Shown here in pieces: positions 1 through 64,000 of a stretch of 64,000 nucleotides of DNA. The stretch is from a virus. The stretch spans positions 1-64,000 of the IMG/VR virus record IMGVR_UViG_3300036832_000974. One strand, written 5' to 3'. The translations under genes were made by a program, and so were the position numbers. The notes under the pieces were generated by a model that was given only the letters and a program-made list of their open reading frames with translations, was not told the DNA's origin and did not search any database. Position 1 is the first letter of the stretch. The number at the start of each line of letters is the position of its first letter.

Positions 1-126
1 CGACGCGACGACGGCCAGTTGATCGGGTGGTACGACAACATATGGGACGCTACCGAGGCGGCGGATCGGCTCAACTCATTTGATCCACCCCCACACGCGG
101 ATACGGACATGGGAGGGAGAGAGTGA
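1..126 (+). CDS. C-terminal part of an unknown protein
   Basis: The reading frame is open from the first base and ends with TGA at 124-126, leaving about 41 residues; the start lies to the left of the window. The visible part is acidic and aromatic, with the stretch IGWYDNIWDATEAADRL. The last codons lie in a 20-base sequence that recurs at the end of the next gene, and GTGA couples it to that gene. No family recognised. Confidence 0.55.
   Translation, partial: RRDDGQLIGWYDNIWDATEAADRLNSFDPPPHADTDMGGRE
97..116 (+). repeat. 20-bp direct repeat, copy 1, with ribosome-binding site
   Basis: The 20 bases starting GCGGATACGG and ending GGGAGG are identical to 351-370. Both copies encode the end of a gene (ADTDMGG) and bring a GGGAGG ribosome-binding site to the next start (GTG 123; ATG 379). 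Confidence 0.8.
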
Positions 127-374
127 GCGCACTACCGAGTTGCATGATCGGGCCGTCCGAGCCCTGCGAGATGTTCCAGGAACAGATAGCCACCATCTCC
201 CAGCAGATCGCCGAGATCGAACGCCTCCGGGCGCGGGAGAAGGTGCTCGTAGAGGCGCTGGGCCGCATTCGAGAGAATACGTCAGACGATTGCGCCGCCA
301 ATGCAGCCCGCGCCGCCCTCGCCTCCGTTCAGGGAGAGTCGACCCCGCAAGCGGATACGGACATGGGAGGATGA
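123..374 (+). CDS. Small coiled-coil protein, unknown function
   Basis: This 83-residue protein starts at GTG, overlapping the previous stop by four bases (GTGA) behind GGGAGGGAGAGA. Residues 18-50 (MFQEQIATISQQIAEIE and following) look like a single coiled-coil heptad stretch; the C-terminus is Ala-rich and ends in the repeated ADTDMGG. Small coiled-coil proteins of this sort are common in phage accessory operons, but no family is recognised. Confidence 0.6.
   Translation: MSALPSCMIGPSEPCEMFQEQIATISQQIAEIERLRAREKVLVEALGRIRENTSDDCAANAARAALASVQGESTPQADTDMGG
351..370 (+). repeat. 20-bp direct repeat, copy 2
   Basis: Exact copy of 97-116, at the 3' end of the coiled-coil gene and directly before the ATG at 379. 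The duplication covers a gene end plus a ribosome-binding site. Confidence 0.8.
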
Positions 375-378
375 AGTG

Positions 379-558
379 ATGAGATACAGCGATTGGGAAC
401 AGCGGAAGATGGACGCCGATTACGGCTTGCGACTTGACAGCCTTGCGAGCAAACAGCCCTGCAAAGACAAGTCCGCAGAATGCGGACCACGCGGGGAGTG
501 CCTGCGTTGTGGTGCGGACCAAGGTGAGGTTTGCCGCATTCCACCCCCGCACGACTGA
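379..558 (+). CDS. Small Cys-rich protein, possible zinc ribbon
   Basis: The ATG at 379 follows the GGGAGG of the repeat; 59 residues. The C-terminal half holds five cysteines (C-x6-C-x5-C-x2-C-x6-C around GECLRCGADQGEVC), a spacing compatible with a metal-binding knuckle. The first half (RYSDWEQRKMDADYGLRL) is charged. It is the last plus-strand gene before a roughly 290-base intergenic stretch. Function unknown. Confidence 0.5.
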   Translation: MRYSDWEQRKMDADYGLRLDSLASKQPCKDKSAECGPRGECLRCGADQGEVCRIPPPHD

Positions 559-563
559 TTCTC

Positions 564-602
564 GGGGCGGTCTCCGAACGGTTGCCGTCTCGGGACCGCC
601 CC
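564..602. other. Perfect 9-bp stem with 21-nt loop after the plus-strand genes
   Basis: GGGGCGGTC at 564-572 is exactly complementary to GACCGCCCC at 594-602. It lies just after the stop of the Cys-rich gene. There is no T-run behind it, so it is at best a weak terminator or an RNA-processing/protective structure. Apart from this and the hairpin at 742-757, I see no gene in 559-850. Confidence 0.5.
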
Positions 603-730
603 GCCTGCGCGCGGCGGCGTCGTCCGGACTAGCCACGTCAGGGAACCTTTAAGGGGTGCCTTCGCCACGCTCGCCAGGACGTCGCTGGGAGGTTTTTCCG
701 GATTAGGGCAGGAAGGTAGCCCCCCCGGCA

Positions 731-757
731 CCAAAACAGCGCTACGGGTGCCCGTAG
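731..757 (-). terminator. Candidate terminator at the end of the minus-strand operon
   Basis: CTACGGG (742-748) and CCCGTAG (751-757) form a seven-base inverted repeat; read on the minus strand the hairpin is followed five bases later by TTTT (736-733). It lies about 95 bases downstream of the last minus-strand gene. The distance between stem and T-run is longer than in a canonical terminator. Confidence 0.4.
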
Positions 758-850
758 GGGTGGCACAGAGGCATATTTTCAGGGAACTTGACGCACTCCT
801 CCAAACCTCGGGCGCGTACGCGCGAAGGGAACCACCATTCCGTGGAACCG

Positions 851-1282
851 TCAAGGCGTATCGCCACGCTTTTTGGCGTGCTCGGCAAGATAATCATAGC
901 TCGCAGCAATTCGTTCCATGGTCTCCCGCGCCATTCTTGCGGTCATGTGCTCGGCCAGCGCCTTGGCTTCCTCGGCCTTGGCGCGCCAGAAATGCTCATC
1001 ACGATCGAGCAGCACCGGACCGCGGCCTAAACGCCGTGCCGTCGGCGTCCTGTCATCCTGCGGCGGACGGAACACGAAGTCCCAGAACTCGTTGATGCCA
1101 CCGACCTCGCCGCTTTCGTTGGCGATCTGCACCGCCAGATCGAGCTGCTCGCACGCCGTCTTGTAATCGGGGAAAGGCCGGCCAGCCGCCGCCGCCGCGC
1201 GGCGGCGCTCGCGGTACTTCAGATTAAAGTCCGATTTATTCCCGTTCCACGCCTTCGGCGACAACCCGCGCGTCGTCGGCAT
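851..1282 (-). CDS. Unknown protein, last gene of the minus operon
   Basis: 143 residues. The N-terminus is strongly basic (KYRERRRAAAAAGRPF); the centre holds INEFWDFVFRPPQDD; the C-terminus (EEAKALAEHMTARMARETMERIAASYDYLAEHAKK) is predicted long helix. Only 32 bases separate it from the upstream gene, consistent with one transcript. No domain recognised; possibly DNA- or RNA-associated from its charge pattern, which is only a guess. Confidence 0.65.
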   Translation of the reverse strand: MPTTRGLSPKAWNGNKSDFNLKYRERRRAAAAAGRPFPDYKTACEQLDLAVQIANESGEVGGINEFWDFVFRPPQDDRTPTARRLGRGPVLLDRDEHFWRAKAEEAKALAEHMTARMARETMERIAASYDYLAEHAKKRGDTP

Positions 1283-1314
1283 TCCAATTCGCCCCGCTTA
1301 AGGTCCATGCCAAT

Positions 1315-1863
1315 CTAAAACACCGGCAGCTCTTCCCGCCGCAAGCCCTCGGCAATGAGATCTAGCCCACGCTGATTGCGATGACGTAGCAGATTCGTCG
1401 AGCACTTTGGCTTGGACTTACGTGCAATGCGATCGAGATCAAAGCCACGCGACCTGAAATACGCAACCTCATTGACGACGACACATAACAACCGCTCAAG
1501 GCCAAGGAAATGCCCTGGCCACGCCAGCGCGATTTCCATGCGGTGAATGTCCTCGGCGCTAGCCGCCAGCCGCACCCGGTTGCGCGCGCCCTGGACGTCG
1601 GCAACGATATCGCTGTCGGCGCCGATCAGCGCCGCGTAGTACTCACGAACGTCGTACTGGTACAACGGCCAGATCGTCTTGTGGCCACCCGGCGACGGCG
1701 TCGGCATCCGCGCCAGGGTACGGAACGCCTCGACCAGCCGCTGGCCGACATGCCAGCCGTACCACACCAGCGGGACGTACTCAGGCGCCTCAGCGGTATC
1801 GAGCGGTGACCAATCCGGATCAAGGATCTCGCCAATCAGTGACGACCTCAGCAACCTGCCCAT
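1315..1863 (-). CDS. Unknown protein with basic C-terminus
   Basis: 182 residues from the ATG at 1863 (MGRLLRSSLIGEIL); an upstream extension of the frame is low-complexity Arg/Ser and overlaps the neighbouring membrane-peptide gene, so it was not used. Features are an aromatic segment YVPLVWYGWHVGQRLVEAF, then YDVREYYAALIGAD, and a basic C-terminal part (IARKSKPKCSTNLLRHR) that could contact nucleic acid. It follows the upstream gene by two bases. No family assigned with confidence. Confidence 0.65.
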   Translation of the reverse strand: MGRLLRSSLIGEILDPDWSPLDTAEAPEYVPLVWYGWHVGQRLVEAFRTLARMPTPSPGGHKTIWPLYQYDVREYYAALIGADSDIVADVQGARNRVRLAASAEDIHRMEIALAWPGHFLGLERLLCVVVNEVAYFRSRGFDLDRIARKSKPKCSTNLLRHRNQRGLDLIAEGLRREELPVF

Positions 1864-1865
1864 GG

Positions 1866-1994
1866 TCACAGCCCTCCGAAAACTTCGAGCACAGCAATCG
1901 CCATCCGGTCCGGCACAATCCAAATGGCGATCTGAACCACGATCAGAACAACGGCAACGGCGAGAAAGGCGAAGCTCTTCGACCTCTCCGACAT
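1866..1994 (-). CDS. 42-residue single-pass membrane peptide
   Basis: Starts at ATG 1994, overlapping the preceding stop by one base (TGATG), and ends two bases before the next gene. After MSERSKSF there is one hydrophobic segment (LAVAVVLIVVQIAIWIV), then a short tail. It is likely an inner-membrane microprotein of unknown role. Similar one-pass peptides recur at 4942-5070 and 19692-19988. Confidence 0.55.
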   Translation of the reverse strand: MSERSKSFAFLAVAVVLIVVQIAIWIVPDRMAIAVLEVFGGL

Positions 1995-2179
1995 CACAGC
2001 TCTCCCTTGCTCGCCATGTCCTCTTCCATGGCTGACGTAAGATGGCGGACGAGGCCGAACCCAATCTGCTCGGCACGTCTCTCCATCAAATCCTGCGACC
2101 TGATGCGCCACTTGGCGATCAGCTCATCCGTGACTCTCGGATCAAGCGATCGCGTCGCAATGATTTCCTGATAGGTCAC
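1994..2179 (-). CDS. Small helical protein, unknown function
   Basis: GTG start at 2179 chosen because GTGA overlaps the stop of the zinc-ribbon gene upstream; this gives 61 residues. The sequence is a charged, mostly helical protein (YQEIIATRSLDPRVTDELIAK ... EQIGFGLVRHL) with no recognised motif. It is translationally coupled to genes on both sides. Confidence 0.55.
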   Translation of the reverse strand: MTYQEIIATRSLDPRVTDELIAKWRIRSQDLMERRAEQIGFGLVRHLTSAMEEDMASKGEL

Positions 2180-2394
2180 GATGACCGCACCGCCCTGGTG
2201 TAGGGCCGCTTCGGCCGATTGGGATCGGGCGGCCGCTTCGGCAACAGCTTGCGGCGCAGGTGGTGGTACTCGCCGCAGCACTGCGACGAGCAGAACGTCG
2301 CCCGAGCAGGCCGATTGATCATCTCACCGCTGCACTGCGGGCACACCCGCACAGAGCGGCCGTCGGAACGAATGAGATATGCGGACTCGATCAT
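2176..2394 (-). CDS. Zinc-ribbon microprotein
   Basis: 72 residues. Two Cys pairs, CPQCSGEM and FCSSQCC, followed by a basic tail (HHLRRKLLPKRPP), give the look of a treble-clef or zinc-ribbon DNA-associated protein. It sits eight bases downstream of ssb and is coupled to the next gene by GTGA. Likely a small nucleic-acid-binding accessory protein; specific role unknown. Confidence 0.65.
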   Translation of the reverse strand: MIESAYLIRSDGRSVRVCPQCSGEMINRPARATFCSSQCCGEYHHLRRKLLPKRPPDPNRPKRPYTRAVRSS

Positions 2395-2402
2395 GCTTCA
2401 CC

Positions 2403-2897
2403 TCAGAACGGGATATCGTCGTTCATGTCATCTTTGAGCGGCGGCCGCTCGTCGCTGCGGTGTGAGCCGTAGCCGCCATTAGCGCTGCGATCGACCTGCT
2501 TCGGCGGCCGCTCGTCGTCGTGGCCGTAGTCACCGCGCTGACCACCGTCTCGGCTGTCGAGCATGATCAGCTGGCTCTTGAACTGCCGCAGCACCACGTC
2601 AGACGAGATGCGATCCTTGCCGTCGCGATCCTGCCACTTGCGATATTCGAGCTGCCCCTCGACATAGACCCGCCGACCCTTGCGCAAATACTGCTCGGCG
2701 ATCTTGACCAGCTGCTCGGGCCAAACCGTGATGTTGTGCCACTGGGTGCGCTCGCGCTTCTCGTTGGTGCCCTTGTCGGTCCATACCTCTGACGTCGCGA
2801 TCGAGAAGTTCGCCACCGCACTGCCATCAGCCGTGCGACGGATCTCGGGATCCTTGCCAAGATTTCCGATCAGGCAAACTCGATTGAGAGTCATCAT
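2403..2897 (-). CDS. ssb: Single-stranded DNA-binding protein
   Basis: 164 residues. The OB-fold begins with LNRVCLIGNLGKDPEIRRT and continues through ATSEVWTDKG, TQWHNITVW and VYVEGQLEYRKWQD, typical of bacterial-type SSB (residues 1-110). A Gly/Asp/Arg-rich linker follows, and the protein ends in DDMNDDIPF, the acidic tip that docks helicases and repair enzymes. SSB coats single-stranded DNA during replication and recombination and would serve the helicase, RuvC and RecE/RecT genes of this phage. ATGATG gives two possible starts three bases apart; the first has the better spacing to AGGGA. Confidence 0.97.
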   Translation of the reverse strand: MMTLNRVCLIGNLGKDPEIRRTADGSAVANFSIATSEVWTDKGTNEKRERTQWHNITVWPEQLVKIAEQYLRKGRRVYVEGQLEYRKWQDRDGKDRISSDVVLRQFKSQLIMLDSRDGGQRGDYGHDDERPPKQVDRSANGGYGSHRSDERPPLKDDMNDDIPF

Positions 2898-3217
2898 TGG
2901 GGAGTCCCTTCTTCTTGTAGCGGCGCTAGCGCCGCCTTCTCAGCTTCCAGAATCGCAATCCGCTCGCGCATCCTGGCGATCTCTGCCTTGATCATCGGCG
3001 ACGCCTTCGCCAGCATGGCGTCCATCTGCGCGAACAGCGTCTTGGCAATGCGCTCGTAATGCTCCAGCGGCATCGACAGCTGCTCCAGCAGCTCGATCTC
3101 GCAGTAGATGTCGCCCGCATGATCAGCCAGCCACTTGGCATCATCCCAGCGCATCACGCCGTTCGCTTGCCCGGTCGACTTCACGATCAGCCGCAGCCGG
3201 TCGATGTGCTTACCCAT
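2894..3217 (-). CDS. Coiled-coil protein, unknown function
   Basis: 107 residues from MGKHIDRLRL. The C-terminal half (MDAMLAKASPMIKAEIARMR ... ERIAILEAEKAAL) is a likely coiled coil; the N-terminal half has WDDAKWLADHAGDIYCEIELLEQL. Its stop overlaps the ssb start, so the two are translated together. The start region is nearly identical to the start of an 11-codon reading frame at 4549-4584. No family recognised. Confidence 0.65.
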   Translation of the reverse strand: MGKHIDRLRLIVKSTGQANGVMRWDDAKWLADHAGDIYCEIELLEQLSMPLEHYERIAKTLFAQMDAMLAKASPMIKAEIARMRERIAILEAEKAALAPLQEEGTPQ

Positions 3218-3231
3218 TGTTCGCCCCGCAT
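3203..3231 (-). repeat. Repeated translation-start module, copy 1
   Basis: 29 bases covering ATGCGGGGCGA, the ATG and the codons for MGKHI (minus strand) match 4570-4598 at 27 of 29 positions. The conserved GGGGCGA sits at ribosome-binding distance from the ATG. Confidence 0.75.
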
Positions 3232-3262
3232 GAACGCGTGGTGCGGCGAAACCTCATGCCAC

Positions 3263-3727
3263 TCACCAACCTGCTTGACCAAGCCGGACAACGAGACGGC
3301 CGACGCGAACCGTTTCCTCCCCCTTCTGAATCAGGTACTCACCGGCTTCGACGCACTCATCGTGCGAAATCTCGTCAGGCAACAAGTCGACAAATTCGTT
3401 GCGAGATGGAACGAAGACCCTCGTGCGATCGATGTCCTTGATTATTTCGCGCTTGTCTTCAGGCCAAAGCGCCAATTGATCGGGACCGGGACGATCCTCG
3501 TAGACACCCTCTTCGATGGCCTTGAGATATTTCCTGATCTCCACATCGAGACCACCGGACAAGAGCCTGCGTTTTATTTCAATGTCGTTATCGATTCTTC
3601 GATAGAAACGACCTCGCAACATGGCGTGCCTGACGTGAGGCGCGGAATTGGGATGATCACTGGCTTTTCTGGCTTCGGTGATCATCGCATGCAGTGCATT
3701 AAGCAGCCGAGTCTTTGGTGTTGCCAT
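3263..3727 (-). CDS. Unknown protein
   Basis: 154 residues from ATG 3727 (MATPKTRLLNALHAMI), whose start lies inside the 3' end of the upstream gene (29-base overlap). The sequence is charged and largely helical: HAMLRGRFYRRIDNDIEIKRR, YLKAIEEGVYEDRPG, LWPEDKREIIKDIDRTRVFV. The end carries YLIQKGEETVRVGRLVVRLG. A 45-base gap separates it from the coiled-coil gene. No domain recognised. Confidence 0.65.
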   Translation of the reverse strand: MATPKTRLLNALHAMITEARKASDHPNSAPHVRHAMLRGRFYRRIDNDIEIKRRLLSGGLDVEIRKYLKAIEEGVYEDRPGPDQLALWPEDKREIIKDIDRTRVFVPSRNEFVDLLPDEISHDECVEAGEYLIQKGEETVRVGRLVVRLGQAGW

Positions 3728-4355
3728 TTGATCTCTCCAAACAGGACTGCCACGATTTGAGATTCCTGATCGCATTCGCACATTCTTCGATCAGCTGCTC
3801 AGCTGGATAAGGGCCGCGGGTTGCCAGCACTTCGAGACCGCAAGCTGGCAATGCAGCAAGATGCGCCACTGCATGAGCCCAATCGAGATACTCGTTGCGA
3901 TGTGGTTCCGGTTCGACCTTGCGTTTGCGCGTGCCTTCGTCAGCAAGCTCTTTGACACTCGCTGGCCGCGGCCGCTCGACCATGGACTCGAATGTGTCTT
4001 CCGGAACGCTAGCAACGCGCAACATCGTCCTGGCTTGCGCTGGCGTCAGATCAGCGGAAGCGGCCATTTCGCTGCGAGAACTGAATTGCACCTTGGTGCC
4101 TTTCAGCTCTTTCGGACTTGTACCCCGCTTATTTGGATTCGCTTTCTTCACCTGCGCCAGCAGCTCGCCACCGCGCCGGATCGCGCGATCGAGAATGCGC
4201 TGCGCCATGTGGATCATTTCCTGATCCTTCATCTGCCGCCCATAGCTCGCCAGCGCCGAGGCTTGGCTTTTCCATTTCACACACTCGTCGACGCGCACGC
4301 ATTGCGCCAATGCGCGCTTGGCGCTCACGTAATTTGTCGGAAGCTTTGCTTTCAT
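3699..4355 (-). CDS. Stand-alone paralogue of the N-terminal domain of the MT-A70 methylase
   Basis: 218 residues from ATG 4355. Residues 1-75 (YVSAKRALAQCVRVDECVKW, QMKDQEMIHMAQRILDRAIRR, GGELLAQVKKA) line up with residues 1-80 of the adenine methylase at 10912-12015 (SAARKAMANLVRVDEVKNIR, AKDRELLAEATEVKMRATRR, IGELMEEMKKA). Both continue with a Lys-rich linker and a 'S..S..LTPAQARTMLRVASVPEDTFESMV'-type segment, comparable to 'SVIPEKEFEKKVSEAI' in the methylase. This N-terminal module is common in phages of alphaproteobacteria and is probably DNA-related, but its biochemical role is not known. The C-terminal 90 residues are unique. Stop-start coupling (ATGA) joins it to the zinc-ribbon gene upstream. 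Confidence 0.7.
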   Translation of the reverse strand: MKAKLPTNYVSAKRALAQCVRVDECVKWKSQASALASYGRQMKDQEMIHMAQRILDRAIRRGGELLAQVKKANPNKRGTSPKELKGTKVQFSSRSEMAASADLTPAQARTMLRVASVPEDTFESMVERPRPASVKELADEGTRKRKVEPEPHRNEYLDWAHAVAHLAALPACGLEVLATRGPYPAEQLIEECANAIRNLKSWQSCLERSNGNTKDSAA

Positions 4356-4549
4356 GCGTCCGGCCCCTCGACCCAGTGCACCTTGCCGCATTGCGTGCAG
4401 CGATACTGCAGATCGACGTAGCCGCCGCAGTGCGATTCCCAGTACCGATACATCATCCGCGCCGCGCCGCACTTCTGGCAGATCGCGCCAGCGCTCAACG
4501 TCCAGCCGCCGAACGTGCCTTCGCTGTCTTTCATCTCGCGGGTGTGCAT
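4352..4549 (-). CDS. Zinc-ribbon protein
   Basis: 65 residues from ATG 4549, which overlaps (TGATG) the stop of an 11-codon reading frame. CQKCG at about residue 22 and CTQCG near the end frame a single four-Cys zinc ribbon around MMYRYWESHCGGYVDLQYR. Such proteins often bind nucleic acid; no specific function can be given. Translation may depend on the leading short frame, which has the better ribosome-binding site. Confidence 0.6.
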   Translation of the reverse strand: MHTREMKDSEGTFGGWTLSAGAICQKCGAARMMYRYWESHCGGYVDLQYRCTQCGKVHWVEGPDA

Positions 4550-4584
4550 CACGACACCATTGCCAGCTTGATGTGCTTGCCCAT
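4549..4584 (-). other. 11-codon reading frame ahead of the zinc-ribbon gene
   Basis: ATG GGC AAG CAC ATC ... TGA encodes MGKHIKLAMVS. Its start lies in the 29-base module repeated at 3203-3231, and its TGA overlaps the ATG of the zinc-ribbon gene. It is either a leader peptide that couples translation or a remnant of a duplicated gene start. Confidence 0.5.
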
Positions 4585-4598
4585 TGCTCGCCCCGCAT
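4570..4598 (-). repeat. Repeated translation-start module, copy 2
   Basis: 27 of 29 bases match 3203-3231. Only the first five codons (MGKHI) are shared; after that the two sequences diverge. Confidence 0.75.
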
Positions 4599-4599
4599 A

Positions 4600-4711
4600 A
4601 AGAGCCGGGCGCCCCAATCCCGGAGGCGCCCAGCTGTGGCATCTGATTCTCGTGTCGCCCAGCTGGGCGATACTGGATCGTCTCGGGCCATCTCCCTGTG
4701 TGCGAACTGGA
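4600..4711. promoter_or_regulatory. Intergenic segment with palindromes
   Basis: Within an otherwise gapless operon, about 110 bases carry no gene. They hold a perfect 14-base palindrome, CGCCCAGCTGGGCG, at 4656-4669, and related CGCCCAGCTG at about 4627-4636 and GCCCAGCT at about 4713. This looks like an operator with repeated half-sites. A matching promoter could not be identified with confidence. Confidence 0.45.
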
Positions 4712-4945
4712 CTAGCCCAGCTCGATCGGCGCCTCAGCGCGGATAGCGAATTCCTTGATCTGCTCGCGATGATCCTTGAGCCAGCGCAGCGTGCCCAGCA
4801 CCGCACGCATGCGGCTCTCGTGAAGATCCAGCTCGCCGCGCCGATATCCACTCTTCGCGGCCAGCCGCGGATACACCACGCGACGCTGCGCTAGCTCGTA
4901 TTCCACTTCCGAAATCTGCGCGTCGATGGTGCACCTGTCGCTCAT
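4712..4945 (-). CDS. Small helical protein
   Basis: 77 residues from ATG 4945, coupled by ATGA to the membrane microprotein upstream. MSDRCTIDAQISEVEYELAQR is followed by a basic turn and RMRAVLGTLRWLKDHREQIK; probably two to three helices, perhaps a coiled coil. No family recognised. Confidence 0.6.
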   Translation of the reverse strand: MSDRCTIDAQISEVEYELAQRRVVYPRLAAKSGYRRGELDLHESRMRAVLGTLRWLKDHREQIKEFAIRAEAPIELG

Positions 4946-5070
4946 CGCCCATGATCCCACATGCTACGGCGGCGACGACGGCGACGATCCTTGCGCACCG
5001 ACATCACACCGCCGACGATCGACACCGCCAGCAACAACACTGCCAAAAGCAGGGCGGCATCCTCGATCAC
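4942..5070 (-). CDS. 42-residue membrane microprotein with an Arg-run tail
   Basis: GTG start at 5070 overlaps the upstream stop (GTGA) and the stop overlaps the downstream ATG (ATGA), so it is locked between two genes. After VIEDA comes one transmembrane segment (ALLLAVLLLAVSIVGGVMSV) and then a cytoplasmic tail with seven consecutive arginines (KDRRRRRRRSMWDHGR). The positive-inside rule predicts N-out/C-in. The Arg run could bind nucleic acid or anionic lipid at the membrane. Function unknown. Confidence 0.55.
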   Translation of the reverse strand: MIEDAALLLAVLLLAVSIVGGVMSVRKDRRRRRRRSMWDHGR

Positions 5071-5294
5071 ATCCACACCTCGATGATCTTTGGGTCGTCA
5101 TTCGGGTGGCGCATCATCCGCACCAGCCCTCGCGGCAGCAGCTTGCGAATCTCATCGAGCGTGTCGGCGGTGAACATGTCGTCGGACTGAATGACCACGC
5201 CCGCACCAATCACCTGTTTGCGCGCGACGAAATCACCAGGGTAGTCGCTGGGGTATTGATAGATCGTCCACATCTCCAGCTTGTCGTTATGCAT
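5067..5294 (-). CDS. Conserved-looking small phage protein, unknown function
   Basis: 75 residues. The pattern MWTIYQYPSDYPGDFVARK, then SDDMFTADTLDEIRKLLP and MRHPNDDPKIIEVWM reads like a compact folded domain; proteins with the 'YPSDYPG.FVAR' pattern are familiar from phage accessory operons but have no assigned function. Coupled on both sides. Confidence 0.65.
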   Translation of the reverse strand: MHNDKLEMWTIYQYPSDYPGDFVARKQVIGAGVVIQSDDMFTADTLDEIRKLLPRGLVRMMRHPNDDPKIIEVWM

Positions 5295-5511
5295 ACTCGG
5301 CCCTCACGATCCGGATCGCGACCTTCGCCGCGCTCACCATCGTCGAGCACGCCGGCATGTCCGCACGCTGGCCGCAGGCACACACCGGCACGCCGTACAC
5401 CGCCATGCAGATCTCCGTCGCCAGCCGCCGCGTCAGCGGATCCGCAGCAAAGTCCGCGCCCTCCACATGCGCGGCACGCCGACGTAGCTTCCGCGGCTTA
5501 GCCGTCGTCAC
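5287..5511 (-). CDS. Small basic protein with Cys residues
   Basis: 74 residues from GTG 5511, which overlaps the stop of the upstream gene (GTGA). The N-terminus is basic (TTAKPRKLRRRAAH), the middle has ATEICMAVYGVPVCACGQRAD, and the end MVSAAKVAIRIVRAEYA is helical. No domain recognised. An ATG further upstream would overlap the neighbour by about 40 bases and was not preferred. Confidence 0.5.
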   Translation of the reverse strand: MTTAKPRKLRRRAAHVEGADFAADPLTRRLATEICMAVYGVPVCACGQRADMPACSTMVSAAKVAIRIVRAEYA

Positions 5512-6056
5512 GCGCGCACCCGGATATCGGGAAACCGCGTGCGCCACGCCCCCATCAGCGCACTACGCACCGCAAACGACGATACCGAGATCGGCGACGC
5601 CGCATAGAGCAGCTGCAGCGACCCGGGCGCGTCGATCAGCACCACGCCGCGCCGATCGTCCTGCAGCCATTCCAGCGGCGTGTCGTGAACGCGAAGCGAC
5701 TCGCCAACATGCGGCGCCAGCACGTTCTCTTCGCCGAGCATCGTCACCCGACCAAGCCACAACCCAAGCTGCTTGGTCGACGGCTTCCACGCAGCAAGAT
5801 CCGCCACCACGCGATCCTCGTCGAGGCACACGAAGATCAGCGCGGAATGCGTGCCGGTTGGATCGAACTCAAAGTGCGGGCCGCTGAACAACACAGCTCC
5901 CGCCATCACCTGAAATAGCTTGCGCTCCGAATTAAACTTGAGCAGCTCCGGCGCTACCCCGAGCTTGGTGATCTCGGCTTCGCGCAGCGCGCGGCAATGG
6001 CGCCCATACGCCGCGATGACATCGTTGAGCATGACATGATCGACGACGCTATCCAT
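5508..6056 (-). CDS. Unknown protein downstream of the helicase
   Basis: 182 residues from ATG 6056, overlapping the helicase stop by eight bases. It has an alpha/beta look: LLKFNSERKLFQVMAGAVLF, HSALIFVCLDEDRVVADLAAW, RRGVVLIDAPGSLQLLYAAS. Its position directly after the helicase suggests a partner in DNA metabolism, but nothing in the sequence shows a catalytic site. Confidence 0.6.
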   Translation of the reverse strand: MDSVVDHVMLNDVIAAYGRHCRALREAEITKLGVAPELLKFNSERKLFQVMAGAVLFSGPHFEFDPTGTHSALIFVCLDEDRVVADLAAWKPSTKQLGLWLGRVTMLGEENVLAPHVGESLRVHDTPLEWLQDDRRGVVLIDAPGSLQLLYAASPISVSSFAVRSALMGAWRTRFPDIRVRA

Positions 6057-7716
6057 GGCGCTCGCACTCCTTCTGCCGCGCGTACGCAATGTTGCGGCTC
6101 TTCACGAACGCATAGACCTCGGTGGTGATGAAATCGGACGGGCCAACGTGGTGAAGCAGATTCGGCCACACCCCAAACTTGGCCTTGTAGGTGTGCGCCT
6201 CCCAGCCCCTGCTCTTGTTGTAGTCGATCTGATAGCGCAGCAGCTGCGCATAGAACTCGGCCTTCTCGCGCATCGTGTAGACACGCGGCCCGCCCTTGTT
6301 GCCCATCGTGATCTTGCCGCGCTCGACCTCGACCAGCTCGCCGTCGGACTCAATGATCGGCGACAGCACCTTGAACTCATGGCCGCAGTGCGGGCAGCAC
6401 TGGCACTTCTTCTCGATCAGCATCGCGCACTTGCTGCACGTCTTCGGTAGCGGCTTCTTGTTGTCCTGCCGCTTGCGTTTGCGATCGCCGTCATCAAGCT
6501 CGTCGTACTCGATGTCGGTCACAAACCCGAGCCGCGAGGTCGTGTCCGAGTGGTCGAGGATGATCGCGTACGGCTTGCCAGCTGCAGTGCGTAGCGCGCG
6601 ACCAATGATCTGCTTGTAAAGCATCTCCGATCGCGTCGGTCGCGCCAGGATCAAACACCGCACATCCCAATCGGTGCCGGTCGTCAACGTACCGACATTG
6701 CACACCACCTCGATCTCGCCGGAATGAAACTTCTCACGGATCTCACGCCGCCCTTCCAACCACTCGATCGAGCCGCCCCTCGCTTTCACCTTCTCGGCGT
6801 CCTTGGTTAACATGCCGGTGCTGGCATCCTGATAGGCCGCTCGAACGCCAGCCTCCCTGAAACGAGCTGCCAACGTCTGTGCATGCGCACAGTCGACACC
6901 AAACACCAGCGTTTTGCCCTTGCCCCAGCGCTTCTTGTAGGTGTCGATGATGTCGGCGGTCAGCGTGCCTTGCTGCATCCGTTTCGCCGTCTCGCCCTCG
7001 TCGAAATCACCACGCACGATCTTGACGCCTGTCATGTCGGGATGCCCGGTTGCAAACGTGCGGAACGGGCACAGAATGCCAGCGTCGATCATCTCCTGCG
7101 TCGTGCCAGTGCGAATCAACGTCTCGAACACACGGAACGGCTGAAACGCAACGTCGTCGTGCTTGCGCTTCCAATCGTCAAGAAAATCTTGCGGATACTC
7201 CTCAAGCGGACCGCCGAGACCCTTGGTGTATGGCGTCGCCGACAAGCCAATGAACAACCGACCGCGATCGACCACCGCGTAGTTCTCGTCGCGCTTCGGA
7301 CCGTACAGCTTGAGCAAATGCCGATGCGCCTTGTGCAGCACATGGCATTCGTCGATCACGAACACGTCGGCATCGGGAAATGTTTGGCGCTTCGCCGCGG
7401 TCTGAATCGACACGATCTGCACCGGCTTCGACCAATCGGTGAGCTGGTGATTTTGCTGAACCACTCCGATGTCGGTGAAGCCCTCGTTCGCAAACGCCTC
7501 CACGGTCTGGTCGATCAGCGACAGGTTCGACACCACGAACGCGACCCGCTTCCACACCCCCTTCGATAGCGCCGCATCGAAAATCCCGGCAGCCAAGTGC
7601 GTCTTGCCGCTGCCGGTCGGGCCCGAAATCACCATGCGGCGAATGCCCGAGCGGTACGACTCCCGCATCGCGTCCAAGGCGATCGCGTTGTGGCTCCAGA
7701 GGGTCCGCGTTAGCAT
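6049..7716 (-). CDS. Superfamily 2 DEAD/DEAH-type helicase with C-terminal zinc ribbon
   Basis: 555 residues from ATG 7716. Walker A GPTGSGKT (about residues 32-39), Walker B/motif II DECH (about 121-124), motif III SATPY, and the RecA-like second domain with VCNVGTLTTGTDWDVRCLIL and motif VI QIIGRALR are all present. A four-Cys ribbon (CSKCAMLIEKKCQCCPHCGHEF) and a C-terminal region follow. This is the phage SF2 type that unwinds or remodels branched DNA using ATP, and it is expected to act with SSB and RuvC. A TTG 75 bases upstream (7791) is an alternative start, but the conserved core begins right after the ATG and ATGCTAA couples it to the small gene 7710-7904. Confidence 0.9.
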   Translation of the reverse strand: MLTRTLWSHNAIALDAMRESYRSGIRRMVISGPTGSGKTHLAAGIFDAALSKGVWKRVAFVVSNLSLIDQTVEAFANEGFTDIGVVQQNHQLTDWSKPVQIVSIQTAAKRQTFPDADVFVIDECHVLHKAHRHLLKLYGPKRDENYAVVDRGRLFIGLSATPYTKGLGGPLEEYPQDFLDDWKRKHDDVAFQPFRVFETLIRTGTTQEMIDAGILCPFRTFATGHPDMTGVKIVRGDFDEGETAKRMQQGTLTADIIDTYKKRWGKGKTLVFGVDCAHAQTLAARFREAGVRAAYQDASTGMLTKDAEKVKARGGSIEWLEGRREIREKFHSGEIEVVCNVGTLTTGTDWDVRCLILARPTRSEMLYKQIIGRALRTAAGKPYAIILDHSDTTSRLGFVTDIEYDELDDGDRKRKRQDNKKPLPKTCSKCAMLIEKKCQCCPHCGHEFKVLSPIIESDGELVEVERGKITMGNKGGPRVYTMREKAEFYAQLLRYQIDYNKSRGWEAHTYKAKFGVWPNLLHHVGPSDFITTEVYAFVKSRNIAYARQKECERHG

Positions 7717-7904
7717 GACGCCCACCCCCGGTTCGTTCTGCTTCGACGCTGGTGCGACAACTCGCCGCGGCCGCCCCTGCCTCTTGAACAAGCATCCCTA
7801 TAGGTAATGGAGAACTTACTTACTTTTCTTACTTCTCTTGAAAGCCTCTTAATTTCTAAACATTGCACCTCTGAGAACACGTAACTGCGCGCACGCGCCC
7901 GCAC
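7710..7904 (-). CDS. Possible small basic protein leading the helicase operon
   Basis: GTG 7904 stands eight bases after a strong AAAGGAGG; the frame gives 64 residues and its TAA overlaps the ATG of the helicase (ATGCTAA). The product is very basic (RARARSYVFSEVQ, IKRLSREVRKVSKF, a Gly/Arg/Ser tail). In favour are the ribosome-binding site and the coupling; against is the low-complexity C-terminus and the alternative of a TTG start for the helicase in another frame. Confidence 0.35.
   Translation of the reverse strand: MRARARSYVFSEVQCLEIKRLSREVRKVSKFSITYRDACSRGRGGRGELSHQRRSRTNRGWASC
7815..7834. promoter_or_regulatory. A/T-rich segment with CTTACTT repeats
   Basis: CTTACTT occurs at 7815-7821, 7819-7825 (overlapping) and 7828-7834, within an A/T-rich stretch of about 60 bases (7801-7860). 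It lies upstream of the helicase start, so it may hold the operon promoter or a binding site for a regulator. Confidence 0.4.
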
Positions 7905-7975
7905 GCGCGAATCCTCCTTTACTCCATGACAATGCAATGGCATAAAGCCTCCCGTTCCTAGCGTTTTGGTGAGAC

Positions 7976-8019
7976 AAACGATTGGGGCGGCCGCTTAAGT
8001 CGGCCGCCCCTTATCGTTT
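7976..8019. terminator. Large two-part hairpin between operons
   Basis: AAACGAT (7976-7982) pairs with ATCGTTT (8013-8019), and inside it GGGGCGGCCG (7984-7993) pairs with CGGCCGCCCC (8001-8010) around a seven-base loop. Seventeen pairs in all make a very stable structure. It probably ends transcription of the small minus-strand gene 8021-8191 and insulates the helicase promoter. Confidence 0.65.
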
Positions 8020-8020
8020 G

Positions 8021-8191
8021 CTATCGTGCGTTACGTGCCTGCGATGGCGTCTCCGTGGTGATCTCGAAACGGCCGCGGCCGCGCGGTGTCATCGATCCGC
8101 AGCGTTGCTCGGCTATGGTGGGATTTGTCCGCGATGGTCCCTGCGCCTGTTGCGCGGGAACCTTCGGAAGAGTATCTAGATTCTTACGCAT
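8021..8191 (-). CDS. Possible small basic protein
   Basis: 56 residues from ATG 8191 (MRKNLDTLPKVPAQQAQGPS ... RGRFEITTETPSQARNAR), with GTGGAAG upstream and a strong hairpin right after its stop. The residue composition is disordered and basic. The placement before a terminator supports a real transcript, but coding evidence is thin. Upstream, 8192-8474 carries only inverted repeats. Confidence 0.35.
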   Translation of the reverse strand: MRKNLDTLPKVPAQQAQGPSRTNPTIAEQRCGSMTPRGRGRFEITTETPSQARNAR

Positions 8192-8291
8192 GGTCGTCCG
8201 CTTCCACGGGTGATCATGAAGTCGACGATCTCGGGGGCTCAAACCCTTGATCACCGGCGGACGGGCCAAGCCCATCCTTGGCGCCGAATGG

Positions 8292-8329
8292 ACGGTCAGG
8301 GTCCGAAAACTATCTGACCGTTCGACGGT
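8292..8329. promoter_or_regulatory. Three ACGGT half-sites in alternating orientation
   Basis: ACGGTCAG (8292-8299) and CTGACCGT (8314-8321) form an 8-base inverted repeat, and ACCGT-TCG-ACGGT (8317-8329) adds a second, overlapping dyad. This arrangement fits an operator for a dimeric regulator in the 280-base gap between the small gene and ruvC. Confidence 0.45.
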
Positions 8330-8340
8330 TTTCCCGTCTC

Positions 8341-8375
8341 AGACCCTGTCATCTCCTTCGGGGATGGCAGGGTCT
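8341..8375. other. Long hairpin downstream of the RuvC-like gene
   Basis: AGACCCTGTCATCTC (8341-8355) pairs with GGGATGGCAGGGTCT (8361-8375) with three G-T pairs and a small CTTCG loop. No long T-run follows on either strand (TTT only). It could terminate or protect the 3' end of the RuvC transcript. Confidence 0.5.
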
Positions 8376-8474
8376 TTCGATTCGGCGGCTGCGACACTAA
8401 GCCCAGATCAGTGTCGTAATCAAGTGTCGCCGATCAAACACAAAGGGACGGATTGTGGCGCCCATTGCGTTTGC

Positions 8475-9089
8475 CTATACGCACACCCCGACTTGCGTAA
8501 TACGTCGCAGCATCGCCCCGGGGCGCAGCTTGGCGGACTGGTAAGCCCATAGAGCCGCCGCATCCCCGGCATTGTGATCGGGAACGTTCCAGCCGAGCTG
8601 CCGACAGCGCCGCATCACCGCTTCCTTGGCGATGGCAGACGGCAGTCGCTTGTGGCCAATGAAGAGGTTGCGAATGTCGCGAACGTCGTGGATGCGGTGG
8701 TCGCGAATGCCGCACTGCTCGGCGGTACCGAGAATGACTGCGGCGAGGCCAAACAGCAGCCACCCTTCCTGCTGCGACTTGAATGCCTTCACCGAGATCG
8801 GCGCTTCAACGGCCACGAGATCGGGTGCGTGATCAGAACGGAAGATCTCGATCGACCAGCGCAACGCGGCGGCGAAGCGTGCCCCGTTGCTGGCGCCATC
8901 CTTGCCGAACTTGATCGAGCCGAACTCGGGGGCGTCGGCTCCGAGCGGACCGCGGGCCCATCCGGTACGGGTCGCTATGTCGAGCGCGATTATATCGATC
9001 AGCTTGACAACCCCAACTTTGCAACCACTTATTGCATAGACGCCCCGGCCCGCCTCTCCTAAAGGCGGACCGGGACTTGACAACAGCAA
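8475..9089 (-). CDS. RuvC-like Holliday junction resolvase
   Basis: The ribonuclease-H-fold motifs are clear: IIALDIATRTGWARG (first Asp), DLVAVEAPISVK (Glu), and the C-terminal DHNAGDAAALWAY with two Asp, matching the four acidic metal ligands of RuvC. Between them lie SQQEGWLLFGLAAVI and the basic KRLPSAIAKEAVMRRCRQLGW. Phage RuvC proteins cut branched recombination or replication intermediates. The 5' end is uncertain: the frame offers only TTG codons (9089, 9083) ahead of the conserved core, and an AGGAGAGG precedes no standard start in frame. It is divergent from the HTH gene at 9107. Confidence 0.88.
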   Translation of the reverse strand: MLLSSPGPPLGEAGRGVYAISGCKVGVVKLIDIIALDIATRTGWARGPLGADAPEFGSIKFGKDGASNGARFAAALRWSIEIFRSDHAPDLVAVEAPISVKAFKSQQEGWLLFGLAAVILGTAEQCGIRDHRIHDVRDIRNLFIGHKRLPSAIAKEAVMRRCRQLGWNVPDHNAGDAAALWAYQSAKLRPGAMLRRITQVGVCV

Positions 9090-9106
9090 CCGCTAGGACG
9101 GCCGCT

Positions 9107-9799
9107 ATGCCCGACAAGACTTCTACCACAACAGCCAAGGTTGTCTCCTTGCCGGTTCGGCTTGTGTGCTCAGCTTGTGGAGCAGACGGCCAAGGATCGT
9201 GCCAATGCGGAGCGCCCTACATTCCAAAGTCCCAGCGGGCCGCCGAGGCCATCGCCGCCAACCCGGAAAAGTCTGACCGCGCCATCGCGGCAGAGATCGG
9301 GGTGAGCCATGAAGCTGTCAGTAAGGTTCGACGTTCAACTGTCAACTTGTTGACAGTTGATGCCAAGCGCACCGGCCGCGATGGCAAGACGCGCAAGGTG
9401 CCAGAACGTGCACAGTCGCAGCGCAAGGCTGGCCCCAAGCCCGGCCAGAAACAACACCAAGCTTCGGTGAACTCACGTCCCGAGGATTGGGAGCGGTTCA
9501 AGGCCGTCGCAGCAAAGGAAGGCATATCGGCTGCCGACAAGCTAGGCCGCTACGTCGAGAGCGTTGCAAACGATCACACAGAAAAAACGGTCAGCATTCA
9601 CGAGCTGATCGAAAAGCTCGTCCCACTGGCAGAGCAAATCCGCGACCAAGGAAAACGACACGCCGCACTTGTCTCACAAGGTGCGCTGGTGATCGTCGCT
9701 TCCGAAATTCGCAGATTGCTGGACAAGTGGGCCGAAGGCGACGCGTCCATTCGTCGGGTTAATGGTCACGTCGTCCCCCCGAAGCACCCGGCAAAATGA
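9107..9799 (+). CDS. Helix-turn-helix DNA-binding protein with Cys cluster
   Basis: 230 residues from ATG 9107 behind AGGACGG. Residues 18-40 hold a Cys cluster (CSACGADGQGSCQCG); residues 45-75 hold the HTH (AANPEKSDRAIAAEIGVS, then HEAVSKVRRST), a form common in alphaproteobacterial phages and often followed, as here, by VDAKRTGRDGKTRKVP. The C-terminal 100 residues are helical (WERFKAVAAKEGISAADKLG, HELIEKLVPLAEQIRDQGK). A perfect 26-base palindrome lies inside the gene just after the HTH codons. The pairing with the ParB-fold-like gene after it suggests a regulator or partition-like pair. Confidence 0.75.
   Translation: MPDKTSTTTAKVVSLPVRLVCSACGADGQGSCQCGAPYIPKSQRAAEAIAANPEKSDRAIAAEIGVSHEAVSKVRRSTVNLLTVDAKRTGRDGKTRKVPERAQSQRKAGPKPGQKQHQASVNSRPEDWERFKAVAAKEGISAADKLGRYVESVANDHTEKTVSIHELIEKLVPLAEQIRDQGKRHAALVSQGALVIVASEIRRLLDKWAEGDASIRRVNGHVVPPKHPAK
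9335..9360. promoter_or_regulatory. Perfect 26-bp palindrome inside the HTH gene
   Basis: Arms TCAACTGTCAAC (9335-9346) and GTTGACAGTTGA (9349-9360) flank TT. It is unusual to keep 12 perfectly complementary bases inside a coding region (codons for ST-VNLLTVD). The size and symmetry fit an operator or a parS-like site bound by the protein of the surrounding gene or of its neighbour. Confidence 0.7.
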
Positions 9800-9812
9800 A
9801 AGGACGGTTCCC

Positions 9813-10688
9813 ATGGGAGCCCATTTCAAACTGATCAACAGCGAAACTGTGGACGTCACTCCACAGCTCGCTGCTGATTTCGCAAGCATGGCCGCTTCGC
9901 AAACAGAGCGAGACCTCTCGTCGAAGCGGCTTAACTACCTGAAGGATGCTATCCTCGGCGGCACTGCCATCGCCTTCACGTGGGCGAAGGCAAAGATCGC
10001 CGAGACTGGCGAGACGTACCGAGTCAACGGTCACCATAGTTCGACTATGCTGTCACGTCTTAACGGCGAAATGCCGTCTGGACTAAAGGCACATATCGAC
10101 ACTTACGAGGTGCCTGACAAGGAGTCTCTCGGTCGGCTGTTTCAGCAGATCGATAGTCGCCAGAGCGCCCGCACAATAGCGGACATCTCGGGAGCTTGGC
10201 AAGGACTTCAGGATGATCTTGTGGCGGTGCCAAAAGACGCCGCCCGCAAGGCAATCGAGGGCCATATCTGGTTTCAGAAAAACAAGGTCGGCAACGAGGT
10301 CCCTACCGGGGACAGTCGCTTTTCCTTGTTCTCTGACCAAACCCTGCATCCGTTTATCAAGATGGCGGGCCGGGTGCTGTCCCTCAAGACCCCGGAGTTC
10401 ACCACTCCGGTCGTTGCAGCCATGTTTGGAGCTTTCGAACGTAACCCAGAGGAAGCCGAAAAGTTTTTCGGCGATGTCGCAAAGCAGGGTGGCGGCAACG
10501 ATGCGCATCACCCGGCCAGCGTTCTCGATGCGTGGCTGATCGATGCGCGTGAACAGCGGGAGGATAAGCCAAAAGAGCAAGAGGTCTACTACGCTGCCGC
10601 TTTGGCGTGGAATGCCTTCCGCAACCACAGAGACCTCGACCGCATCCCGAAGTACAACAAGAAAAAGGGCGCACCTGAACTCGACTGA
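9813..10688 (+). CDS. ParB/sulfiredoxin-fold-like protein
   Basis: 291 residues from ATG 9813 behind GAAAGGACGG. The segment GETYRVNGHHSSTMLSRLNG recalls the 'xxNGxHR' signature of ParB-N/Srx domains, followed by DKESLGRLFQQIDSRQSART. The C-terminal part (FSLFSDQTLHPFIKMAGRVL, ALAWNAFRNHRDLDRIPK) is helical. ParB-N domains bind CTP or DNA in partition and act as nucleases in some phage proteins; which applies here is open. It lies 13 bases after the HTH gene, so the two are probably co-transcribed. No ParA ATPase is in the window. Confidence 0.6.
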   Translation: MGAHFKLINSETVDVTPQLAADFASMAASQTERDLSSKRLNYLKDAILGGTAIAFTWAKAKIAETGETYRVNGHHSSTMLSRLNGEMPSGLKAHIDTYEVPDKESLGRLFQQIDSRQSARTIADISGAWQGLQDDLVAVPKDAARKAIEGHIWFQKNKVGNEVPTGDSRFSLFSDQTLHPFIKMAGRVLSLKTPEFTTPVVAAMFGAFERNPEEAEKFFGDVAKQGGGNDAHHPASVLDAWLIDAREQREDKPKEQEVYYAAALAWNAFRNHRDLDRIPKYNKKKGAPELD

Positions 10689-10693
10689 CCTTC

Positions 10694-10915
10694 TCACAAA
10701 TTGAGAAACATCTGCAGATCGTTATCATCCGCCGCCGGTGCCTGTGGTGCCGGCGGCGGTGGCTTTGGTTGCGCCCATGGGGATACCTGCTCGGCCGTGC
10801 GCAAAACCTGCAGGCACTTCCCCATCTCGTCCAGCTCAATACTGCCAGGGGGCAACCAACCAACTTTGGTCAATTGCCCCGGCAATACCAACCCGATCTT
10901 TGGTGTCTTGGTCAT
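10694..10915 (-). CDS. Small protein with Pro-rich linker
   Basis: 73 residues, coupled to the methylase gene (its stop is five bases from the convergent plus-strand gene). TPKIGLVLPGQLTKVGWLPP begins a possible beta structure; then a Pro/Ala-rich linker and the end DDNDLQMFLNL, which resembles a short linear docking tail. The methylase stop/start overlap is upstream of it (TGA/ATG), so it is translated after the methylase. Wait-free placement suggests a partner or modulator of that enzyme; no family recognised. Confidence 0.5.
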   Translation of the reverse strand: MTKTPKIGLVLPGQLTKVGWLPPGSIELDEMGKCLQVLRTAEQVSPWAQPKPPPPAPQAPAADDNDLQMFLNL

Positions 10916-12015
10916 TCAGCGGCCACCGTATGGTGCTCGACCGGCGCGGGCGCTGGCGGCGGCACTGGCGTTGCCTCAACCGGCGGCGCCGCTGGCGCAG
11001 GCTGGGCCTCGTTACCGTGCGCGTCCCACCCGGGTCGTGCCGGGCCGCGGCGGTTCAGCTCGATCTTTGGCAAATCGGGATAGGACTTCTCGATCATCTC
11101 GATGAACTCGACCGGCTTCTCGCTGTGGGCACCGCGATCGGCGACAATCACCGATGATGGCGCGATCTGAGTGGGCATCGCAGGCTTGCCCTTGGTGCCG
11201 ATCAGCAGCAGCTCGTGCTGATTGCGGGCCCAGTAGCCGGTGCCGATCCGCGTCTTCACCCACACCATGCTGCTGACGTATTCGAACTCCCAAGCGGCCA
11301 TGACGTCGAGCGCATCGTGCAGCATCGGTACCGTTGCCCACAGGTACAGCACGCAATCATCGGCTGCGATCTTCGCCACCGGGATCGCCCGGATCTCTGC
11401 GGTCGTCTGGACGAGATAGTGATTGGCTGCAGCGCGGTCCTGGCCGGTCTCCTCGCCCCACGTCTCGAACTGCCAACCCGGGTCGGCGAGGATCACGCCG
11501 TACTTCTTGTCGGGCAGCGCCGCAATCCGCTTCGCCAGATCTTGCTGCTTCTTGATGCGCGCTGCGGTCTTTGCAGCGTTGCGTTCAGCCTTGGCTTCCT
11601 TGAGGAAGGCCTTGTCACCATCAACCGATGCTGTCGCAAGCCTGATGGCCTCGCTGACCTTCTTCTCGAATTCCTTTTCCGGAATCACCGACATCTTACG
11701 CGCAGCTTTTGCGAGATCCTTGTCGATTTTTCTATCGATCAATTTGGGGGCGGTCGCCCCTTTTTTCGGTCGCCCCTTTTTGGCCCGTTCGTTGGCCTTC
11801 TTCATTTCCTCCATCAACTCACCGATACGGCGGGTCGCTCGCATCTTTACTTCAGTCGCCTCAGCAAGGAGTTCACGATCCTTTGCCTGAAACGAGTACA
11901 CTTCCATCGCGAGTGCCTTGTCACGAATGTTCTTCACCTCATCAACTCGAACTAGGTTCGCCATCGCCTTACGGGCCGCCGAGTATCTCGCCGGTAGCTT
12001 TATTGTTGGCTTCAT
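10912..12015 (-). CDS. MT-A70 family adenine-N6 DNA methyltransferase with extra N-terminal module
   Basis: 367 residues from ATG 12015 (alternative ATG 12048; the downstream one matches the paralogue's start). Residues 1-150 are the charged helical module shared with the protein at 3699-4355. Residues 165-330 are the MT-A70 fold: YGVILADPGWQFETWG (motif IV), DCVLYLWATVPMLHDALDVM, VWVKTRIGTGYWARNQHELL, GAHSEKPVEFIEMIEKSYP and IELNRRGPARPGWDAHGNE. The usual DPPW, often DPEW in rhizobial relatives, is DPGW here. The enzyme should methylate adenine in DNA with S-adenosylmethionine, protecting phage DNA or altering host methylation-dependent control. There is no neighbouring endonuclease, so it is an orphan. 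The C-terminus is Pro/Ala-rich. Confidence 0.9.
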   Translation of the reverse strand: MKPTIKLPARYSAARKAMANLVRVDEVKNIRDKALAMEVYSFQAKDRELLAEATEVKMRATRRIGELMEEMKKANERAKKGRPKKGATAPKLIDRKIDKDLAKAARKMSVIPEKEFEKKVSEAIRLATASVDGDKAFLKEAKAERNAAKTAARIKKQQDLAKRIAALPDKKYGVILADPGWQFETWGEETGQDRAAANHYLVQTTAEIRAIPVAKIAADDCVLYLWATVPMLHDALDVMAAWEFEYVSSMVWVKTRIGTGYWARNQHELLLIGTKGKPAMPTQIAPSSVIVADRGAHSEKPVEFIEMIEKSYPDLPKIELNRRGPARPGWDAHGNEAQPAPAAPPVEATPVPPPAPAPVEHHTVAAE

Positions 12016-12093
12016 CCCAGCCTTGTCATACGCAGTCAGTTGTCTCATGGTGTGGTTTCCCCAATGTTAAAGCCGCAAGAAGAAAGACCCCAA

Positions 12094-12498
12094 ATGGGTA
12101 AGCATTTTGATGCCGAGGCCGCCGAGGAAGGCAAGCGCGAAGGCATGGCCCGAGCAGAACAAGGGTCTGATCTGGATTGGTGGCATGTGATGCTGGCGTG
12201 CATCAAGGCGGTGGCGGAACGCAGGCCGTGGTTCATCTTTGACGCCGTCGAGAAGTATCGGATTGAGCACTATCCGCACCACTTCACACCAGAGAACCGA
12301 GCCCACGGCCCGCTAATGAAAGAAGCGCAGCGCCTTGGCTATTGCGAGCCAACCGACGAATGGCACGAGTCCAAGCAGAGACAGAATCACCGACGTCCGA
12401 TGCGGATGTGGGAAAGCTTGATTTACAAGGGACCCACTCCTCGCGTGCGGCCGCGCCGCCGCCGGATCGATCCGCACCAGTTCGATATGTTCAGTTAA
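12094..12498 (+). CDS. Unknown protein, divergent from the methylase
   Basis: 134 residues from ATG 12094, nine bases after AAGAAGAAAG; further upstream starts lack a ribosome-binding site. It begins MGKHFDAEAAEEGKREGM; then WWHVMLACIKAVAERRPWFIFDAVEKYRIE; then MKEAQRLGYCEPTDEWHESKQRQNHRRPMRMW, and a basic end. The middle could be a winged-helix-like fold, but this is a guess. It overlaps the 3' end of the GapR-like gene on the other strand by eight bases. Confidence 0.6.
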   Translation: MGKHFDAEAAEEGKREGMARAEQGSDLDWWHVMLACIKAVAERRPWFIFDAVEKYRIEHYPHHFTPENRAHGPLMKEAQRLGYCEPTDEWHESKQRQNHRRPMRMWESLIYKGPTPRVRPRRRRIDPHQFDMFS

Positions 12499-12901
12499 CG
12501 GCGGCGAGCTGATCGATCGGGTTTGCCCTTCTCGTCGGCCGTCGGGTCGCACGCTCGCGGGTCTCGCGCTCGACAGCAGCGATGCCGAGCGGCAGATCCT
12601 CCAGCCCCTCGACCGCGGTGACAATCTGATCGTGCGCCGCCATCAGATCAGACTCCAGTTCTCGCCGGTTGGCGTTGAGCTGGCGCTGTAGCTTCAGGGT
12701 CTTGATCGCCCTTTGCATAGCCTCGCGCGGAATACCGTAGTCGGCGGCTTCCTTGATGACGTCTTTGATGTTGTTGCGGTAGCCGCGACATGTGTTCATG
12801 TAGGCGCCCTTCTCGGACTCCATGTCGCGGTAGTAGCTTTCGATCCGCCGCATGAACGGCTCGACCTGCTCGCGGCCGATCTCGTTGGTGGTGTCGACCA
12901 T
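12491..12901 (-). CDS. GapR-like (DUF2312-type) nucleoid-associated protein
   Basis: 136 residues from ATG 12901 behind AGGGGGAAATAC. Residues 8-90 follow the GapR pattern: an N-terminal helix (REQVEPFMRRIESYYRDMES, then EKGAYMN), a spacer, and IKDVIKEAADYGIPREAMQR followed by AIKTLKLQRQL, comparable to the RIE..EK..IKEVY.EAK.NGFD..A...I sequence of GapR. GapR clamps overtwisted DNA ahead of replication forks and RNA polymerase in Alphaproteobacteria. The phage version has an insertion between the two conserved parts and a longer C-terminus. It may act on phage DNA or compete with host GapR. The match is by pattern only. Confidence 0.5.
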   Translation of the reverse strand: MVDTTNEIGREQVEPFMRRIESYYRDMESEKGAYMNTCRGYRNNIKDVIKEAADYGIPREAMQRAIKTLKLQRQLNANRRELESDLMAAHDQIVTAVEGLEDLPLGIAAVERETRERATRRPTRRANPIDQLAAVN

Positions 12902-12912
12902 GTATTTCCCCC

Positions 12913-13167
12913 TCAATCGCGGAAGATGTCCGGCCGCATCACTTCGCGCTTGATGCCAAATTTACGTTCAAGGCTGGAGCAATGCTCGACCGGGATTCGG
13001 CTCCACTGTAAGACAGCTTGACGCGTGATTCCACCACAAACCTTGCGAACAATGTCGTGATTTTCTGGCGTCTGGAAGAAGATCAGCGCGTCTTTGTGCG
13101 ACTTGATTCGCCTCGGATTCGACATCAGCTCCTCGGGCAAGACCTTCCTTTTGCTCGGGCGGGCCAT
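12913..13167 (-). CDS. YdaS/Cro-like repressor
   Basis: 84 residues from ATG 13167 (MARPSKRK) behind AAAGG. The C-terminal domain (ALIFFQTPENHDIVRKVCGG, ITRQAVLQWSRIPVEHCSSL, ERKFGIKREVMRPDIF) has the signature of the YdaS family of Cro-like helix-turn-helix proteins: ITRQAVxQWxRxP with a final RPDIF. Such proteins control early promoters in lambdoid and other phages. It faces the recE-recT operon across 200 bases that contain inverted operator-like sites and a promoter overlapping one of them, so autoregulation is likely. It is followed by the GapR-like gene, with a gap of 11 bases. Confidence 0.82.
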   Translation of the reverse strand: MARPSKRKVLPEELMSNPRRIKSHKDALIFFQTPENHDIVRKVCGGITRQAVLQWSRIPVEHCSSLERKFGIKREVMRPDIFRD

Positions 13168-13208
13168 CAATGGATTCCTTTGCTGCTTCAATGACGTTCC
13201 CTGGCACC

Positions 13209-13279
13209 TACATAGGCATCCACACTTTTGTTTGCAACGGCGCCTTGCCAGAAGCTTTTATAAATGCAAGGTTGCAAAC
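13209..13279. promoter_or_regulatory. Operator pair and minus-strand promoter between repressor and recE operon
   Basis: GTTTGCAAC (13230-13238) and GTTGCAAAC (13271-13279) are exact inverted copies flanking 32 bases; inside, CCTTGC and GCAAGG repeat the symmetry. On the minus strand TTGCAA (13237-13232), 17 bases and TATGTA (13214-13209) make a plausible promoter for the repressor, with its -35 box inside the left operator. TATAAA at 13259-13264 may serve the plus strand, but no well-spaced -35 is visible. Confidence 0.65.
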
Positions 13280-13365
13280 CGTGGCCCAGCGCCACTCGGG
13301 CCCGGCCTCTCTCATTTCGTTCCCGGTTGGATTGGTCGGGCCCTGACCATCAGAAGGACATCGCC

Positions 13366-14328
13366 TTGAAATCTGTACCTTGGGACGGCAACCCAATTGC
13401 GCGGGGCGGATGCTATTCGGGCATCACGCTCGATCAGTACCACGCCGATCTCTGCATCGGTCCGTCGACGTCGTCGAGCGCGCTGCGCCAGCTCTACCTC
13501 AAGTCGCCAGCTCACTACTACGACGAGTCCTACCTCAACCCTGACCGCTTCGTCCCCGACGAAGCAAAGATGGACCGCGAGTGGGCAGCACTTGGAAGCG
13601 CAGCCCATCACCTGCTGGTCGGCGGCGTCGGGTCGTTTCAGAATGCGTTTGTGCTGCGGCCGGACCGCGCTCCCGATGGCACCGGAAGACTTTGGAACAT
13701 GAATAACAAGAGCTGTCGAAGCTGGGTCGTCGACCGCCACCGCGAAGGCAAGATCGTTCTGACCAAGGCGCAGCTCGAAACGGCAACGCGGATGTCGACC
13801 AACTTGGGTGCCGAGCCCATTGTCACGAACGGTCTGCTCGATGGACTGGTTGAGCGCAGCTTGGTGTGGCGCGATTCCGAGACCGGCATCTGGCTCAAGG
13901 CAAGGCCGGACGTGCTGCTGCCAGCCTCGGCCGAGGTCGTCGACCTCAAAACGACGCGTTCCACCCAGTTGCCAGATCTCGTCCGCACCACCGATGAGAA
14001 TGCCTACCACATGCAGGCGGCACTGGTTGCCGACGGCATGAAGACGGTCTTCAACCTCAACATGGTCACATTCATTTTGGTGTGGCTCGAAAAACCGCGA
14101 CCGAATTGCGTGCGAATCACCACTATGAGCCAAGACGACATCGAGCGTGGCCGCAGGATGTACCGGGTGGCGCTGCGCACGTTGGCGGACTGCATTGAGA
14201 TGAATTACTGGCCCGGACCGGGCTATGACGCAGATGTTGTGGCTGAACTGAAGTTGTCGGTGGCGGCCCGCGAGCGAATCGATCAAAGGCTAAAGCGCGA
14301 ATATGGACCGAAGCGTGAGGCAGCATGA
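13366..14328 (+). CDS. RecE-like PD-(D/E)XK exonuclease
   Basis: 320 residues from TTG 13366, seven bases after AGAAGGA; longer ATG-started versions would run through the regulatory region. Early motif GITLDQYHADLCIGPSTSSS, then HHLLVGGVGSF; the catalytic core is KARPDVLLPASAEVVDLKTT (Asp and DLK of PD-D/E-x-K) followed by AYHMQAALVADGM, the Q-containing motif of this family (DUF3799/exodeoxyribonuclease VIII type). The enzyme should degrade one strand from double-strand ends and hand the 3' tail to the RecT annealase encoded 660 bases downstream. It is the first gene of the plus-strand operon. Confidence 0.85.
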   Translation: MKSVPWDGNPIARGGCYSGITLDQYHADLCIGPSTSSSALRQLYLKSPAHYYDESYLNPDRFVPDEAKMDREWAALGSAAHHLLVGGVGSFQNAFVLRPDRAPDGTGRLWNMNNKSCRSWVVDRHREGKIVLTKAQLETATRMSTNLGAEPIVTNGLLDGLVERSLVWRDSETGIWLKARPDVLLPASAEVVDLKTTRSTQLPDLVRTTDENAYHMQAALVADGMKTVFNLNMVTFILVWLEKPRPNCVRITTMSQDDIERGRRMYRVALRTLADCIEMNYWPGPGYDADVVAELKLSVAARERIDQRLKREYGPKREAA

Positions 14329-14618
14329 GCGATATCATCGTGCTGCAAGAGCCGGAGATCGTCGTGGACTGGACCACCAAGGAACCGGCCCTGCCAGCCG
14401 ATCCGTTCGACATGCTGGCGGGGTGGCCGAATAAAGGACCGACCGCGCTGCTGAGCCTGCGCCGCGGCGATTGCAAATGGCCGATCGGCGATATCCACGA
14501 GCCCGGCTTTCATTTCTGTCGGCAACCCCGGCAGGCGATACCCGGCAAGGACGGCGAACGGATGCTGCCATACTGCCCCGAGCATTGCCGCATAGCCTAT
14601 GGGGGGCGCAAAGGATGA
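14325..14618 (+). CDS. GcrA-type C-terminal domain protein
   Basis: 97 residues, coupled by ATGA to the nuclease and to the next gene. Residues 42-95 match the C-terminal domain of the cell-cycle regulator GcrA: LLSLRRGDCKWPIGDI, GFHFCRQPR, MLPYCPEHCRIAY, with the Cys/His set C..WPIGD...F.FC......YC..H. In Caulobacter GcrA this part binds sigma-70 region 2, while an N-terminal HTH recognises promoters carrying methylated GANTC. The HTH is absent; the first 40 residues are acidic and unrelated. The protein may therefore dock on RNA polymerase without reading methylated DNA. That is inference. Confidence 0.75.
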   Translation: MSDIIVLQEPEIVVDWTTKEPALPADPFDMLAGWPNKGPTALLSLRRGDCKWPIGDIHEPGFHFCRQPRQAIPGKDGERMLPYCPEHCRIAYGGRKG

Positions 14619-14791
14619 CCTTCAAGCTTGACGAGGCTTTGACCAAGCTGCGGGCCGATTACAACTGGCGGTCACCCCATGGCAAGGCGCAGCGCTCGCT
14701 CGTCATCGAGCGCCAGCTCGCCCGGCTAATCCTTATGAAGTTCGAGCCAGATCGCGCTGACCCCAACGACAAGGAATTCAACGATGGGTAG
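14615..14791 (+). CDS. Small unknown protein
   Basis: 58 residues from ATG 14615, overlapping the GcrA-like stop (ATGA). MTFKLDEALTKLRADYNWRSP and AQRSLVIERQLARLILMKFEP suggest two helices. Its end overlaps the start of the next gene by eight bases. No family recognised. Confidence 0.6.
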   Translation: MTFKLDEALTKLRADYNWRSPHGKAQRSLVIERQLARLILMKFEPDRADPNDKEFNDG

Positions 14792-14990
14792 CCCAGCGGA
14801 AGCCGAGGAATTGACTCTCCAACTGATCGAATGGATGCGCGGGAAAGAGTTAGCCAACATCATTCCTGCCTTGGTCGTGACAGCCGCCAAGGCAGCGGTT
14901 TACGCAGACGTGCCGCTCGGCCACCTCATCGCGCTAATAGACGCGGTTTATAAAGACGAAACGGGGCGCCGCAGCGCCAAAGGAAATTGA
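14784..14990 (+). CDS. Small helical protein
   Basis: 68 residues (EAEELTLQLIEWMRGKELAN, IIPALVVTAAKAAVYADVPL, GHLIALIDAVYKDE). Moderately hydrophobic helices without a clear membrane segment. It ends four bases before recT; possibly an accessory factor of the recombination genes, from position only. Confidence 0.65.
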   Translation: MGSPAEAEELTLQLIEWMRGKELANIIPALVVTAAKAAVYADVPLGHLIALIDAVYKDETGRRSAKGN

Positions 14991-14993
14991 ACG

Positions 14994-15998
14994 ATGACCG
15001 ACGAATACAATCAAGATCCCAGCATTGAACGGCGCCCGCCGCCGCGCACCGCCGAGGACCGCGAGCAGCACCGAGTAAACCTGCTGGAACAGAGCCTCGA
15101 CACCGAGCGCATTCGCGCCATCACCGTTCCCACGAGCGGCAACATCGGCGCGCTGCTGCCAACCAACGCTTTGCAGGCGGCGGATTGGGCAAAGATGATG
15201 GCAGTGAGCGGCTCGATGGTTCCGCCATTCCTGCGCGGCAATGCCGGTGGCTGCCTTGGTATCGTTTTGAAGGCGTGCCGCCTGATGATGGATCCGTTCG
15301 AGGTCGCGAACTGGGCATATGAGGTCGAACAATCGATCAAGGGATCGGATGATAAATACTACAAGGTCAGAAGCGTCGCCTACATGTCCGGATTCTACAA
15401 CGCTGTGATTCTGTCGCGCGCGCCGATCAAGGGGCGGCCACGCTATACGTATTCTGGCGAAGGGGATCAGCGTCGCTGCACAGTCTCGATCCTCATCCGC
15501 GGCGAGACCGAGCGAACCGAGATGACCACCAACACGTTGGGGGCGCTGCGGCCGGCCGCAAACGATCGAGGACAAACGCGCGGCTCGCCGCTATGGGTGA
15601 AAAAGCCGGATCAGCAGCTCGCCTACAACGTGATTCGCGACCTCGCCAAGCTGTATTTCCCCGACGTCGTCGCAGGCATCATGACCATAGAAGATCTGGA
15701 AGAGACGTTTGATGAGCCGGTCGACGTGACTCCACCGCCACTAGCGCCATCGCCGCAGCCGGAGCCTGAGCCGCAGCCGGAGACATCATCGCTGATCTCG
15801 CGGCTGCGCCCGCGCGCCACCGGCGAGGGATTCAATCACGCCAAGGAAAAGATCGAGGCCGAGATCGCCATGGCTGTGGCAGCCGCCGAAGAGGCTGGTC
15901 GCAAGAAGGAGGATGCAGGCGCCGCCCAAGCAACGGCGCCTGAGCAGGTGACGGACGATTCGGCTGCCGGGTCGTCCGTCACCGACAGGCTTCTATAA
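14994..15998 (+). CDS. RecT family single-strand annealing recombinase
   Basis: 334 residues. The conserved RecT core lies at residues 55-245: LLPTNALQAADWAKMMAVSG, GNAGGCLGIVLKACRLMMDP, WAYEVEQSIKGSDDKYYKV, YNAVILSRAPIKGRPRYTYS, KPDQQLAYNVIRDLAKLYFP. It ends in a long Pro/Glu-rich linker and a helical tail (HAKEKIEAEIAMAVAAAEEA). RecT coats single strands made by the RecE-like nuclease and anneals them to homology, giving the phage its own recombination. The tail is longer than in E. coli RecT and may contact SSB or the nuclease. Confidence 0.9.
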   Translation: MTDEYNQDPSIERRPPPRTAEDREQHRVNLLEQSLDTERIRAITVPTSGNIGALLPTNALQAADWAKMMAVSGSMVPPFLRGNAGGCLGIVLKACRLMMDPFEVANWAYEVEQSIKGSDDKYYKVRSVAYMSGFYNAVILSRAPIKGRPRYTYSGEGDQRRCTVSILIRGETERTEMTTNTLGALRPAANDRGQTRGSPLWVKKPDQQLAYNVIRDLAKLYFPDVVAGIMTIEDLEETFDEPVDVTPPPLAPSPQPEPEPQPETSSLISRLRPRATGEGFNHAKEKIEAEIAMAVAAAEEAGRKKEDAGAAQATAPEQVTDDSAAGSSVTDRLL

Positions 15999-16014
15999 AA
16001 ATACGGGAGTGACC

Positions 16015-16449
16015 ATGAGCATGTTTGGCAAGGACGCGCCGCTGCCGCCGCGACAGATCAGAGCTGGGCGCCCGGATGGTAGCGTTCCGCTGGCGCATCC
16101 ACGCGATCTCGATCCCGATCCGCTGGCGCCGCTCGAAGATGCGCTGCGAACGCGGGCCGCAGAAATCAACAATCAGAAGGAGGAAACCACCGTGGCAACC
16201 GACATGATGCCGCGCAACGAGCGCCTCAATCCAGCGGTCTATCCAACACGAACGTCCACCGACTCGGAATTTAAGTTCGAGTTGAGCGGCGGGACGCTGC
16301 GCCTCACGGCCACTGCCATCAATGCCGACGATGTTCAGCACATCATCGAGGTGCTCAAGGCGCACGTGTCGTTCTTCACCGCCAAGTCGCCCACCCTCGG
16401 CGCGCCGACACTGCGTGAGAACCCGCGCAAGGAATCGCCCAATGCTTGA
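16015..16449 (+). CDS. Unknown protein
   Basis: 144 residues from ATG 16015. The first 50 residues are Pro/Asp-rich and probably disordered; residues 75-125 look folded (STDSEFKFELSGGTLRLTAT, AINADDVQHIIEVLKAHVSF). The end (PRKESPNA) lies in a repeated 28-base module. Its stop overlaps the next start. Confidence 0.65.
   Translation: MSMFGKDAPLPPRQIRAGRPDGSVPLAHPRDLDPDPLAPLEDALRTRAAEINNQKEETTVATDMMPRNERLNPAVYPTRTSTDSEFKFELSGGTLRLTATAINADDVQHIIEVLKAHVSFFTAKSPTLGAPTLRENPRKESPNA
16413..16440 (+). repeat. Gene-junction repeat, copy 1
   Basis: 28 bases ending in CCGCGCAAGGAATCGCCC match 16576-16603 at 25 positions. Each copy codes for PRKES and supplies AAGGA six to ten bases before the next start codon. 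Confidence 0.7.
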
Positions 16450-16624
16450 CGCAAGAGCCCTGGTGGCCATCGACGATCACTGGAAATCGCTCGACCGGCA
16501 CAGTGATCCGCATTGCCACACGTGGCAAACCGGGCGCCACATCGACACGCTGGCAAGGGATGGGCCGGAGCGTCCGCGTGAAACCCCGCGCAAGGAGTCG
16601 CCCTGGTGTCAGATGCAAACTTAG
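16442..16624 (+). CDS. Small unknown protein
   Basis: 60 residues from ATG 16442, which overlaps the previous stop. MLDARALVAIDDHWKSLDRH and HTWQTGRHIDTLARDGPE are seen; the end PRKESPWC lies in the second repeat copy. It overlaps the next gene by 19 bases. It seems to have arisen with the repeat-flanked duplication of the gene junction. Confidence 0.5.
   Translation: MLDARALVAIDDHWKSLDRHSDPHCHTWQTGRHIDTLARDGPERPRETPRKESPWCQMQT
16576..16603 (+). repeat. Gene-junction repeat, copy 2
   Basis: Matches 16413-16440 at 25 of 28 positions and provides the AAGGAG for the GTG at 16606. Confidence 0.7.
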
Positions 16625-16779
16625 CAGCGATCGCCCGCGATCTGGCGAAGGCGCTCACCAAGTATGCGCGCGAGCGCGATCCTATGGTGCAGAAAGATAT
16701 TGCGCGGCTGCATACCGAGCTGTGTGCGGCCTACCGCGATGAACTGGCGGATACCGCATCAGAGCCGGAGAAACCATGA
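16606..16779 (+). CDS. Small helical protein with GTG start
   Basis: 57 residues (VSDANLAAIARDLAKALTKY ... LHTELCAAYRDELADTA). The GTG follows AAGGAGTCGCCCTG; the stop overlaps the next ATG (ATGA). The regular spacing of Leu/Ala suggests one long helix pair. Function unknown. Confidence 0.6.
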   Translation: MSDANLAAIARDLAKALTKYARERDPMVQKDIARLHTELCAAYRDELADTASEPEKP

Positions 16780-17039
16780 CCAGCCTCACCGACGAAGAGC
16801 GAGAAGCCATCGCCCAGGAAGCCCAGAAGCTAATGGACGACGTTTCTAAAATGTTGATGGGGCACAATTACGAAGCCGTCGGTCAGGCACTGTGTTACGT
16901 GGTGGCAATATGGATCGGCAACCTTCCCGATCCAGACATGCGCGCGAAGAAACTCGCGACTTTCATTCAATCGTTAACGATTGCGGTGCCTGAAGTTGTG
17001 AGGCAGATCGACGAGCAACGGGAGCCACGCGAGCAATGA
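16776..17039 (+). CDS. Small helical protein
   Basis: 87 residues (TDEEREAIAQEAQKLMDDVS, MLMGHNYEAVGQALCYVVAI, WIGNLPDPDM, then LATFIQSLTIAVPEVVRQID). Mostly helical with one hydrophobic stretch in the middle that is too short and mixed to be called transmembrane. Coupled by ATGA on both sides. Confidence 0.65.
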   Translation: MTSLTDEEREAIAQEAQKLMDDVSKMLMGHNYEAVGQALCYVVAIWIGNLPDPDMRAKKLATFIQSLTIAVPEVVRQIDEQREPREQ

Positions 17040-17350
17040 CCCACCCGAGCTACACCAGCGATATTACCGACTGGCAACTGATCCCCGAGCACATGATCGG
17101 CGGCCTGCGCCGCTACATCGAGGACGGCATTCCGCCCGGCTCGTTTCTGCGCGCAGTGCTGTGCAACGATCTGCGCCGCGCCGTCGAATGCGCCGACAGC
17201 GCCAACATCCACCGACTGCCGGACTACATCCGCTTTCTCTACGCCCACGCGCCGGTGGGTTCGTGGGGATCGACCGACGACTATGTCGAGTGGATCAATC
17301 ACAAAGGCCTGCGCACGATGGGATGGACCGGTGACGTCTGCGGCGACTAG
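17036..17350 (+). CDS. Unknown protein
   Basis: 104 residues with an aromatic-rich composition: WQLIPEHMIGGLRRYIEDGI, FLRAVLCNDLRRAVECADSA, LPDYIRFLYAHAPVGSWGS, YVEWINHKGLRTMGW. The last pattern resembles small phage proteins of unknown function that consist of a helical bundle. No family assigned. Confidence 0.65.
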   Translation: MTHPSYTSDITDWQLIPEHMIGGLRRYIEDGIPPGSFLRAVLCNDLRRAVECADSANIHRLPDYIRFLYAHAPVGSWGSTDDYVEWINHKGLRTMGWTGDVCGD

Positions 17351-17419
17351 GAGGAAAACCGTGGGCTAGACCGAACCGATGTACCGAGAGCGACTCACCA
17401 TGAAGCAAGGACAATCCCA

Positions 17420-17713
17420 ATGAGAACGATGACCACATACACCCACTATAATTTCGTCGACAAGGACCCGGTGTTCGATCGCCTGTGGTCGATCATCGAC
17501 GGCCACGGCTTGACGCTGCAGCAGGTCGCCGACGCATCGGGCATGACCTACCAGACGCTGTGGGGCTGGCGCTACGGTAAGACCCGGTATGCGTACTATT
17601 CGAGCGTCATGCGCGTCGTGATCGGACTCCGGCAATGGGACTTCAAACTGATCGACGAGAAGCTTACCCCGCGCGGCAAGTTCAAGGTAATCAGCGGGAA
17701 ACGAGCCGCATGA
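17420..17713 (+). CDS. Small helix-turn-helix protein
   Basis: 97 residues. FDRLWSIIDGHGLTLQQVAD and ASGMTYQTLWGWRYGKTR have the form of a Xre/Cro-type HTH (helix 2 TLQQVADASG, helix 3 YQTLWGWRYG). The rest is a short C-terminal extension. A 14-codon frame (17379-17423, MYRERLTMKQGQSQ) ends on the ATG, possibly a leader that couples translation. It may be a local regulator of the middle genes. Confidence 0.65.
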   Translation: MRTMTTYTHYNFVDKDPVFDRLWSIIDGHGLTLQQVADASGMTYQTLWGWRYGKTRYAYYSSVMRVVIGLRQWDFKLIDEKLTPRGKFKVISGKRAA

Positions 17714-18018
17714 AGCCAATCTGCGTTGCCTGCGAGCGCTTCATGCGCATGCGCAAAGCTGGCTATCTCTTCATCGAAGGGATGCCAAAGCCCGGCCATG
17801 GCGGCAAGCCCAAGGCTGCCGTCCCTGGCAAGACGACGCCCGAGCGCTGGCAGCCCTACAAAGCATGGTGGGGCGATCTGTGGGAGTGCCCGGACTGCCG
17901 CGCCCAGATCATCAGCGGTGTTGGCAATGTCGCGGCCAAGGAGCGCCATCAGGACGGCTTCGACGACCTCGTTAAGGAGGTTGAACACACCACCAAGCTT
18001 ATGATCAAGGATTGCTAA
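17710..18018 (+). CDS. Protein with paired cysteines, unknown function
   Basis: 102 residues from ATG 17710 (ATGA overlap). PICVACERFMRMRKAGYLFI at the start and LWECPDCRAQIISGVGN near residue 65 give two CxxC pairs that could form one zinc site. The C-terminal helix QDGFDDLVKEVEHTTKLMI follows. Widespread zinc-knuckle style in phage small proteins; role unknown. Confidence 0.65.
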   Translation: MKPICVACERFMRMRKAGYLFIEGMPKPGHGGKPKAAVPGKTTPERWQPYKAWWGDLWECPDCRAQIISGVGNVAAKERHQDGFDDLVKEVEHTTKLMIKDC

Positions 18019-18020
18019 CC

Positions 18021-18470
18021 ATGATCAACCTTCGCACGACAATCGAGGCATTTTCCCAACTGGCGGAAACGGTATTCGACCATAAGGGCAAGATGGAGCC
18101 GACCTTTTTCATCCACTGCCAGGGCGAGTGGACGGTGATGCCGCACCCTCCCTTTCCAAGAGAGATGGTCATCGAGATCTTGCGTAGCCTGCTCAAGGAT
18201 ATGGAAGCCGATGCCTACGTCTTTATCAACGAAGCGTGGTGCGTCGAGGTCAGAGAGATTCCCAAGATACCGCCTTCAGAACATCCCGACCGTAAAGAGG
18301 TTGTGGTGATCAGCGCCGAGAATGCAAACCGTCAGCTGATCGGCCGCCGTGCGATCTTGCGCCCAGCTGGCGACAAGCCGTCGCTGGCACCATTGGAGCT
18401 TAATACCAAATGGACACCGGTCGACGGCGACATGGTCGGGCTGATGCGGCCCGCAAAAACAGTTCACTAA
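18021..18470 (+). CDS. Unknown protein
   Basis: 149 residues from ATG 18021, with AAGGA 11 bases upstream; a TTG nine bases earlier is less likely. TFFIHCQGEWTVMPHPPFP, IEILRSLLKDMEADAYVFIN, EAWCVEVREIPKIPPSEHPD and KEVVVISAENANRQLIGRRA form a recognisably folded alpha/beta pattern. Cytosolic; no family assigned. Confidence 0.7.
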   Translation: MINLRTTIEAFSQLAETVFDHKGKMEPTFFIHCQGEWTVMPHPPFPREMVIEILRSLLKDMEADAYVFINEAWCVEVREIPKIPPSEHPDRKEVVVISAENANRQLIGRRAILRPAGDKPSLAPLELNTKWTPVDGDMVGLMRPAKTVH

Positions 18471-18483
18471 CGGAGAAGACCCA

Positions 18484-18681
18484 ATGGCAAAGATCAGCTT
18501 GAATCGCTACCAGCGCGCTCGCGCCATGATCGAACTCAACGGCGGCCCCATCAAGATCGAGGATCTCAAGGCGCACATGAAGAAGGTCGGCAGCGGCAAG
18601 GTATCGAAGGTGGTGAAAGTTCTGTCCAAGGCTGGCGTGGTCAAGGTCAGCGAGGATGGCAAATGGCTGCAGCCAGCATGA
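18484..18681 (+). CDS. Small winged-helix-like protein
   Basis: 65 residues: ISLNRYQRARAMIELNGGPI, KIEDLKAHMKKVGSGKVSKV, VKVLSKAGVVKVSEDGKWL. The order helix-helix-recognition-like helix followed by a beta hairpin (GVVKVSEDGKW) is that of a winged-helix DNA-binding fold. It is very basic. Probably a small regulator, by pattern only. Confidence 0.55.
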   Translation: MAKISLNRYQRARAMIELNGGPIKIEDLKAHMKKVGSGKVSKVVKVLSKAGVVKVSEDGKWLQPA

Positions 18682-18857
18682 CACCAGAGCAGCACACCAA
18701 GATCCTCGGCGCGCTCGCCTTCATTCGCGATATCGCCGAGGAGGAATACCCACGTGCCGCGACGGCTGCGCGCGTCAGCCGCTACATGGGCGCCGAGGTG
18801 GCGCTGCGCCATATCCTGCGCCGCGCCAAGGAAGCATTGGAGGGCATCGATATCTGA
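18678..18857 (+). CDS. Small helical protein
   Basis: 59 residues from ATG 18678 (ATGA overlap). TKILGALAFIRDIAEEEYPR and MGAEVALRHILRRAKEALEG suggest a helical hairpin. Its TGA overlaps the next ATG (TGATG). Function unknown. Confidence 0.6.
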   Translation: MTPEQHTKILGALAFIRDIAEEEYPRAATAARVSRYMGAEVALRHILRRAKEALEGIDI

Positions 18858-19252
18858 TGCGTGACCTGACTGAACTGGACAAGTACCGGGTTAAACCAGA
18901 CGCAGTCGACCCGCGCTACGAGGGCGCCTTCGTGGTGCCGCGACCAATGGTGGTCACCCATCCTATGGCGAAGCAACTTGGCGGCGACGACTTTGTCCTT
19001 ACCGTCCAACTGTGCATTATTGCATCCAACGACGGCGGCTGGGATCACGTGTCGGTCAGCGTCAGAGACCGCTGCCCGACGTGGGACGAAATGGAGCACA
19101 TCGCCAAGCTGTTCTTCAAGGAGAATGAGGTGGCGATGCAGCTCTACGTTCCGGCCACCGACCACATCAACAACATGCCATTCTGTTTGCACTGGTGGCG
19201 CCCCCATTCCAAGCTCAAGCCGATTCCGCTTCCACCGAAAAGGTACGTGTGA
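18857..19252 (+). CDS. DUF7694-like conserved phage protein
   Basis: 131 residues. The pattern GWDHVSVSVRDRCPTWDEME, HIAKLFFKENEVAMQLYVPA, INNMPFCLHWWRPH is that of a family seen in many phages (W.HVSVS...R.PTW.EM..K..F...DEV.QY.P....N..P..LHLW.P). No function has been established for the family. It lies in the run of small middle genes and is likely cytosolic. Confidence 0.7.
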   Translation: MRDLTELDKYRVKPDAVDPRYEGAFVVPRPMVVTHPMAKQLGGDDFVLTVQLCIIASNDGGWDHVSVSVRDRCPTWDEMEHIAKLFFKENEVAMQLYVPATDHINNMPFCLHWWRPHSKLKPIPLPPKRYV

Positions 19253-19695
19253 TGCCAGCCTTGACTGACGGCCGCCAGCTGACAATCGACCAAGATGACA
19301 TCAACGAAATCCTCGTGGCGATCAAGCGCGCCTACGCAAGACGATTCACCGCCGCTCAGGTCGAGAAGTTCGGTCTTGAAATCCCGCAACGGAAAACACT
19401 CATACGGCTGATCGATCGCCCCAAGAAGTGGAGGCGACCGGCATTCGAGAAGGTGATGCTGCGCGAGGGGTTCCGCTGCTTGCTGGCGTTCGAGACCCAT
19501 CCGCAAGGGCTGTGCCGCCATCTCGCAGTTGCGATCGAAAGCAACGTTCCGCACGCCACGCCAGAGAAGAAGATCGTCGAAGAAAAGATCTGCCCTCACT
19601 TCGGAATGAAAAACATCATCGCGGTTTGGCCCGAGGAATATGAGCCGAACAAAATCGAGATCAACATAATATCACTTGAACCGATCCTGCAATGA
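19252..19695 (+). CDS. Unknown protein
   Basis: 147 residues from ATG 19252 (TGATG overlap). TIDQDDINEILVAIKRAYAR, LEIPQRKTLIRLIDRPKKWR, CRHLAVAIESNVPHATPEKK, VEEKICPHFGMKNIIAVWPE. The end could be a beta sheet (NKIEINIISLEPI). No recognised family. Confidence 0.65.
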   Translation: MPALTDGRQLTIDQDDINEILVAIKRAYARRFTAAQVEKFGLEIPQRKTLIRLIDRPKKWRRPAFEKVMLREGFRCLLAFETHPQGLCRHLAVAIESNVPHATPEKKIVEEKICPHFGMKNIIAVWPEEYEPNKIEINIISLEPILQ

Positions 19696-19988
19696 CCGGC
19701 ACCATCGCACTTCTTGTCATCGCAGCCGTCATCGTCGTGGTGATGGGGATCGGAGCGCTGTCCTTTCTGGGCATCACCCAAATCATCGAGCCCAGCAACA
19801 ACACGCGTCGCAATCAAGCGATCAGGGAATTCAATCGCAATCACCAAGGCCGCATTTCCACCACCGGCTTCTGCACCGACTGCAATGGCGAATGGTGCCC
19901 GTGCTGGGATCTAGAGCAGGTTAAGCGCCGCTTGGACTACGAGACGGAGCAACGCTGCCATGAAGAAGCCAGCACCAACCCTGGCTGA
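19692..19988 (+). CDS. Membrane-anchored protein with Cys motif
   Basis: 98 residues (ATGA overlap with the previous gene). One N-terminal transmembrane segment (ALLVIAAVIVVVMGIGALSF) is followed by a soluble part with GFCTDCNGEWCPCWDLEQVK: CTDC and CPC may bind a metal. Predicted to sit in the inner membrane with the Cys part in the cytoplasm or periplasm; orientation is unclear. Function unknown. Confidence 0.6.
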   Translation: MTGTIALLVIAAVIVVVMGIGALSFLGITQIIEPSNNTRRNQAIREFNRNHQGRISTTGFCTDCNGEWCPCWDLEQVKRRLDYETEQRCHEEASTNPG

Positions 19989-21135
19989 TGAAGTTCTGCG
20001 CCACAGCTTCGCCCTTCGCCATAGTGCAACATGGGCGATCAAGGCGGATGTGGTTCAGAAGCTGTTGCCAATGGCGCGCAAGTTCGTGCTCGACGACAAG
20101 ATGTCAGCGTTCTTGGGCCATCTCGGCTTGGCCTGCTTAGCGGCAGCGCGAACCGAAAAAAAAGCGCTCGTGATACTCGACAGCATGCGCAAGCTGGCCC
20201 GGCTGCCGCATCGTTTGATGTGGGTCGAGTACAACAACACGGAACGAATCAAGATGATCCGTGACACCTATGACATCAGCACGATTATGGACATGGGAGA
20301 GTTCGCACCGGACGAGCAGTCACCACGCTGTGGGTGGCTGTTGGAGCAGCACGACAAGATCGAGACGGCATTTCGTGCGACGTTATATTCATCAGAGGTG
20401 ACGACAAGTTCAGATTCCTTCGATTATCCGCACCCAAGCGTCTACAGCGCTTTATGGTGCAGTGAAGATCATCCCTTGCCCTGGCCCGACATCATCGACA
20501 TGCCAAGAGCCTCGATGCTTTTGACCGGCATCTACACGTACCATTCGCCCTACGTCGGTGTCGGCATAGCTCCCACAGCAACGCGCAAAGGCTTCGAGCT
20601 TTTCAATCAATTTGTTGAAAGCAAGGAAAAAGAAAAGGGATTCGATTCAAGCAAAGGACACGACATCGGCAAGCTTAGCACGATCATCGGTGAGCTGCGC
20701 TATATCTGGGCATTGCTGTCGACCATCAACACGCTGCCGATCAAAACCAGCTTCACCACCGCGGCGAAGGGATTTGTCGCCAAGGGGCGCTATCGCAGAT
20801 TCGTCGACCACACCACGGTCACACTCAACATCCCAGAGACACGCTACCGGCGCATTGCCGCTCACGCCATTGCCTCAGCACGACGGCGTGCCCACGAGGT
20901 GCGTGGTCACTGGCGCGACAACTGGCGTCTACCCAAAGGCAACAAATCGATCTGGGTGCCGGAGCATCAGAGCGGTGACGCCAGCCTCGGCTTTGTGACC
21001 CACGACTACGAAGTGAAGCATGATGAGGAAACGCGCCCACATTCCCTACCCCCAACGCTTGGCGGCGGCGCTGGCGTGCCTCCTCACCCAGGAGCACCGC
21101 GACAACCTTCGCCGCCGAAAAGTCCCGGCCGATGA
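19960..21135 (+). CDS. Large unknown protein of the middle region
   Basis: 391 residues, overlapping the previous gene by 29 bases. The N-terminal 110 residues are helical (LADEVLRHSFALRHSATWAI, MSAFLGHLGLACLAAARTEK, LARLPHRLMWVEYNN). The centre has HPSVYSALWCSEDHPLPWPD and TGIYTYHSPYVGVGIAP, and residues 240-320 have IIGELRYIWALLSTINTLPI and RRAHEVRGHWRDNWRLPKG. The C-terminal 40 residues are Pro/Gly-rich. It is probably a globular cytosolic protein; similar large proteins appear in rhizobial phages without an assigned role. Confidence 0.7.
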   Translation: MKKPAPTLADEVLRHSFALRHSATWAIKADVVQKLLPMARKFVLDDKMSAFLGHLGLACLAAARTEKKALVILDSMRKLARLPHRLMWVEYNNTERIKMIRDTYDISTIMDMGEFAPDEQSPRCGWLLEQHDKIETAFRATLYSSEVTTSSDSFDYPHPSVYSALWCSEDHPLPWPDIIDMPRASMLLTGIYTYHSPYVGVGIAPTATRKGFELFNQFVESKEKEKGFDSSKGHDIGKLSTIIGELRYIWALLSTINTLPIKTSFTTAAKGFVAKGRYRRFVDHTTVTLNIPETRYRRIAAHAIASARRRAHEVRGHWRDNWRLPKGNKSIWVPEHQSGDASLGFVTHDYEVKHDEETRPHSLPPTLGGGAGVPPHPGAPRQPSPPKSPGR

Positions 21136-21448
21136 GGTGATCGGCTTGTTCCACTTCGATCACATCGCGCTCCACGCGTTCGAGACGCCGGACCGCGACG
21201 AGTGGCACAATCTCACCCCCCTGCTGGCTGCCGCACATCTGGAGAAAACAAGGCGTGATCTCAAAATAATTGCCAAGGTTCGTCGCATCCGCGCAACACT
21301 TCCGCCACAAAACACCGCCGAAGACCTCGTCGACGTGATCATCCGCTCGCAAAAACCTTGGACCAAGCGCAAAATTGCCAAACGAATCAATCCGTGGCCG
21401 CCTCGGGGGAGCCGCAAACTAAGGAGCCGCCCCCGTGCAAAATCATGA
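21020..21448 (+). CDS. HNH-endonuclease-like small protein
   Basis: 142 residues, starting inside the Pro-rich end of the previous gene. VIGLFHFDHIALHAFETPDR, DEWHNLTPLLAAAHLEKTRR, DLKIIAKVRRIR resembles HNH proteins of phages, in which a DH pair, an N within 'NLTPL' and a final H hold the metal (here FDH, HNLTPLL, AAH). The spacing matches but the first Cys pairs of typical HNH domains are absent. It may nick DNA or be a degenerate copy. The C-terminal tail is basic. Confidence 0.5.
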   Translation: MMRKRAHIPYPQRLAAALACLLTQEHRDNLRRRKVPADEVIGLFHFDHIALHAFETPDRDEWHNLTPLLAAAHLEKTRRDLKIIAKVRRIRATLPPQNTAEDLVDVIIRSQKPWTKRKIAKRINPWPPRGSRKLRSRPRAKS

Positions 21449-21671
21449 CGCGTGCGGCTTTGCTTGCTCGTATCCATGCTGTCGGCTGGTGGGGGAGTGC
21501 TGCGGCTGTTGCCGCAAAAGGGGGCGGGGCGATGATCGACGACGAAAACCTAATCGATTCACTGTGGGCCTATACGGGGATCAACCCCGACGGCAGCGAG
21601 GGCGTGGTGGCGTACCCGTTGGAAGGAATCAGATTGCCCCTGATCGCGTCAGACCGCGTGCTGCTCAATGA
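21435..21671 (+). CDS. Doubtful Cys-rich reading frame
   Basis: GTG 21435 stands eight bases after a perfect AAGGAG (21421-21426). The first 30 codons read QNHDACGFACSYPCCRL and GECCGCCRKRG, with eight cysteines in 30 residues, like metal-binding Cys-rich peptides. The later half looks like a random frame and overlaps the gene at 21532, so only a short peptide may be real. Confidence 0.25.
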   Translation: MQNHDACGFACSYPCCRLVGECCGCCRKRGRGDDRRRKPNRFTVGLYGDQPRRQRGRGGVPVGRNQIAPDRVRPRAAQ

Positions 21672-21789
21672 GCTGCGGCCCTACGCCCAGCGCGTTGCGG
21701 ATCGCCTCGGGATCGTCTTGATGGTGGTCGAGTTCATCAGAGGCGGTGAGATCGACAGGATCTACCCCAGCATCGCCGGACACACATAA
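21532..21789 (+). CDS. Last gene of the plus-strand operon, unknown function
   Basis: 85 residues from ATG 21532 with AAAAGGGGG about seven bases upstream (alternative start ATG 21445, coupled by ATGA). MIDDENLIDSLWAYTGINPD, GVVAYPLEGIRLPLIASDRV, LRPYAQRVADRLGIVLMVVE, FIRGGEIDRIYPS. Compact alpha/beta pattern; no family recognised. A strong terminator follows at once. Confidence 0.6.
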   Translation: MIDDENLIDSLWAYTGINPDGSEGVVAYPLEGIRLPLIASDRVLLNELRPYAQRVADRLGIVLMVVEFIRGGEIDRIYPSIAGHT

Positions 21790-21820
21790 AAAAGACCCCG
21801 CCAATGACGGCGGGGTTTTC
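21787..21820. terminator. Bidirectional intrinsic terminator between convergent operons
   Basis: CCCCGCC (21796-21802) pairs with GGCGGGG (21809-21815) around AATGAC; TTTT follows on the plus strand and the A-run 21788-21793 gives a T-run on the minus strand. It separates the plus-strand operon from the minus-strand late operon that ends at 21897. Confidence 0.92.
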
Positions 21821-21896
21821 AGTTTCCCAATGACCTGATCCGAAGACCTGATCCACGAAGCTGGCTTTAGCTGATCAGCGCTGCAGCGTCAAACCG

Positions 21897-22343
21897 CTAA
21901 GGCTTCGGTGACTCCGGATTGGTCGGCAACAGCGGCGGTATGATCGGCACAGACTGATCCGACTGAAGCCGGAACGGCGGCTGCTGTGCCGGCGGTAGCG
22001 GCAATCCCCGTGCCTTCTGCTCGTCGATCGCCCTCAAGACTTCCGGGGTGATGCACACCATCATCTTTTCGGTCAGCTGACCCTGATCCTTGACGATCGA
22101 GCGCATGTTGTCTTGCTGATAGTTAAAGACCTGCCGCCACTGCTCCAAGATGTCCTTCTGCGACTCGAACAGCTGCTGCAGGTTGCGATCGCGCGTGTCG
22201 AGCTGGCGTGTCTGGATGTAGAACACATAGGTCATGATCACGCCAACCAGAATGATCAGCACGATCGACAGCGGTTGCACCCGCAGCGCATCGATGACAC
22301 CACGCGCCGTCGAGCCGACCTCTTCGGTGATCCCGGCATTCAT
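21897..22343 (-). CDS. Membrane protein with coiled coil, holin/spanin-like candidate
   Basis: 148 residues from ATG 22343, 10 bases after the endolysin stop. It begins MNAGITEEVGSTARGVIDAL, almost the same as the start of the membrane protein 23834-24058, then one membrane segment (SIVLIILVGVIMTYVFYI), a coiled coil (DTRDRNLQQLFESQKDILEQ) and a Pro-rich tail. The location next to the endolysin and the one-pass topology suit a pinholin or inner-membrane spanin. No lipobox or outer-membrane partner could be seen, so the role is inferred. Confidence 0.6.
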   Translation of the reverse strand: MNAGITEEVGSTARGVIDALRVQPLSIVLIILVGVIMTYVFYIQTRQLDTRDRNLQQLFESQKDILEQWRQVFNYQQDNMRSIVKDQGQLTEKMMVCITPEVLRAIDEQKARGLPLPPAQQPPFRLQSDQSVPIIPPLLPTNPESPKP

Positions 22344-22353
22344 GGCTTCACCA

Positions 22354-23469
22354 TCACGTCCGCTTGAGACCGCCGAACCATTCCAGCAGCTGCTTGATCC
22401 AAGCCACGGTTTCGGTCGATGGCGGCGGCGGCGGCGGATCGGGCGGCGGCACGGGATGCTCGCCCTCGGCGACCTCATCAAGCGGCGGCTTGACGAATTC
22501 CCACTCGACGGTCGCCGACCGCGTGCCTTCCTTGCCCGCAATGCCCAGCTCGTCGAACACCGCGGGCGTTGAATCCAATCCGGCAGGATTGGTCGGCACC
22601 ATGCGGTTGTCGGCTCTGGTGCCCTCGGCCTTCTGCTTCACCGCCTTCGGCACGCCGGTGCCGTTCCAGTAATCATCCCGGATGTTCCACGGACCGACAT
22701 CGTTGATGCGCGAGATGCACTCCTTGCCCCGGTAGTAGATCGTGATAGTGCGCTGCTGCTCGTTGGTGATCTTGCACGGCAATGAGGACTGGAACGCGCT
22801 CGGGTTGACGACGCCGCCATAGGCCGAGTCCTGTGCGTCGCCCTTGCCACCGAATTCGGTCATGTAGACGCGGAAGCGATCGGCGCCCAGCTCGTCGGGC
22901 GGCGGTGGCACCGGCGAGGCCATCCGCGCCTGCACCTCAGAAATCACCGTGGCCTTCACGACATGCTTGCCGGGGCAGTCGTGGGTCGTCTTGCTGTCCT
23001 CTTTGTGCAGCCGCAGGTTCGTCGAGTTGCACGGCTTGCCGAGCTTCTTCAAGAGCGCGGCGATTGCGCCCTCGGCGTTGTGGCGGACGCCGAGACCGAA
23101 CCCGGATTCAAACGATTCCACGTCGTAATCGCCGACCATCTCGATGCCCCAGGCGACACCGTTCCAGCTCGGTGAGTGCACGCCCTTCTCGGTCAGCGGG
23201 GTGAACAGCCAGATCGTGGTGTCATCGATGAACATGTGCGGTCCGGCGTGCCAGCCAAGACCGCGATAGTAGTCGGTGAGATTGCGTAGCCGCTGCTGGA
23301 TCGGCGACGACTGCCACTGCTTGCTGCTCGGTGCCGCGGTGTTATGCAACACCACGAAATCGGGGTGCCAGTCGGCGAGCTTGAGGTCGGCAACGTACTT
23401 CTCGAATTCCTCGACGGTCATGCCGCGGCCGTCGGTACCACGCCACGAAGAGCTTGGGGAAACGAGCAT
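22354..23469 (-). CDS. Endolysin: amidase_2 domain plus RlpA-like beta-barrel domain
   Basis: 371 residues from ATG 23469, eight bases after AAGGAG. Residues 30-175 form an N-acetylmuramoyl-L-alanine amidase of the PGRP/amidase_2 type: FVVLHNTAAPSS with the first zinc His, WHAGPHMFIDD, and RLHKEDSKTTHDCPGK with the second His and the Cys ligand. Residues 195-330 (YGGVVNPSAFQSSLPCKITN, ECISRINDVGPWNIRDDYW, GLDSTPAVFDELGIAG) resemble a double-psi beta-barrel of the RlpA type, which binds or cleaves bare glycan. A Pro-rich linker and an amphipathic end (VAWIKQLLEWFGGLKR) follow. It should cut peptidoglycan at lysis. There is no signal peptide, so release by a holin is expected. Confidence 0.9.
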   Translation of the reverse strand: MLVSPSSSWRGTDGRGMTVEEFEKYVADLKLADWHPDFVVLHNTAAPSSKQWQSSPIQQRLRNLTDYYRGLGWHAGPHMFIDDTTIWLFTPLTEKGVHSPSWNGVAWGIEMVGDYDVESFESGFGLGVRHNAEGAIAALLKKLGKPCNSTNLRLHKEDSKTTHDCPGKHVVKATVISEVQARMASPVPPPPDELGADRFRVYMTEFGGKGDAQDSAYGGVVNPSAFQSSLPCKITNEQQRTITIYYRGKECISRINDVGPWNIRDDYWNGTGVPKAVKQKAEGTRADNRMVPTNPAGLDSTPAVFDELGIAGKEGTRSATVEWEFVKPPLDEVAEGEHPVPPPDPPPPPPSTETVAWIKQLLEWFGGLKRT

Positions 23470-23483
23470 GGCGTTCACTCCTT

Positions 23484-23828
23484 TTAGTATATTTCAGAAA
23501 ATGAGATGACGCTGGGATTGGTCGCTACGCACCAGATGTCGCCCTGGTAATCGATATCCTTGTGCGATCCGATGCCCTGGTTGGTGGTCCCCTGCAGCAC
23601 GTCGCCTGTCGTGGCCGTCACGGTGCTATCGGGACCGCACCACACGTTGTTGTTGGTGCCGTTGGTAAGCGTGACGCGGATACGGTACTCACGCAGCGGA
23701 ACGACCTGTGTCGCGACGGTACCCACGAGGATCTGACCAACGACGAGGTGAACCGCGCCGTGGTTCTGAGCATTGGCCGGGAAGGACGCAAGACAGGCGC
23801 CCACGATCGCACTTGTCAGGTATCTCAA
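23484..23828 (-). CDS. Small secreted protein with Sec signal peptide
   Basis: 114 residues from TTG 23828, eight bases after AAGGAG. The N-terminus LRYLTSAIVGACLASFPANAQ is a clear signal peptide with cleavage expected after ANA. The mature part has two cysteines (VWCGPD, IWCVAT) that may form a disulfide in the periplasm, and beta-rich stretches (EYRIRVTLTNGTNNNVW). It sits between a membrane protein and the endolysin, so it may take part in lysis, for example in the periplasm, or decorate the virion after export. No family recognised. Confidence 0.65.
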   Translation of the reverse strand: MRYLTSAIVGACLASFPANAQNHGAVHLVVGQILVGTVATQVVPLREYRIRVTLTNGTNNNVWCGPDSTVTATTGDVLQGTTNQGIGSHKDIDYQGDIWCVATNPSVISFSEIY

Positions 23829-23833
23829 TTGCC

Positions 23834-24058
23834 TCACTCCTTCTGCGGCAGCACCGCTGCCGGGCACGCCGCCAAATAATGCGTCAGCTCTTCGATCAGC
23901 TTGTCCTTGCGAACCGCCTGCTCGTGCATGCCAAACCACAGCATGGCAACGAACAGGATGTTGATCAGCAGCAGCACCAGAACAAGCGGTTGCGCCTTGA
24001 GCGCGTCGACGACACTGCGCGCGGTCTGACCAGTCTCTTCGGTCACGCCGGGATTCAC
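23834..24058 (-). CDS. Single-pass membrane protein, holin-like candidate
   Basis: 74 residues from GTG 24058 (GTGA overlap). NPGVTEETGQTARSVVDALK, then a membrane segment (PLVLVLLLINILFVAMLWFG) and a charged tail with EELTHYLAACPAAVLPQKE. Paralogous in its first 45 residues to the gene at 21897-22343, so two related one-pass proteins flank the secreted protein and endolysin. A role in holin function is a reasonable guess. Confidence 0.65.
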   Translation of the reverse strand: MNPGVTEETGQTARSVVDALKAQPLVLVLLLINILFVAMLWFGMHEQAVRKDKLIEELTHYLAACPAAVLPQKE

Positions 24059-24477
24059 GGCCGCGGCTTTCCTAACGACAGGCCGAGAGCGAACACTTTC
24101 GGCGCCAGCGACAGCGGCGTGTCGACCGCGGCGAAGCGGTTGGCGTTGACGAGAATGGTCCCATACACCGTCGTCTGACGCAGACCGGTCAGGATCACCC
24201 GCAGCGCATCGAGATAACGACCGGGCCCGAGATCGACGGTGACGACGTGCGGCAGCTTTACAGTCACCATGCCGGTCGTGGGATCGTCAGCGACGACGAT
24301 GGTGGCGCTGAGCTGTGGGATCGCTGGCAGACCGTCGGGCCCGAGCAGCATCCATTGAATGTTGTCGGCACCGGTTAGGTCGAGCGGCGAGGAATCGTCA
24401 TCGAGCAGGCCGCACACGATCGACCAGTCATCGCCAGCGAATCGTTCGAGGTCGTTGTGATGCACCAGCTGTGCCAT
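24055..24477 (-). CDS. BppU-like beta-sandwich protein ending in one repeat unit
   Basis: 140 residues. The pattern HHNDLERFAGDDWSIVCGLL, SPLDLTGADNIQWMLLGPDG, TTGMVTVKLPHVVTVDLGPG, RYLDALRVILTGLRQTTVYG is that of the N-terminal beta-sandwich of baseplate upper proteins (BppU), which attach receptor-binding proteins. The last residues APKVFALGLSLGKPRP match one unit of the repeat in the next gene upstream (24578-27478). It may be an adaptor for fibres. Confidence 0.5.
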   Translation of the reverse strand: MAQLVHHNDLERFAGDDWSIVCGLLDDDSSPLDLTGADNIQWMLLGPDGLPAIPQLSATIVVADDPTTGMVTVKLPHVVTVDLGPGRYLDALRVILTGLRQTTVYGTILVNANRFAAVDTPLSLAPKVFALGLSLGKPRP

Positions 24478-24497
24478 GCTTGCTCCATGGAAAGGGC

Positions 24498-24528
24498 GCC
24501 GACCCGGGTGTGTTCGGGCCGGGTCGGC
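24498..24528 (-). terminator. Hairpin after the repeat-protein gene
   Basis: GCCGACCCGG (24498-24507) and CCGGGTCGGC (24519-24528) form a perfect ten-base stem with an 11-base loop; on the minus strand it is followed by GCCCTTTCC. A weak terminator or attenuator that lowers expression of the lysis genes relative to the structural genes is likely. Confidence 0.6.
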
Positions 24529-24577
24529 TGATGAACGGAATCCCCAATGTCAGGGCGATGGGGTGGTGCCGCTCATG

Positions 24578-27478
24578 TCAGAAGTGAAGGACTTGGCAGC
24601 GCGGATTCTGGAACGACGGCGGAAACACCGTGACACCGAGCGGCTTGGGCAGCGGCGTCGTCATCAGCGGCTTGCCGATTTCTGGCGATGCGACGGTGAA
24701 ATTGGGAACGCGCGCGCCGACCTTCATGACCGGCACGCCAAACGATGGCGGCCCGAGGATGAAGTTAACGTTGTAGGTCGGTATGATGGAGAGACTACGC
24801 GTCGTCGGATAGGCGCCGAACGCTCCCGCCCGCGCAGCCAGAACACCTGACCAGTCGGTGGTGCCGTCAACATTGGTGCCGGGCGGGAATGAAGCAGCCC
24901 AGTTAACCGTCGCCTGATATGTGTAGCTCACCTGCGCCTGCAGGTCACTGATCTCGATCTTCTGAAAGCTGATCTGCGAGGAGTTGGCCGAAGCGCGCTT
25001 CTCGACCGCGTCCATGCGGCCCTTTAGCTCGGCAATGTCACGCGCGATGCCGCCGAGCGTGGTGGTGGTGGTGGCCGCCGCGCCGCTGATACCGAACAGC
25101 GCCTCGTTGATCTTGCCGAGCAGCGCATCCTGATCGATGACGAGGCTGCCGTCGCCGTCGATGACGAGCGGCGCCTTGATCTCGACCGCCAGCGATCCAT
25201 CCGGCTCGACCACCAGCGGATTGGCGAGATCAAGGCCGAGCTTTTGCTCGGCCAGGGCGAGCGGTGGCTGCGCCCAGATGATCTGCGCCGGGCCACGGCC
25301 GGGATCGGTGCGGCCGACGAGATTCGGCCCCGGCCAGCACTCCAGCTCGAAGAAGGCGTTGTAGTTGGCGTGGATCGACGGCATCGAGGTCGGATCATCG
25401 CGGTCGACGAGACAGATGACCTCGGGGTTCTGATCGAACGCGAAGAACACCGGCAGCGGGGGCAGGTTTGGCGGCCCACCGAACTCGGGCGAATGCACGG
25501 TGAGATTGGCCGACCTGATCCGCTGCACCTGCGTCATCGTCGGCCCGCCAAGGTCCGGCCGGGCGATCAGGATCGACAGCGGGTGAAACACCGGGTTGGT
25601 GCCCACCAGCGGGCTTCCCAGAACCGGGCCGACCGTCGGCGCCAACGACTGCGCCGTCATGGCGTACATGAAGCGCGCTTCGAGCGGCCGCCCCAGCACC
25701 GGCGACCCCACCGTCAGCGGCTGCGCCGACAGCCCCACCACCCGTTTCATGGCCGGGGTACCAAGCGCGGGCGGCAACACCGCCACGTCGATGGCGGTCA
25801 TGCCGTAGACCAGCCGGGCCAGTGCCGGCTGCCCGAGCGCGGGCGGCGCCACCACCTTGTCGAACGCCAGCATGTAGTGGTGCTGCCGCAGCGTCGGCGC
25901 CGTGAAGGTGGGCGGCCCGACCGTCAGCGGGATTGGCGCCACGTAGGGCAGCAGCAGCGATGGCCGGTCAATGACCGGCGGGGCCACCGCGAAGCCGATG
26001 GCAGTAAACTTCGGGGTGACCGTCAGCACCGGTGCAACCGGAGCGATGTCGGGGCGCCCGAGCGAGAGGTCGAAGGCGGTGAGGTGCTGGACCGGTGCCG
26101 TCGACGGTGTGCCGAGCACGGGTGAGCCAACCGAGAACCCGAGCGGCGAGGGAAGGGTCTGCTTTCCGCCTACCCTTGGGCTTCCTATCGCCAGGGCGGT
26201 GGGTGCCAGCGAGATCGCGGTGATGTAGTGGTGCTGGCCTAGCGCCGGGCTATCCAGCGCCGGCGAGGCCGGTATCAGCGGCAGCGGCTCGATCTGGTCG
26301 CCGACCACAAAGCCGGTGACGTCACCAAGCGCCAGGGCCCCGATCGGGGCGTCGGCCGCCGAAGCGAGGGCAGGCGACACCGCCACGACCTCGGGCGCCG
26401 CCACGGCGCCGACCGCGCTGGAACCCATGGCTGGCGAGCCCAGCGCCAGCGACGTCTTCCCCGGGAAGACGGCCGCTCGCCCCATGACCGGGCCGCCGAT
26501 GACGGGCTGGCCCGCGGCCACGGGCACCGCCGCCAGGGCTGCCTTGGTGCTCTTGGCCAGCACCGGCACGGCAAAAGCCGGGTGGCCGACCGTCAACCCG
26601 GGGGTGGCTACAGCATGCCGCTGCCTCAGCGCCGGGGTGCCAATGACGGGCGAGGCCGTCGCCAGCACCGACACCGCCGTCAGCTTGACCGTCGGCAGCA
26701 GCGTCGGACCGCCGAGGACGGGCGGCGGCACGGCAAAGCCGATCGCCGTCATCCCGTAGCGCTGTGCAAACACCGGGGCGCCGAGCCCAAGGGCAGCGGT
26801 TGCAAAAGCGCCAGCGCCCAGCACATCTGGCGCCACCGGCCACCCCACCATGAAGGCGGCCCACGGATTGGTGGCGATGGTGGCGCTGAAGATCTTCGAC
26901 GCTGTGGTGGTTGAGGCTAGATTGCCGCCGCGAACGCGCGCAAACCCGGAGTTGGTCGCATCGGTAAACGGCGGCGTCGCGGTCAGGTTGCCGGTGATCG
27001 TGAAGGTGTCGGCGGTCGCCGCCCCAGCGATAGCAGCACCGCCAAGCAGCGCGGTGAGAACATCGGGAATAACTCCCGAGGCCACCGACGGTGTCGTTCC
27101 AGTCCCGGTCGCGTTGACGCTGACCGTCGGCGCCACGTCCTTGACGCCGGTGATGTACGCCGCCGACATCACGCAGCGGCCGCTGGCCTGCTTGTTATAG
27201 GTGAGCGTTGCGCCGGTCAGTGCTGCCGAATTGCGCCGATAGTGAATCTGCGCATAGCCGTTGGCAGTCAGTGCGTTGGGATTGGCCCTGAGCGTGGCAT
27301 CGCTGGTATAGTTGCCAGCGTTCACGCCATCGGTAACGGTGCCCGCTACGGCACTGGTGTTTCGCTCATAGATAAAAACAACGATGTGGGCGCCAGCCGG
27401 GACGGTGACGCCAGTGATGGCTAGCGTGGCGCCGCTGTTGTTATTGTTGGTGCCGAGGCTGGTGAAGACAGCGGCCAT
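24578..27478 (-). CDS. Repeat-containing virion-associated protein
   Basis: 966 residues. Residues 1-212 form a beta-rich domain (FTSLGTNNNNSGATLAITGV, TVPAGAHIVVFIYERN) related in style to the product of 50618-51292. Residues 213-674 are about 18 degenerate units of 22-25 residues with the core L-x-V-x-x-P-x-h-G-x-P (for example LTVGSPVLGRP, FAVPPPVLGGP). Then come a segment with WPGPNLVGRTDPGRGPAQII, a coiled-coil-like stretch (IAELKGRMDAVEKRASANSS) and two or three further repeat units at the C-terminus. Such proteins recur in phages and prophages of rhizobia; the fold and role are unknown. Position among fibres suggests an extended fibre or adhesin. Confidence 0.7.
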   Translation of the reverse strand: MAAVFTSLGTNNNNSGATLAITGVTVPAGAHIVVFIYERNTSAVAGTVTDGVNAGNYTSDATLRANPNALTANGYAQIHYRRNSAALTGATLTYNKQASGRCVMSAAYITGVKDVAPTVSVNATGTGTTPSVASGVIPDVLTALLGGAAIAGAATADTFTITGNLTATPPFTDATNSGFARVRGGNLASTTTASKIFSATIATNPWAAFMVGWPVAPDVLGAGAFATAALGLGAPVFAQRYGMTAIGFAVPPPVLGGPTLLPTVKLTAVSVLATASPVIGTPALRQRHAVATPGLTVGHPAFAVPVLAKSTKAALAAVPVAAGQPVIGGPVMGRAAVFPGKTSLALGSPAMGSSAVGAVAAPEVVAVSPALASAADAPIGALALGDVTGFVVGDQIEPLPLIPASPALDSPALGQHHYITAISLAPTALAIGSPRVGGKQTLPSPLGFSVGSPVLGTPSTAPVQHLTAFDLSLGRPDIAPVAPVLTVTPKFTAIGFAVAPPVIDRPSLLLPYVAPIPLTVGPPTFTAPTLRQHHYMLAFDKVVAPPALGQPALARLVYGMTAIDVAVLPPALGTPAMKRVVGLSAQPLTVGSPVLGRPLEARFMYAMTAQSLAPTVGPVLGSPLVGTNPVFHPLSILIARPDLGGPTMTQVQRIRSANLTVHSPEFGGPPNLPPLPVFFAFDQNPEVICLVDRDDPTSMPSIHANYNAFFELECWPGPNLVGRTDPGRGPAQIIWAQPPLALAEQKLGLDLANPLVVEPDGSLAVEIKAPLVIDGDGSLVIDQDALLGKINEALFGISGAAATTTTTLGGIARDIAELKGRMDAVEKRASANSSQISFQKIEISDLQAQVSYTYQATVNWAASFPPGTNVDGTTDWSGVLAARAGAFGAYPTTRSLSIIPTYNVNFILGPPSFGVPVMKVGARVPNFTVASPEIGKPLMTTPLPKPLGVTVFPPSFQNPRCQVLHF
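25456..26842 (-). repeat. Tandem degenerate coding repeats (about 18 units)
   Basis: Units of about 66-75 bases encode the 'x-L-x-V-x-x-P-x-h-G-x-P' core. The DNA has diverged more than the protein, so selection acts on the protein pattern rather than recent slippage. Confidence 0.75.
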
Positions 27479-27497
27479 GTCCCAGGCCCACCCATCC

Positions 27498-30128
27498 TCA
27501 ACGGAACATCATGAAGATGTAATTCGACGGCACCGACAATGTCGTATCAGCCGTAAACACCCCTCCTACCGTGCTTCCAGCAAACGTGTTCGGGGTTGAC
27601 GTCGTGTCCACATTCTTGGAGTGGGCCACGAAGATCGATTGTTGAGATGCTGTCTTCGAAAGGCACCAAGGCTGGCCAGCCCCATCGGCTTGCCCGCCCT
27701 GCGAGTGCGTCCCGCAGTACGTTGTATCGAACCCAGCTATGAACGGCTCGGTGTTGTTGTTAACGCAATCGTTCCCAGTCACTGATGCGGTGTCAGCGCT
27801 GATCAGCGTTATGCATAAGCCAGCGGCGTTGGTTATGAAGTTGTTGGATATCTGCAAATTTTTGAACGGGAAACCGGATGGCGAGAACCCGCCATCTTGA
27901 GTGGTGCCCCACACGAAGATGGCCGCTCCGTTCCACCCCGACGCACCTGCCCCGTTAGAGATAGATAACGGGTCCCAGACATGCGAGAAGTCGCCGCCTC
28001 CTACCCCCACGATTGAATTGTTGCGGACAATGATGTTGCTTGAACCTGAGCCGGCAAGGGTCTCCAGAGACGGAGTGTTGAAACTCCAGCTCATTTCAAT
28101 CGGCCCATAATAATTATTGCCAAACACATTGTTCTCGATAAGGACGTTTTCATTGTAAGCAAGAATACGTCCATGGTTGTCATGGAAGCACGAGTCACGG
28201 ATGATGACATTCGGAGAAGACAGCCCCGGGAACGCTATCGCCGGAAGCTGTGTGCCGGTAAGCCCAATGTACGGGGTTAGCTCCGGGACTGATGGATAGG
28301 TCACGGTCCAGGTCCATATGCCAGTCCCCGCATTATACGACTGGGAGAATGATCCGATCGTTCTGCCGATCTCTGCATAGGTGTTCGGATCGATGAACTT
28401 GATCGTGTTGCCGACCCCTGTCGTCATCGGATATTGAAATGTCGTGTCCAGCGTGAAGCCGGTGGTTGACGTAAGAGACGTCAGGTTCTTCACCATGAGC
28501 CCACGCATCCAGAAATCGTCATCATCTTGGAAACCAAAGTCGCTGTTCTCGATCAGAATGTTTCCGTAATTGAACGCCGAATCGGAATCGCCAACGAACG
28601 AGACGTAACGCGGCTGCTCCCCAGATGCGAGGGCAGAATCCGGCTTCCGGGTCAGTGCGATATTACTCAGCCTCACATTCGAAGACTGCGAACCAACTAT
28701 GAGCCCGGTTCCTCCACCACCATAGCAGGCAACATTCTCGAACGTGGAGTTGGTCGCGGCCGAGCCGATATCGATGCATCCGGCAGTCTTGACGAACAGA
28801 ACAGCTTCGGTCCCATCCGGCAGATTGAAACCACCTGACAAATTGTAATAGTACAATCCATCCGAGGCGAAGTTGGAATTGAACCCGGTGCCATTTGGTC
28901 CTGTCGCAGTAGGTACAATCCCAACACGAGCGCCACCACGAAAGTCATAGGTGTAGTTGGACAGACGGTAGCCGTCCAATGTCTTGAGCGTAGGCGGGTT
29001 GGTCGGATCGGGAATGTAGTAAGAAGGATTGTTGACCGTGAACCGCTGCGATGAAACAGCTGTCATCACCGTAGGCGTCGATACATTCGTTGATGGGTTT
29101 ATTCCATAGGTGAGATTATAGGTCCCCGTTCCGCCGGTCCCCGTTCCCCCGGGATAGATACGAGCCCAGCTGCCAATCGCTCCTGACGCATCATAGATGT
29201 ACTGATCGTTGGCAAGCGCGCCGCTCGTCACACTGGACACTGTCAGGATGCCGCTGCCAGCATTAGGCGGCCCACCGGCAGCAATGGTGCCGGTGAACGT
29301 TGCGCCAACCACATTGTGAACAACTCCGGGGATTGCGGCGCGAAAGTCCCGGTCGAACTGAATGTCCCTCACGAGGGTCCGGTTGGTGAGACCGACCACA
29401 AGTCCCTGAACAGCCCCAATCGTCGACGGCGTCTGATTGAAGAGGACGCGGGTCAGCGGAATGATGTGCCCCTTGGCATCGGTGGTGTGACCAGCGTCAC
29501 CGATCAACGAGGTGTCATTGGCGGTCATCATAATGTTGTAATTGAACGTACTGGTGCTCCACGACGGATTGTTCAGATGATAATCGCCAGCAGCGAGATG
29601 CACCGCGGTGCCGGCAACCTTCAGGGCATTGTCTATGTTGGTGAAGTCACTACACCCTACCGCGCCATTGCAGGGCGACAGCATTACCGTTGACGTGGTG
29701 ACAGGGACCTGGACCGTGAACGATATCGTGTCACCATTGGCCGCTTCGAATGATTCCGTCCGGTCCACCCCGAGCTTAGGCGCCGGGATTTGCTGCATCG
29801 GCGGACAATTGAATGGCAATGTCATGTCCGAGATCGCGGCACGCATTGGGTTGGTTTGACTCGCGCCATTCACGACCTGATAGACGTAAACCGTATTCAC
29901 GACCGCCGTTGTGTCGGTGAACGTCGCGCCCGCTGTCGTGCCGATCGTAGTGGTGGAACCCGGCACACCGAACGCCGAGCGCTGCACCGTGTTGGTCCCG
30001 GACGGTGACGATCCCCAGGACAATGCAATGTTGGTCCCCGACGGTATTGCTGACAGCGTTCCGAACGACTGCCCGAAAGCGCCGGATGTTGGGATGACAA
30101 GGCACGCCAGCGCGAGCAGGTGTTTCAT
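27498..30128 (-). CDS. Secreted right-handed beta-helix protein (putative depolymerase)
   Basis: 876 residues from ATG 30128, overlapping the previous stop (ATGA). MKHLLALACLVIPTSGAFGQ is a Sec signal peptide. Next comes an Fn3-like domain (TNIALSWGSSPSGTNTVQRS ... VYVYQVVNG, residues 20-95), then a long parallel beta-helix beginning at DFTNIDNALKVAGTAVHLAA and running past NVIIRDSCFHDNHGRILAYN and NVLIENNVFGNNYYGPIEM. Beta-helix proteins of phages usually cut surface polysaccharides. A signal peptide is unexpected for a virion protein, which assembles in the cytoplasm, and suggests export by the infected cell. Hand count of 28021-28200 gives 46% G+C, well below the neighbouring tail genes, a sign of transfer. 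Confidence 0.75.
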   Translation of the reverse strand: MKHLLALACLVIPTSGAFGQSFGTLSAIPSGTNIALSWGSSPSGTNTVQRSAFGVPGSTTTIGTTAGATFTDTTAVVNTVYVYQVVNGASQTNPMRAAISDMTLPFNCPPMQQIPAPKLGVDRTESFEAANGDTISFTVQVPVTTSTVMLSPCNGAVGCSDFTNIDNALKVAGTAVHLAAGDYHLNNPSWSTSTFNYNIMMTANDTSLIGDAGHTTDAKGHIIPLTRVLFNQTPSTIGAVQGLVVGLTNRTLVRDIQFDRDFRAAIPGVVHNVVGATFTGTIAAGGPPNAGSGILTVSSVTSGALANDQYIYDASGAIGSWARIYPGGTGTGGTGTYNLTYGINPSTNVSTPTVMTAVSSQRFTVNNPSYYIPDPTNPPTLKTLDGYRLSNYTYDFRGGARVGIVPTATGPNGTGFNSNFASDGLYYYNLSGGFNLPDGTEAVLFVKTAGCIDIGSAATNSTFENVACYGGGGTGLIVGSQSSNVRLSNIALTRKPDSALASGEQPRYVSFVGDSDSAFNYGNILIENSDFGFQDDDDFWMRGLMVKNLTSLTSTTGFTLDTTFQYPMTTGVGNTIKFIDPNTYAEIGRTIGSFSQSYNAGTGIWTWTVTYPSVPELTPYIGLTGTQLPAIAFPGLSSPNVIIRDSCFHDNHGRILAYNENVLIENNVFGNNYYGPIEMSWSFNTPSLETLAGSGSSNIIVRNNSIVGVGGGDFSHVWDPLSISNGAGASGWNGAAIFVWGTTQDGGFSPSGFPFKNLQISNNFITNAAGLCITLISADTASVTGNDCVNNNTEPFIAGFDTTYCGTHSQGGQADGAGQPWCLSKTASQQSIFVAHSKNVDTTSTPNTFAGSTVGGVFTADTTLSVPSNYIFMMFR

Positions 30129-31081
30129 CGGCACACCTCCAGCTTTTCGAGCCGGGATTTCAGCTCCCTTACTGCACCAACCAGCTCGGCGATCATCCCA
30201 GGTTGCGACCACCCTCTGGGTTTTCCCTCAGTATCATACGCGACCAACCTGGACTCGACGGCTTCAACATCCTCGGCGATCAGCCCGATCTGCTGACGAT
30301 TGGAAACATCATCGTTCCGCACAAACGTCTTGGGCTGCAGCGCAGCGATGCGGTCCAGGGAGCCACCGAGCGGTGCGATGTCGTGCTTGACCCTGGCGGT
30401 CGAGGTGAGACACCCAAGCGTCGCATCGTAAGTGATGGCACCGCTGGTGCCGAAACAAACCGTGCCGAGCTGAGCCGCTGCCGTCTGAGTCATGGCCGGA
30501 ACGAAGAGTTGGCCCACAAAATGAGCCGATTGAGAAGTATCTAAGGTCAAAGCCAGATTTGGGCCACCAGTGCCAAAAGCAAGTTGGCCATTACTACGGA
30601 ACGCTAGATCAGTGCCGTATGAGCCAGTAACGAGCGCTCCACCACTTCCTATGTAGCCGAAGGTCCCAAAGGGAGCGTTTGCCATCGAAAAATAGGTGTC
30701 AGCCTGCGGAGACGTCAGCACCAAGACTTGCTGCCATCCGTTCGAAATCACGCTTGGCTGGGTGCTGGACCCACCGACATTGATCCTGTCACCAACTCCG
30801 AGCCCCTGATCGATGATGACGGCCCCGGTTGTTGGCGACGTCGATGCTGTCCCATTGGTGAAGTGAAACGGCTGCGAGAGATCAAGCGACAGCGTTGGCG
30901 GCGCCGTCCCGGTTACCTGCAAGGGAGACTGCGTAGCCGTTGCCGGACATGGTTGCAGCGCCGCTGGGGTACCTGTCGGATTGCAGAAGATGCTGAATGG
31001 CGGGACCTGACCGGGAAAAGTCTGCGCAGCCGCAGGAATGACGAACAGCGCGAGCAGCGCCGCGAGCAGGGAACGTCTCAT
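30125..31081 (-). CDS. Secreted fibre-like protein with C-terminal S74 chaperone domain
   Basis: 318 residues from ATG 31081 (ATGA overlap). MRRSLLAALLALFVIPAAAQ is a Sec signal peptide (cleavage after AAA). The middle is beta-rich (SYGTDLAFRSNGQLAFGTGG). The C-terminal 90 residues (STARVKHDIAPLGGSLDRIA, ALQPKTFVRN, QQIGLIAEDVEAVESRLVAY) form an intramolecular chaperone of the peptidase S74 family, with the catalytic Ser and Lys spaced as in S-x4-K. S74 domains fold trimeric fibres and then cut themselves off. Here they are joined to an exported protein. The gene is coupled to the beta-helix gene downstream, so the two may act as one secreted set. Confidence 0.82.
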   Translation of the reverse strand: MRRSLLAALLALFVIPAAAQTFPGQVPPFSIFCNPTGTPAALQPCPATATQSPLQVTGTAPPTLSLDLSQPFHFTNGTASTSPTTGAVIIDQGLGVGDRINVGGSSTQPSVISNGWQQVLVLTSPQADTYFSMANAPFGTFGYIGSGGALVTGSYGTDLAFRSNGQLAFGTGGPNLALTLDTSQSAHFVGQLFVPAMTQTAAAQLGTVCFGTSGAITYDATLGCLTSTARVKHDIAPLGGSLDRIAALQPKTFVRNDDVSNRQQIGLIAEDVEAVESRLVAYDTEGKPRGWSQPGMIAELVGAVRELKSRLEKLEVCR

Positions 31082-32439
31082 TGGATGCTCCATCCAGCGT
31101 TCACGCCGTCATTGAAAGGCACGAGCGTGATGGCTGCATAATTGTTGCTGAGGACAAAACTTGGCAGCCCGTCGATAAGGTCCGGCGACGTGGTGGTGAT
31201 CGTAATCGGGTGAGCCGCTGCTTGCCCCAAGTCCTTGAACGTCACCGGTCTGCCGGACCGGCTCGACGCCAGCGGCAGCGTGCAAGAAGCAGTCCCAGCA
31301 ATGTTGCAGTTGATGATATTGTCGGTTGGGTTGACGACAATCGGTGACGCCGTCACCGCGCGCTGCTTCCTAACACCGAGCACCTGCGTCGCACTACCGA
31401 TCCGAACGTTGATGGCAGCACCGTCATTCCACACGTCGCCATCAACCGGTGACGTCGGCGCCGCACCCGAAGGAATGCTGATCCCCGATCGCGCCGCCGT
31501 GCTTGGCGATGTCCTGACCTGCCCGCCGAACCAGCTTGGCGTATCACCGGCAACGTAGACCCCCCATGAGTTGGTCGGTGCGTTGGGGGCAGGCGGCGGA
31601 TCGACATAGACGCCGTACCAGTTCGTGATCGCACCGCCTTGGTTGAATCCAGTAGCAGCATAAAGGCAGCGGGCGTCGTCAATGGTGCCGCTGGCATTGA
31701 GGTTCTGTATGCCGCCTTGCGTGGCCCACGCCTGAACAATCCTGCCCGCGCCAGTATTGTAAATAGTGCCTATGACTCCGTACGCAGTGAAGACAATCCC
31801 GGTACCTCCCGGTTGAACCTGACCTTGAAGCGCGGTCAAACCTTGCTGGTAGTTGTAATCGCCTCCGGGATTGATGCCGAAAGATCCACCAGTGACACCG
31901 GCGTTGCAAACCGTATCAATGTAGGGGACGACGAGAAGATACTGGGCCGTGGTCCAATCTGTAGGATTATAAAGGGCAGACTGCATGTGCAGCCTGACGG
32001 CGGACTGCGGCGCCTGATTGCCAATCGATACAGGCACATCACGAAACCACGTTGGTGCGTGATACACCCAAGCGTCAGGACTCGTGATGTTGTAGTCGGC
32101 GTGGTCGAGCTGGGTGAGCAGATTGGTTCCCGACGACAGGCTAGCAAGATCCTCGGCCAGGAGCACGAGAGCAACCCGGGCATTGCCGGAGAGCGCGAGC
32201 GCGGCGCCGCCGCTGCTCGACCCGAGCGGGCCGCGCGTCAGCGTGGTGCCGCTGCCACCGATGGTGCCGTGGCCGTACTCGTAAGCGGTGCCGTCAGAGA
32301 TCGAGTAGGACACCGACGAGCCATCGGGGACCGAAGCCTGCGCGGGCGTGCGCCGCCCCGGAATCGCCGCGCCGACGGTGATGGTGCCGGTGCCGGTGGT
32401 CGGCGTCGAGAACTCGACGAGATTGAACAGTGCTGTCAT
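31078..32439 (-). CDS. Tail fibre with shared N-terminal anchor domain
   Basis: 453 residues. Residues 1-100 (LFNLVEFSTPTTGTGTITVG, RRTPAQASVPDGSSVSYSIS, DGTAYEYGHGTIGGSGTTLT, VALVLLAEDLASL) match the starts of the 1953-residue fibre at 32439-38300 and the 440-residue fibre at 57014-58336. The remainder is beta-rich with repeated glycines and ends in PVTFKDLGQAAAHPITITTT and YAAITLVPFNDGVNAGWSIQ, typical of fibre tips. Coupled by overlapping stop and start to both neighbours. Confidence 0.78.
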   Translation of the reverse strand: MTALFNLVEFSTPTTGTGTITVGAAIPGRRTPAQASVPDGSSVSYSISDGTAYEYGHGTIGGSGTTLTRGPLGSSSGGAALALSGNARVALVLLAEDLASLSSGTNLLTQLDHADYNITSPDAWVYHAPTWFRDVPVSIGNQAPQSAVRLHMQSALYNPTDWTTAQYLLVVPYIDTVCNAGVTGGSFGINPGGDYNYQQGLTALQGQVQPGGTGIVFTAYGVIGTIYNTGAGRIVQAWATQGGIQNLNASGTIDDARCLYAATGFNQGGAITNWYGVYVDPPPAPNAPTNSWGVYVAGDTPSWFGGQVRTSPSTAARSGISIPSGAAPTSPVDGDVWNDGAAINVRIGSATQVLGVRKQRAVTASPIVVNPTDNIINCNIAGTASCTLPLASSRSGRPVTFKDLGQAAAHPITITTTSPDLIDGLPSFVLSNNYAAITLVPFNDGVNAGWSIQ

Positions 32440-35400
32440 CAGTGATACCGCCGCGTCGAGATGTAGATGGTCACCGACCCGTCAGTCAGTCCGGTAAGGG
32501 CAGTCGCCCCAATGAATCGAACGCTCATCTGCATAGTACCAGTCGGCCCGTCCCATCCCGGGCAGAATCCATCTGCAGTGGGCATCGTCGCCTTGGCGAG
32601 GTTAACCCCGTAGTCGGCATCGGCGATACCCTTGACGTTACCCTTCGTGCCGCCCCTCACTACGGTCGTGCAGTCGAACGCCTTGAGCAGATCGGTTCCA
32701 CCCGAAGTGGTGCCGACCTGCATCGTGCAGGTGCCCGCGCCGGTGAACACTCGTGCCACATCGGCAACGATACCGGTGATCTTCGAGCGCATGGGTATGG
32801 CGCCCAGTGAGATATCAACGGTTGTGACCCCGGCGGAATTGATGGAGGTGAACGGTATTGTTATGGATGTGACGCCATCGGTCAGGATGCCCTGCGAGTG
32901 CGCTATCAGCCCGCTGCCCTGAACATTCTGTCCCAGGCCAGTCGAGAGGGTCTGAAGAGCACCGAACGATGTAGGAATTTTACCGGTGTCTCCGTAGTCG
33001 TTGATCTGCTGCACAGCCCACTTGGAGTGAGGGAATGTCGATGTGGGGAACTCATCATTGGGATCGTAGGGATTCATGGAGCCATCGTAGTAGACCGGCA
33101 CACCCTGCGTTCCACCGGTGTTCGCAAAGGAATTGCCGATGGACGTCACCCCTCCAGGCTCCTGCGCGCCTAGTATCTGCACGACCGTCATCCCCTTGGA
33201 CGATACAGTGCCCATGTCCCGGTCGAGAGTGTATGTCCCAACCCCTCCGCTCCCAGTTCCGTAGTTGGAAATCTGGGCGGTCTCCATCGAGTTCCCTGAC
33301 CCAGGAGACCTGTAGAACCTGATCTGCCACGTAGGACCGAACCCCGGGAAGCCAGCAGCGACCGCCGTGACGTTGAGAGTCGACACCCCTCCCGTCGTCG
33401 ATATAGATGCGGTGATTGGAATAACTGGATGCGAGTTCAAACTGGAAATATCAGTGCAAACTATTTTTGGTGACATTCCAACGGCTGGGTTCTCAAGAAA
33501 GCAAGCGTCTCGTGCCCCATTCATGAAAACGTTGTTGATCATGGTCAGATTGCCCGGCCACTGGATGACAACACCATCGGCTGGCATTGTGCACTGATAA
33601 GAGTTCTGCACCAGCGTCGCATTGATCTGCCCGGCGCCACCAACGGCCGTTAAGAACATGCCGCAGCTCTCTGTCTCCGCGGACGTGATGTGGATGTTCG
33701 ATGCACCATTGGCACGGATGTCAGAGAGCGTGTCGCCAGCGAAAGATGGGAAGAACAGCTCGCAGCTCCCCGACACTGGGTCACCATCAAAGCCGTAGTC
33801 CAAGTGTCCGAACACAGTGTTGAAGATGAAGAAATTCTTGATGTTGCCACCGACGATGGTTCTGAAACCGGAGTGGCCCTTGATCGACCGAACTGTGGTT
33901 CCCGACCTCGTGGTGCCAACAAGCGGCACCTTACCGGCAAAGACTTTATGATTGCCATATTGCGTGCCAGTGAAGTTGATGCTGGCGCCGCCGGGCGTCG
34001 CCGACACCTGGAACGTGTCGGTAGCGAGTCCAGTGGCGCTGACGTAGTAATTATTGCCGTGGGTAATATCGGTCGAGTACAGCGGCCCACCGACGATGGT
34101 CGATGGCAGCGATCCGTCAGTCTGAAACACCACCGGAGTATTAGCCGCTAGTCCATGCCCGGGCCAGTGAACCACGCCGGGACTAGCGTTGGGCATCAAC
34201 GTCGCGAACGCGTCAGTGATGGTCGGGAACTGGAAGTTGTAGACCGGGAGAGCGAGGTGATAGTGGTCGGCATCAATCGGGATGGCATAGTATGTCAGGC
34301 CAGAGTTGGCATCGTCGATCTTCACGGCACGACCCATGGTCAGCCCGTGGGCCGTGTCGGTTACGACGAGGGGATTGCCAGCGGCGATGGTCACCGTCGC
34401 ATTCTTGATGCCGCCCAGCACCTCGCAGGAGTCAAAAATGATCTGAGCCGCTTGAACTGTCTGCTGTATTTGGTTGCCGCACAATACAGCAGTACTGTTA
34501 TGAGCTAACACCCCAGTCGCAAACACGCACCTGTTGAAAGTGATGTTGTTGCACGGCGTCCCGCCGCCGACCTTCTCGCCCACAGCATGGTCGTTGACGC
34601 AGTCGGCAACGAATGCATATTGGCTGACGATCGCCTTCACATAGACAATCTCGAACGCGGCGGTGCCGAGACCAACGCCGACACTTGCACCCGGTTGCAC
34701 GCCAGGAGACGTCCACGGGTGGTCGTTGATCATCATATCGCAGGTGAAGGTCCGATTCGTACCAGCCGTCACCGCGGCGGCAAGATGGATTGCCCCGAAG
34801 TTGTTCATCGTGTTGTCGGCGGTGATGTGGACCGTGTTCACGAGGTCGCTGAAGGTCGTGTAGTCCATGCCGATGGAGACAAAGTTGACGGCTTCGATGA
34901 TGATCTGGTTGGCGCCATAGATGATGAACATCGATGGGTAGCCAGACCCCTGCCACGCGAAGCAGCTGCTGACCGTACCGCCGGATGCTGATTGAGACTG
35001 GCCGAGTATCTTGATGCTGATGCCGTTGTTGCCGCACAGGATCACTGGGTGCTTCAACATCATGACAGAAGGTGGCAGCAGCAGCGTCGCCGTTAGGCTA
35101 CCGCCGTTCAGGATGGTGCCGGGGTCCTGGAACGGCAGAAGCGCGGCGTTCAGGGTAGCCGAGTCGTCAGTGGACTGATCAGCGTAGACGCCCGCCACCT
35201 TGGCGTTCCAGCCGATCGCCTCCGGGATGTACTCCCAGTGCGCGCCATCGGCGCTGGTGAATGAGTAGGGCGCCTTGGACGGGTTGATCGAGGAGACCCT
35301 CTTGTAGTTCGCGCCGCCGCCGTCACCGACGGTGCGGTAGCCAGAGGTGTGGATCGCGTTGAGAGAGGGCGCGATGTTTGCGGCCATCGCCACGGTTCGC

Positions 35401-38300
35401 GTGTCAAAGGTCGATGCCATCAATGACGATGATGCACCGCCACCACTGCCCCTGAGCTCGTACGGGAAGATCGGAAACACACCGCTGCATATCGCTGGCG
35501 TGTCGAGCGTGATCGTCCCCGGCGAGCCCACCGCCCCGGCAGTTACGGAAGCGATCCGGGTCCCGTCAGCGATCGGCCATCGCGCGTCGTCGCCCGCATT
35601 GTAGCGCGGCGAGAAGAACGGGTCGCCCGCCGCGTAGTAGGTGGCAAGCTCGCCGCCGTTGCCGTCGCCAAGATTGACGTTAGTGACGCTGGTGCTGCCC
35701 TTCTCGAAGGTGCCGAAGAACAGCTTGAGCGGGATCACCGCGCCGGTCTTGACGAGGACAGTGTATCCCGACAGCGCGAGATCGGTGTTCGCGTTGGAAA
35801 GGAAGTTGTAGGCGTCAGAGCCGTAGCCACCCACCGTCCTGATGTTGTTCTGCTGCTGGGTCGTGATGACATAGTGATTGTCTGCACCGGTCGGGCCAGC
35901 CACAGCGGTGACGACAAAGCTCGTGCCGGTATTGATATGGTAGAGAATGTCGCCGACATCGATCCGGTACATCGCACCGACCGAAGTCTGATAGGCGCCG
36001 AAATAGCCGAACGTCATCACGTCACCAGCGTAGGATGGAGCTACTGGCGTCGCGCCGCTGTCAGTCATCGCGATGAGCGCTTCCGACGGCACCGTGATCT
36101 GCCACTCGCGACCCTGGCTGTCGACGTAACGCTTGACATATTGGGACATCGGCGTCCGAAAACCGGTCGCAATAGAAACTTCGTCCTTGTTGAAGAACTG
36201 AACGCTTCCGCCATCCGCGGGATAATAGCTTGATCGCATCGCCTCACTGGCGTGGGAGACGTCATTAAAGTTGGCATAGTTGCCAATGGTGCTGTTGAAG
36301 CGGCCACCGCCCAACAGCATGCCACCGCAGTAGTTGATGGCCTGCCTCAAGGCTGGCGTTGAAAAATTCTGCGTCGCCCCGTACTGCAAGCCACCGCGGA
36401 ACGACAGCGCCGCGCCTTGGGCAGCGAGAGTTGAGATGCGGGAATGGCCAACCCAAGTCGTGCCGATGAAAGTGATCGAAGTGTAGGAAGTGGACGTGAG
36501 GATCGATGGTGGTATGAAATTCTGCACGCCATCCTGAAGATCGATCAGCCCACCGGTGAAGACGACGCTGCTACCTACCGGTGAGCCAGCCATTAACGTG
36601 CCAAGACGGACCGTCGACTCGCAGTAGAGCTGGTTGATCACCAGCGGACCGGAAGACATTCCGATATCGAAAATCTGATAGGAAGCGCCGCCCGAGCAGT
36701 TGTCGATCGGCCCACCAAGGATACCGTTCGCGACACCGAAATGGGTGTTAGTTAGGAAGGTGTGACTCACATTGAAATTGTTGTTGCGTAGCTCGACGTT
36801 GCGCGACTGCGTGTGGCACACCGCGATGTGATAGACGTTCCCCCACAGATTGTTGTTGCGGATGCGGGTGAAGTCGGCGTTGCCGTCGGCGTTGGGCTTG
36901 ACGCAGATGCCGACGCCGAAGCCCTCGATGCTGCATTCTTCGATCGTCACGTCAGACGACGCCCCGTCACCATACTGCGTGGTTCGTCCCGTCCATGCAG
37001 GGTAGATGCGGTCAGGGTAGTGGTCGGTCGGCTGAGACCCGCAGTAGGCGTCGATGGTCACGCCAGCGTAGGGCGAGTGCTGCTGCAGTCCGCCGGGATT
37101 TGATCCCGACGGCGTCAATCCCGGCGCCAGCCAATCGTCGCGATTCGGCGAGAGCGGATACGGGACGAGACCTGTTTGGGTCTGAGTAGCCCACAGGAAA
37201 TTTCTGCCCTTGATGCGGAAGCCGCGAAGCAGCCCCATCCGCATGCCCATGAAATTGATGCAGGGCCGATCGGTCTTCGACGGGATCAGCAGGGTGCCAC
37301 CGCCAACGTAGCTGCCACGTAAATTGGCAGCAACCAGTTGCAGTGAAGTGAGACCATTCCAGCCGAGATGGATAGTCTCATCGAGCCTGAACGGCCCATC
37401 TGGCACTCTCACCACGTTGTGGTAATTCTGCAGCGCGAAGTCGACGGCAGCCTGCAGCATCGGCGCATTATCGGTGCCGGTCACTGTATCGCGCCAGCAC
37501 AAGAACTTCAGGTTAGTGCCAGCCGGAACGGCGCGCGAGACCGTGATGCTGGTGTTGGTGACAACGCTGACAACGGTGGCGTCGGTCGCCATCGCGTTGG
37601 CACCCATGCTCGCCCAGTTGAAGTTGCCGATGTGCATGCCGGACACCACACCGGTGGTGTCCGAAGTGGTTATCACCGTGGTGCCGTTAGCCGTCGCCGT
37701 GATGATGCCAACACCCCAGTCCATCGTCTGGGCGCCGTCCGGCACCATGCCGAACTCACCGGCGTTGACCGGACTGGTCGAGTACATCGGCGCGAACAGC
37801 TGCCCGCCGACCGTGACCTCGCCGTACAGCCCGAGCGTCGATGCCACCGGCTTGAAGCTTAGTGGCACTGCCTCTTGGTATGCCGGCGGCGGCCACGTCC
37901 CCATCATGTTGCGGATGCGGACCTCGGTGACATTGGCCGGAATGGTGCCTGACGCCAGAAAGTCGGCCTTGGTGTTGAACGCCATCACCGACGACGACAG
38001 GCTGGTGAGATCCTCGGCGAGCAGCACGAACGCCACCCGCGCGGCACCTGAGAGCACGATCGCTGCGTTGCTGTTGCTGGACCCGATCGGGCCCCGCGTC
38101 ATCACCGTGCCACCGCTGCCAATGATGCCGCGCCCGTACTCGTAGTTCGATCCGTCGATGATGGAATAGGAAACCTCGGTGCCGTCAGCGACGCCAGCTT
38201 GCGACGGCGTCCGCTTGCCGGTGAGCGGCAGCCCAACGGTGAGCGAACCGGTGCCCGTCGTTGGCGTACTGAACTGAACCAGATCGACGAATGCGGACAT
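32439..38300 (-). CDS. Giant tail fibre/spike with two beta-helix regions
   Basis: 1953 residues, the longest gene here, from the second ATG (38300), four bases after GGAGGG. Residues 1-100 are the shared anchor domain (DLVQFSTPTTGTGSLTVGLP ... ARVAFVLLAEDLTSL). Two separate parallel beta-helix regions follow: one begins near residue 270 (DNAPMLQAAVDFALQNYHN, then NVVRVPDGPFRLDETIHLGW) and the second near residue 1000 (SINPSKAPYSFTSADGAHWE, DQSTDDSATLNAALLPF). Such folds bind or degrade surface polysaccharide. Two helices in one chain suggest two receptor or enzyme activities. It ends in a beta-rich tip. Confidence 0.85.
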   Translation of the reverse strand: MSAFVDLVQFSTPTTGTGSLTVGLPLTGKRTPSQAGVADGTEVSYSIIDGSNYEYGRGIIGSGGTVMTRGPIGSSNSNAAIVLSGAARVAFVLLAEDLTSLSSSVMAFNTKADFLASGTIPANVTEVRIRNMMGTWPPPAYQEAVPLSFKPVASTLGLYGEVTVGGQLFAPMYSTSPVNAGEFGMVPDGAQTMDWGVGIITATANGTTVITTSDTTGVVSGMHIGNFNWASMGANAMATDATVVSVVTNTSITVSRAVPAGTNLKFLCWRDTVTGTDNAPMLQAAVDFALQNYHNVVRVPDGPFRLDETIHLGWNGLTSLQLVAANLRGSYVGGGTLLIPSKTDRPCINFMGMRMGLLRGFRIKGRNFLWATQTQTGLVPYPLSPNRDDWLAPGLTPSGSNPGGLQQHSPYAGVTIDAYCGSQPTDHYPDRIYPAWTGRTTQYGDGASSDVTIEECSIEGFGVGICVKPNADGNADFTRIRNNNLWGNVYHIAVCHTQSRNVELRNNNFNVSHTFLTNTHFGVANGILGGPIDNCSGGASYQIFDIGMSSGPLVINQLYCESTVRLGTLMAGSPVGSSVVFTGGLIDLQDGVQNFIPPSILTSTSYTSITFIGTTWVGHSRISTLAAQGAALSFRGGLQYGATQNFSTPALRQAINYCGGMLLGGGRFNSTIGNYANFNDVSHASEAMRSSYYPADGGSVQFFNKDEVSIATGFRTPMSQYVKRYVDSQGREWQITVPSEALIAMTDSGATPVAPSYAGDVMTFGYFGAYQTSVGAMYRIDVGDILYHINTGTSFVVTAVAGPTGADNHYVITTQQQNNIRTVGGYGSDAYNFLSNANTDLALSGYTVLVKTGAVIPLKLFFGTFEKGSTSVTNVNLGDGNGGELATYYAAGDPFFSPRYNAGDDARWPIADGTRIASVTAGAVGSPGTITLDTPAICSGVFPIFPYELRGSGGGASSSLMASTFDTRTVAMAANIAPSLNAIHTSGYRTVGDGGGANYKRVSSINPSKAPYSFTSADGAHWEYIPEAIGWNAKVAGVYADQSTDDSATLNAALLPFQDPGTILNGGSLTATLLLPPSVMMLKHPVILCGNNGISIKILGQSQSASGGTVSSCFAWQGSGYPSMFIIYGANQIIIEAVNFVSIGMDYTTFSDLVNTVHITADNTMNNFGAIHLAAAVTAGTNRTFTCDMMINDHPWTSPGVQPGASVGVGLGTAAFEIVYVKAIVSQYAFVADCVNDHAVGEKVGGGTPCNNITFNRCVFATGVLAHNSTAVLCGNQIQQTVQAAQIIFDSCEVLGGIKNATVTIAAGNPLVVTDTAHGLTMGRAVKIDDANSGLTYYAIPIDADHYHLALPVYNFQFPTITDAFATLMPNASPGVVHWPGHGLAANTPVVFQTDGSLPSTIVGGPLYSTDITHGNNYYVSATGLATDTFQVSATPGGASINFTGTQYGNHKVFAGKVPLVGTTRSGTTVRSIKGHSGFRTIVGGNIKNFFIFNTVFGHLDYGFDGDPVSGSCELFFPSFAGDTLSDIRANGASNIHITSAETESCGMFLTAVGGAGQINATLVQNSYQCTMPADGVVIQWPGNLTMINNVFMNGARDACFLENPAVGMSPKIVCTDISSLNSHPVIPITASISTTGGVSTLNVTAVAAGFPGFGPTWQIRFYRSPGSGNSMETAQISNYGTGSGGVGTYTLDRDMGTVSSKGMTVVQILGAQEPGGVTSIGNSFANTGGTQGVPVYYDGSMNPYDPNDEFPTSTFPHSKWAVQQINDYGDTGKIPTSFGALQTLSTGLGQNVQGSGLIAHSQGILTDGVTSITIPFTSINSAGVTTVDISLGAIPMRSKITGIVADVARVFTGAGTCTMQVGTTSGGTDLLKAFDCTTVVRGGTKGNVKGIADADYGVNLAKATMPTADGFCPGWDGPTGTMQMSVRFIGATALTGLTDGSVTIYISTRRYH

Positions 38301-40261
38301 CATCCCTCCAGCGCGGCCGACACCGCGTCAATCACCGCTGGCCAGTCGCGGAAACGCGGCTGCCGGAAGATCTTCATTCGCGGATACCAGATCGTGGTTT
38401 CGCCGCTGAGCCCCCACCGGAAGTCAGGATCGTAGGAAAGCAACAGCCACGTCGGCACGCCGAGCGCTCCGGCAAGATGCGCAATCACGGTGTCGACGGT
38501 GATGACGAGATCAAGCGCCTTGATCGCCGCCGCGGTGGTGGCGAAGCTTTCAAACTGCCCGGTGTTCTCCAGCGAGAAAAACGGCCCGTGCTTCTTGACC
38601 AGTGGCGCCAGCAGCTTCTGCGGAATGTCGCGGGTGTAGGGCCGCTCGCTGGTGGCGCTGCCGACGCCGCACAGCCCGATCCTCGCCTCGTTCATCGGGT
38701 GGCGACCGAACGCAAACGAATGGTTGCCCTGGCCGCGCCAGTTGTCGACCAGCATCGGATCGACCTTGAGATAGGGCGCATCAATCCGAATGAGATCCTC
38801 GTCGGCATCAAGCACGCTCGGCACCGACGGCAACGGCAGGTGGAAACCATAGCGCGGCAGCGATCGCCGCAGCCGGTGGATTGCGTACTGCGGCAGGCCG
38901 AGCAGACCGCGCGAATCCTCGAACAGCTCGTAAAGCTCGGGCTGCACCTCAAGAACAGCGTTCGGCGCACGCTGCAACACGTAGCGCATGAACCGCGCAA
39001 ACATGATGGTATCGCCATAGCCCTGTTCCGACCAGATCAGCACCGGCGCTTGCGTCGGCGTGCCGTCCCACGGCGGGCAATCGTGCACGCGGTTTGCCCC
39101 GATCAGATGCGGATGCGGCTGGCCACTGCGCAGCTCGTAGCCCTTCCAGCCCTGCCGCCAGCGACCAGCTTGCAGATCGTGCAACGCTCGCACGTGCAGG
39201 GTCGGCTTGTGCTCTGGATTGATCCGCAGATTGGTCTCGATCAGCGCCGCCGCCTTGTCGGTGCGCTGCATCAGCTGCTCGTAATGCGCCACCAGCAGCC
39301 GCGACATCAGGTCGTTCGGATCGCGCTCGATCACCCGGCTGAACCGGGCGATTTCGCGGTCGAACATCTGATCGTCCTGGCGGATGTCCGCGACCTCATC
39401 GAGATTGTTGACGCTCCACGGCTTGCCGTCACTAGCGCCCTCCTCGGGAACGCACAGCATCATGATCGACATCAGCACGCCGAAGATGTTGCGCTTCTCG
39501 CCGCGGAAGTTGCCGGGATTGAAGTGATACGGCCGGTGCCAATACATGCGATAGCCGTACTCGACCAGCTGCGCGATCAGCGCTTCGGACAGGTCCGGAT
39601 CCTCGTTCTCGATGTAGATGATCGGCCGGCAGCGCTTGATGGTCTGCTCGGCGCCGCGCAGCACCTGCAGCTCATGGCGATCGACATCGATCTTGATGAA
39701 CTGCAGCCGCTGCAGGCCGAGGCTGTCGATCGTCATGCAGTTGATTTCAAAATCGCCAGTGTTGATCTCAGGGCGGCAGTAGGCGTGCAACGCGTCCTGC
39801 TTTGACACCTTGATGGTGCCGGTATGGTCGCTCGCCGCACACGGGATCACCCGCGCCTGCCGCAGATTGTTGTTGGCGAGGTTCGACATCAGCAGCGGCA
39901 CGTTGGTCGGCGACGCCTCGAATGCAATCACTTGCCCGGTCCATCCGACCAGCTTCGCCATCGGCACCGTGAATGCGCCGATGTTGGCGCCGACGTCGAT
40001 GGCAACATGGCCGGGCCGCAAGCACTTCTTGAAGACGACGACCTCGCCCTCAGAGTATTCGCCATAGGTCGCCAGCGAGAGCCCGACCAGCTCGTCCTCG
40101 TCATAGATCGAGAAGGTGCCGTGGCGGGCCTCGATCTTGCGCGGGGAGAAGAACGTGGTCGGCAGTGGCTCGGGCTTCTGTCCCGGCCCTGGCAACACCC
40201 CCATGGTGGGGATATCGAACACCGCGCCGCCGTTGACATACTCGACCTGTGGTTCCGACAT
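38300..40261 (-). CDS. Fusion of FkbM-type methyltransferase and TPR glycosyltransferase
   Basis: 653 residues from ATG 40261. Residues 65-270 are an FkbM-family methyltransferase: VAIDVGANIGAFTVPMAKLV (SAM-binding loop), VIAFEASPTNVPLLMSNLAN, FIKIDVDRHELQVLRGAEQT. Residues 275-400 hold TPR-like helices (NDLMSRLLVAHYEQLMQRTD, DLQAGRWRQGWKGYELR). Residues 405-650 match the C-terminal half of bacterial TPR glycosyltransferases (GT9-like): PVLIWSEQGYGDTIMFARFM, LDLVITVDTVIAHLAGALGV, PTWLLLSYDPDFRWG. The fusion should add and methylate sugars in the cytoplasm. Overlap of its stop with the giant fibre's start shows it belongs to the fibre operon. Likely targets are tail fibres or host surface sugar; this is inference. 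Confidence 0.85.
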   Translation of the reverse strand: MSEPQVEYVNGGAVFDIPTMGVLPGPGQKPEPLPTTFFSPRKIEARHGTFSIYDEDELVGLSLATYGEYSEGEVVVFKKCLRPGHVAIDVGANIGAFTVPMAKLVGWTGQVIAFEASPTNVPLLMSNLANNNLRQARVIPCAASDHTGTIKVSKQDALHAYCRPEINTGDFEINCMTIDSLGLQRLQFIKIDVDRHELQVLRGAEQTIKRCRPIIYIENEDPDLSEALIAQLVEYGYRMYWHRPYHFNPGNFRGEKRNIFGVLMSIMMLCVPEEGASDGKPWSVNNLDEVADIRQDDQMFDREIARFSRVIERDPNDLMSRLLVAHYEQLMQRTDKAAALIETNLRINPEHKPTLHVRALHDLQAGRWRQGWKGYELRSGQPHPHLIGANRVHDCPPWDGTPTQAPVLIWSEQGYGDTIMFARFMRYVLQRAPNAVLEVQPELYELFEDSRGLLGLPQYAIHRLRRSLPRYGFHLPLPSVPSVLDADEDLIRIDAPYLKVDPMLVDNWRGQGNHSFAFGRHPMNEARIGLCGVGSATSERPYTRDIPQKLLAPLVKKHGPFFSLENTGQFESFATTAAAIKALDLVITVDTVIAHLAGALGVPTWLLLSYDPDFRWGLSGETTIWYPRMKIFRQPRFRDWPAVIDAVSAALEG

Positions 40262-40282
40262 ATGACCTTGTCCCTGACGCAC

Positions 40283-40306
40283 AAAAAAACCGGCTCAAAG
40301 GCCGGT
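40283..40306 (-). terminator. Intrinsic terminator on the minus strand
   Basis: GCCGGT (40301-40306) and ACCGGC (40289-40294) form a six-base stem with a six-base loop; the minus strand continues into seven T residues (40289-40283). It splits the late operon into a structural part (right) and a fibre/sugar/lysis part (left), which must rely on read-through or a separate promoter. Confidence 0.85.
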
Positions 40307-40335
40307 CGAATGTCACAGATTGAGTTTGAGCTAAG

Positions 40336-40710
40336 TCATTGAGACGGTATGCGTATGTCAAAAGGCGTGAGCGTGAAGGTGTTCCCGGCGGTGACCACTT
40401 GGGTTGCGCTCAACGTCCCGTGCGCGTGCAGGGTGCCTGCGGCATAGACCGCCCACCATGACGCCGTGCCGGACGTGGTAATGGTGCCGTCGCTGACCGC
40501 CGTCGCCGTCACCCGGCGCCCGTTGGGCGTTCCAGCCGATGGCGCGCCGAACACCGCGCCAGCGCCCCAGCTCTTGAAGCCAAGCAGGCCGGTGGTTGCC
40601 GCGATCGCGATCGTGGTCGGCTCAGCCGAACAGACCGACAAGAATGCGCTTTCGGTGTCGAGGACATTGAGACCGAAGTCGAGGACACGATCTTCAAGCG
40701 AAGCAGCCAT
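40336..40710 (-). CDS. Putative tail-associated structural protein
   Basis: 124 residues: LEDRVLDFGLNVLDTESAFL, TTGLLGFKSWGAGAVFGAPS, GRRVTATAVSDGTITTSGTA, SWWAVYAAGTLHAHGTLSAT, NTFTLTPFDIRIPSQ. The central pattern 'SWWAV...L.A.G.L' followed by 'N.FTL..F.I.IP' is a beta-sandwich seen in phage structural proteins of unclear role. Located between gpD-region genes and the terminator. Probably part of the virion. Confidence 0.6.
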   Translation of the reverse strand: MAASLEDRVLDFGLNVLDTESAFLSVCSAEPTTIAIAATTGLLGFKSWGAGAVFGAPSAGTPNGRRVTATAVSDGTITTSGTASWWAVYAAGTLHAHGTLSATQVVTAGNTFTLTPFDIRIPSQ

Positions 40711-40731
40711 GGTGTTTGCTCTCCTTGTGGA

Positions 40732-40899
40732 TTACGCGCGGCCAGCCAGCTCTTGCTCGGCCGCTTTGACCGAGGTGCCGACCTTGTTGACTACAGCCCT
40801 CAGCTCGTCCGGCGTGATGCCGAACTTGTCAGCCCAGTAGCGCAGATCATGCGGCTGATTAATGTTGATGTGCGCGCGCTTCGATAGATCATCAGGCAT
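40732..40899 (-). CDS. DUF3606 protein
   Basis: 55 residues from ATG 40899. HINI, then NQPHDLRYWADKFGITPDEL and RAVVNKVGTSVKAAEQEL fit the DUF3606 pattern (IN....EvryW..kFgvs...L..AV.kVG.sa..v...L) over its full length. Such small proteins are common in Alphaproteobacteria and have no known function. Here one is found within a phage tail operon. Confidence 0.75.
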   Translation of the reverse strand: MPDDLSKRAHININQPHDLRYWADKFGITPDELRAVVNKVGTSVKAAEQELAGRA

Positions 40900-40911
40900 G
40901 GGCTGCTGCTC

Positions 40912-42153
40912 CTATGGAACGTTGCCGAATACAGGTGGCGTCGGCGGCAGCGGCACGCCGCCAGGAAATTCTTTCTGCAGAAACTTCTCGTTCATGGTGT
41001 AGGGCGGGGAGACGCCGTCCATGCCGGTGAGCTGCACGGCCTGCACGTCGAGCCACGTGATGTAGCCCTGGCGCGAATAGATGTGCTCGGCGACCTTGCA
41101 CCAGTACACACCGTCGACCCCGGGCCGAGCACCGACGATCTGCACCGCGCAATTGCCCTGCGCGGTCGGCTCGCCGTTGATGACGATACGGCCGGTCCCT
41201 TGCTCTTGCCCCAAGCTTTCGTCGACGCCTTCGTTGTCGCCGCCAGCCTGCTGCTTGTTGGGCGCCGGGACTGGCAACCTGAACTTGGACGTACCGAGGT
41301 TGAACGGCGCGTTCTGGGTGACCTGCTGGGCCACCTCGTTCCACTTGCCAGCACCGACGTCGAAGAAATGCTGCGATGCTTCCTTCCACATCGACGCCGC
41401 CGACAACGGCCTCAATCGCCAGCCGATCAGGTTCTTGCCCCACACCGCCTCGACCGACGGCGTAAAGGTGCCGTCGACGTTCTGGAAGTTTTGGGTGAAC
41501 TCGCCGTTGGTGCCGCCCTTGACCCGAAACAACGCGCCCATCTCCTTCGCCAAGCGAGTGGCGAAGTGGTAATACGGCTCACCGGCTTGCTGCCAGTAAT
41601 CGCGCTGCAGGTTCTTCCCATCAAAAAAAGAATGCACTTCGATGGTGTGGCCAGCTTTCTGTGCGGCCTCCTTGAGCACCTTCGAAACCGGAAGCGTTTC
41701 GCCCTGCTCGCCCTCTTTGGCACCTTCGCCCCAGCTTCTGTTCTTCTGCTCCTTGCCGCCGCGGAATTGCTCGGCGCCCCTGCCGTGGATCCACATGCGG
41801 CGGCCACCCTGCTTGCGGCCAAAGCCGTGCTCGACGTCATGCACGACACCGTCCCACACCAGCATGTTTGTGCTGCTCTCACCGACCCAGCCGAAGAAAA
41901 TCTTGAGGCTGGAGTCGAGCGGCGGAATCGGCAGGCGGCCATCGCGATCGTCCAGCTCGATCTCGGCTTGGTAATCAGCAACGTTCATGCCGGTCATGGC
42001 CCGCACCTGAATCAAATGCGGGTCGAGCTTGTGGGTAACGTTGAGGCCGTTGACGACGATGGCGCAATACGCGCGCAAGCGGTTGCTCTGAACCTGATCG
42101 CCAATGAAGGGATCGTAAAGCTGGCCGAAAGCAGGGTCGCTCAGCGTTGGCAT
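40912..42153 (-). CDS. Tail hub protein, gpD-like (late control D)
   Basis: 413 residues from ATG 42153; a longer version would overlap the gpX gene. SNRLRAYCAIVVNGLNVTHK, YQAEIELDDRDGRLPIPPLD, LKIFFGWVGESSTNMLVWDG, and VLKEAAQKAGHTIEVHSFF are typical of P2 gpD proteins. They form the hub of the baseplate between tube and spike and share folds with T4 gp27/VgrG. The order U-X-D is that of P2. The last 150 residues differ and include TGRIVINGEPTAQGNCAVQI. Confidence 0.88.
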   Translation of the reverse strand: MPTLSDPAFGQLYDPFIGDQVQSNRLRAYCAIVVNGLNVTHKLDPHLIQVRAMTGMNVADYQAEIELDDRDGRLPIPPLDSSLKIFFGWVGESSTNMLVWDGVVHDVEHGFGRKQGGRRMWIHGRGAEQFRGGKEQKNRSWGEGAKEGEQGETLPVSKVLKEAAQKAGHTIEVHSFFDGKNLQRDYWQQAGEPYYHFATRLAKEMGALFRVKGGTNGEFTQNFQNVDGTFTPSVEAVWGKNLIGWRLRPLSAASMWKEASQHFFDVGAGKWNEVAQQVTQNAPFNLGTSKFRLPVPAPNKQQAGGDNEGVDESLGQEQGTGRIVINGEPTAQGNCAVQIVGARPGVDGVYWCKVAEHIYSRQGYITWLDVQAVQLTGMDGVSPPYTMNEKFLQKEFPGGVPLPPTPPVFGNVP

Positions 42154-42160
42154 GATGACC

Positions 42161-42433
42161 TCATAGACGATATCCAAACTTGTCGGTCCACAGCGTGTCC
42201 TGCGCCATCGGTATTGGCTTTCCGGCAATCAAGGTTGGGTCGATGGGAACGCGAAGGTAGGTACCGACAGGAATGAACGGCGTCACCCGGTGGGCGAACG
42301 CCAGCTGCGGATTGAGGTCGAGCATCTGCTCGACAATGCCCGGCGCTTTGTTTCTGTACCGTTTCCACGCAATAAGATCGGCGGTGACGTATTCGCTTTC
42401 GACCTTCCATAGCTCGAAGCTGGTGATCGCCAT
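42161..42433 (-). CDS. Tail protein X (gpX, LysM-like)
   Basis: 90 residues. Its size, place between U and D genes, and PGIVEQMLDLNPQLAFAHRV, TPFIPVGTYLRVPIDP identify it as P2 gpX. The LysM-like fold joins tube and baseplate. Its stop lies eight bases from the hub gene; its start overlaps the gpU stop. Confidence 0.9.
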   Translation of the reverse strand: MAITSFELWKVESEYVTADLIAWKRYRNKAPGIVEQMLDLNPQLAFAHRVTPFIPVGTYLRVPIDPTLIAGKPIPMAQDTLWTDKFGYRL

Positions 42434-42975
42434 CAGCTGCCAGCTCCCGTGGTGCGCCAGATCTGGTTGAGATAGCCGTCAGCCTCTGGCACCGGCACCC
42501 GCGCCATCGTCGCCTCGAACGCGATCTGCTGACCAACACCTTCGGACGACAGGAATGTATGGGCGCGCACCAACCGCTCGCAGATGAACCAACCGAGAAT
42601 CTCGCCGTTGCCGCGGACCAGCTGGTGAGCAACACCAGCGCGGCGCATGGCGTTGAAGTGCTCCAGCTCGTTCATGCCGCCGATGCGATATGGGAAAATC
42701 TTGCCACGTAGAAAAATCTGCTCGTCGTTCTCGCCAACCCACTCACGATAGATCGCCGCGCCAGCGATTTCCTTGTGAGCCCAATCCGATGCGGTCTCGT
42801 GGTCCAGCTCATGGATGTTGAGGGGAAAGACCTGAATCTGGACCGTTCCCCACTGGTACAACGTCGAGATATCGCCGCCCTCGCTGGTCGTGGTCGGCGC
42901 ATACCAGCCGCTGCCATCCGGCTTGGTCGATTGGTAGTTCGGCTTGGTGGTGGTAGGGGTTGTCGTGAGCGCCAT
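42433..42975 (-). CDS. Tail protein U (gpU)
   Basis: 180 residues. LYQWGTVQIQVFPLNIHELD, HETASDWAHKEIAGAAIYRE, GENDEQIFLRGKIFPYRIGG, NELEHFNAMRRAGVAHQLVR are the conserved parts of P2 gpU. Following the tape measure gene directly, it acts in tail assembly at the baseplate. The N-terminal 30 residues are a Thr/Pro-rich extension. Confidence 0.9.
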   Translation of the reverse strand: MALTTTPTTTKPNYQSTKPDGSGWYAPTTTSEGGDISTLYQWGTVQIQVFPLNIHELDHETASDWAHKEIAGAAIYREWVGENDEQIFLRGKIFPYRIGGMNELEHFNAMRRAGVAHQLVRGNGEILGWFICERLVRAHTFLSSEGVGQQIAFEATMARVPVPEADGYLNQIWRTTGAGS

Positions 42976-45900
42976 TTATGCAAACCCCAGATTAGCTGCA
43001 CTGTTACGCCGGTCGGCCGCATCCTGCGACATGCGGTCAATCCGCGAGCTATGCCGGGTCGACGAGCGCCGCTGAGCTGGAGACGGATGCTCAATCTCGA
43101 TCTTGGTCTTGATCGGCTTCGACAGCTCATCGCGTGCCGCACGCACCTGAGTGTGAAGATTGGATTCGCCGATGTCACCGCTGACACCAGTGGTAGCGCT
43201 GCCAGCAGCGCCAACGATATGGCCGGGACTCTTGGTCCAGTCGATCGCCGTCTGAGTGGCTGGCGCACTAGGACGTGCCTGCCCTTCGCCGGGCGGATGG
43301 CGGAAAGTGTATCGGTCGATGCGCTCTTGCCGACGCCATGGCCCCTGATTGCCGCCGAGCATCGTGAACTTGCCGGTCTTCGGATCGACGCTCTCGGCAA
43401 TAGCAACATGCGATCCTGGTTGACCAACTTGCGCGCCGCCGCCAAAGCGGCTGCTCTTGCGCACGACGATGTCGCCAGCATGCGGTGCGCCGCCGCCTGT
43501 TCCATACCTGAGCCAGTTGGAAGCCACCGCCGCGCCTTCCACAGGCACGCCGCCGGACCGCTTCACGGCCGCGGCAACGAAGTCGCCGCACCAGTTGTCG
43601 TCCATGCGGTAGCCCTTCGCCGCCAGCATGCGCTTGACCGCGCTCGGGCTACCCATGGTCGCCAATGCAGCAGCCTCTTTGAGAATATCGCTCGGAACAT
43701 TGCTGGCCGTCGCCTGCGCTGGATCCCATGGCTTGTAGCCACCAGCGCCTACGGCGCCGGTAGCGCCCGTGGTCGTGTCGCCAGCCCGCATCCGCTGCGC
43801 CCATTTGGCAGCGCCTGCCCCCATGTCGCTGTACCACTCGCCACCGATGTTCGCGAGCCGCGCTCCCGCTGCGCCGACCTGCTTGGCGTAAGGGTGCTCA
43901 TAATGCCCCGGCTGCCACATGCCTTGATCAGTGCGGTAGTCGATCAAATTGCTGCCGCCTCTGACAGCCTCGTACGCCGCCAGCGCCGCGGTCCGCTCAG
44001 CACCGCCGAGCGGCGTCGTCTGACCGCGATTCACCGGCCCGAAAAAACCACCATAGAGAATCTTCGATGCCGACTGTCCGGTCATGGCGGCGCGGTTCGC
44101 TGCGGCTTCGAGCGGCCCCTGCGCATGACCACGCAACTCGGTGTTGGTCGCCCGCAGCATCGCTTCCTTCAGCTGCGGATTAGCATCCAGCTCCTTAAAG
44201 AATTTGGCGCGCGCCGTTGCCAGATTGGTGCTGCCGCCGGGTCCAGCACCGCCAGCACTGGTTTGCCCCGCACCGGTGCCGCCGGGACCTCCAATGTAGC
44301 CTTCCGGCAACGTCCCACCACCCGCCTTGAGATCCTCGGTCAAGAGCCCGAGCGGCTTCTTGAAGTCAGCAGTCTCAGAGCCCTTGAGCCATTCTGGCGA
44401 TGAGCGGTCCTCGCCAGAGCCGCCCGCGCCAGTGCCACCATCGCCACTACCGCCCGCACCGGTACCACCACCACCGCCACCGCCGCCACCGCCGCCACCA
44501 CGACCACCACCGCCGCCGCTGCCCGGTCCCCAACCGCCGCCACCGCCAGCGCCAGGAAGCCCGCCCATCACGGCGGTCGGATCGATCCCCGGCCGGTAGC
44601 CGCGGTTGCGCGAAAGCGCGCGCCACAGCCCCGCCATCGCCGGATCGGGCTTATCGATGTACTGCGTCGAGCCGCCCGGCCCTGGCGCTGCACCTTCGCC
44701 TGCGCCCATCGCCTGACCAAGCGGCACCACGGCCTCGGGCCCGGCCTCGCCGATCATCGCCAGCGTCGGCGAGGTGACGACACCGCCAGATGCATACGGC
44801 TTAATCCGGCTGGTCCATGGCACACTGGTCGCTGGCTTGTTGCCACCACCACCCTGGCCGTAAACGTCATTGAGGTATTTGTTGATGGCCGATCCGGCCC
44901 GGTTTGTGCCGATATTGTTGGGGTCGCCGGTCTTCTTGCTGGGGTCGTATCCAATCAAGGTGTTGAGGTATTCAATTCCCTTGTTGATGCCTTTGACCGC
45001 TGCATCGATCGACTCGAACTCACCGGCAAGCGTATGAATCAATTCGCTACCACCAAGCAGGTGGAGAAGCTTGCCAAACTCCTCATAGAGCGTTTTGACA
45101 CTGGTCCCTAAGTGGTCAAGCGCCTCTGACGCTTGCGCCTTAAACAGCGCGCTGTCATCGACCGCCTTGTTGAGCCGCTTTTGCTCCTCGATATTCGCAA
45201 CAAGCTGGCTCCGTATCCGTGGGTACAGATGCAGCCACTCGCGCAGCTCCGGCAGCTCACCGAACATCTGGCGCCGCGCTTCTTCCGATTTTGGCGCGCG
45301 CTCAAGCAAAGTGTCGGAGAACTGAACAATGTCGCTTCTGCCTTGCTGCCAGCTGCGCAAGGCGTCCTCGATCGGAAGCGCCGACTTCATCCGATAGGCT
45401 TGATCGATGATGTTGGCGAACAGCCCACCGCCTCGACCGGGATCGCCGCTGATCTGAGCCAGCGTCTGAACCAGCGCGGCTGATTGCTCGTCGGCGTCCT
45501 TGGCGGCGATCCCAGCTTCTCTGAACGCCTTGGACAGATTGCCGTGCACCTCCAGCGCACCGCTGCCCAGGTTCTTCAATGAGCCACCAAGCCGGTTGAG
45601 ATATTCCGGCATGTCATCGAGATCGATCCCGCCAGCACTGCGCGCAACGTTGACGACCTTCATGACATCGCCAAACGTCGAGCGCGTGACGGTGGAAAAG
45701 CGCTCCATCGTCGGGAACAGCTTTTCCAGCTGCTCGTTGGTCATCGCGGTGTGGCTGCGCAGGTCGACGAAGTCTTTGGTTAGCTGCTCGACCGGCTTGC
45801 CGACCGTTGGTGCCAGCTTCTCAAAACTTTCGACCAGATGATCGGCTTCGTGGGCGGTCAGCTTGCTGGTTGCTTCCAGCGCTTTCAGTCCCTTCTCAGC

Positions 45901-46137
45901 TTCGGCAAACGCCTTGTAGGCTTCCTTGCCGAACTCAACGACTTTATCGCTTGCCTTCCCAAGACTGGGAATGAGGGTGGACCCGATACCAGCCGCGAGG
46001 CCGGTCATTGCCGCTTGGGTCAGACCGAAGCCCTTGGTCATGGCATCGGAGGCGGCCTTGGCATTCTTCGCTGCGCTCTCGAACCCCTGCTTGGTTTTAT
46101 CAGTTACGCCTATATTCAGGTTGACGTCGTCGGTCAT
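42976..46137 (-). CDS. Tape measure protein with peptidoglycan hydrolase domain
   Basis: 1053 residues. Residues 1-400 are helical (QAAMTGLAAGIGSTLIPSLG, EKGLKALEATSKL), then the typical ASGGVVTSPTLAMIGEAGPE motif (about 448-467). A Gly-rich stretch (about 528-575) separates this from a second half with an unknown segment (LKEAMLRATNTELRGHAQGP, GPLEAAANRAAMTGQSA) and an NlpC/P60-like domain (NWCGDFVAAAVKRSGGVPVE with the Cys, then GSHVAIAESV with the His, residues 815-945). The tape measure sets tail length; its hydrolase opens the cell wall as DNA enters. The start overlaps the chaperone stop (ATGA). Confidence 0.93.
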   Translation of the reverse strand: MTDDVNLNIGVTDKTKQGFESAAKNAKAASDAMTKGFGLTQAAMTGLAAGIGSTLIPSLGKASDKVVEFGKEAYKAFAEAEKGLKALEATSKLTAHEADHLVESFEKLAPTVGKPVEQLTKDFVDLRSHTAMTNEQLEKLFPTMERFSTVTRSTFGDVMKVVNVARSAGGIDLDDMPEYLNRLGGSLKNLGSGALEVHGNLSKAFREAGIAAKDADEQSAALVQTLAQISGDPGRGGGLFANIIDQAYRMKSALPIEDALRSWQQGRSDIVQFSDTLLERAPKSEEARRQMFGELPELREWLHLYPRIRSQLVANIEEQKRLNKAVDDSALFKAQASEALDHLGTSVKTLYEEFGKLLHLLGGSELIHTLAGEFESIDAAVKGINKGIEYLNTLIGYDPSKKTGDPNNIGTNRAGSAINKYLNDVYGQGGGGNKPATSVPWTSRIKPYASGGVVTSPTLAMIGEAGPEAVVPLGQAMGAGEGAAPGPGGSTQYIDKPDPAMAGLWRALSRNRGYRPGIDPTAVMGGLPGAGGGGGWGPGSGGGGGRGGGGGGGGGGGGTGAGGSGDGGTGAGGSGEDRSSPEWLKGSETADFKKPLGLLTEDLKAGGGTLPEGYIGGPGGTGAGQTSAGGAGPGGSTNLATARAKFFKELDANPQLKEAMLRATNTELRGHAQGPLEAAANRAAMTGQSASKILYGGFFGPVNRGQTTPLGGAERTAALAAYEAVRGGSNLIDYRTDQGMWQPGHYEHPYAKQVGAAGARLANIGGEWYSDMGAGAAKWAQRMRAGDTTTGATGAVGAGGYKPWDPAQATASNVPSDILKEAAALATMGSPSAVKRMLAAKGYRMDDNWCGDFVAAAVKRSGGVPVEGAAVASNWLRYGTGGGAPHAGDIVVRKSSRFGGGAQVGQPGSHVAIAESVDPKTGKFTMLGGNQGPWRRQERIDRYTFRHPPGEGQARPSAPATQTAIDWTKSPGHIVGAAGSATTGVSGDIGESNLHTQVRAARDELSKPIKTKIEIEHPSPAQRRSSTRHSSRIDRMSQDAADRRNSAANLGFA

Positions 46138-46604
46138 GACACCCGCCTAGCAGCTGGGTCTGGCATATCGAGCGCCATACCTGGACCGCCCTCCGGCGGC
46201 GGCCGTATCGGCAGCACTGTCGTCTCAGCTGGGAAGCGCGGGTCGTTCTGATCGACAGCCCGGGCGCCCGGCTCCTCCGGCGGTACTGCATCGGCTGGCG
46301 TCGCCATCGGCCGCACCCCGTTGGTGAGGTCGTCTTTGAGCGCCTGCGGCACCACGTTGTAGAGCGCCAGCATGACGCGGTCGGCATCGGGATAGGAGAT
46401 CTGGCGCAGCACCATCTCGGGAATGCCGGACAGCTCGGCAAGCAGTGCCAGCGATGACGGAAACTGGCCGCTGCTCCACCGCACCATGGTCTCGATCGTG
46501 AGCGGCCTGATCTCGACGACCTCGATGGTTTGGTTGGCGTGCTTGATCGGTGTGGCCAGCTCCACCGCCCAGCCGCCGGTGCGCCGCATGATATCGAATG
46601 CCAT
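46134..46604 (-). CDS. Tail assembly chaperone (gpE-like)
   Basis: 156 residues, sitting between the tube and tape measure genes as tail chaperones do. TPIKHANQTIEVVEIRPLTI, ETMVRWSSGQFPSSLALLAE, LSGIPEMVLRQISYPDADRV fit the Mu gp41/P2 gpE-type pattern 'L..LTG...E.V..L...D...V'. The C-terminal 50 residues are Pro-rich. In many phages a frameshift makes a second, longer product; I could not find a convincing slippery site here. Confidence 0.75.
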   Translation of the reverse strand: MAFDIMRRTGGWAVELATPIKHANQTIEVVEIRPLTIETMVRWSSGQFPSSLALLAELSGIPEMVLRQISYPDADRVMLALYNVVPQALKDDLTNGVRPMATPADAVPPEEPGARAVDQNDPRFPAETTVLPIRPPPEGGPGMALDMPDPAARRVS

Positions 46605-46615
46605 TGGCTACACCG

Positions 46616-47206
46616 TTACGGGATCGTGCCCTGCAATATCCCCGCTGGCAGCACTGGCGCCGCGCTCGGCGTCGGGATGTTGAGAATGCGGTTAATGTCG
46701 GCGTTACGGTCGTAGGTGCCGACGATGAATCGATTCTCGAAGAACGACCAGTCATAGATCGGCGTCACACCAATCGAGAGCTGGTAGAGCGTGATTCCCT
46801 TGATGCCGTAATTCCAATGCTGGGCGGCGCCGAGATTCCAGTTCTGCGGATCGGCAAGACCGAGACGCCCTCTCATCTTCGCAGTAACGCGCGACGTCGC
46901 CGCAGTCATGCGATCACGCAGCAGGCCGTAGACCCAGAACACATTCTGCTCGGCGATCCACGACGCAATCAGTGTCGCCACCTGCGCATTCCATCCCATC
47001 AGCTGGAATGTCGCTTCCATCTTGGCAAACTGGGTATCCACCTCGATGCCGATCGGCGTGCCAGCAGCGCGATGATCGACATATTGCTCGTTCATCGCCG
47101 GAAGCTTGAACTCGGTCAGCTCCAAGTAAAGACCAGCATTGGTGTCGGTCGGCTCACGACCGCAAAACATGTTCGCCTTCTCAAGCGTGAGGATGGTGTC
47201 TGACAT
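46616..47206 (-). CDS. Tail tube protein, copy B
   Basis: 196 residues from ATG 47206. LTLEKANMFCGREPTDTNAG, LYLELTEFKLPAMNEQYVDH, GIEVDTQFAKMEATFQLMGW, EQNVFWVYGLLRDRMTAATS are shared with copy A just upstream and with P2 gpFII. It has a 35-residue C-terminal extension (NADINRILNIPTPSAAPVLP) not found in A. Two tube genes in a row suggest that one forms the tube and the other a cap, initiator or terminator. Confidence 0.87.
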   Translation of the reverse strand: MSDTILTLEKANMFCGREPTDTNAGLYLELTEFKLPAMNEQYVDHRAAGTPIGIEVDTQFAKMEATFQLMGWNAQVATLIASWIAEQNVFWVYGLLRDRMTAATSRVTAKMRGRLGLADPQNWNLGAAQHWNYGIKGITLYQLSIGVTPIYDWSFFENRFIVGTYDRNADINRILNIPTPSAAPVLPAGILQGTIP

Positions 47207-47286
47207 TGCCTTGCTCCTGATAGATTGCGAAATAGCTCGACGCACGGTCAGACGACCGTTTCATCGACGTTGGTGATGCGGGGTGG

Positions 47287-47793
47287 TTAAGCTGCGTCGC
47301 GCGCGACGATCAGTCGGTTCTCGAAGAAGTTCCAGTCAAAGACAACGGTTTCATCGACCGTCAGTCGGTAGGCGATGATGCCTTTGATCTCGTAAGTGAT
47401 GTGCTGCAGGGCACCGAGACTCCACGGCTCTGGCTCGACACTGCCAAGACGGCCGCGTAGCATCGCTTCGATGGTCTTTGGTTTCCTAGACATACGATCG
47501 CGCAGCAGGCCATAAATCCAGAACACGTTCTGCTCAACCTTCCACGCATCGATCAGGGTCGCCACCTCGACATTCCACCCGAGCAGCCGGAACTGAGTTT
47601 CCAGCTTGCCGAACACAACATCGACCTCGATCCCCATCGGCGCGCCGCCGGGCCGATGATCGACGTAGTTTTCCTTGAAGGCCGGCAGCTTAAAATCGGT
47701 AAGCTCAAGATAGAGACCGTGGCTTTCGCGGGTGGGCGCGGTCATGCCGCAGAACATGTTGGCCTTCTCAAGGGTGAGAAGCATGTCGGTCAT
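47287..47793 (-). CDS. Tail tube protein, copy A
   Basis: 168 residues. LTLEKANMFCGMTAPTRESH, LYLELTDFKLPAFKENYVDH, GIEVDVVFGKLETQFRLLGW, EQNVFWIYGLLRDRMSRKPK. This is the P2 FII-type major tail tube family. It is coupled to the Cys gene upstream (TAA/ATG overlap) and lies four genes from the sheath. Confidence 0.9.
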   Translation of the reverse strand: MTDMLLTLEKANMFCGMTAPTRESHGLYLELTDFKLPAFKENYVDHRPGGAPMGIEVDVVFGKLETQFRLLGWNVEVATLIDAWKVEQNVFWIYGLLRDRMSRKPKTIEAMLRGRLGSVEPEPWSLGALQHITYEIKGIIAYRLTVDETVVFDWNFFENRLIVARDAA

Positions 47794-48002
47794 TTAGGCA
47801 CCCCGACGATGAGCGTGTGAAGGCGCTGGCTCGGCATGGTGGTCTGCTTCGGCAGTGGACCGTAGCAGTCAGAGCAGCGCCGCTTGATGCGGGTTTTGTC
47901 GTTCTGCTCGCAACCGCGTCCGGTCATGCGACAGCCATACAGCTGGTAATCGTCGGCCGCGCCACTCGGGCCGTACACGACGATCGTCCGCATCTCGGTC
48001 AT
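47790..48002 (-). CDS. Small Cys-rich protein in the tail operon
   Basis: 70 residues from ATG 48002 (TGATG overlap). MRTIVVYGPSGAADDYQLYG is followed by CRMTGRGCEQNDKTRIKRRC and SDCYGPLP, four cysteines compatible with a zinc knuckle. Between sheath-proximal and tube genes; role unknown, perhaps a tail assembly factor. Confidence 0.6.
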   Translation of the reverse strand: MTEMRTIVVYGPSGAADDYQLYGCRMTGRGCEQNDKTRIKRRCSDCYGPLPKQTTMPSQRLHTLIVGVPK

Positions 48003-48337
48003 CAATCCGGATCCTTGCAGTACAACGAGTTTACGCCCGCGCGATCGGCCAGCTCGCGGACGTCGTAGCCATAGAGCGGGTCACCATCGGGATCGTCGAC
48101 CACCGCGCGCGCATAAGCTTGAAGTGCAGCCAGGGCGTACCTGTCTTTGAGCATGATCACGAAAAACTCGCCGGGCGTTTTCGGCACGCCCCATTCCAGC
48201 ATGCCGTGGCGCTCCAACGTCGCAAACGCATAGTCAACATCGGCACGTGCGCCAGGATCATCTGGCAGCTTGGCCATGCGGACGACCGCGTACTTGCCGC
48301 GGCCGTCCTTGGTGATGTTGCGGATGAGGCGGGTCAT
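48002..48337 (-). CDS. Unknown protein next to the sheath
   Basis: 111 residues, start overlapping the sheath stop (ATGA). IRNITKDGRGKYAVVRMAKL, DVDYAFATLERHGMLEWGVP, PGEFFVIMLKDRYALAALQA, YARAVVDDPD. Its position between sheath and tubes recalls small tail assembly genes of other myoviruses. No family recognised. Confidence 0.65.
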   Translation of the reverse strand: MTRLIRNITKDGRGKYAVVRMAKLPDDPGARADVDYAFATLERHGMLEWGVPKTPGEFFVIMLKDRYALAALQAYARAVVDDPDGDPLYGYDVRELADRAGVNSLYCKDPD

Positions 48338-50244
48338 CCGACGAAGGTGAGCTGCTCTGCGAGCTGAGCCACCATCGCATCGATGGCTGGCTTGTAGCGC
48401 GCGCTCATGGTGGTGATGCGCTTCAAGACCGGAGGCTCTTCGGCCGCGAAGCTGACAGTGAGATGGCCCAGCCGGATCTCTTCGGCGCTGTTGAGGTTGC
48501 CTTGGAAGCTGACCTTGTAGCCGAGGATCTGCTGCTGCGCCGTGAGCTGGCCAAGGAAGTTGGCGATCGTCTCTTCGATGTTCGCCACGGTTTGACGATC
48601 GATGTTGGTTCGGCCAAGATAGGTGCGCAACGCCGGCATTAAACTCAAGTGAATATAGTCGCGCCCTCTTTTCACATTATACATTCTCCAGAGTTCATCA
48701 TCTCCCATATTATCAGTGGCAATGAGGATAAACCCACCAGAACTAATTGCCGTTTCCACACCCACCAATCCGCGCACCATGACACCGAGGTTTGCTGCCA
48801 GCAGCAGCTGGCCTTCGGTAGCGCCGTCGGTGAGCGAGAACGCGATGCTGCGCGCCGGCCCGACGATGCCCTGCACCGCGCGGTTGGCAAACGAGTGGAA
48901 CGGAAAGCCGGTGCGGAAGTCCTCCGCGACCATGCAGCCCGCCGCACGCGGCGCCAGCGGCATCACCATGATGTTGCCGCTTGCGGGATCAATCACCTTG
49001 CAGCCACCGGACAGACCGATCAGCCGCTGGCTGTTCAACGTGTCGCGCCAGTTCTCATCAGCAATGGTCGAGGTGCCAGAGCTTTCCACGATCGCATGCG
49101 CAATCAGGGTGTCGAGCACGCCGGTCAGCTCGGCACAAACCGGATTGGCACCAAGCGCCATGGTGGCGGTGAGTGTGCAGTCGGCTGCCACCTGCGCATC
49201 GACGCCACCGGTGAGATGCGGTGGCCACGACGCGCCGGTCACGGTCGATCCGATGGTGAAGCTGTTGCCAGCCACGCCGGGCATCTGTGCAGTGATATTG
49301 AGCGCGAATAGCGTACCCAGCACCTTCTCATAGCTGCACAGCCCAATGTTGGGATCGGCCTGCGCGGTGGTGCCTTCCAGATACGCCACAAGGTTATCGA
49401 GCGTGTCTGACAGGTTGGCGCCAAGCTTGACCTGATGCGCCGCGGGCGTCCCGGTCGCGGCAATGAAGGTGACGTCCTGCGAGTTGAGGGTAATCTTGGA
49501 TCCGACCCCGGGCATGCCCTGGAACAGGATCTGGCCGGTAGCCGCCTGTGCTTCCTGCGCTTCGCCGTCGTGCGCTGGCAGCGTCGCGGTCGGTGCCACC
49601 GTGAACCACGCACCCCAGCTGTCGATGAAGATATCGCGATCGTGGATCTCGCCATTAGCGTCGGCAACCGCGTGCGCCTGCGGCAGCACCACGTTGGCAC
49701 CGTTGGTCTCGCCGCCGCCGAGCCCGAACGTCACCGTGTAAGTCTGGCCAGGGATGTAGCCAACACCGACAATATCGGTCAGCAGGGTATCGAGTGAGTT
49801 CGCCATCTGCCCGGTGTAGCCGGGCGCGATGATAATCCGCGGCGTGCAGTACAGCGTGTTAGGCGCCTTCAAGAACGCATGCACCCCGGTGCCCTGCACG
49901 CTGTTGCCCATGATCCGCGCGATGGTCTGCTGCAGTTTGAGGTTAGCGTCGCTCTGGCTGCCGTAGTCGGTGCGCACGATCACCAGCTGAGCCGCGATCT
50001 CAAAGTCCGCCAGCTGGTCATTGATTGCATCAATAGCATCTGGGATGTAACCGTCTGTGCCGAGCTTCTTGAGGGTAGGTAGGTCGTTCGAGAAGACGAG
50101 GACAGGCGTGTCGAGCGGAAAGATGGTCGGATCAGCCTGCGCGGCCGGGCCGATGATTCCCACCACGTCCATGTTGGCGCCGAGGATCGGCTGGGGTTGA
50201 TCGTCAACTTGTATAAACTGCAGGCCAAACGTGGGGTTCGCCAT
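48334..50244 (-). CDS. Contractile tail sheath protein with insertion domain
   Basis: 636 residues behind GGAGATGTAA. The N-terminal domain (VDDQPQPILGANMDVVGIIG) and the C-terminal domain (WRMYNVKRGRDYIHLSLMPA, LRTYLGRTNIDRQTVANIEE, TIANFLGQLTAQQQILGYKV) identify a myovirus sheath. In the middle, about residues 230-340, an inserted beta domain is seen (GMPGVGSKITLNSQDVTFIA, APGVAGNSFTIGS-like, LTGGVDAQVAAD) that resembles the Ig-like modules found in several phage proteins. The sheath contracts and drives the tube through the envelope; the insertion is probably displayed on the tail surface. Confidence 0.95.
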   Translation of the reverse strand: MANPTFGLQFIQVDDQPQPILGANMDVVGIIGPAAQADPTIFPLDTPVLVFSNDLPTLKKLGTDGYIPDAIDAINDQLADFEIAAQLVIVRTDYGSQSDANLKLQQTIARIMGNSVQGTGVHAFLKAPNTLYCTPRIIIAPGYTGQMANSLDTLLTDIVGVGYIPGQTYTVTFGLGGGETNGANVVLPQAHAVADANGEIHDRDIFIDSWGAWFTVAPTATLPAHDGEAQEAQAATGQILFQGMPGVGSKITLNSQDVTFIAATGTPAAHQVKLGANLSDTLDNLVAYLEGTTAQADPNIGLCSYEKVLGTLFALNITAQMPGVAGNSFTIGSTVTGASWPPHLTGGVDAQVAADCTLTATMALGANPVCAELTGVLDTLIAHAIVESSGTSTIADENWRDTLNSQRLIGLSGGCKVIDPASGNIMVMPLAPRAAGCMVAEDFRTGFPFHSFANRAVQGIVGPARSIAFSLTDGATEGQLLLAANLGVMVRGLVGVETAISSGGFILIATDNMGDDELWRMYNVKRGRDYIHLSLMPALRTYLGRTNIDRQTVANIEETIANFLGQLTAQQQILGYKVSFQGNLNSAEEIRLGHLTVSFAAEEPPVLKRITTMSARYKPAIDAMVAQLAEQLTFVG

Positions 50245-50268
50245 TTACATCTCCATGAGTTTGATAGG

Positions 50269-50382
50269 TTAACCGGTCGACCTCACCGTCACAGTGACGA
50301 GCTGCACGTAGTCAGGCCGTCTCGGCCGCCGGTACGACCGCTTCGAAGCCGGACAAGCACGGGCCTCGGAGTTAGAATTCAA
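50269..50382 (-). CDS. Possible 37-residue basic peptide
   Basis: TTG 50382 follows GGGG; the frame gives LNSNSEARACPASKRSYRRP and RRPDYVQLVTVTVRSTG. The second half looks protein-like (PDYVQLVTVTVRS), and otherwise this would be a 127-base gap in a tightly packed operon. The evidence is weak. Confidence 0.3.
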   Translation of the reverse strand: MNSNSEARACPASKRSYRRPRRPDYVQLVTVTVRSTG

Positions 50383-50608
50383 TCCCCGACGGTATGAGGA
50401 TTTCGAGCTGGGTTTTGTCGTTAACGGTTTGATCGCCGCCGTAAACCGCGATCTCCAACACAGGTCGTCGGTTCGTGGTGGTCGGCGGGTCGGTGTAGAG
50501 CTGGATCAACCGCACATACTGCGTGCCCGCTTGGTCGGGCTGGATCGGCGAAATCTCGATGCTCTGCACGCCGTCGATGCGCAGATTGCTGCGGTCGAAT
50601 GTGAACAT
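50372..50608 (-). CDS. Small beta-rich protein, unknown function
   Basis: 78 residues behind AAGGGGAAAGC. FTFDRSNLRIDGVQSIEISP, QYVRLIQLYTDPPTTTNRRP, VLEIAVYGGDQTV, TQLEILIPSGIEF. A beta-sandwich-like pattern; likely a small virion component near the sheath and fibres. Confidence 0.6.
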   Translation of the reverse strand: MFTFDRSNLRIDGVQSIEISPIQPDQAGTQYVRLIQLYTDPPTTTNRRPVLEIAVYGGDQTVNDKTQLEILIPSGIEF

Positions 50609-50617
50609 GCTTTCCCC

Positions 50618-51292
50618 TTACAGATGGAAGGCTGCGATATTGGCCCGACCAAGCTTGATCGCGCTCAGAACTGGCGTGAAGGTGACGGCGCTTGCCACGG
50701 CATTGACCCGGCTCCCCGCCGTGAACGGCAGAACATTCGTCGATGTGCCGGTGACGAAGCCGTCGTCTTCCCATGCCGGATCGCAAGTCGGCGTCGTCAC
50801 GTTTGACGGCCCTGCCCAGAACGCAAAGAACAGCCGTCCCGGACCGCTCGGCGTGCCCGACGTGATCGTCGGTGCGACCGTGCCCGAGTTGGCGGCCGTG
50901 GCATAAGCCGCCGCGTCGTAGGGCGATGGCGCAGCACCCGCGGCCCACATGCCGCCAGCGCTCATGATGGACGTAGAGCCAGAGCGCGCCGTGGCGGTGA
51001 TTGTCCCACCCACCAGAAGATTGGTGATCCGCGACCAGAAGATGCTACAGCCGCCCGCGCTGTTGTCCGTCCATCCGGTGTTATTCCAGGTATTGCCGGA
51101 TGTATCTGATACGACACCCATCGCCGAGGTGGCGCTCTGGTCAGCGACGCCGATCGCAACCAGTGCTCCTACCGGAATGATGAGGCCGGAGAACACCACG
51201 GAGCCAGTGCTGTGACGCGCCGAGAGCGCGGTGCGAGGTCCCCATGCCTGCGCGCCGCCGATGAAGCCGCGCGCCGCGGGTAGGATGATCAC
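50618..51292 (-). CDS. Beta-rich virion-associated protein
   Basis: 224 residues from GTG 51292, overlapping the previous stop (GTGA). ARHSTGSVVFSGLIIPVGAL, VAIGVADQSATSAMGVVSDT, SGNTWNNTGWTDNSAGGCSI, FWSRITNLLVGGTITATAR. This jelly-roll-like pattern is similar in style to the first 200 residues of the repeat protein at 24578-27478. Such domains often bind carbohydrate or decorate fibres. Confidence 0.6.
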   Translation of the reverse strand: MIILPAARGFIGGAQAWGPRTALSARHSTGSVVFSGLIIPVGALVAIGVADQSATSAMGVVSDTSGNTWNNTGWTDNSAGGCSIFWSRITNLLVGGTITATARSGSTSIMSAGGMWAAGAAPSPYDAAAYATAANSGTVAPTITSGTPSGPGRLFFAFWAGPSNVTTPTCDPAWEDDGFVTGTSTNVLPFTAGSRVNAVASAVTFTPVLSAIKLGRANIAAFHL

Positions 51293-52662
51293 GCGGTGTC
51301 GCCGCCGAGCACGAACACCGCATTGGTGCCAGTGGTGTTCGACATGCACATGATACTGACCATGGCGTACTGGCCTGCGGTCTTGCTCTGGCCCTGGCGG
51401 TTGCGCAAAGCCGCACCAGTCGCGGGCGCAAAGCTGATCTGCCCGGTGCCGCCCTGCCACACAATCGCGTTCCAGCCTTTAGCGATGTTGTTCGGCAGGA
51501 TCGCATTGATGGCGGAAGCATTGGTTATCGTTACTGCACGGCCGTTGTCACTTGGCGCGAAGGTGTAGTTCGTCCCGGTCTGGTCATCGAACATGGCGCC
51601 GATCTGCGACGAGGCGATCAGCGCCGAGCTGAGCGCATTGGTGATCGCAGTGTTGACCTGATCTGCAGTCTGATACGGCGCCACTGCGGTGGCGACGCTC
51701 GCCGGTGTGGCAAAGTCCGAGGCCGGATGCACCGCGGCGTCGCCGAGCCCGAGCGCAGTGCGCACGCTCGCGGCGTCGGCGCAGGCGTCGAGCGCCCGGG
51801 CAAACGCCGTGTAGGTCGCCAGCGTCATGGCACCGACGCCGGTGAAGTATGGCAGGCGATCCGTCGCGCCGCCGAGGCCGGCGAAAGTCGTCAGCAACGA
51901 GCTTATTGGCTGCTTGCCATTGAGCTGAGTATTGAACGTGGTGGTCAGCACCCGAGCTGCCAGCGCATCGCTGAGCCCGACCACGTCGGCAAGCTGCAGA
52001 ATCACAACGCCGGTCTTGCCAGCAACACTCGCCACCGGGCCCGACTGCACCGCCGCGATGAGCGACTCAAGATCGCCAATCTGTCCGGAAACGCTAGTCT
52101 CAGCGGCTACCGCGGCGTTGGCTGCTGTCTGCGCCTGCGTGAGCAGATCCGCCATCGCTGATGGCAGCGCGCTGTTGCACGACAGTGACCATTGCGTCGA
52201 CGACTGGGTCTTGGTGCAGAACACGCAATGGCCGGCAAACACACCGGTCGTGCCGGAATAGGCATTGAGCGACAGCACACCCCAGTTGGTGCTGTCGAGA
52301 ATATCGATCGCCAGTATGTAGGGTGTCGGCGTAAACAGCGACTTGCCATCCGAGGTTACCGTGAACTGGGTGTCGATCCCAACCACCAGCGACACCGGCG
52401 GCCCGGACGCCTCGGCAACAAGGAAGCCGATCTGTGCCGCCTCTTCGAGCACGGTAAGCAGCGGCCCGAGCACATCGTTGATGCGCGTCAGCCCAACTTG
52501 CACCAGTGTCGCTTCGGTCTTGTCGAAGGTGTCCTGGCGCGCAGCAACGCCGTTGATGGCGTTGACGATGTTCGCGAACCGCTTGTTAAAAAAGATGTAG
52601 TCGAGATCCTCGCCGCGCGGCGCAACCTGCAGATCCTTGAACTGGATGACCTCGCCTGACAT
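51289..52662 (-). CDS. Tail fibre protein
   Basis: 457 residues. A beta-rich N-terminal part (IQFKDLQVAPRGEDLDYIFF), a helical stretch (LLTQAQTAANAAVAAETSVS, GQIGDLESLIAAVQSG), then the fibre-type sections VASVAGKTGVVILQLADVVG, ALAARVLTTTFNTQLNGKQP, and a tip with GRAVTITNASAINAILPNNI and WNAIVWQGGTGQISFAPATG. 'VAGKTGVV.L...DV' is widespread in phage fibres. It should take part in host recognition. Confidence 0.8.
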   Translation of the reverse strand: MSGEVIQFKDLQVAPRGEDLDYIFFNKRFANIVNAINGVAARQDTFDKTEATLVQVGLTRINDVLGPLLTVLEEAAQIGFLVAEASGPPVSLVVGIDTQFTVTSDGKSLFTPTPYILAIDILDSTNWGVLSLNAYSGTTGVFAGHCVFCTKTQSSTQWSLSCNSALPSAMADLLTQAQTAANAAVAAETSVSGQIGDLESLIAAVQSGPVASVAGKTGVVILQLADVVGLSDALAARVLTTTFNTQLNGKQPISSLLTTFAGLGGATDRLPYFTGVGAMTLATYTAFARALDACADAASVRTALGLGDAAVHPASDFATPASVATAVAPYQTADQVNTAITNALSSALIASSQIGAMFDDQTGTNYTFAPSDNGRAVTITNASAINAILPNNIAKGWNAIVWQGGTGQISFAPATGAALRNRQGQSKTAGQYAMVSIMCMSNTTGTNAVFVLGGDTA

Positions 52663-52673
52663 CGATCAATGCC

Positions 52674-52853
52674 TCATGGACTGGTGTACGCCTCGTTTGC
52701 CGTGATGCAGTGACTGGCAAACGTCGAGCCGTCATCGAGCGTCGAGTTATAGATGTCTGGCGATACCCAGTAGGTCTTGCCCGGCACGAAGTCCGTTTGA
52801 GCAACGGTAAATGCCGTGTTCACCGTCACTAGGTAATAGAGTGGATCGGCCAT
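52674..52853 (-). CDS. 59-residue virion-associated protein
   Basis: Starts at ATG 52853 behind a strong AGGAGG. MADPLYYLVTVNTAFTVAQT, DFVPGKTYWVSPDIYNSTLD, DGSTFASHCITANEAYTSP. The pattern TFASHCIT..EAY is similar to small beta-rich proteins next to fibres. It lies between the 824-residue protein and the fibre; perhaps a fibre connector. Confidence 0.6.
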   Translation of the reverse strand: MADPLYYLVTVNTAFTVAQTDFVPGKTYWVSPDIYNSTLDDGSTFASHCITANEAYTSP

Positions 52854-52867
52854 TCAGCTTTCCTCCT

Positions 52868-55342
52868 TTATGGCGAAGCGTAGGCGATGCGCTGGCCGAC
52901 AACAAAATCATCGCCGGTGCCATCGGTGGTGCCATCGATCTCGATGTAAAAGCCGTCGGGGATCGATGCGGTGTTGAACGTCCACGTGCGTTCAACACTG
53001 CCGTCGTCGAGTGTCACGTCAGCAACGACGTCAGCCGACTTGTGAACCGTGGTCAGGTAGTGCAGCGACGCGGTGCAGGTGTGATGCGCGGTGACGAACT
53101 GATACAGCTTGCAAATCACCTTCACGTGGGTGATCGCGGAAGCAACCGGGATGAAGGTCGAGATGTGGTGGTAAGTGTTCGAGCGAATGCCGTGAAGAAT
53201 GACCTGCGATCGTGACTGCAATGCCACCCCTGGCATCAGATCGGTGGTCCCCATGAACACCACCTTGAACGGCATCATCGGCGGGCCGCCGGTGAAGGTC
53301 ACCGACGCGTTCGGATCAGCGTCGAACTTCTGCCAGACGCCCGCGACCTGCACCTGATAGGACAGGCTGGTCGCGGGCGGCTCGACCGCCTCGGCCAAGA
53401 TGTCGATGCCACCAATGCCGCCAGCGAGCTGCAACGGCTGCATCTGCACCTCGGCGACCACGGTGCCGCCCGCCCCTTGGTTGTTGCCCTGCCACTGTCC
53501 CCACGTCGCATAGTGCAGCATGAAGCGCAGCGATTTCGGATTGGTGGTCGACGGCCAGCGATACAGCCCGGTGTTGCCGCTGACCCAGTAGACGCCCTGA
53601 TGCACCGCGAACAAGTCCCACTGGTCGCTGATGCAGAAACGGTGATCAAACGCAGACAGGAAATGCAGCCCGTAGCGCTTGCCGCTCTCAAGAAACACCG
53701 GCGGGAACGTGATGCGGCACGGATAGACGTAAATCGGCGGACCGGTCTTGATGGTGACACGCGTGACCGTGCCAGTTCTGTTGGTTCGCGACGTCACCGA
53801 TTCCAAGTCGCCGATCAGCACCGGATTATCGAAACACGCCTGCACCCCCGGCCCGTCGAGCGCTACCTGCCGGATGGTCTGATGCAGATGGTCTGGCGTA
53901 CCGTCGTCCAGCGTCCCCGCGATCAGCACCGCCAGCGGCTGCGCTAAAGGCGACATCATGTAGATGGTAACGCCCGACAGCCAGCCGTCCTGCGCGTTGA
54001 GGAATGTCTGACAGATGTGCTGACCCGACTGGGGATAAAGATCGACAATTTTGGCCCAGTGATAGACGTCGACACGATCGAGCCAATAAAACCGCAAGCG
54101 ATCAAACTTATGCTGCGGATAATCCGGCGAGCCCTCGGGATGCTGGGCCACGTCCCGCAACGTCGTGACCGCCCATGACTCACCGGTAAAGGCGAGAATC
54201 CCAAGCGTCGGGTCGAGCTGCGCTTGATACCAGAGCACCTGCGCCAGCGGCGATGGCAAAAACGGAAAACCGAACCGGCGCCGCAACCTCGCTATGCGCA
54301 GATGGCGAATCGTGAAGCTGCCGTTGAAGATGTACTGCAGAATGCGCTCTTCAATCCACGGCAACGAGTTGAACGAGCAGTCGAGCCGCACCCGTGCGCC
54401 CGATGGCGTCGGCAGCATGAATCCGTCCAGTGAAATGGTAGCGCCAGGATCGCTCGGATTGAGCAGCTGCAGCGTTGTGGTCGACGAGGTGTTGCTGCCG
54501 GGAAACCGCAGACCCTCACGAACGCTGGCATTATAAGCGCCGTCGACGTTGCCGGTGAGGAACGACTGGCTGTTGTCGAGGAAATTATCGGTGCCATAGA
54601 ACATATACGCCGCTGGCTGGTGAATGAGATCCCAGATCTCTTTGACCAGCGTGACCAGCTTTTGATAATCGGCGAGCAGCACATAGTTACGCAGCTGATC
54701 CGCCAGCGCCGCAAGTGCGGTCGTCAGCGTTGACACCTGCCCGGCAATCTGAGCATCAAACACCTCGATCGACGACACCCGGTCGGTGAGATCACGCAGG
54801 TTGTCGATCGCGTTGACGGTGACCTGCTGCACCGAAACGATGCCAGTAGGGTCGACCAGCACGTAAGCAATCAAGAGATCGGTGGCATCGATAGCCGGAT
54901 ACTGCGGTGATGGACCTTCGACTCCCGGCACCACATCAACGTTGCAGTAGCGGGTCGTCGTCATCGCTACCGATTGCGGCTGCGATTGCCCGGTGTCAGC
55001 ATCAATGATGAAGTCACGCGGCTGAATATCCTGCGTGATAGTAGAGCCCCAGCACACCACCGCAATCTGCTTCTTCTGGGTCACCGGCAGGCTGTTGAAC
55101 AGGTCGATGGTCACAACATCGTTGCGCGCGTAAACCTGACCGGCGTTGTAAAGCCGCCCCGCAGAGACGTTAATCTGGGTCGGCGCCACCTTCGAAACAG
55201 TGAAGCCGTAATAGGACATCTGCGGTTCGATGGCGTCGTTGACCACATGATCCAGCGAACCGCCGAGATAATCCTGCATATTGTTGAAATCTGCAGCCTG
55301 CGTTTCCTGATTGTCACGGAAGATGACTGCGTTCTCGGCCAT
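52868..55342 (-). CDS. Large baseplate/fibre-attachment protein
   Basis: 824 residues. The start (VIFRDNQETQAADFNNMQDY, YYGFTVSKVAPTQINVSAGR, LYNAGQVYARNDVVTIDLFN) resembles the N-terminal domains by which fibre proteins attach to the baseplate (DUF4815-like, cautious). A helical region follows (VSTLTTALAALADQLRNYVL), then long beta-rich domains (LAVLIAGTLDDGTPDHLHQT, YGLHFLSAFDHRFCISDQWD). It is placed right after gpI, where P2 has its fibre gene. Probably a tail-tip protein carrying the receptor-binding elements. Confidence 0.65.
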   Translation of the reverse strand: MAENAVIFRDNQETQAADFNNMQDYLGGSLDHVVNDAIEPQMSYYGFTVSKVAPTQINVSAGRLYNAGQVYARNDVVTIDLFNSLPVTQKKQIAVVCWGSTITQDIQPRDFIIDADTGQSQPQSVAMTTTRYCNVDVVPGVEGPSPQYPAIDATDLLIAYVLVDPTGIVSVQQVTVNAIDNLRDLTDRVSSIEVFDAQIAGQVSTLTTALAALADQLRNYVLLADYQKLVTLVKEIWDLIHQPAAYMFYGTDNFLDNSQSFLTGNVDGAYNASVREGLRFPGSNTSSTTTLQLLNPSDPGATISLDGFMLPTPSGARVRLDCSFNSLPWIEERILQYIFNGSFTIRHLRIARLRRRFGFPFLPSPLAQVLWYQAQLDPTLGILAFTGESWAVTTLRDVAQHPEGSPDYPQHKFDRLRFYWLDRVDVYHWAKIVDLYPQSGQHICQTFLNAQDGWLSGVTIYMMSPLAQPLAVLIAGTLDDGTPDHLHQTIRQVALDGPGVQACFDNPVLIGDLESVTSRTNRTGTVTRVTIKTGPPIYVYPCRITFPPVFLESGKRYGLHFLSAFDHRFCISDQWDLFAVHQGVYWVSGNTGLYRWPSTTNPKSLRFMLHYATWGQWQGNNQGAGGTVVAEVQMQPLQLAGGIGGIDILAEAVEPPATSLSYQVQVAGVWQKFDADPNASVTFTGGPPMMPFKVVFMGTTDLMPGVALQSRSQVILHGIRSNTYHHISTFIPVASAITHVKVICKLYQFVTAHHTCTASLHYLTTVHKSADVVADVTLDDGSVERTWTFNTASIPDGFYIEIDGTTDGTGDDFVVGQRIAYASP

Positions 55343-55354
55343 CGAGATGATCTC

Positions 55355-57010
55355 CTAATCGTTGATGTACTGACCGACGGTGTAGTTGCCGTCGACCGGC
55401 AGGCTGTCGTTGGTAGAGATGACGCGCTTCACCTTGGTGTCGATGCCAACGGTATCGCGCACCGCCATCGACGCGGTGACAGCGCGGCGCAGCTTCTGAA
55501 TTGTCTTGGTGTCAGGCGCGCGCAGAAAACCGCGCAGGTAGCCGGTGGTGTTCAAAAACCATGGGCGCCATGGCCTGAACATCTGGATCTTAAGCTCGGC
55601 GCTGTAGCGCTTGATCCCGAACCGCGCCACGCCCATGAAGGTGTAGCCCTTGCGATAGTCAGGCGCGCGATTGCGATCGAGGATGTACCAGCGCTCATAG
55701 ATGAACTGCCACGCCGTTGAGGTCGGTAGAAATTTGCGGGTGAGATAATTCGGATTGCCCGGCGGTACCGGCAGCGTGTCGGGCGCGTTCGAACTGAGGA
55801 ACTGCTTGGCGGGCCGCTTCGCCGCGTACAGCTTGCGCTTCGACATCGGATGAACTTCTGAAACATATTCGGGCTGCAGATTGATCAGCTCGCCGCCCGG
55901 CACGAGGGTCTGGTAAATCGCCTTCGCCTGCGAAAGATCGAGGCGGCCATCACGCGGGATACGAACCAAGCGCGCTTCGGTGCCATCATCGGCGCCAAGG
56001 AAGATGCCGTGCTTGTTGCTCGCCAGCGGATGGTCCTTGGGCAGCGGCCACTTGCCTTCCTCGCCCATGTAGTAGTGATTGTTCAGCCGCGCGGGCAGCA
56101 TCACCTCGTCGTAAGTGGTGGCGCCGTACTTGGTGTTCAGGTCAGTGACGGTGCGAAACGTCAGCGGTGTCTCGATGCCGCGATCCCACAGTGTCGCGGT
56201 GCGGGTGAACTTGCCGCCAGCGGTCTGGCTGGTCGGATAGAACTTGCGGGTCGGCCCGGTGAAGCTGCCGTTCTTGGTGAACTTCTTGACCGTGTCTGGC
56301 GGCAGACCACTGATGAATTTAGCCGGATAGCACAGCCACGGCAGCTTCACCCGCTCAACAAACGGATAGAGCCGCAGCTGCGGAAACCGCGCCACGTACG
56401 CCGCGCGCTCGTCGTTGGAGTAGCTCTTGGTCGGAAAGAACTTCGCGGGCGGCACGATCGCCTTGACGACCTTGCCGCCGACCGCCTCGACGAACCGCTT
56501 GGTGCCGAGCAGGCTGCCGCGCTGCGATTTCAGTTCCCACTGGTTGGCGGTCCACCAGCGCCGAAACGTCTCGTCCCAGTCGTCTTCCCACAGGTTGACG
56601 CCCATCGCCCACGCCAGATAGGGCAGGTTGGCGTAGCGGATCGCGTACGGATCCCACTGGTCGCGAATGATCTCGGCATAGGTGACGGTGAGCCGGTAGG
56701 CGTCGACGTCTGCCAGTGCCTTCTCCAGGCCCGTGGCTTGGCGGTACAGCACGTCTTCGCCCGCGGTGACCAGAATGCCGGGCGTGATCGGATCGGCTTG
56801 CTGGAGCAGCGGCACGCCGAACACGGGGCGTCCTGCGGCCACCCCGAGGGCGAACAGATCGCGGGTCGGCCCGGTCGGCCTGCCGAACTCCGGCTTGTCG
56901 ACCGCAAAGCCCTGCGCCCGCAGACTAACGGTGACGCCATACGCTGGATCAGGCGAAACGAACGGCCCGCCAATGGCGGCGCCGCCACCGAGGAAATCAC
57001 GACCAAGCAT
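55355..57010 (-). CDS. Tail protein I with repeat-type N-terminal extension
   Basis: 551 residues. Residues 90-185 are gpI (LEKALADVDAYRLTVTYAEI, LPYLAWAMGVNLWEDDWDET, QRGSLLGTKRFVEAVGG), the baseplate wedge protein that links gpJ to fibres. In front, residues 20-75 carry two units of the repeat found in 24578-27478 (FAVDKPEFGRP, LGVAAGRPVFGVP). The C-terminal 360 residues have a Lys/Tyr/Phe-rich pattern (AKFFPTKSYSNDERAAYVAR, FYPTSQTAGGKF, LTRKFLPTSTAWQF) of repeated 'KFxPTS' form. The P2 order W-J-I is kept, with one fibre inserted. Confidence 0.83.
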   Translation of the reverse strand: MLGRDFLGGGAAIGGPFVSPDPAYGVTVSLRAQGFAVDKPEFGRPTGPTRDLFALGVAAGRPVFGVPLLQQADPITPGILVTAGEDVLYRQATGLEKALADVDAYRLTVTYAEIIRDQWDPYAIRYANLPYLAWAMGVNLWEDDWDETFRRWWTANQWELKSQRGSLLGTKRFVEAVGGKVVKAIVPPAKFFPTKSYSNDERAAYVARFPQLRLYPFVERVKLPWLCYPAKFISGLPPDTVKKFTKNGSFTGPTRKFYPTSQTAGGKFTRTATLWDRGIETPLTFRTVTDLNTKYGATTYDEVMLPARLNNHYYMGEEGKWPLPKDHPLASNKHGIFLGADDGTEARLVRIPRDGRLDLSQAKAIYQTLVPGGELINLQPEYVSEVHPMSKRKLYAAKRPAKQFLSSNAPDTLPVPPGNPNYLTRKFLPTSTAWQFIYERWYILDRNRAPDYRKGYTFMGVARFGIKRYSAELKIQMFRPWRPWFLNTTGYLRGFLRAPDTKTIQKLRRAVTASMAVRDTVGIDTKVKRVISTNDSLPVDGNYTVGQYIND

Positions 57011-57013
57011 GGA

Positions 57014-58336
57014 TCAGCCGATGACCCAGGCCGAAGCGGTGCGATAGACCGGCACGAAGTTGGTGCCGCCGCCGACCACCGTGGTGCCGAACGTGGTCAC
57101 CGTGGCATCGGTGACGAATGCCCGTGTGCCAGCGCTGGCCGTGGGAAGGTTCGCCACCGTCACCCCCGCCATAAGCGACGCCACGATAGCGCTCGGGGCA
57201 ATGATTCGACTACCGCTAGGGAGAGTCCCACCGGCATTATCGAGGATGGAGCCGGTGGAAACACTGTAGGCGGGGCCGTTGATGGTCCCAGTGAAGCTGC
57301 TGAAGAGCAAGAACAATGCGCCATCGGAGAGGAGTATGAAGGCAGTATTATAAGTCGGGTTGCCTACGATGGTGATGGCAGCTTGACAGTTGATCTCCCC
57401 GAATCCAGACCCAGAGGCAAATGCATACTGACCTGCCGCTCCGGGCGTCATAGTCATGTTGCCATTCAGCACAATTTGCGCTCCTACCGCCGTGGCCTGA
57501 AACCCGGTTGCGTGGTTGGCGAGCGTTCCCAGGATGACGTGGCCGCCGTACTTTCCGACGTTGACCTTGCACTCAGAAACCACAGATACATAGCCACCCC
57601 AGGCAACCGTGGGAGACACCAGCGTCACTTCAGCAATGGTGATTGGTGAGAGTATAGGTATGCCGCCAAAATAGAAGCAAAGCCCCCAGCCAAGACTGGC
57701 AGCGCCTTCGGCGTCAGCGTCGATGACCACTTTCGTTGCGTCAGCGGAATTGCCAAGGATGAAGATGTTGCCAGACCCGATCGGAGTCACCCACACGGTG
57801 CTCCATTGGTCACCTGACATGACAACCGGCCCGTAGTGCGCCGTCGCGTCCTGAAGCTGGACGGTGATGTCGAAGCCATTCAAGTCGTATGAGCACAGGG
57901 TGTTCCAGGCTTTCGCCATCGTCTTGAACGGAGCGGTACTGGTGCCAGCGTTGCTGTCGTTGCCGGTATCGGCATTGACGTAGATCGTCAGCGCTGCCTG
58001 CAGCAACGGCCGCGACGGCGCGGACGGCGGTGGTGCAAAGTCTTCCGCTAGCGCGTCGATCATCACCGTCGGCGGCGCCGAGAAGTTCACCTTGGCGTTG
58101 GCGGCCGACGACATCAGCACAGTGGTGCGAGCGAATACCGGCCCGGTGCTCGAATAGGTGCCGCGGCCGATCTCCCACTGCGAATTGTCGTTCGATCGAG
58201 CGTTGTAGCTGTACACCCCGCCGGTTACTGCGCCCGACTGCGCTGGCGTCAGTGACCCAACCTTCGCCGCCGCGATGCCGAAATCTCCGGTGCCGCCCGC
58301 AACCGCAGCGAACGCGACGTTGTTGAGAAGACTCAT
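57014..58336 (-). CDS. Tail fibre with shared N-terminal domain
   Basis: 440 residues inserted between J and I genes. Residues 1-100 (KVGSLTPAQSGAVTGGVYSY, NDNSQWEIGRGTYSSTGPVF, VMIDALAEDF) align with the anchor domain of the fibres at 31078-32439 and 32439-38300. The middle is a parallel beta-helix (STAPFKTMAKAWNTLCSYDL onward). The end PTASAGTRAFVTDATVTTFG, TTVVGGGTNFVPVYRTASAW is a fibre-tip motif common in phages of Alphaproteobacteria. Confidence 0.8.
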   Translation of the reverse strand: MSLLNNVAFAAVAGGTGDFGIAAAKVGSLTPAQSGAVTGGVYSYNARSNDNSQWEIGRGTYSSTGPVFARTTVLMSSAANAKVNFSAPPTVMIDALAEDFAPPPSAPSRPLLQAALTIYVNADTGNDSNAGTSTAPFKTMAKAWNTLCSYDLNGFDITVQLQDATAHYGPVVMSGDQWSTVWVTPIGSGNIFILGNSADATKVVIDADAEGAASLGWGLCFYFGGIPILSPITIAEVTLVSPTVAWGGYVSVVSECKVNVGKYGGHVILGTLANHATGFQATAVGAQIVLNGNMTMTPGAAGQYAFASGSGFGEINCQAAITIVGNPTYNTAFILLSDGALFLLFSSFTGTINGPAYSVSTGSILDNAGGTLPSGSRIIAPSAIVASLMAGVTVANLPTASAGTRAFVTDATVTTFGTTVVGGGTNFVPVYRTASAWVIG

Positions 58337-59346
58337 TCGCCTTGCCCCATGTAACGCAGCGTTGCGCTGACGATGTTCACGCAGCCATCGACATCAACGA
58401 TGGTGTCTGTGGTCGGTGATGTGATCTTGGTGTTGTAGACGCCCGCCTGCGCCAGCGCGCCCTGCAACGTCAGCATCGTGAGATCGGCGCCGAGCCAGCG
58501 CAGCGCCTCGATCAGATCGGCGATCGCCTGCGCCACCGTCGCCATCAGCGTGTTGCGATCGACGCCGTTGAACAGCCAGATCTGAATATCGAGCATCACC
58601 GGCGCGACCTTCGGCGGGATCACATTGATGACGTCGGTGAGTCCCTTTCGCGCCGTGTCAGGCTCGGTAATGTACTCGTACACGGCTTCAATCTGCGTTG
58701 GCGTCGGCACCGGATGGGTGCCAGGAACGAGCGTCCATACATTGCCGTCGAGCGAGACCGACCACACGTAGTCAGGATTGTCGATCGCCGACGACAGGAT
58801 CGGAATGTAAACGTTGCCGGTGTACGGCTTGGTCAGCGCCGCGGCATGCTTCAGCCCGACATCATTGGGAAACATCGGCGCCGACAGCGCCCAGAACACA
58901 TAGCTTTCGAACGTGCCCATGCCGGGCCCGCCGAGGCTGAGAATGTTCGGCGACAGCCACACCCGGCGCCGGTACATCTCGTCGCTCTCGCCGAGATTGC
59001 GCGGCATGCCGTAAGGATAGCGCGAGCCGATCGCATCGAGATCGCTACCAACCGCAAACGCCAGCGTTACCGCGCGGCACGCCTGATTGACCCGATCGCG
59101 CACCAGCAGCTCAAAGAAAGCGTTCAGCTCCTGATTGATCCGGATCGGATCGAATTCGAGCGCGCCAACATCGTACTGCGCCGCATGGGGCGGATCGTGC
59201 GCCGCCCAGATCTCGACCAGCTTGGTCATGCGCTGGTCAATCAGCGCCTCGGTGTCGATCCGCTGCAGCACCGCCATCGGCGGCAACAGCTCGGGACGAA
59301 TGACGCTGAACCTCGACGGCGTAGTGGTGACGAGGTTCGTCGGCAT
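58333..59346 (-). CDS. Baseplate assembly protein J (gpJ)
   Basis: 337 residues. EIWAAHDPPHAAQYDVGALE, NACFRAVTLAFAVGSDLDAI-like (HQACRAVTLAFAVGSDLDAI region), GMPRNLGESDEMYRRRVWLS, GPGMGTFESYVFWALSA and the end DGCVNIVSATLRYMG are typical of the P2 gpJ/Mu gp47 family. It forms the wedges of the baseplate with gpW and gpI. Its stop and the start of the fibre gene overlap. Confidence 0.92.
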   Translation of the reverse strand: MPTNLVTTTPSRFSVIRPELLPPMAVLQRIDTEALIDQRMTKLVEIWAAHDPPHAAQYDVGALEFDPIRINQELNAFFELLVRDRVNQACRAVTLAFAVGSDLDAIGSRYPYGMPRNLGESDEMYRRRVWLSPNILSLGGPGMGTFESYVFWALSAPMFPNDVGLKHAAALTKPYTGNVYIPILSSAIDNPDYVWSVSLDGNVWTLVPGTHPVPTPTQIEAVYEYITEPDTARKGLTDVINVIPPKVAPVMLDIQIWLFNGVDRNTLMATVAQAIADLIEALRWLGADLTMLTLQGALAQAGVYNTKITSPTTDTIVDVDGCVNIVSATLRYMGQGE

Positions 59347-59356
59347 CGTGCTTCCC

Positions 59357-59971
59357 TTACGTGAACGGCTGGACGTCCCACAGCTGATCGCCGCGTCCGA
59401 TCAGCCCGGATTGCTTTTGCATGTACTGGGTAAAGTCGCCGAGATGCGCGCGCGGGCGGTAGATCCCCTCGTTGCGGAAGATCGCCTGCCCGAGACGGAT
59501 CATGTCGGCGGCGCTTGCCGTGGTCAGCGGCGACCACTGCTGCAGCGCATCACCCATGTAGTAGATCTGCTTGATGCGGTAGTTCGGCTCCCACAGATCG
59601 ATCGACGACGCGATCGCCCAGTAGAACCGGGTGACGATGCGGGCGACGTAGGTCTCGCCGAGCAGCACCGGCACGAATGACCCGACCCAGCGCCGCAGCA
59701 CCCGCTCATGAAACGGGGTGGCGAAGATCACTTCCATCGATTGCTGAACGTGATCCCAGCCCTGCTTGAGCTTCCCGGTCCGACGATCCATGCCGTTGCG
59801 CGCTGGCGAGATGATGACCTTGCCGCCGAGCAGGTCCGGCCAGATCGCGTTAACCGAGCGATAAAACTGGTTGTCGACCACCGGAAAGTCGACACCCGAC
59901 CTGACCCGCAGCTGCTGCGACGCCAGCACATCGGCGGGCAGCGGATCAGGGATGACGTCGCCATTACCCAC
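59357..59971 (-). CDS. Baseplate wedge protein W (gpW/gp25)
   Basis: 204 residues from GTG 59971. GWDHVQQSMEVIFATPFHER, VLRRWVGSFVPVLLGE is the hallmark of the gp25/gpW family (wedge protein, lysozyme-like fold). In front are 80 residues with IWPDLLGGKVIISPARNGMD, longer than in P2 gpW; behind are 70 residues with helical character. Neighbours J and V match the P2 order V-W-J-I. Confidence 0.88.
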   Translation of the reverse strand: MGNGDVIPDPLPADVLASQQLRVRSGVDFPVVDNQFYRSVNAIWPDLLGGKVIISPARNGMDRRTGKLKQGWDHVQQSMEVIFATPFHERVLRRWVGSFVPVLLGETYVARIVTRFYWAIASSIDLWEPNYRIKQIYYMGDALQQWSPLTTASAADMIRLGQAIFRNEGIYRPRAHLGDFTQYMQKQSGLIGRGDQLWDVQPFT

Positions 59972-59974
59972 CGC

Positions 59975-60223
59975 TTAAGCCGCCGGCTCTTCCGGCGCTT
60001 CCGACAGCAGCGGCTTGATCGCACCAGCATCAAGATAATACTTGGCCTGCTTGTCGGTCAGATCGACCAGCTGCTGCAAACCCATCTTGCGCACCTTGGC
60101 GCCCGCGAACTCACCGCGCATGTCGGGCCGATGGTACGGATCGGTGATGACATAGGTCTTGCGCTCCGGTGGCTGAGCCCCGGCCTTCTTGGCGGCGCGT
60201 TGATGACGTGGCGATAACGGCAT
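59975..60223 (-). CDS. Small unknown protein of the baseplate cluster
   Basis: 82 residues: a basic N-terminus (MPLSPRHQRAAKKAGAQPPE), then YVITDPYHRPDMRGEFAGAK, VRKMGLQQLVDLTDKQAKYY, LDAGAIKPLL. The last pattern 'L..LT..QAKY.L..G.I.P' is similar to small phage proteins near tail genes. Function unknown. Confidence 0.65.
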   Translation of the reverse strand: MPLSPRHQRAAKKAGAQPPERKTYVITDPYHRPDMRGEFAGAKVRKMGLQQLVDLTDKQAKYYLDAGAIKPLLSEAPEEPAA

Positions 60224-60233
60224 GATTGCTCTC

Positions 60234-60416
60234 CTATGTTGGAATGATGCTTGCGATCCATTTCACGATCACGACAACGCCAATCCAGAACGGCACACAG
60301 AAACCGATGGCGATCGCATAAAACAGCGCACGCGAGCGCTTCTCGCGGCGGTAGTCATCGAGCTGATAAACCACGGCCACGGCGCGGTCAGCTTTTGGCG
60401 ATCTTGATCCAGTCAT
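60234..60416 (-). CDS. Single-pass membrane protein
   Basis: 60 residues from ATG 60416 (start uncertain, GTG 60380 possible). VYQLDDYRREKRSRALFYAI is followed by a membrane segment (AIGFCVPFWIGVVVIVKWIA). The basic stretch before the segment predicts N-in. It lies in front of the baseplate genes, in a group of small membrane proteins (61844-62444). Confidence 0.5.
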   Translation of the reverse strand: MTGSRSPKADRAVAVVYQLDDYRREKRSRALFYAIAIGFCVPFWIGVVVIVKWIASIIPT

Positions 60417-60615
60417 TGGCAAGCAGATCGCCATGACGAGGGCACCACGGGACCTTGCTGCCGTCGGAATAGTGAATGTAGATGTACTGCTCAGTCATCT
60501 TGGAGTTGGTGCCCGGCTCCAAGATTCCGATCCACACATCCTTGCCCTTGTTCTCGCGATAGCACGTGCCACCGCTCTTCATGTGTTCGAGCGCACCACC
60601 AAAGCTCATTGCCAT
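60388..60615 (-). CDS. Tad2-like (DUF2829) anti-Thoeris protein
   Basis: 75 residues. AMSFGGALEHMKSGGTCYRE, DVWIGILEPGTNSKMTEQYI, YIHYSDGSKVPWCPRHGDLL, ANDWIKI follows the family DUF2829 end to end (M.FgeAL..mk.Gk...R..W.g....wi.l........pyiym...dG..vPW.as..DlLA.DW.i). Tad2 proteins of this family bind and sequester the cyclic signal made by TIR proteins of the Thoeris defence system. It lies in the late operon between spike and baseplate genes, rather than in an early region. Start may be at either of two ATG codons (60615, 60609). Confidence 0.8.
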   Translation of the reverse strand: MAMSFGGALEHMKSGGTCYRENKGKDVWIGILEPGTNSKMTEQYIYIHYSDGSKVPWCPRHGDLLANDWIKIAKS

Positions 60616-60624
60616 CGCCAGCCC

Positions 60625-61254
60625 CTATTTGTAATCGTCGTCAAACTTCAGCATGTTCTTGTCGATCTTGAGCGGTTCAGTGCAGAACAGCCCGTCCTTG
60701 GTGATCCAGATCGACTTCTCGCCTTTGCCCTTGCTGATGTGCACACCCTTGTCGGTGGCGGCAAAACGAAACGAGTTGCCGCCGGTGCCAACCCGGCCGG
60801 TCAGGAAGCCGTCCTGCGAAGCGCGATAGATCATCGCTGGCTGCCCGCCACCATCGAGCCACACATTGTGCGATCCATTCTCATCGATCGTGGTGCGCAC
60901 CGGGCCCGATGCCAGTGTCTTCGAATCAGGACCAGCATTGTCAGCCTGTGGTGGCGGACCGAACTGCTTGTTGGGCGCATAGGGCGACACCGTCGCCTGC
61001 CGGAAATCGCCGCCAACCGCGGACAGCCGGACGTTCTGACCCGGCTTGTAGTTGTCGCGCTCGGTGGTGCCGCCGCGGTGGTCGGTGGTATGAAGCCACG
61101 GCGATAGCCACGGCTGGCCATCGTCCTGCAGCCCCATGTTCACCCGCATCTTGTCGCCCTTGACCTCGTGCACTGTACCCATGCGGTCGCTGATCGAGGT
61201 CTTGCGGCGATGCTCTGCCAGCTCGAACAGAATCTTCTGCATGGGGTCGAGCAT
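60625..61254 (-). CDS. Baseplate spike protein V (gpV/Mu gp45-like)
   Basis: 209 residues. The OB domain at residues 20-100 (RMGTVHEVKGDKMRVNMGLQ, PWLSPWLHTTDH, NYKPGQNVRLSAVGGDFRQA) and the C-terminal beta part (SFRFAATDKGVHISKGKGEK, SIWITKDGLFC) are the two parts of a P2 gpV-like needle that pierces the outer membrane. It starts the V-W-J-I series. The start ATG overlaps the stop upstream. Confidence 0.92.
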   Translation of the reverse strand: MLDPMQKILFELAEHRRKTSISDRMGTVHEVKGDKMRVNMGLQDDGQPWLSPWLHTTDHRGGTTERDNYKPGQNVRLSAVGGDFRQATVSPYAPNKQFGPPPQADNAGPDSKTLASGPVRTTIDENGSHNVWLDGGGQPAMIYRASQDGFLTGRVGTGGNSFRFAATDKGVHISKGKGEKSIWITKDGLFCTEPLKIDKNMLKFDDDYK

Positions 61255-61859
61255 TATTCTTCCTCCTTCTTGAAATCGCGGGCGGTCAGCGTGGTCTTCA
61301 GCTCTTTGGCGACCGCATCACCGAGCTGCTTCATGGTGAACAGCTGCACCGGAGCGCCCTTGCCGAACGTCACCGGCATCTGACGCGTCGCGTGCCACGT
61401 TTCGGTCCAGCAGTGGCAGTTCGGATGCACGAGGCCGTTGTTGTACGGATTCATCCCCATGAGTTCTTCGAGCGTGTAGGGCGAGTGCGCCGCGACCTCG
61501 ATGCACTTGTCGCACACAGTGCCGTCATCACGGGTGATAACCTTGAGCAGCGTGCGATCGTCGAAGCCGGTGCGCTTGTCCCACGGCCGGGACCAGTCCA
61601 TCTGCTCCGACTGAAACACCTTGCTGGTGTCCATCGACCAGTTGAGATCATCGGGCGTCGCTTTCTTCACCCCGATCAGATCGAACACGTCGTTGGGATC
61701 GAGCCCGGTCTCTTGCGCCACAGCATGTGCGGCTTCGTGGAGAATGTTGTCGCCAACTGTGTTGAGAGCGCGCGCGATGGCAGCGCCGGTCCGTCTCGGC
61801 ACGCGATTCATATAGCGCGCCCACTTCAGCAGCTCAGTGGTATCTAATGAGACGTCCAT
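61254..61859 (-). CDS. GpZ-like/Mu-F-like morphogenesis protein
   Basis: 201 residues from ATG 61859 (a longer frame upstream overlaps the zinc-ribbon gene). The N-terminal part (MNRVPRRTGAAIARALNTVG, AHAVAQETGLDPNDVFDLIG) resembles minor tail protein Z. The C-terminal part has CDKCIEVAAHSPYTLEELMG and GLVHPNCHCWTE, the HPNCxC motif of Mu gpF-type head proteins. The combination suggests a connector or tail-completion protein; the exact role is open. Confidence 0.65.
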   Translation of the reverse strand: MDVSLDTTELLKWARYMNRVPRRTGAAIARALNTVGDNILHEAAHAVAQETGLDPNDVFDLIGVKKATPDDLNWSMDTSKVFQSEQMDWSRPWDKRTGFDDRTLLKVITRDDGTVCDKCIEVAAHSPYTLEELMGMNPYNNGLVHPNCHCWTETWHATRQMPVTFGKGAPVQLFTMKQLGDAVAKELKTTLTARDFKKEEE

Positions 61860-62083
61860 GGTCGCGACAGCATGTCGATGATCAGTAAAACCAGCATCAC
61901 GAACAGCGCGAAACCGGCAAGCGCCACGGCGCGGCCGAACCCCCAGCCCGGCGGTGGCGGCCGCAGCTGCGGTACCGCCTTGAGGTACCCACACGCCGGA
62001 CAGGTGCCATTGTGATGGGTGATGGTATGGCCGCCGCAGCCACGACATGGCGTAGCGCGCGGCGGGAAGTTGTCTTCAAACAC
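61844..62083 (-). CDS. Zinc-ribbon membrane protein
   Basis: 79 residues from GTG 62083. CRGCGGHTITHHNGTCPACG near the N-terminus forms a four-Cys ribbon; a Pro-rich linker leads to one membrane segment (VALAGFALFVMLVLLIIDML). The ribbon should be cytoplasmic. The arrangement recalls host YfgJ-like membrane zinc proteins. Function unknown. Confidence 0.65.
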   Translation of the reverse strand: MFEDNFPPRATPCRGCGGHTITHHNGTCPACGYLKAVPQLRPPPPGWGFGRAVALAGFALFVMLVLLIIDMLSRPWTSH

Positions 62084-62192
62084 GTTGCTTCCGTCGTAAC
62101 TGCAAGCCCCGGAAAATCCAGCGCCATGTCACGCGCCGCCAGTAGCCTCGGCCGGTTGGCTTAATATACCAGTAGTATGTTTTGCCCAGCAT
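62076..62192 (-). CDS. Possible 38-residue aromatic, basic peptide
   Basis: ATG 62192 to TGA 62076, overlapping the next gene's start: MLGKTYYWYIKPTGRGYWRR and VTWRWIFRGLQLRRKQRV. Very high Trp/Tyr/Arg content. It would fill a 115-base gap in a packed operon. No obvious ribosome-binding site. Confidence 0.4.
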   Translation of the reverse strand: MLGKTYYWYIKPTGRGYWRRVTWRWIFRGLQLRRKQRV

Positions 62193-62198
62193 GCGGCA

Positions 62199-62444
62199 TC
62201 AGTGAAAGAAACGCGGCAACGCCGGGCCGCCGAGCAAGCACGAGATCAGCTCAAAGATCAGATAGACAACGACGATCGCCATGACCGCCCACAGCACGAT
62301 GTTGATGATCTGTGGCAGCGGACCGGGAAGCACGCTGGTCAAATACGGAACCAGAACGCGGATGATCGCAAAGATCGCCGAGACCACGATGATGTAGACG
62401 ATCAGCTGGACAAGAAATGCGGTGCTCAAGCATGCCATGATCAC
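62199..62444 (-). CDS. Two-pass membrane protein
   Basis: 81 residues from GTG 62444 (GTGA overlap). Two hydrophobic segments, LVQLIVYIIVVSAIFAIIRV and IINIVLWAVMAIVVVYLIFE, are separated by a short loop with PYLTSVLPGPLPQ. Size and topology suit a class II holin, but it is far from the endolysin (22354), so the role is open. Together with 60234, 61844 and others it forms a group of small membrane genes in the neck region. Confidence 0.7.
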   Translation of the reverse strand: MIMACLSTAFLVQLIVYIIVVSAIFAIIRVLVPYLTSVLPGPLPQIINIVLWAVMAIVVVYLIFELISCLLGGPALPRFFH

Positions 62445-63325
62445 GGCCCTCCAAGGTCATCTTGGTCCGACGGATTAGCTTGCGGTGTCGTCTGCGGCGC
62501 CATGTCGGCGTCGTGCAGCGTGATATCGGTGAGCGGCGGCACGAACTCATTCGGGTCGGAATAGTCGAGCGGCGGCTCTTCGATGTACGGATCGGGCAGC
62601 GGTACCGCCGCATTGATCGCCTCGATACCTTCCTTGGTCAGACCGAGCTGGCCCTGGATCACGCGCCAATCCGGCGCCGCAGTTGCCACCACCAGCAGAC
62701 CCTCGATGATACCAGCGTAGTCAATCTGATTGCTCAACGGCTGCGAGCGCGCCAGCGTAACAAAGTCGTAGACGGGATGACCGACCTTCGGTATGAGACC
62801 GGGCGAAAAGTCGTACATCGGCTCGACCACGAAGATGATCCGCCGCGCCGCATAGCGCACACCCTGCGATGCCTGTCCGCCACGCCGCGACGGCACCCGT
62901 CGAATGTTGACGGTGAAGCGCTTGAACAGCTCGCCCCACGCGCTCTTGTAATCACCCGACAGCGCCGCGAATACCTGCGCGCTGACAACGTCGCATGCCC
63001 ATTCCATGCCGACATCGGTGGCGGCGAACTTCAGCACCAGCGGCGACAGCGGATCGCCTTTCGTGGCACGCACCGCGCCCGCAATGCCAATCTCAACCGC
63101 GAGCGACAGCGCGCGATTACGACCATCGTAGATTTCACCAACACCAGTAACCGGTTGAACATCGTCTTGATCCGTATAAACCACGCAGTACGGTTTTGCC
63201 GGACCACCATAAACCGCCTGTGCCAGAGGCGTTAAATCGCTATCATAAACGCGTTCCTCGGCCCACGTCTTGTCGCGCAGCGCGCCGACCGCGCAGGCTC
63301 GAATCATCGCGCGCAGCAGACTCAT
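62441..63325 (-). CDS. Putative tail terminator/neck protein
   Basis: 294 residues behind AGGGAG. The N-terminal 170 residues (LLRAMIRACAVGALRDKTWA, EERVYDSDLTPL, RNRALSLAVEIGIAGAV, SAQVFAALSGDYKSAWGELF) have the alpha/beta pattern 'R..A...L...T.A..RVYD' of tail terminator proteins. The C-terminal part (ARRIIFVVEPMYDFSPGLIP, DYAGIIEGLLVVATAAPDWR) is an addition. A place upstream of the tail genes supports a neck or tail-completion role. Moderate confidence only. Confidence 0.55.
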   Translation of the reverse strand: MSLLRAMIRACAVGALRDKTWAEERVYDSDLTPLAQAVYGGPAKPYCVVYTDQDDVQPVTGVGEIYDGRNRALSLAVEIGIAGAVRATKGDPLSPLVLKFAATDVGMEWACDVVSAQVFAALSGDYKSAWGELFKRFTVNIRRVPSRRGGQASQGVRYAARRIIFVVEPMYDFSPGLIPKVGHPVYDFVTLARSQPLSNQIDYAGIIEGLLVVATAAPDWRVIQGQLGLTKEGIEAINAAVPLPDPYIEEPPLDYSDPNEFVPPLTDITLHDADMAPQTTPQANPSDQDDLGGP

Positions 63326-63440
63326 AATAGAACTCCCTCACTGCGCGCTCGATCGCGTGGCGCATGCGGCGATGGCAATGGTCCTCGCGCATCACACTGG
63401 TGAGATGACGAAGGAAGCGGCGCAGTTCACGCGCTGTCAT
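63243..63440 (-). CDS. Doubtful small basic protein
   Basis: 65 residues from ATG 63440 (MTARELRRFLRHLTSVMRED, HCHRRMRHAIERAVREFYYE). The first 40 residues look like genuine helix and fill an otherwise empty 110-base gap; the rest overlaps the next gene by 83 bases in another frame. Low confidence. Confidence 0.3.
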   Translation of the reverse strand: MTARELRRFLRHLTSVMREDHCHRRMRHAIERAVREFYYESAARDDSSLRGRRAARQDVGRGTRL

Positions 63441-63880
63441 CGCGGCGGCGTCCACGTCTCCGGCTCGGCCTGCCAGCCCGGGCCCTGCTGCAGCCGGATC
63501 AGCATCACGTGGTAGCGCTTGGTCGCATCAGGGATGACCGATTGAATGGTGTGCCATTGCTGGTTCGGCAGCTGATCAGGCAAGAAGACGCGATCGTAGG
63601 CGTTCCAGTTGCCGGGATCGCCCATGTTGTATTCGGTGATCTCGACCCACTCCTGTGCCACTTGCGTATTCGCATTGATGCCGGGCGCCTCGACATCAGC
63701 CGTCGGCGCTCCCGAGGTGCGATAGACGCCAACAGTGCGGATCACGACCCGCTGCGAGTCCTGTTGGCCCTCGTCGGACACCCGCTGCCCGCCACTCCAG
63801 GGTATCAAGTGCACCGGCTCGGCGAACTGATCATCAACGATACCGTCCATGCGCTGCTGCAGCACCCGCCAGTCCAGCAT
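63437..63880 (-). CDS. Unknown neck-region protein
   Basis: 147 residues from ATG 63880 (TGATG overlap; GTG 63883 is an alternative). QDSQRVVIRTVGVYRTSGAP, EWVEITEYNMGDPGNWNAYD, RVFLPDQLPNQQWHTIQSVI, YHVMLIRLQQGPGW. Mostly beta, like head-tail joining proteins, but no family is recognised. It is located between the partial gene at the edge and the putative terminator. Confidence 0.65.
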   Translation of the reverse strand: MLDWRVLQQRMDGIVDDQFAEPVHLIPWSGGQRVSDEGQQDSQRVVIRTVGVYRTSGAPTADVEAPGINANTQVAQEWVEITEYNMGDPGNWNAYDRVFLPDQLPNQQWHTIQSVIPDATKRYHVMLIRLQQGPGWQAEPETWTPPR

Positions 63881-64000
63881 CACACCACCATGATCGGAAT
63901 GATGTTGCGATTACGAAGGTTCAGAAACATCTGGCCGTACAGCGTCAGCGGCAGCGTCTCTTCACCGGATCCCGCCATGCCCTTGATCGTTCCCCAGTTC
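63880..64000 (-). CDS. C-terminal part of a gene cut by the window edge
   Basis: The minus-strand frame is open from the right edge to TGA at 63882-63880. The visible end contains GTIKGMAGSGEETLPLTLYG, QMFLNLRNRNIIPIMVV. It is probably a head or neck protein, given its place upstream of the tail genes; not identified. Confidence 0.5.
   Translation of the reverse strand, partial: NWGTIKGMAGSGEETLPLTLYGQMFLNLRNRNIIPIMVV

Follow-up and report, generated by a model that had tools for sequence, protein, structure and literature searches.

The viral record IMGVR_UViG_3300036832_000974 spans 88,795 bases, and the window analyzed here, meaning the whole stretch of DNA under study, covers its first 64,000 bases. 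A 38-base direct repeat common to both ends of the record (1-38 and 88758-88795) suggests a complete, circularly assembled genome. The phage carries genes for an amidase, contractile-type baseplate and tail proteins, a helicase, a RuvC-like resolvase, RecE, and RecT, together with several small helix-turn-helix (HTH)-type proteins, including one at 9032-9799. A tail-region protein is similar to proteins of Bradyrhizobium phage BDU-MI-1 and Aurantimonas phage AmM-1, the nearest named relatives, and the methylase of the window resembles that of Bradyrhizobium phage ppBdUSDA122-1 over 92% of its length. Judging from these nearest named relatives, the host probably belongs to the Rhizobiales. The motif GANTC was only mildly depleted (186 occurrences observed versus 239 expected).

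Two divergent transcription units

Two transcription units diverge from a control region at 13192-13365. The rightward unit (+ strand) encodes a RecE/exonuclease-VIII-like nuclease (13366-14328; phrog_412, E 3e-58; DUF3799, E 3.3e-16), a stand-alone GcrA sigma-interacting domain (SID) protein of 97 residues (14325-14618), two small open reading frames (ORFs) of 58 residues (14615-14791, overlapping the SID stop) and 68 residues (14784-14990), neither with a family match, and a RecT-like single-strand annealing protein of 334 residues (14994-15998; phrog_561, E 5.4e-32; PF03837, E 4e-8) with few or no close relatives among viral and genome contigs. The exonuclease ORF opens at 13264, and comparison with a 46% identical relative at locus L046 pointed to TTG at 13366 as the likely start. 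The leftward unit (- strand) encodes a Cro/YdaS-like small DNA-binding regulator of 92 residues (12913-13191; PF15943 YdaS, E 1.8e-6, just below the cut-off; phrog_35 transcriptional repressor, E 8.5e-4), followed by a "GapR-like" protein of 136 residues (12491-12901) and an MT-A70-type adenine methyltransferase of 378 residues (10912-12048). A 152-residue ORF on the + strand (12040-12498), with a weak match to phrog_38279 (E 0.0029), is placed between the last two genes of the leftward unit, those for the GapR-like protein and the methylase.

Within the control region, a palindrome at 13230-13279, an inverted repeat with the ends GTTTGCAAC and GTTGCAAAC and two 28-nt arms that are 71% complementary, is a candidate operator. 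No GANTC was found between 13192 and 13365, which rules out a GANTC-controlled divergent promoter, and scans for consensus promoters and terminators were negative. The earlier note had placed the GcrA-like, GapR-like, and methylase genes in one region; they do fit into about 4 kb but belong to two transcription units that diverge, not to one cluster, and a single operon of the three is ruled out by strand and gene order.

A GcrA sigma-interacting domain without its HTH

The 97-residue protein had been described as a truncated GcrA that lost its HTH and kept the RNA-polymerase-binding part, and our searches bore this out. It matched PF07750 (the Pfam GcrA family; E 4.9e-10, 40.4 bits versus a cut-off of 26.9) at model positions 100-145 of 155, that is, in the C-terminal third only, and scored 34.5 bits against NF050816 (GcrA), for which the cut-off is 280. 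The closest solved sequence was GcrA chain 5yix_B (E 1.4e-6), the GcrA SID in its complex with domain 2 of sigma-70. Foldseek likewise returned 5yix_B (TMt, 0.80) and 7ye2_G as the best matches of the predicted structure, both with a probability of 1.00. The SID core occupies residues 38-93 (14436-14603), and model confidence was highest at residues 41-70 and 81-90. All ten residues that are invariant across 20 phage GcrA/SID proteins were present (C50, W52, P53, G55, D56, F64, C65, Y83, C84, and H87). Residue 66 is arginine where most relatives have glycine, and about eight residues are inserted between positions 68 and 80; both features could change the sigma interface. The 37-residue N-terminal extension had no family match and low model confidence. 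The GC content of the gene by codon position was 0.65/0.49/0.76. Identity to other SIDs was low (about 40%), and close relatives were few or absent among viral contigs, genome contigs, and cultured phages.

A six-frame search with a profile built on the HTHs of 22 phage GcrAs detected no GcrA-type HTH in the SID gene or in the whole 88,795-base record, and Pfam found no second GcrA in the record. The same search of the other stand-alone loci described below (L004/L011/L071, L072, L105, L127, L124, and L150) gave no HTH match in any frame, ruling out a frameshifted or separately encoded HTH. The SID start overlaps the exonuclease stop (ATGA), so that the exonuclease gene itself, rather than a lost HTH, occupies the DNA directly upstream. 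Collectively, the profile match, predicted fold, and residue conservation provide good support for assigning the protein as a GcrA SID devoid of its DNA-reading head.

The leftward neighbors of the SID gene

The assignment of the leftward enzyme as an adenine methylase of the MT-A70 class was confirmed by a full-domain match above the cut-off to PF05063 (positions 1-172 of 172; E 1.7e-24, 87.1 bits) and by phrog_359 (E 9e-63). The enzyme carries an extra N-terminal domain, and its motif IV reads DPGW in the alignment instead of the canonical DPPW; some phage relatives deviate at the same motif (DPPT, DCPW, DFPW, and DPAW). Neither its predicted class nor motif IV offers grounds to expect GANTC specificity. 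The N-terminal domain of the MT-A70 protein recurs in a 330-residue protein encoded at 3699-4691 (-), which has no Pfam match (E 3e-17 for the shared domain), and a related domain also occurs at 6139-6618 of locus L022.

The resemblance of the 12491-12901 product to the nucleoid factor GapR, in contrast, was not confirmed at the level of the family. The protein scored below the cut-off against both PF10073 (DUF2312; E 0.28, 11.2 bits, or 11.7 by genome search, versus 22.6) and NCBIfam PRK13694 (E 0.0012, 18.6 bits versus 94); thus, of the two profile families that the earlier note had proposed to search, GcrA was recovered above its cut-off and DUF2312 was not. Alignment by hhalign with five true GapRs from phages and bacteria gave a probability of 76.6%, with an E value of 2.2e-5 that refers to one comparison and may carry coiled-coil bias. 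Two helices were predicted (residues 10-54 and 59-97), and a solved GapR was absent from the Foldseek fold matches. As GapR identity remained sub-threshold by Pfam, NCBIfam, profile-profile comparison, PDB sequence profile, and fold, the product appears better named a helical-hairpin protein and would be a remote GapR relative at best. Few or no close relatives were found in viral contigs, genome contigs, and cultured phages; relatives occur at L046, L009, and L010. At L046 (4027-5579), the relative overlaps the gene of an N6_N4-class adenine methylase, and the window has its MT-A70 gene nearby.

Occurrence of stand-alone SIDs

A first scan yielded 38 viral loci and a wider scan 75, the latter using a query in which two rows were edited from K to R (one also from I to V) to broaden the pattern. 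In the first scan, the N-terminal HTH was clearly missing only at L011, with L025 partly masked. By profile, the wider scan identified a GcrA-type HTH at 67 of the 75 loci, another N-terminal domain at three (L073, L076, and L079), and neither at five: L071 (same record as L004), L072, L105, L124, and L127. The proteins of L004/L011/L071 and L072 have 94 residues with the SID at the very start, whereas the L124 reading frame reaches the contig end. The L105 ORF (3330-3845) continues after the SID into a long Lys/Ala/Pro-rich tail resembling those of histone H1. The GcrAs of cultured phages that were read out all had an N-terminal HTH-like region. GcrA was present in 89 of 91 Hyphomicrobiales genomes, nearly always with a full-length copy; the accessory copies in these genomes included SIDs joined to a different N-terminal domain (L146-L148) and, on a bacterial chromosome, one SID that stands alone (L150). 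The GcrA family is typical of Alphaproteobacteria. Two phages named after Synechococcus and Microcystis (PP438432.1 and PP438406.1; L066 and L069) also carry GcrA and may in fact infect an associated alphaproteobacterium.

The SIDs of L004 and L072 are 83% identical, with a dN of 0.10 and a dS of 0.45 (dN/dS, about 0.22), indicating that this lineage is under purifying selection. The observation bears on whether the window protein is a functionless GcrA remnant, a reading that we regard as highly improbable. The loss of one fusion partner and the low identity to other SIDs would be compatible with decay; however, every core residue is kept, the frame is intact, the genes of the operon are tightly packed with ATGA overlaps, purifying selection acts on a relative lineage, and the stand-alone architecture recurs.

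The variety of N-terminal domains joined to SIDs (L073, L076, L079, and L146-L148) suggests that the SID usually works while tethered to DNA. One alternative is a split activator, in which the two halves of GcrA act in trans: a DNA-binding protein encoded elsewhere in the phage, such as the Cro/YdaS-like protein or the HTH protein at 9032-9799, would bring the SID to phage promoters, where the SID would recruit sigma-70 polymerase. Fusions of SIDs to the GcrA HTH, to a tandem HTH (L006), and to the other domains listed above are consistent with such an arrangement, as are the several small HTH-type proteins of this phage and an N-terminal extension that could bind a partner. Still, we consider a split activator unlikely, as no partner was found, the extension has neither a family nor a confident model, and the divergent control region contains no GANTC.

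Association with adenine methylases and GapR

An adenine methylase gene lay within 3.5 kb of the SID at 31 of the 75 viral loci (about 40%) and a true GapR gene at six, in every case on the SID strand. As a rough control, a methylase occurred at one of nine exonuclease loci. The methylase enrichment is indicative only, because early genes tend to cluster and some of the contigs counted are related to one another. For MT-A70 genes, all six records had one within 1.5 kb against 0.55 expected from random placement, a test that inflates significance owing to the clustering of early genes and the relatedness of some records. Full-length phage GcrA genes overlapping or adjoining a same-strand MT-A70 gene formed a recurring pair (L014, L019, L024, L033, L038, and L002). 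The methylase overlapping the stand-alone SID start is a small NPPF-motif enzyme at L004 and an N6_N4 enzyme at L072; the gene directly upstream of a conserved SID was swapped between these related phages (5432-6294 and 2524-3782, respectively).

These associations bear on the proposal that the GapR-like protein, the methylase, and the truncated GcrA jointly reprogram the host cell cycle. Genes for GcrA/SID, an adenine methylase, and a true GapR do share a strand and a span of about 3.5 kb at L071, L072, L141, and L038. In the window, however, the three genes are divided between operons that run in opposite directions, the match to GapR stays below the cut-off, and nothing in the class or motif IV of the methylase points to GANTC specificity; such a joint module is therefore very unlikely here. 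The idea in the earlier note that GcrA, GapR, and adenine methylation act as a set was accordingly weakened for this phage by the sub-threshold GapR match and by the placement of the methylase and SID genes in opposite operons, whereas the recurrent same-strand pairing at other loci speaks for the association. The three-gene module has no support in the window phage, yet it has real parallels in other phages.

Proposed role of the SID protein

Among bacterial activators, GcrA provides the main example of a link between DNA methylation and sigma-70-dependent transcription during the cell cycle, and a phage protein with only the sigma-gripping half would naturally test what that half does alone. 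Residues 108-173 of GcrA bind sigma-70 region 2 and residues 1-45 read methylated DNA (PMC7403470), and GcrA is thought to contact sigma-70 first, acting only at methylated promoters (PMC7987155). We tentatively propose, with a likelihood that we place slightly short of even, that the window protein is an early phage protein that binds region 2 of host sigma-70 and competes with host GcrA; both binding and effect are extrapolated from domain homology, the predicted fold, and family biology.

In this model, the SID protein would be produced early in infection together with the RecE/RecT recombination genes and would dock, as GcrA does, on domain 2 of the housekeeping sigma in the RNA polymerase holoenzyme. 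Since the head that reads methylated GANTC is missing, the GcrA site would be filled without delivery of polymerase to methylated GANTC promoters. A SID that holds this site without bringing polymerase would lower GcrA-dependent host transcription, including that of cell-cycle and division genes, and may leave polymerase for phage promoters; in addition, open complexes could form slightly more readily at other promoters. This mechanism would not require the methylase or the GapR-like protein, whose genes lie in the neighboring divergent operon. With GcrA in 89 of 91 Hyphomicrobiales genomes, the target system is expected in such a host. Competition with host GcrA appears to be the simplest outcome, and the suggestion of the earlier note that a truncated GcrA might sequester sigma-70 or redirect GcrA promoters is plausible. 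The rarity of the stand-alone form (5 of 75 viral loci) counts against the competitor reading, as do R66 and the insertion near the putative sigma interface and the SIDs carried on other N-terminal domains.

A DNA-independent role should also be weighed, in which the SID, like Crl, stabilizes sigma region 2 and increases open complexes generally, favoring strong phage promoters. Crl needs no contact with DNA to activate through sigma region 2, whereas GcrA, RbpA, and GrgA use an additional DNA-contacting part (PMC6917491). In the GcrA family, a SID on its own would be the equivalent of Crl; the Lys/Ala-rich tail at L105 could supply non-specific DNA contact. As the DNA-contacting domain of GcrA is described as essential for activation (PMC6917491), we consider this booster role quite unlikely.

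Returning to competition for the GcrA site, the survey permits a broader and more speculative proposal. Stand-alone SIDs may constitute a recurring class of sigma-70-region-2-binding proteins, mainly of alphaproteobacterial phages, freed from GcrA several times (the window, L004/L072, L105, L127/L124, and bacterial L150) and acting as competitors, or as cofactors that work without DNA, to rewire the methylation-dependent transcription of the host, often beside a phage adenine methylase; we regard this as possible, with its chances well under even. Neither stand-alone SIDs nor the pairing of GcrA with MT-A70 turned up in our literature search, which covered a portion of the journals. A phage protein reduced to the SID would be a new route for phage takeover of alphaproteobacterial transcription, and the location of viral GcrA/SID genes beside adenine methylases offers a testable general link.

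Comparison with known systems

The window SID is most readily compared with Caulobacter GcrA (PF07750; SID of PDB 5yix, 7ye1, and 7ye2), to which it is 41% identical in the Foldseek alignment and similar in predicted fold, with the conserved Cys/His and W-P-x-G-D core in common. Unlike Caulobacter GcrA, it has no N-terminal HTH and hence would not read methylated DNA; moreover, it adds the 37-residue extension and the insertion of about eight residues, and it is phage encoded within a recombination operon. Phage phiCbK gp222 is a phage-encoded GcrA relative proposed to steer the host state (PMC3556154), but phiCbK GcrA and the other cultured-phage GcrAs examined have the N-terminal HTH-like region that is missing in the window protein. 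GANTC-specific methylases are found in replication modules of alphaproteobacterial phages, such as phiLM21 p027 (PMC5537653). These are adenine methylases of replication or early modules, comparable to the small NPPF-motif methylase before the L004 stand-alone SID, whereas the window enzyme belongs to the MT-A70 class with a DPGW motif.

Crl, RbpA, and GrgA dock on sigma region 2, as would be expected of the window SID, and Crl likewise acts without DNA contact, although these proteins and their hosts are unrelated to it. Known phage regulators such as T7 Gp2 and Xp10 P7 are small proteins that attach to RNA polymerase or sigma and not to DNA; AsiA, P7, and Gp39 act via sigma region 4 (PMC7403470). 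T7 Gp2, Xp10 P7, and T4 AsiA parallel the role proposed for the SID in being small, lacking DNA binding, and targeting host polymerase or sigma; unlike the window SID, none of them derives from a host activator.
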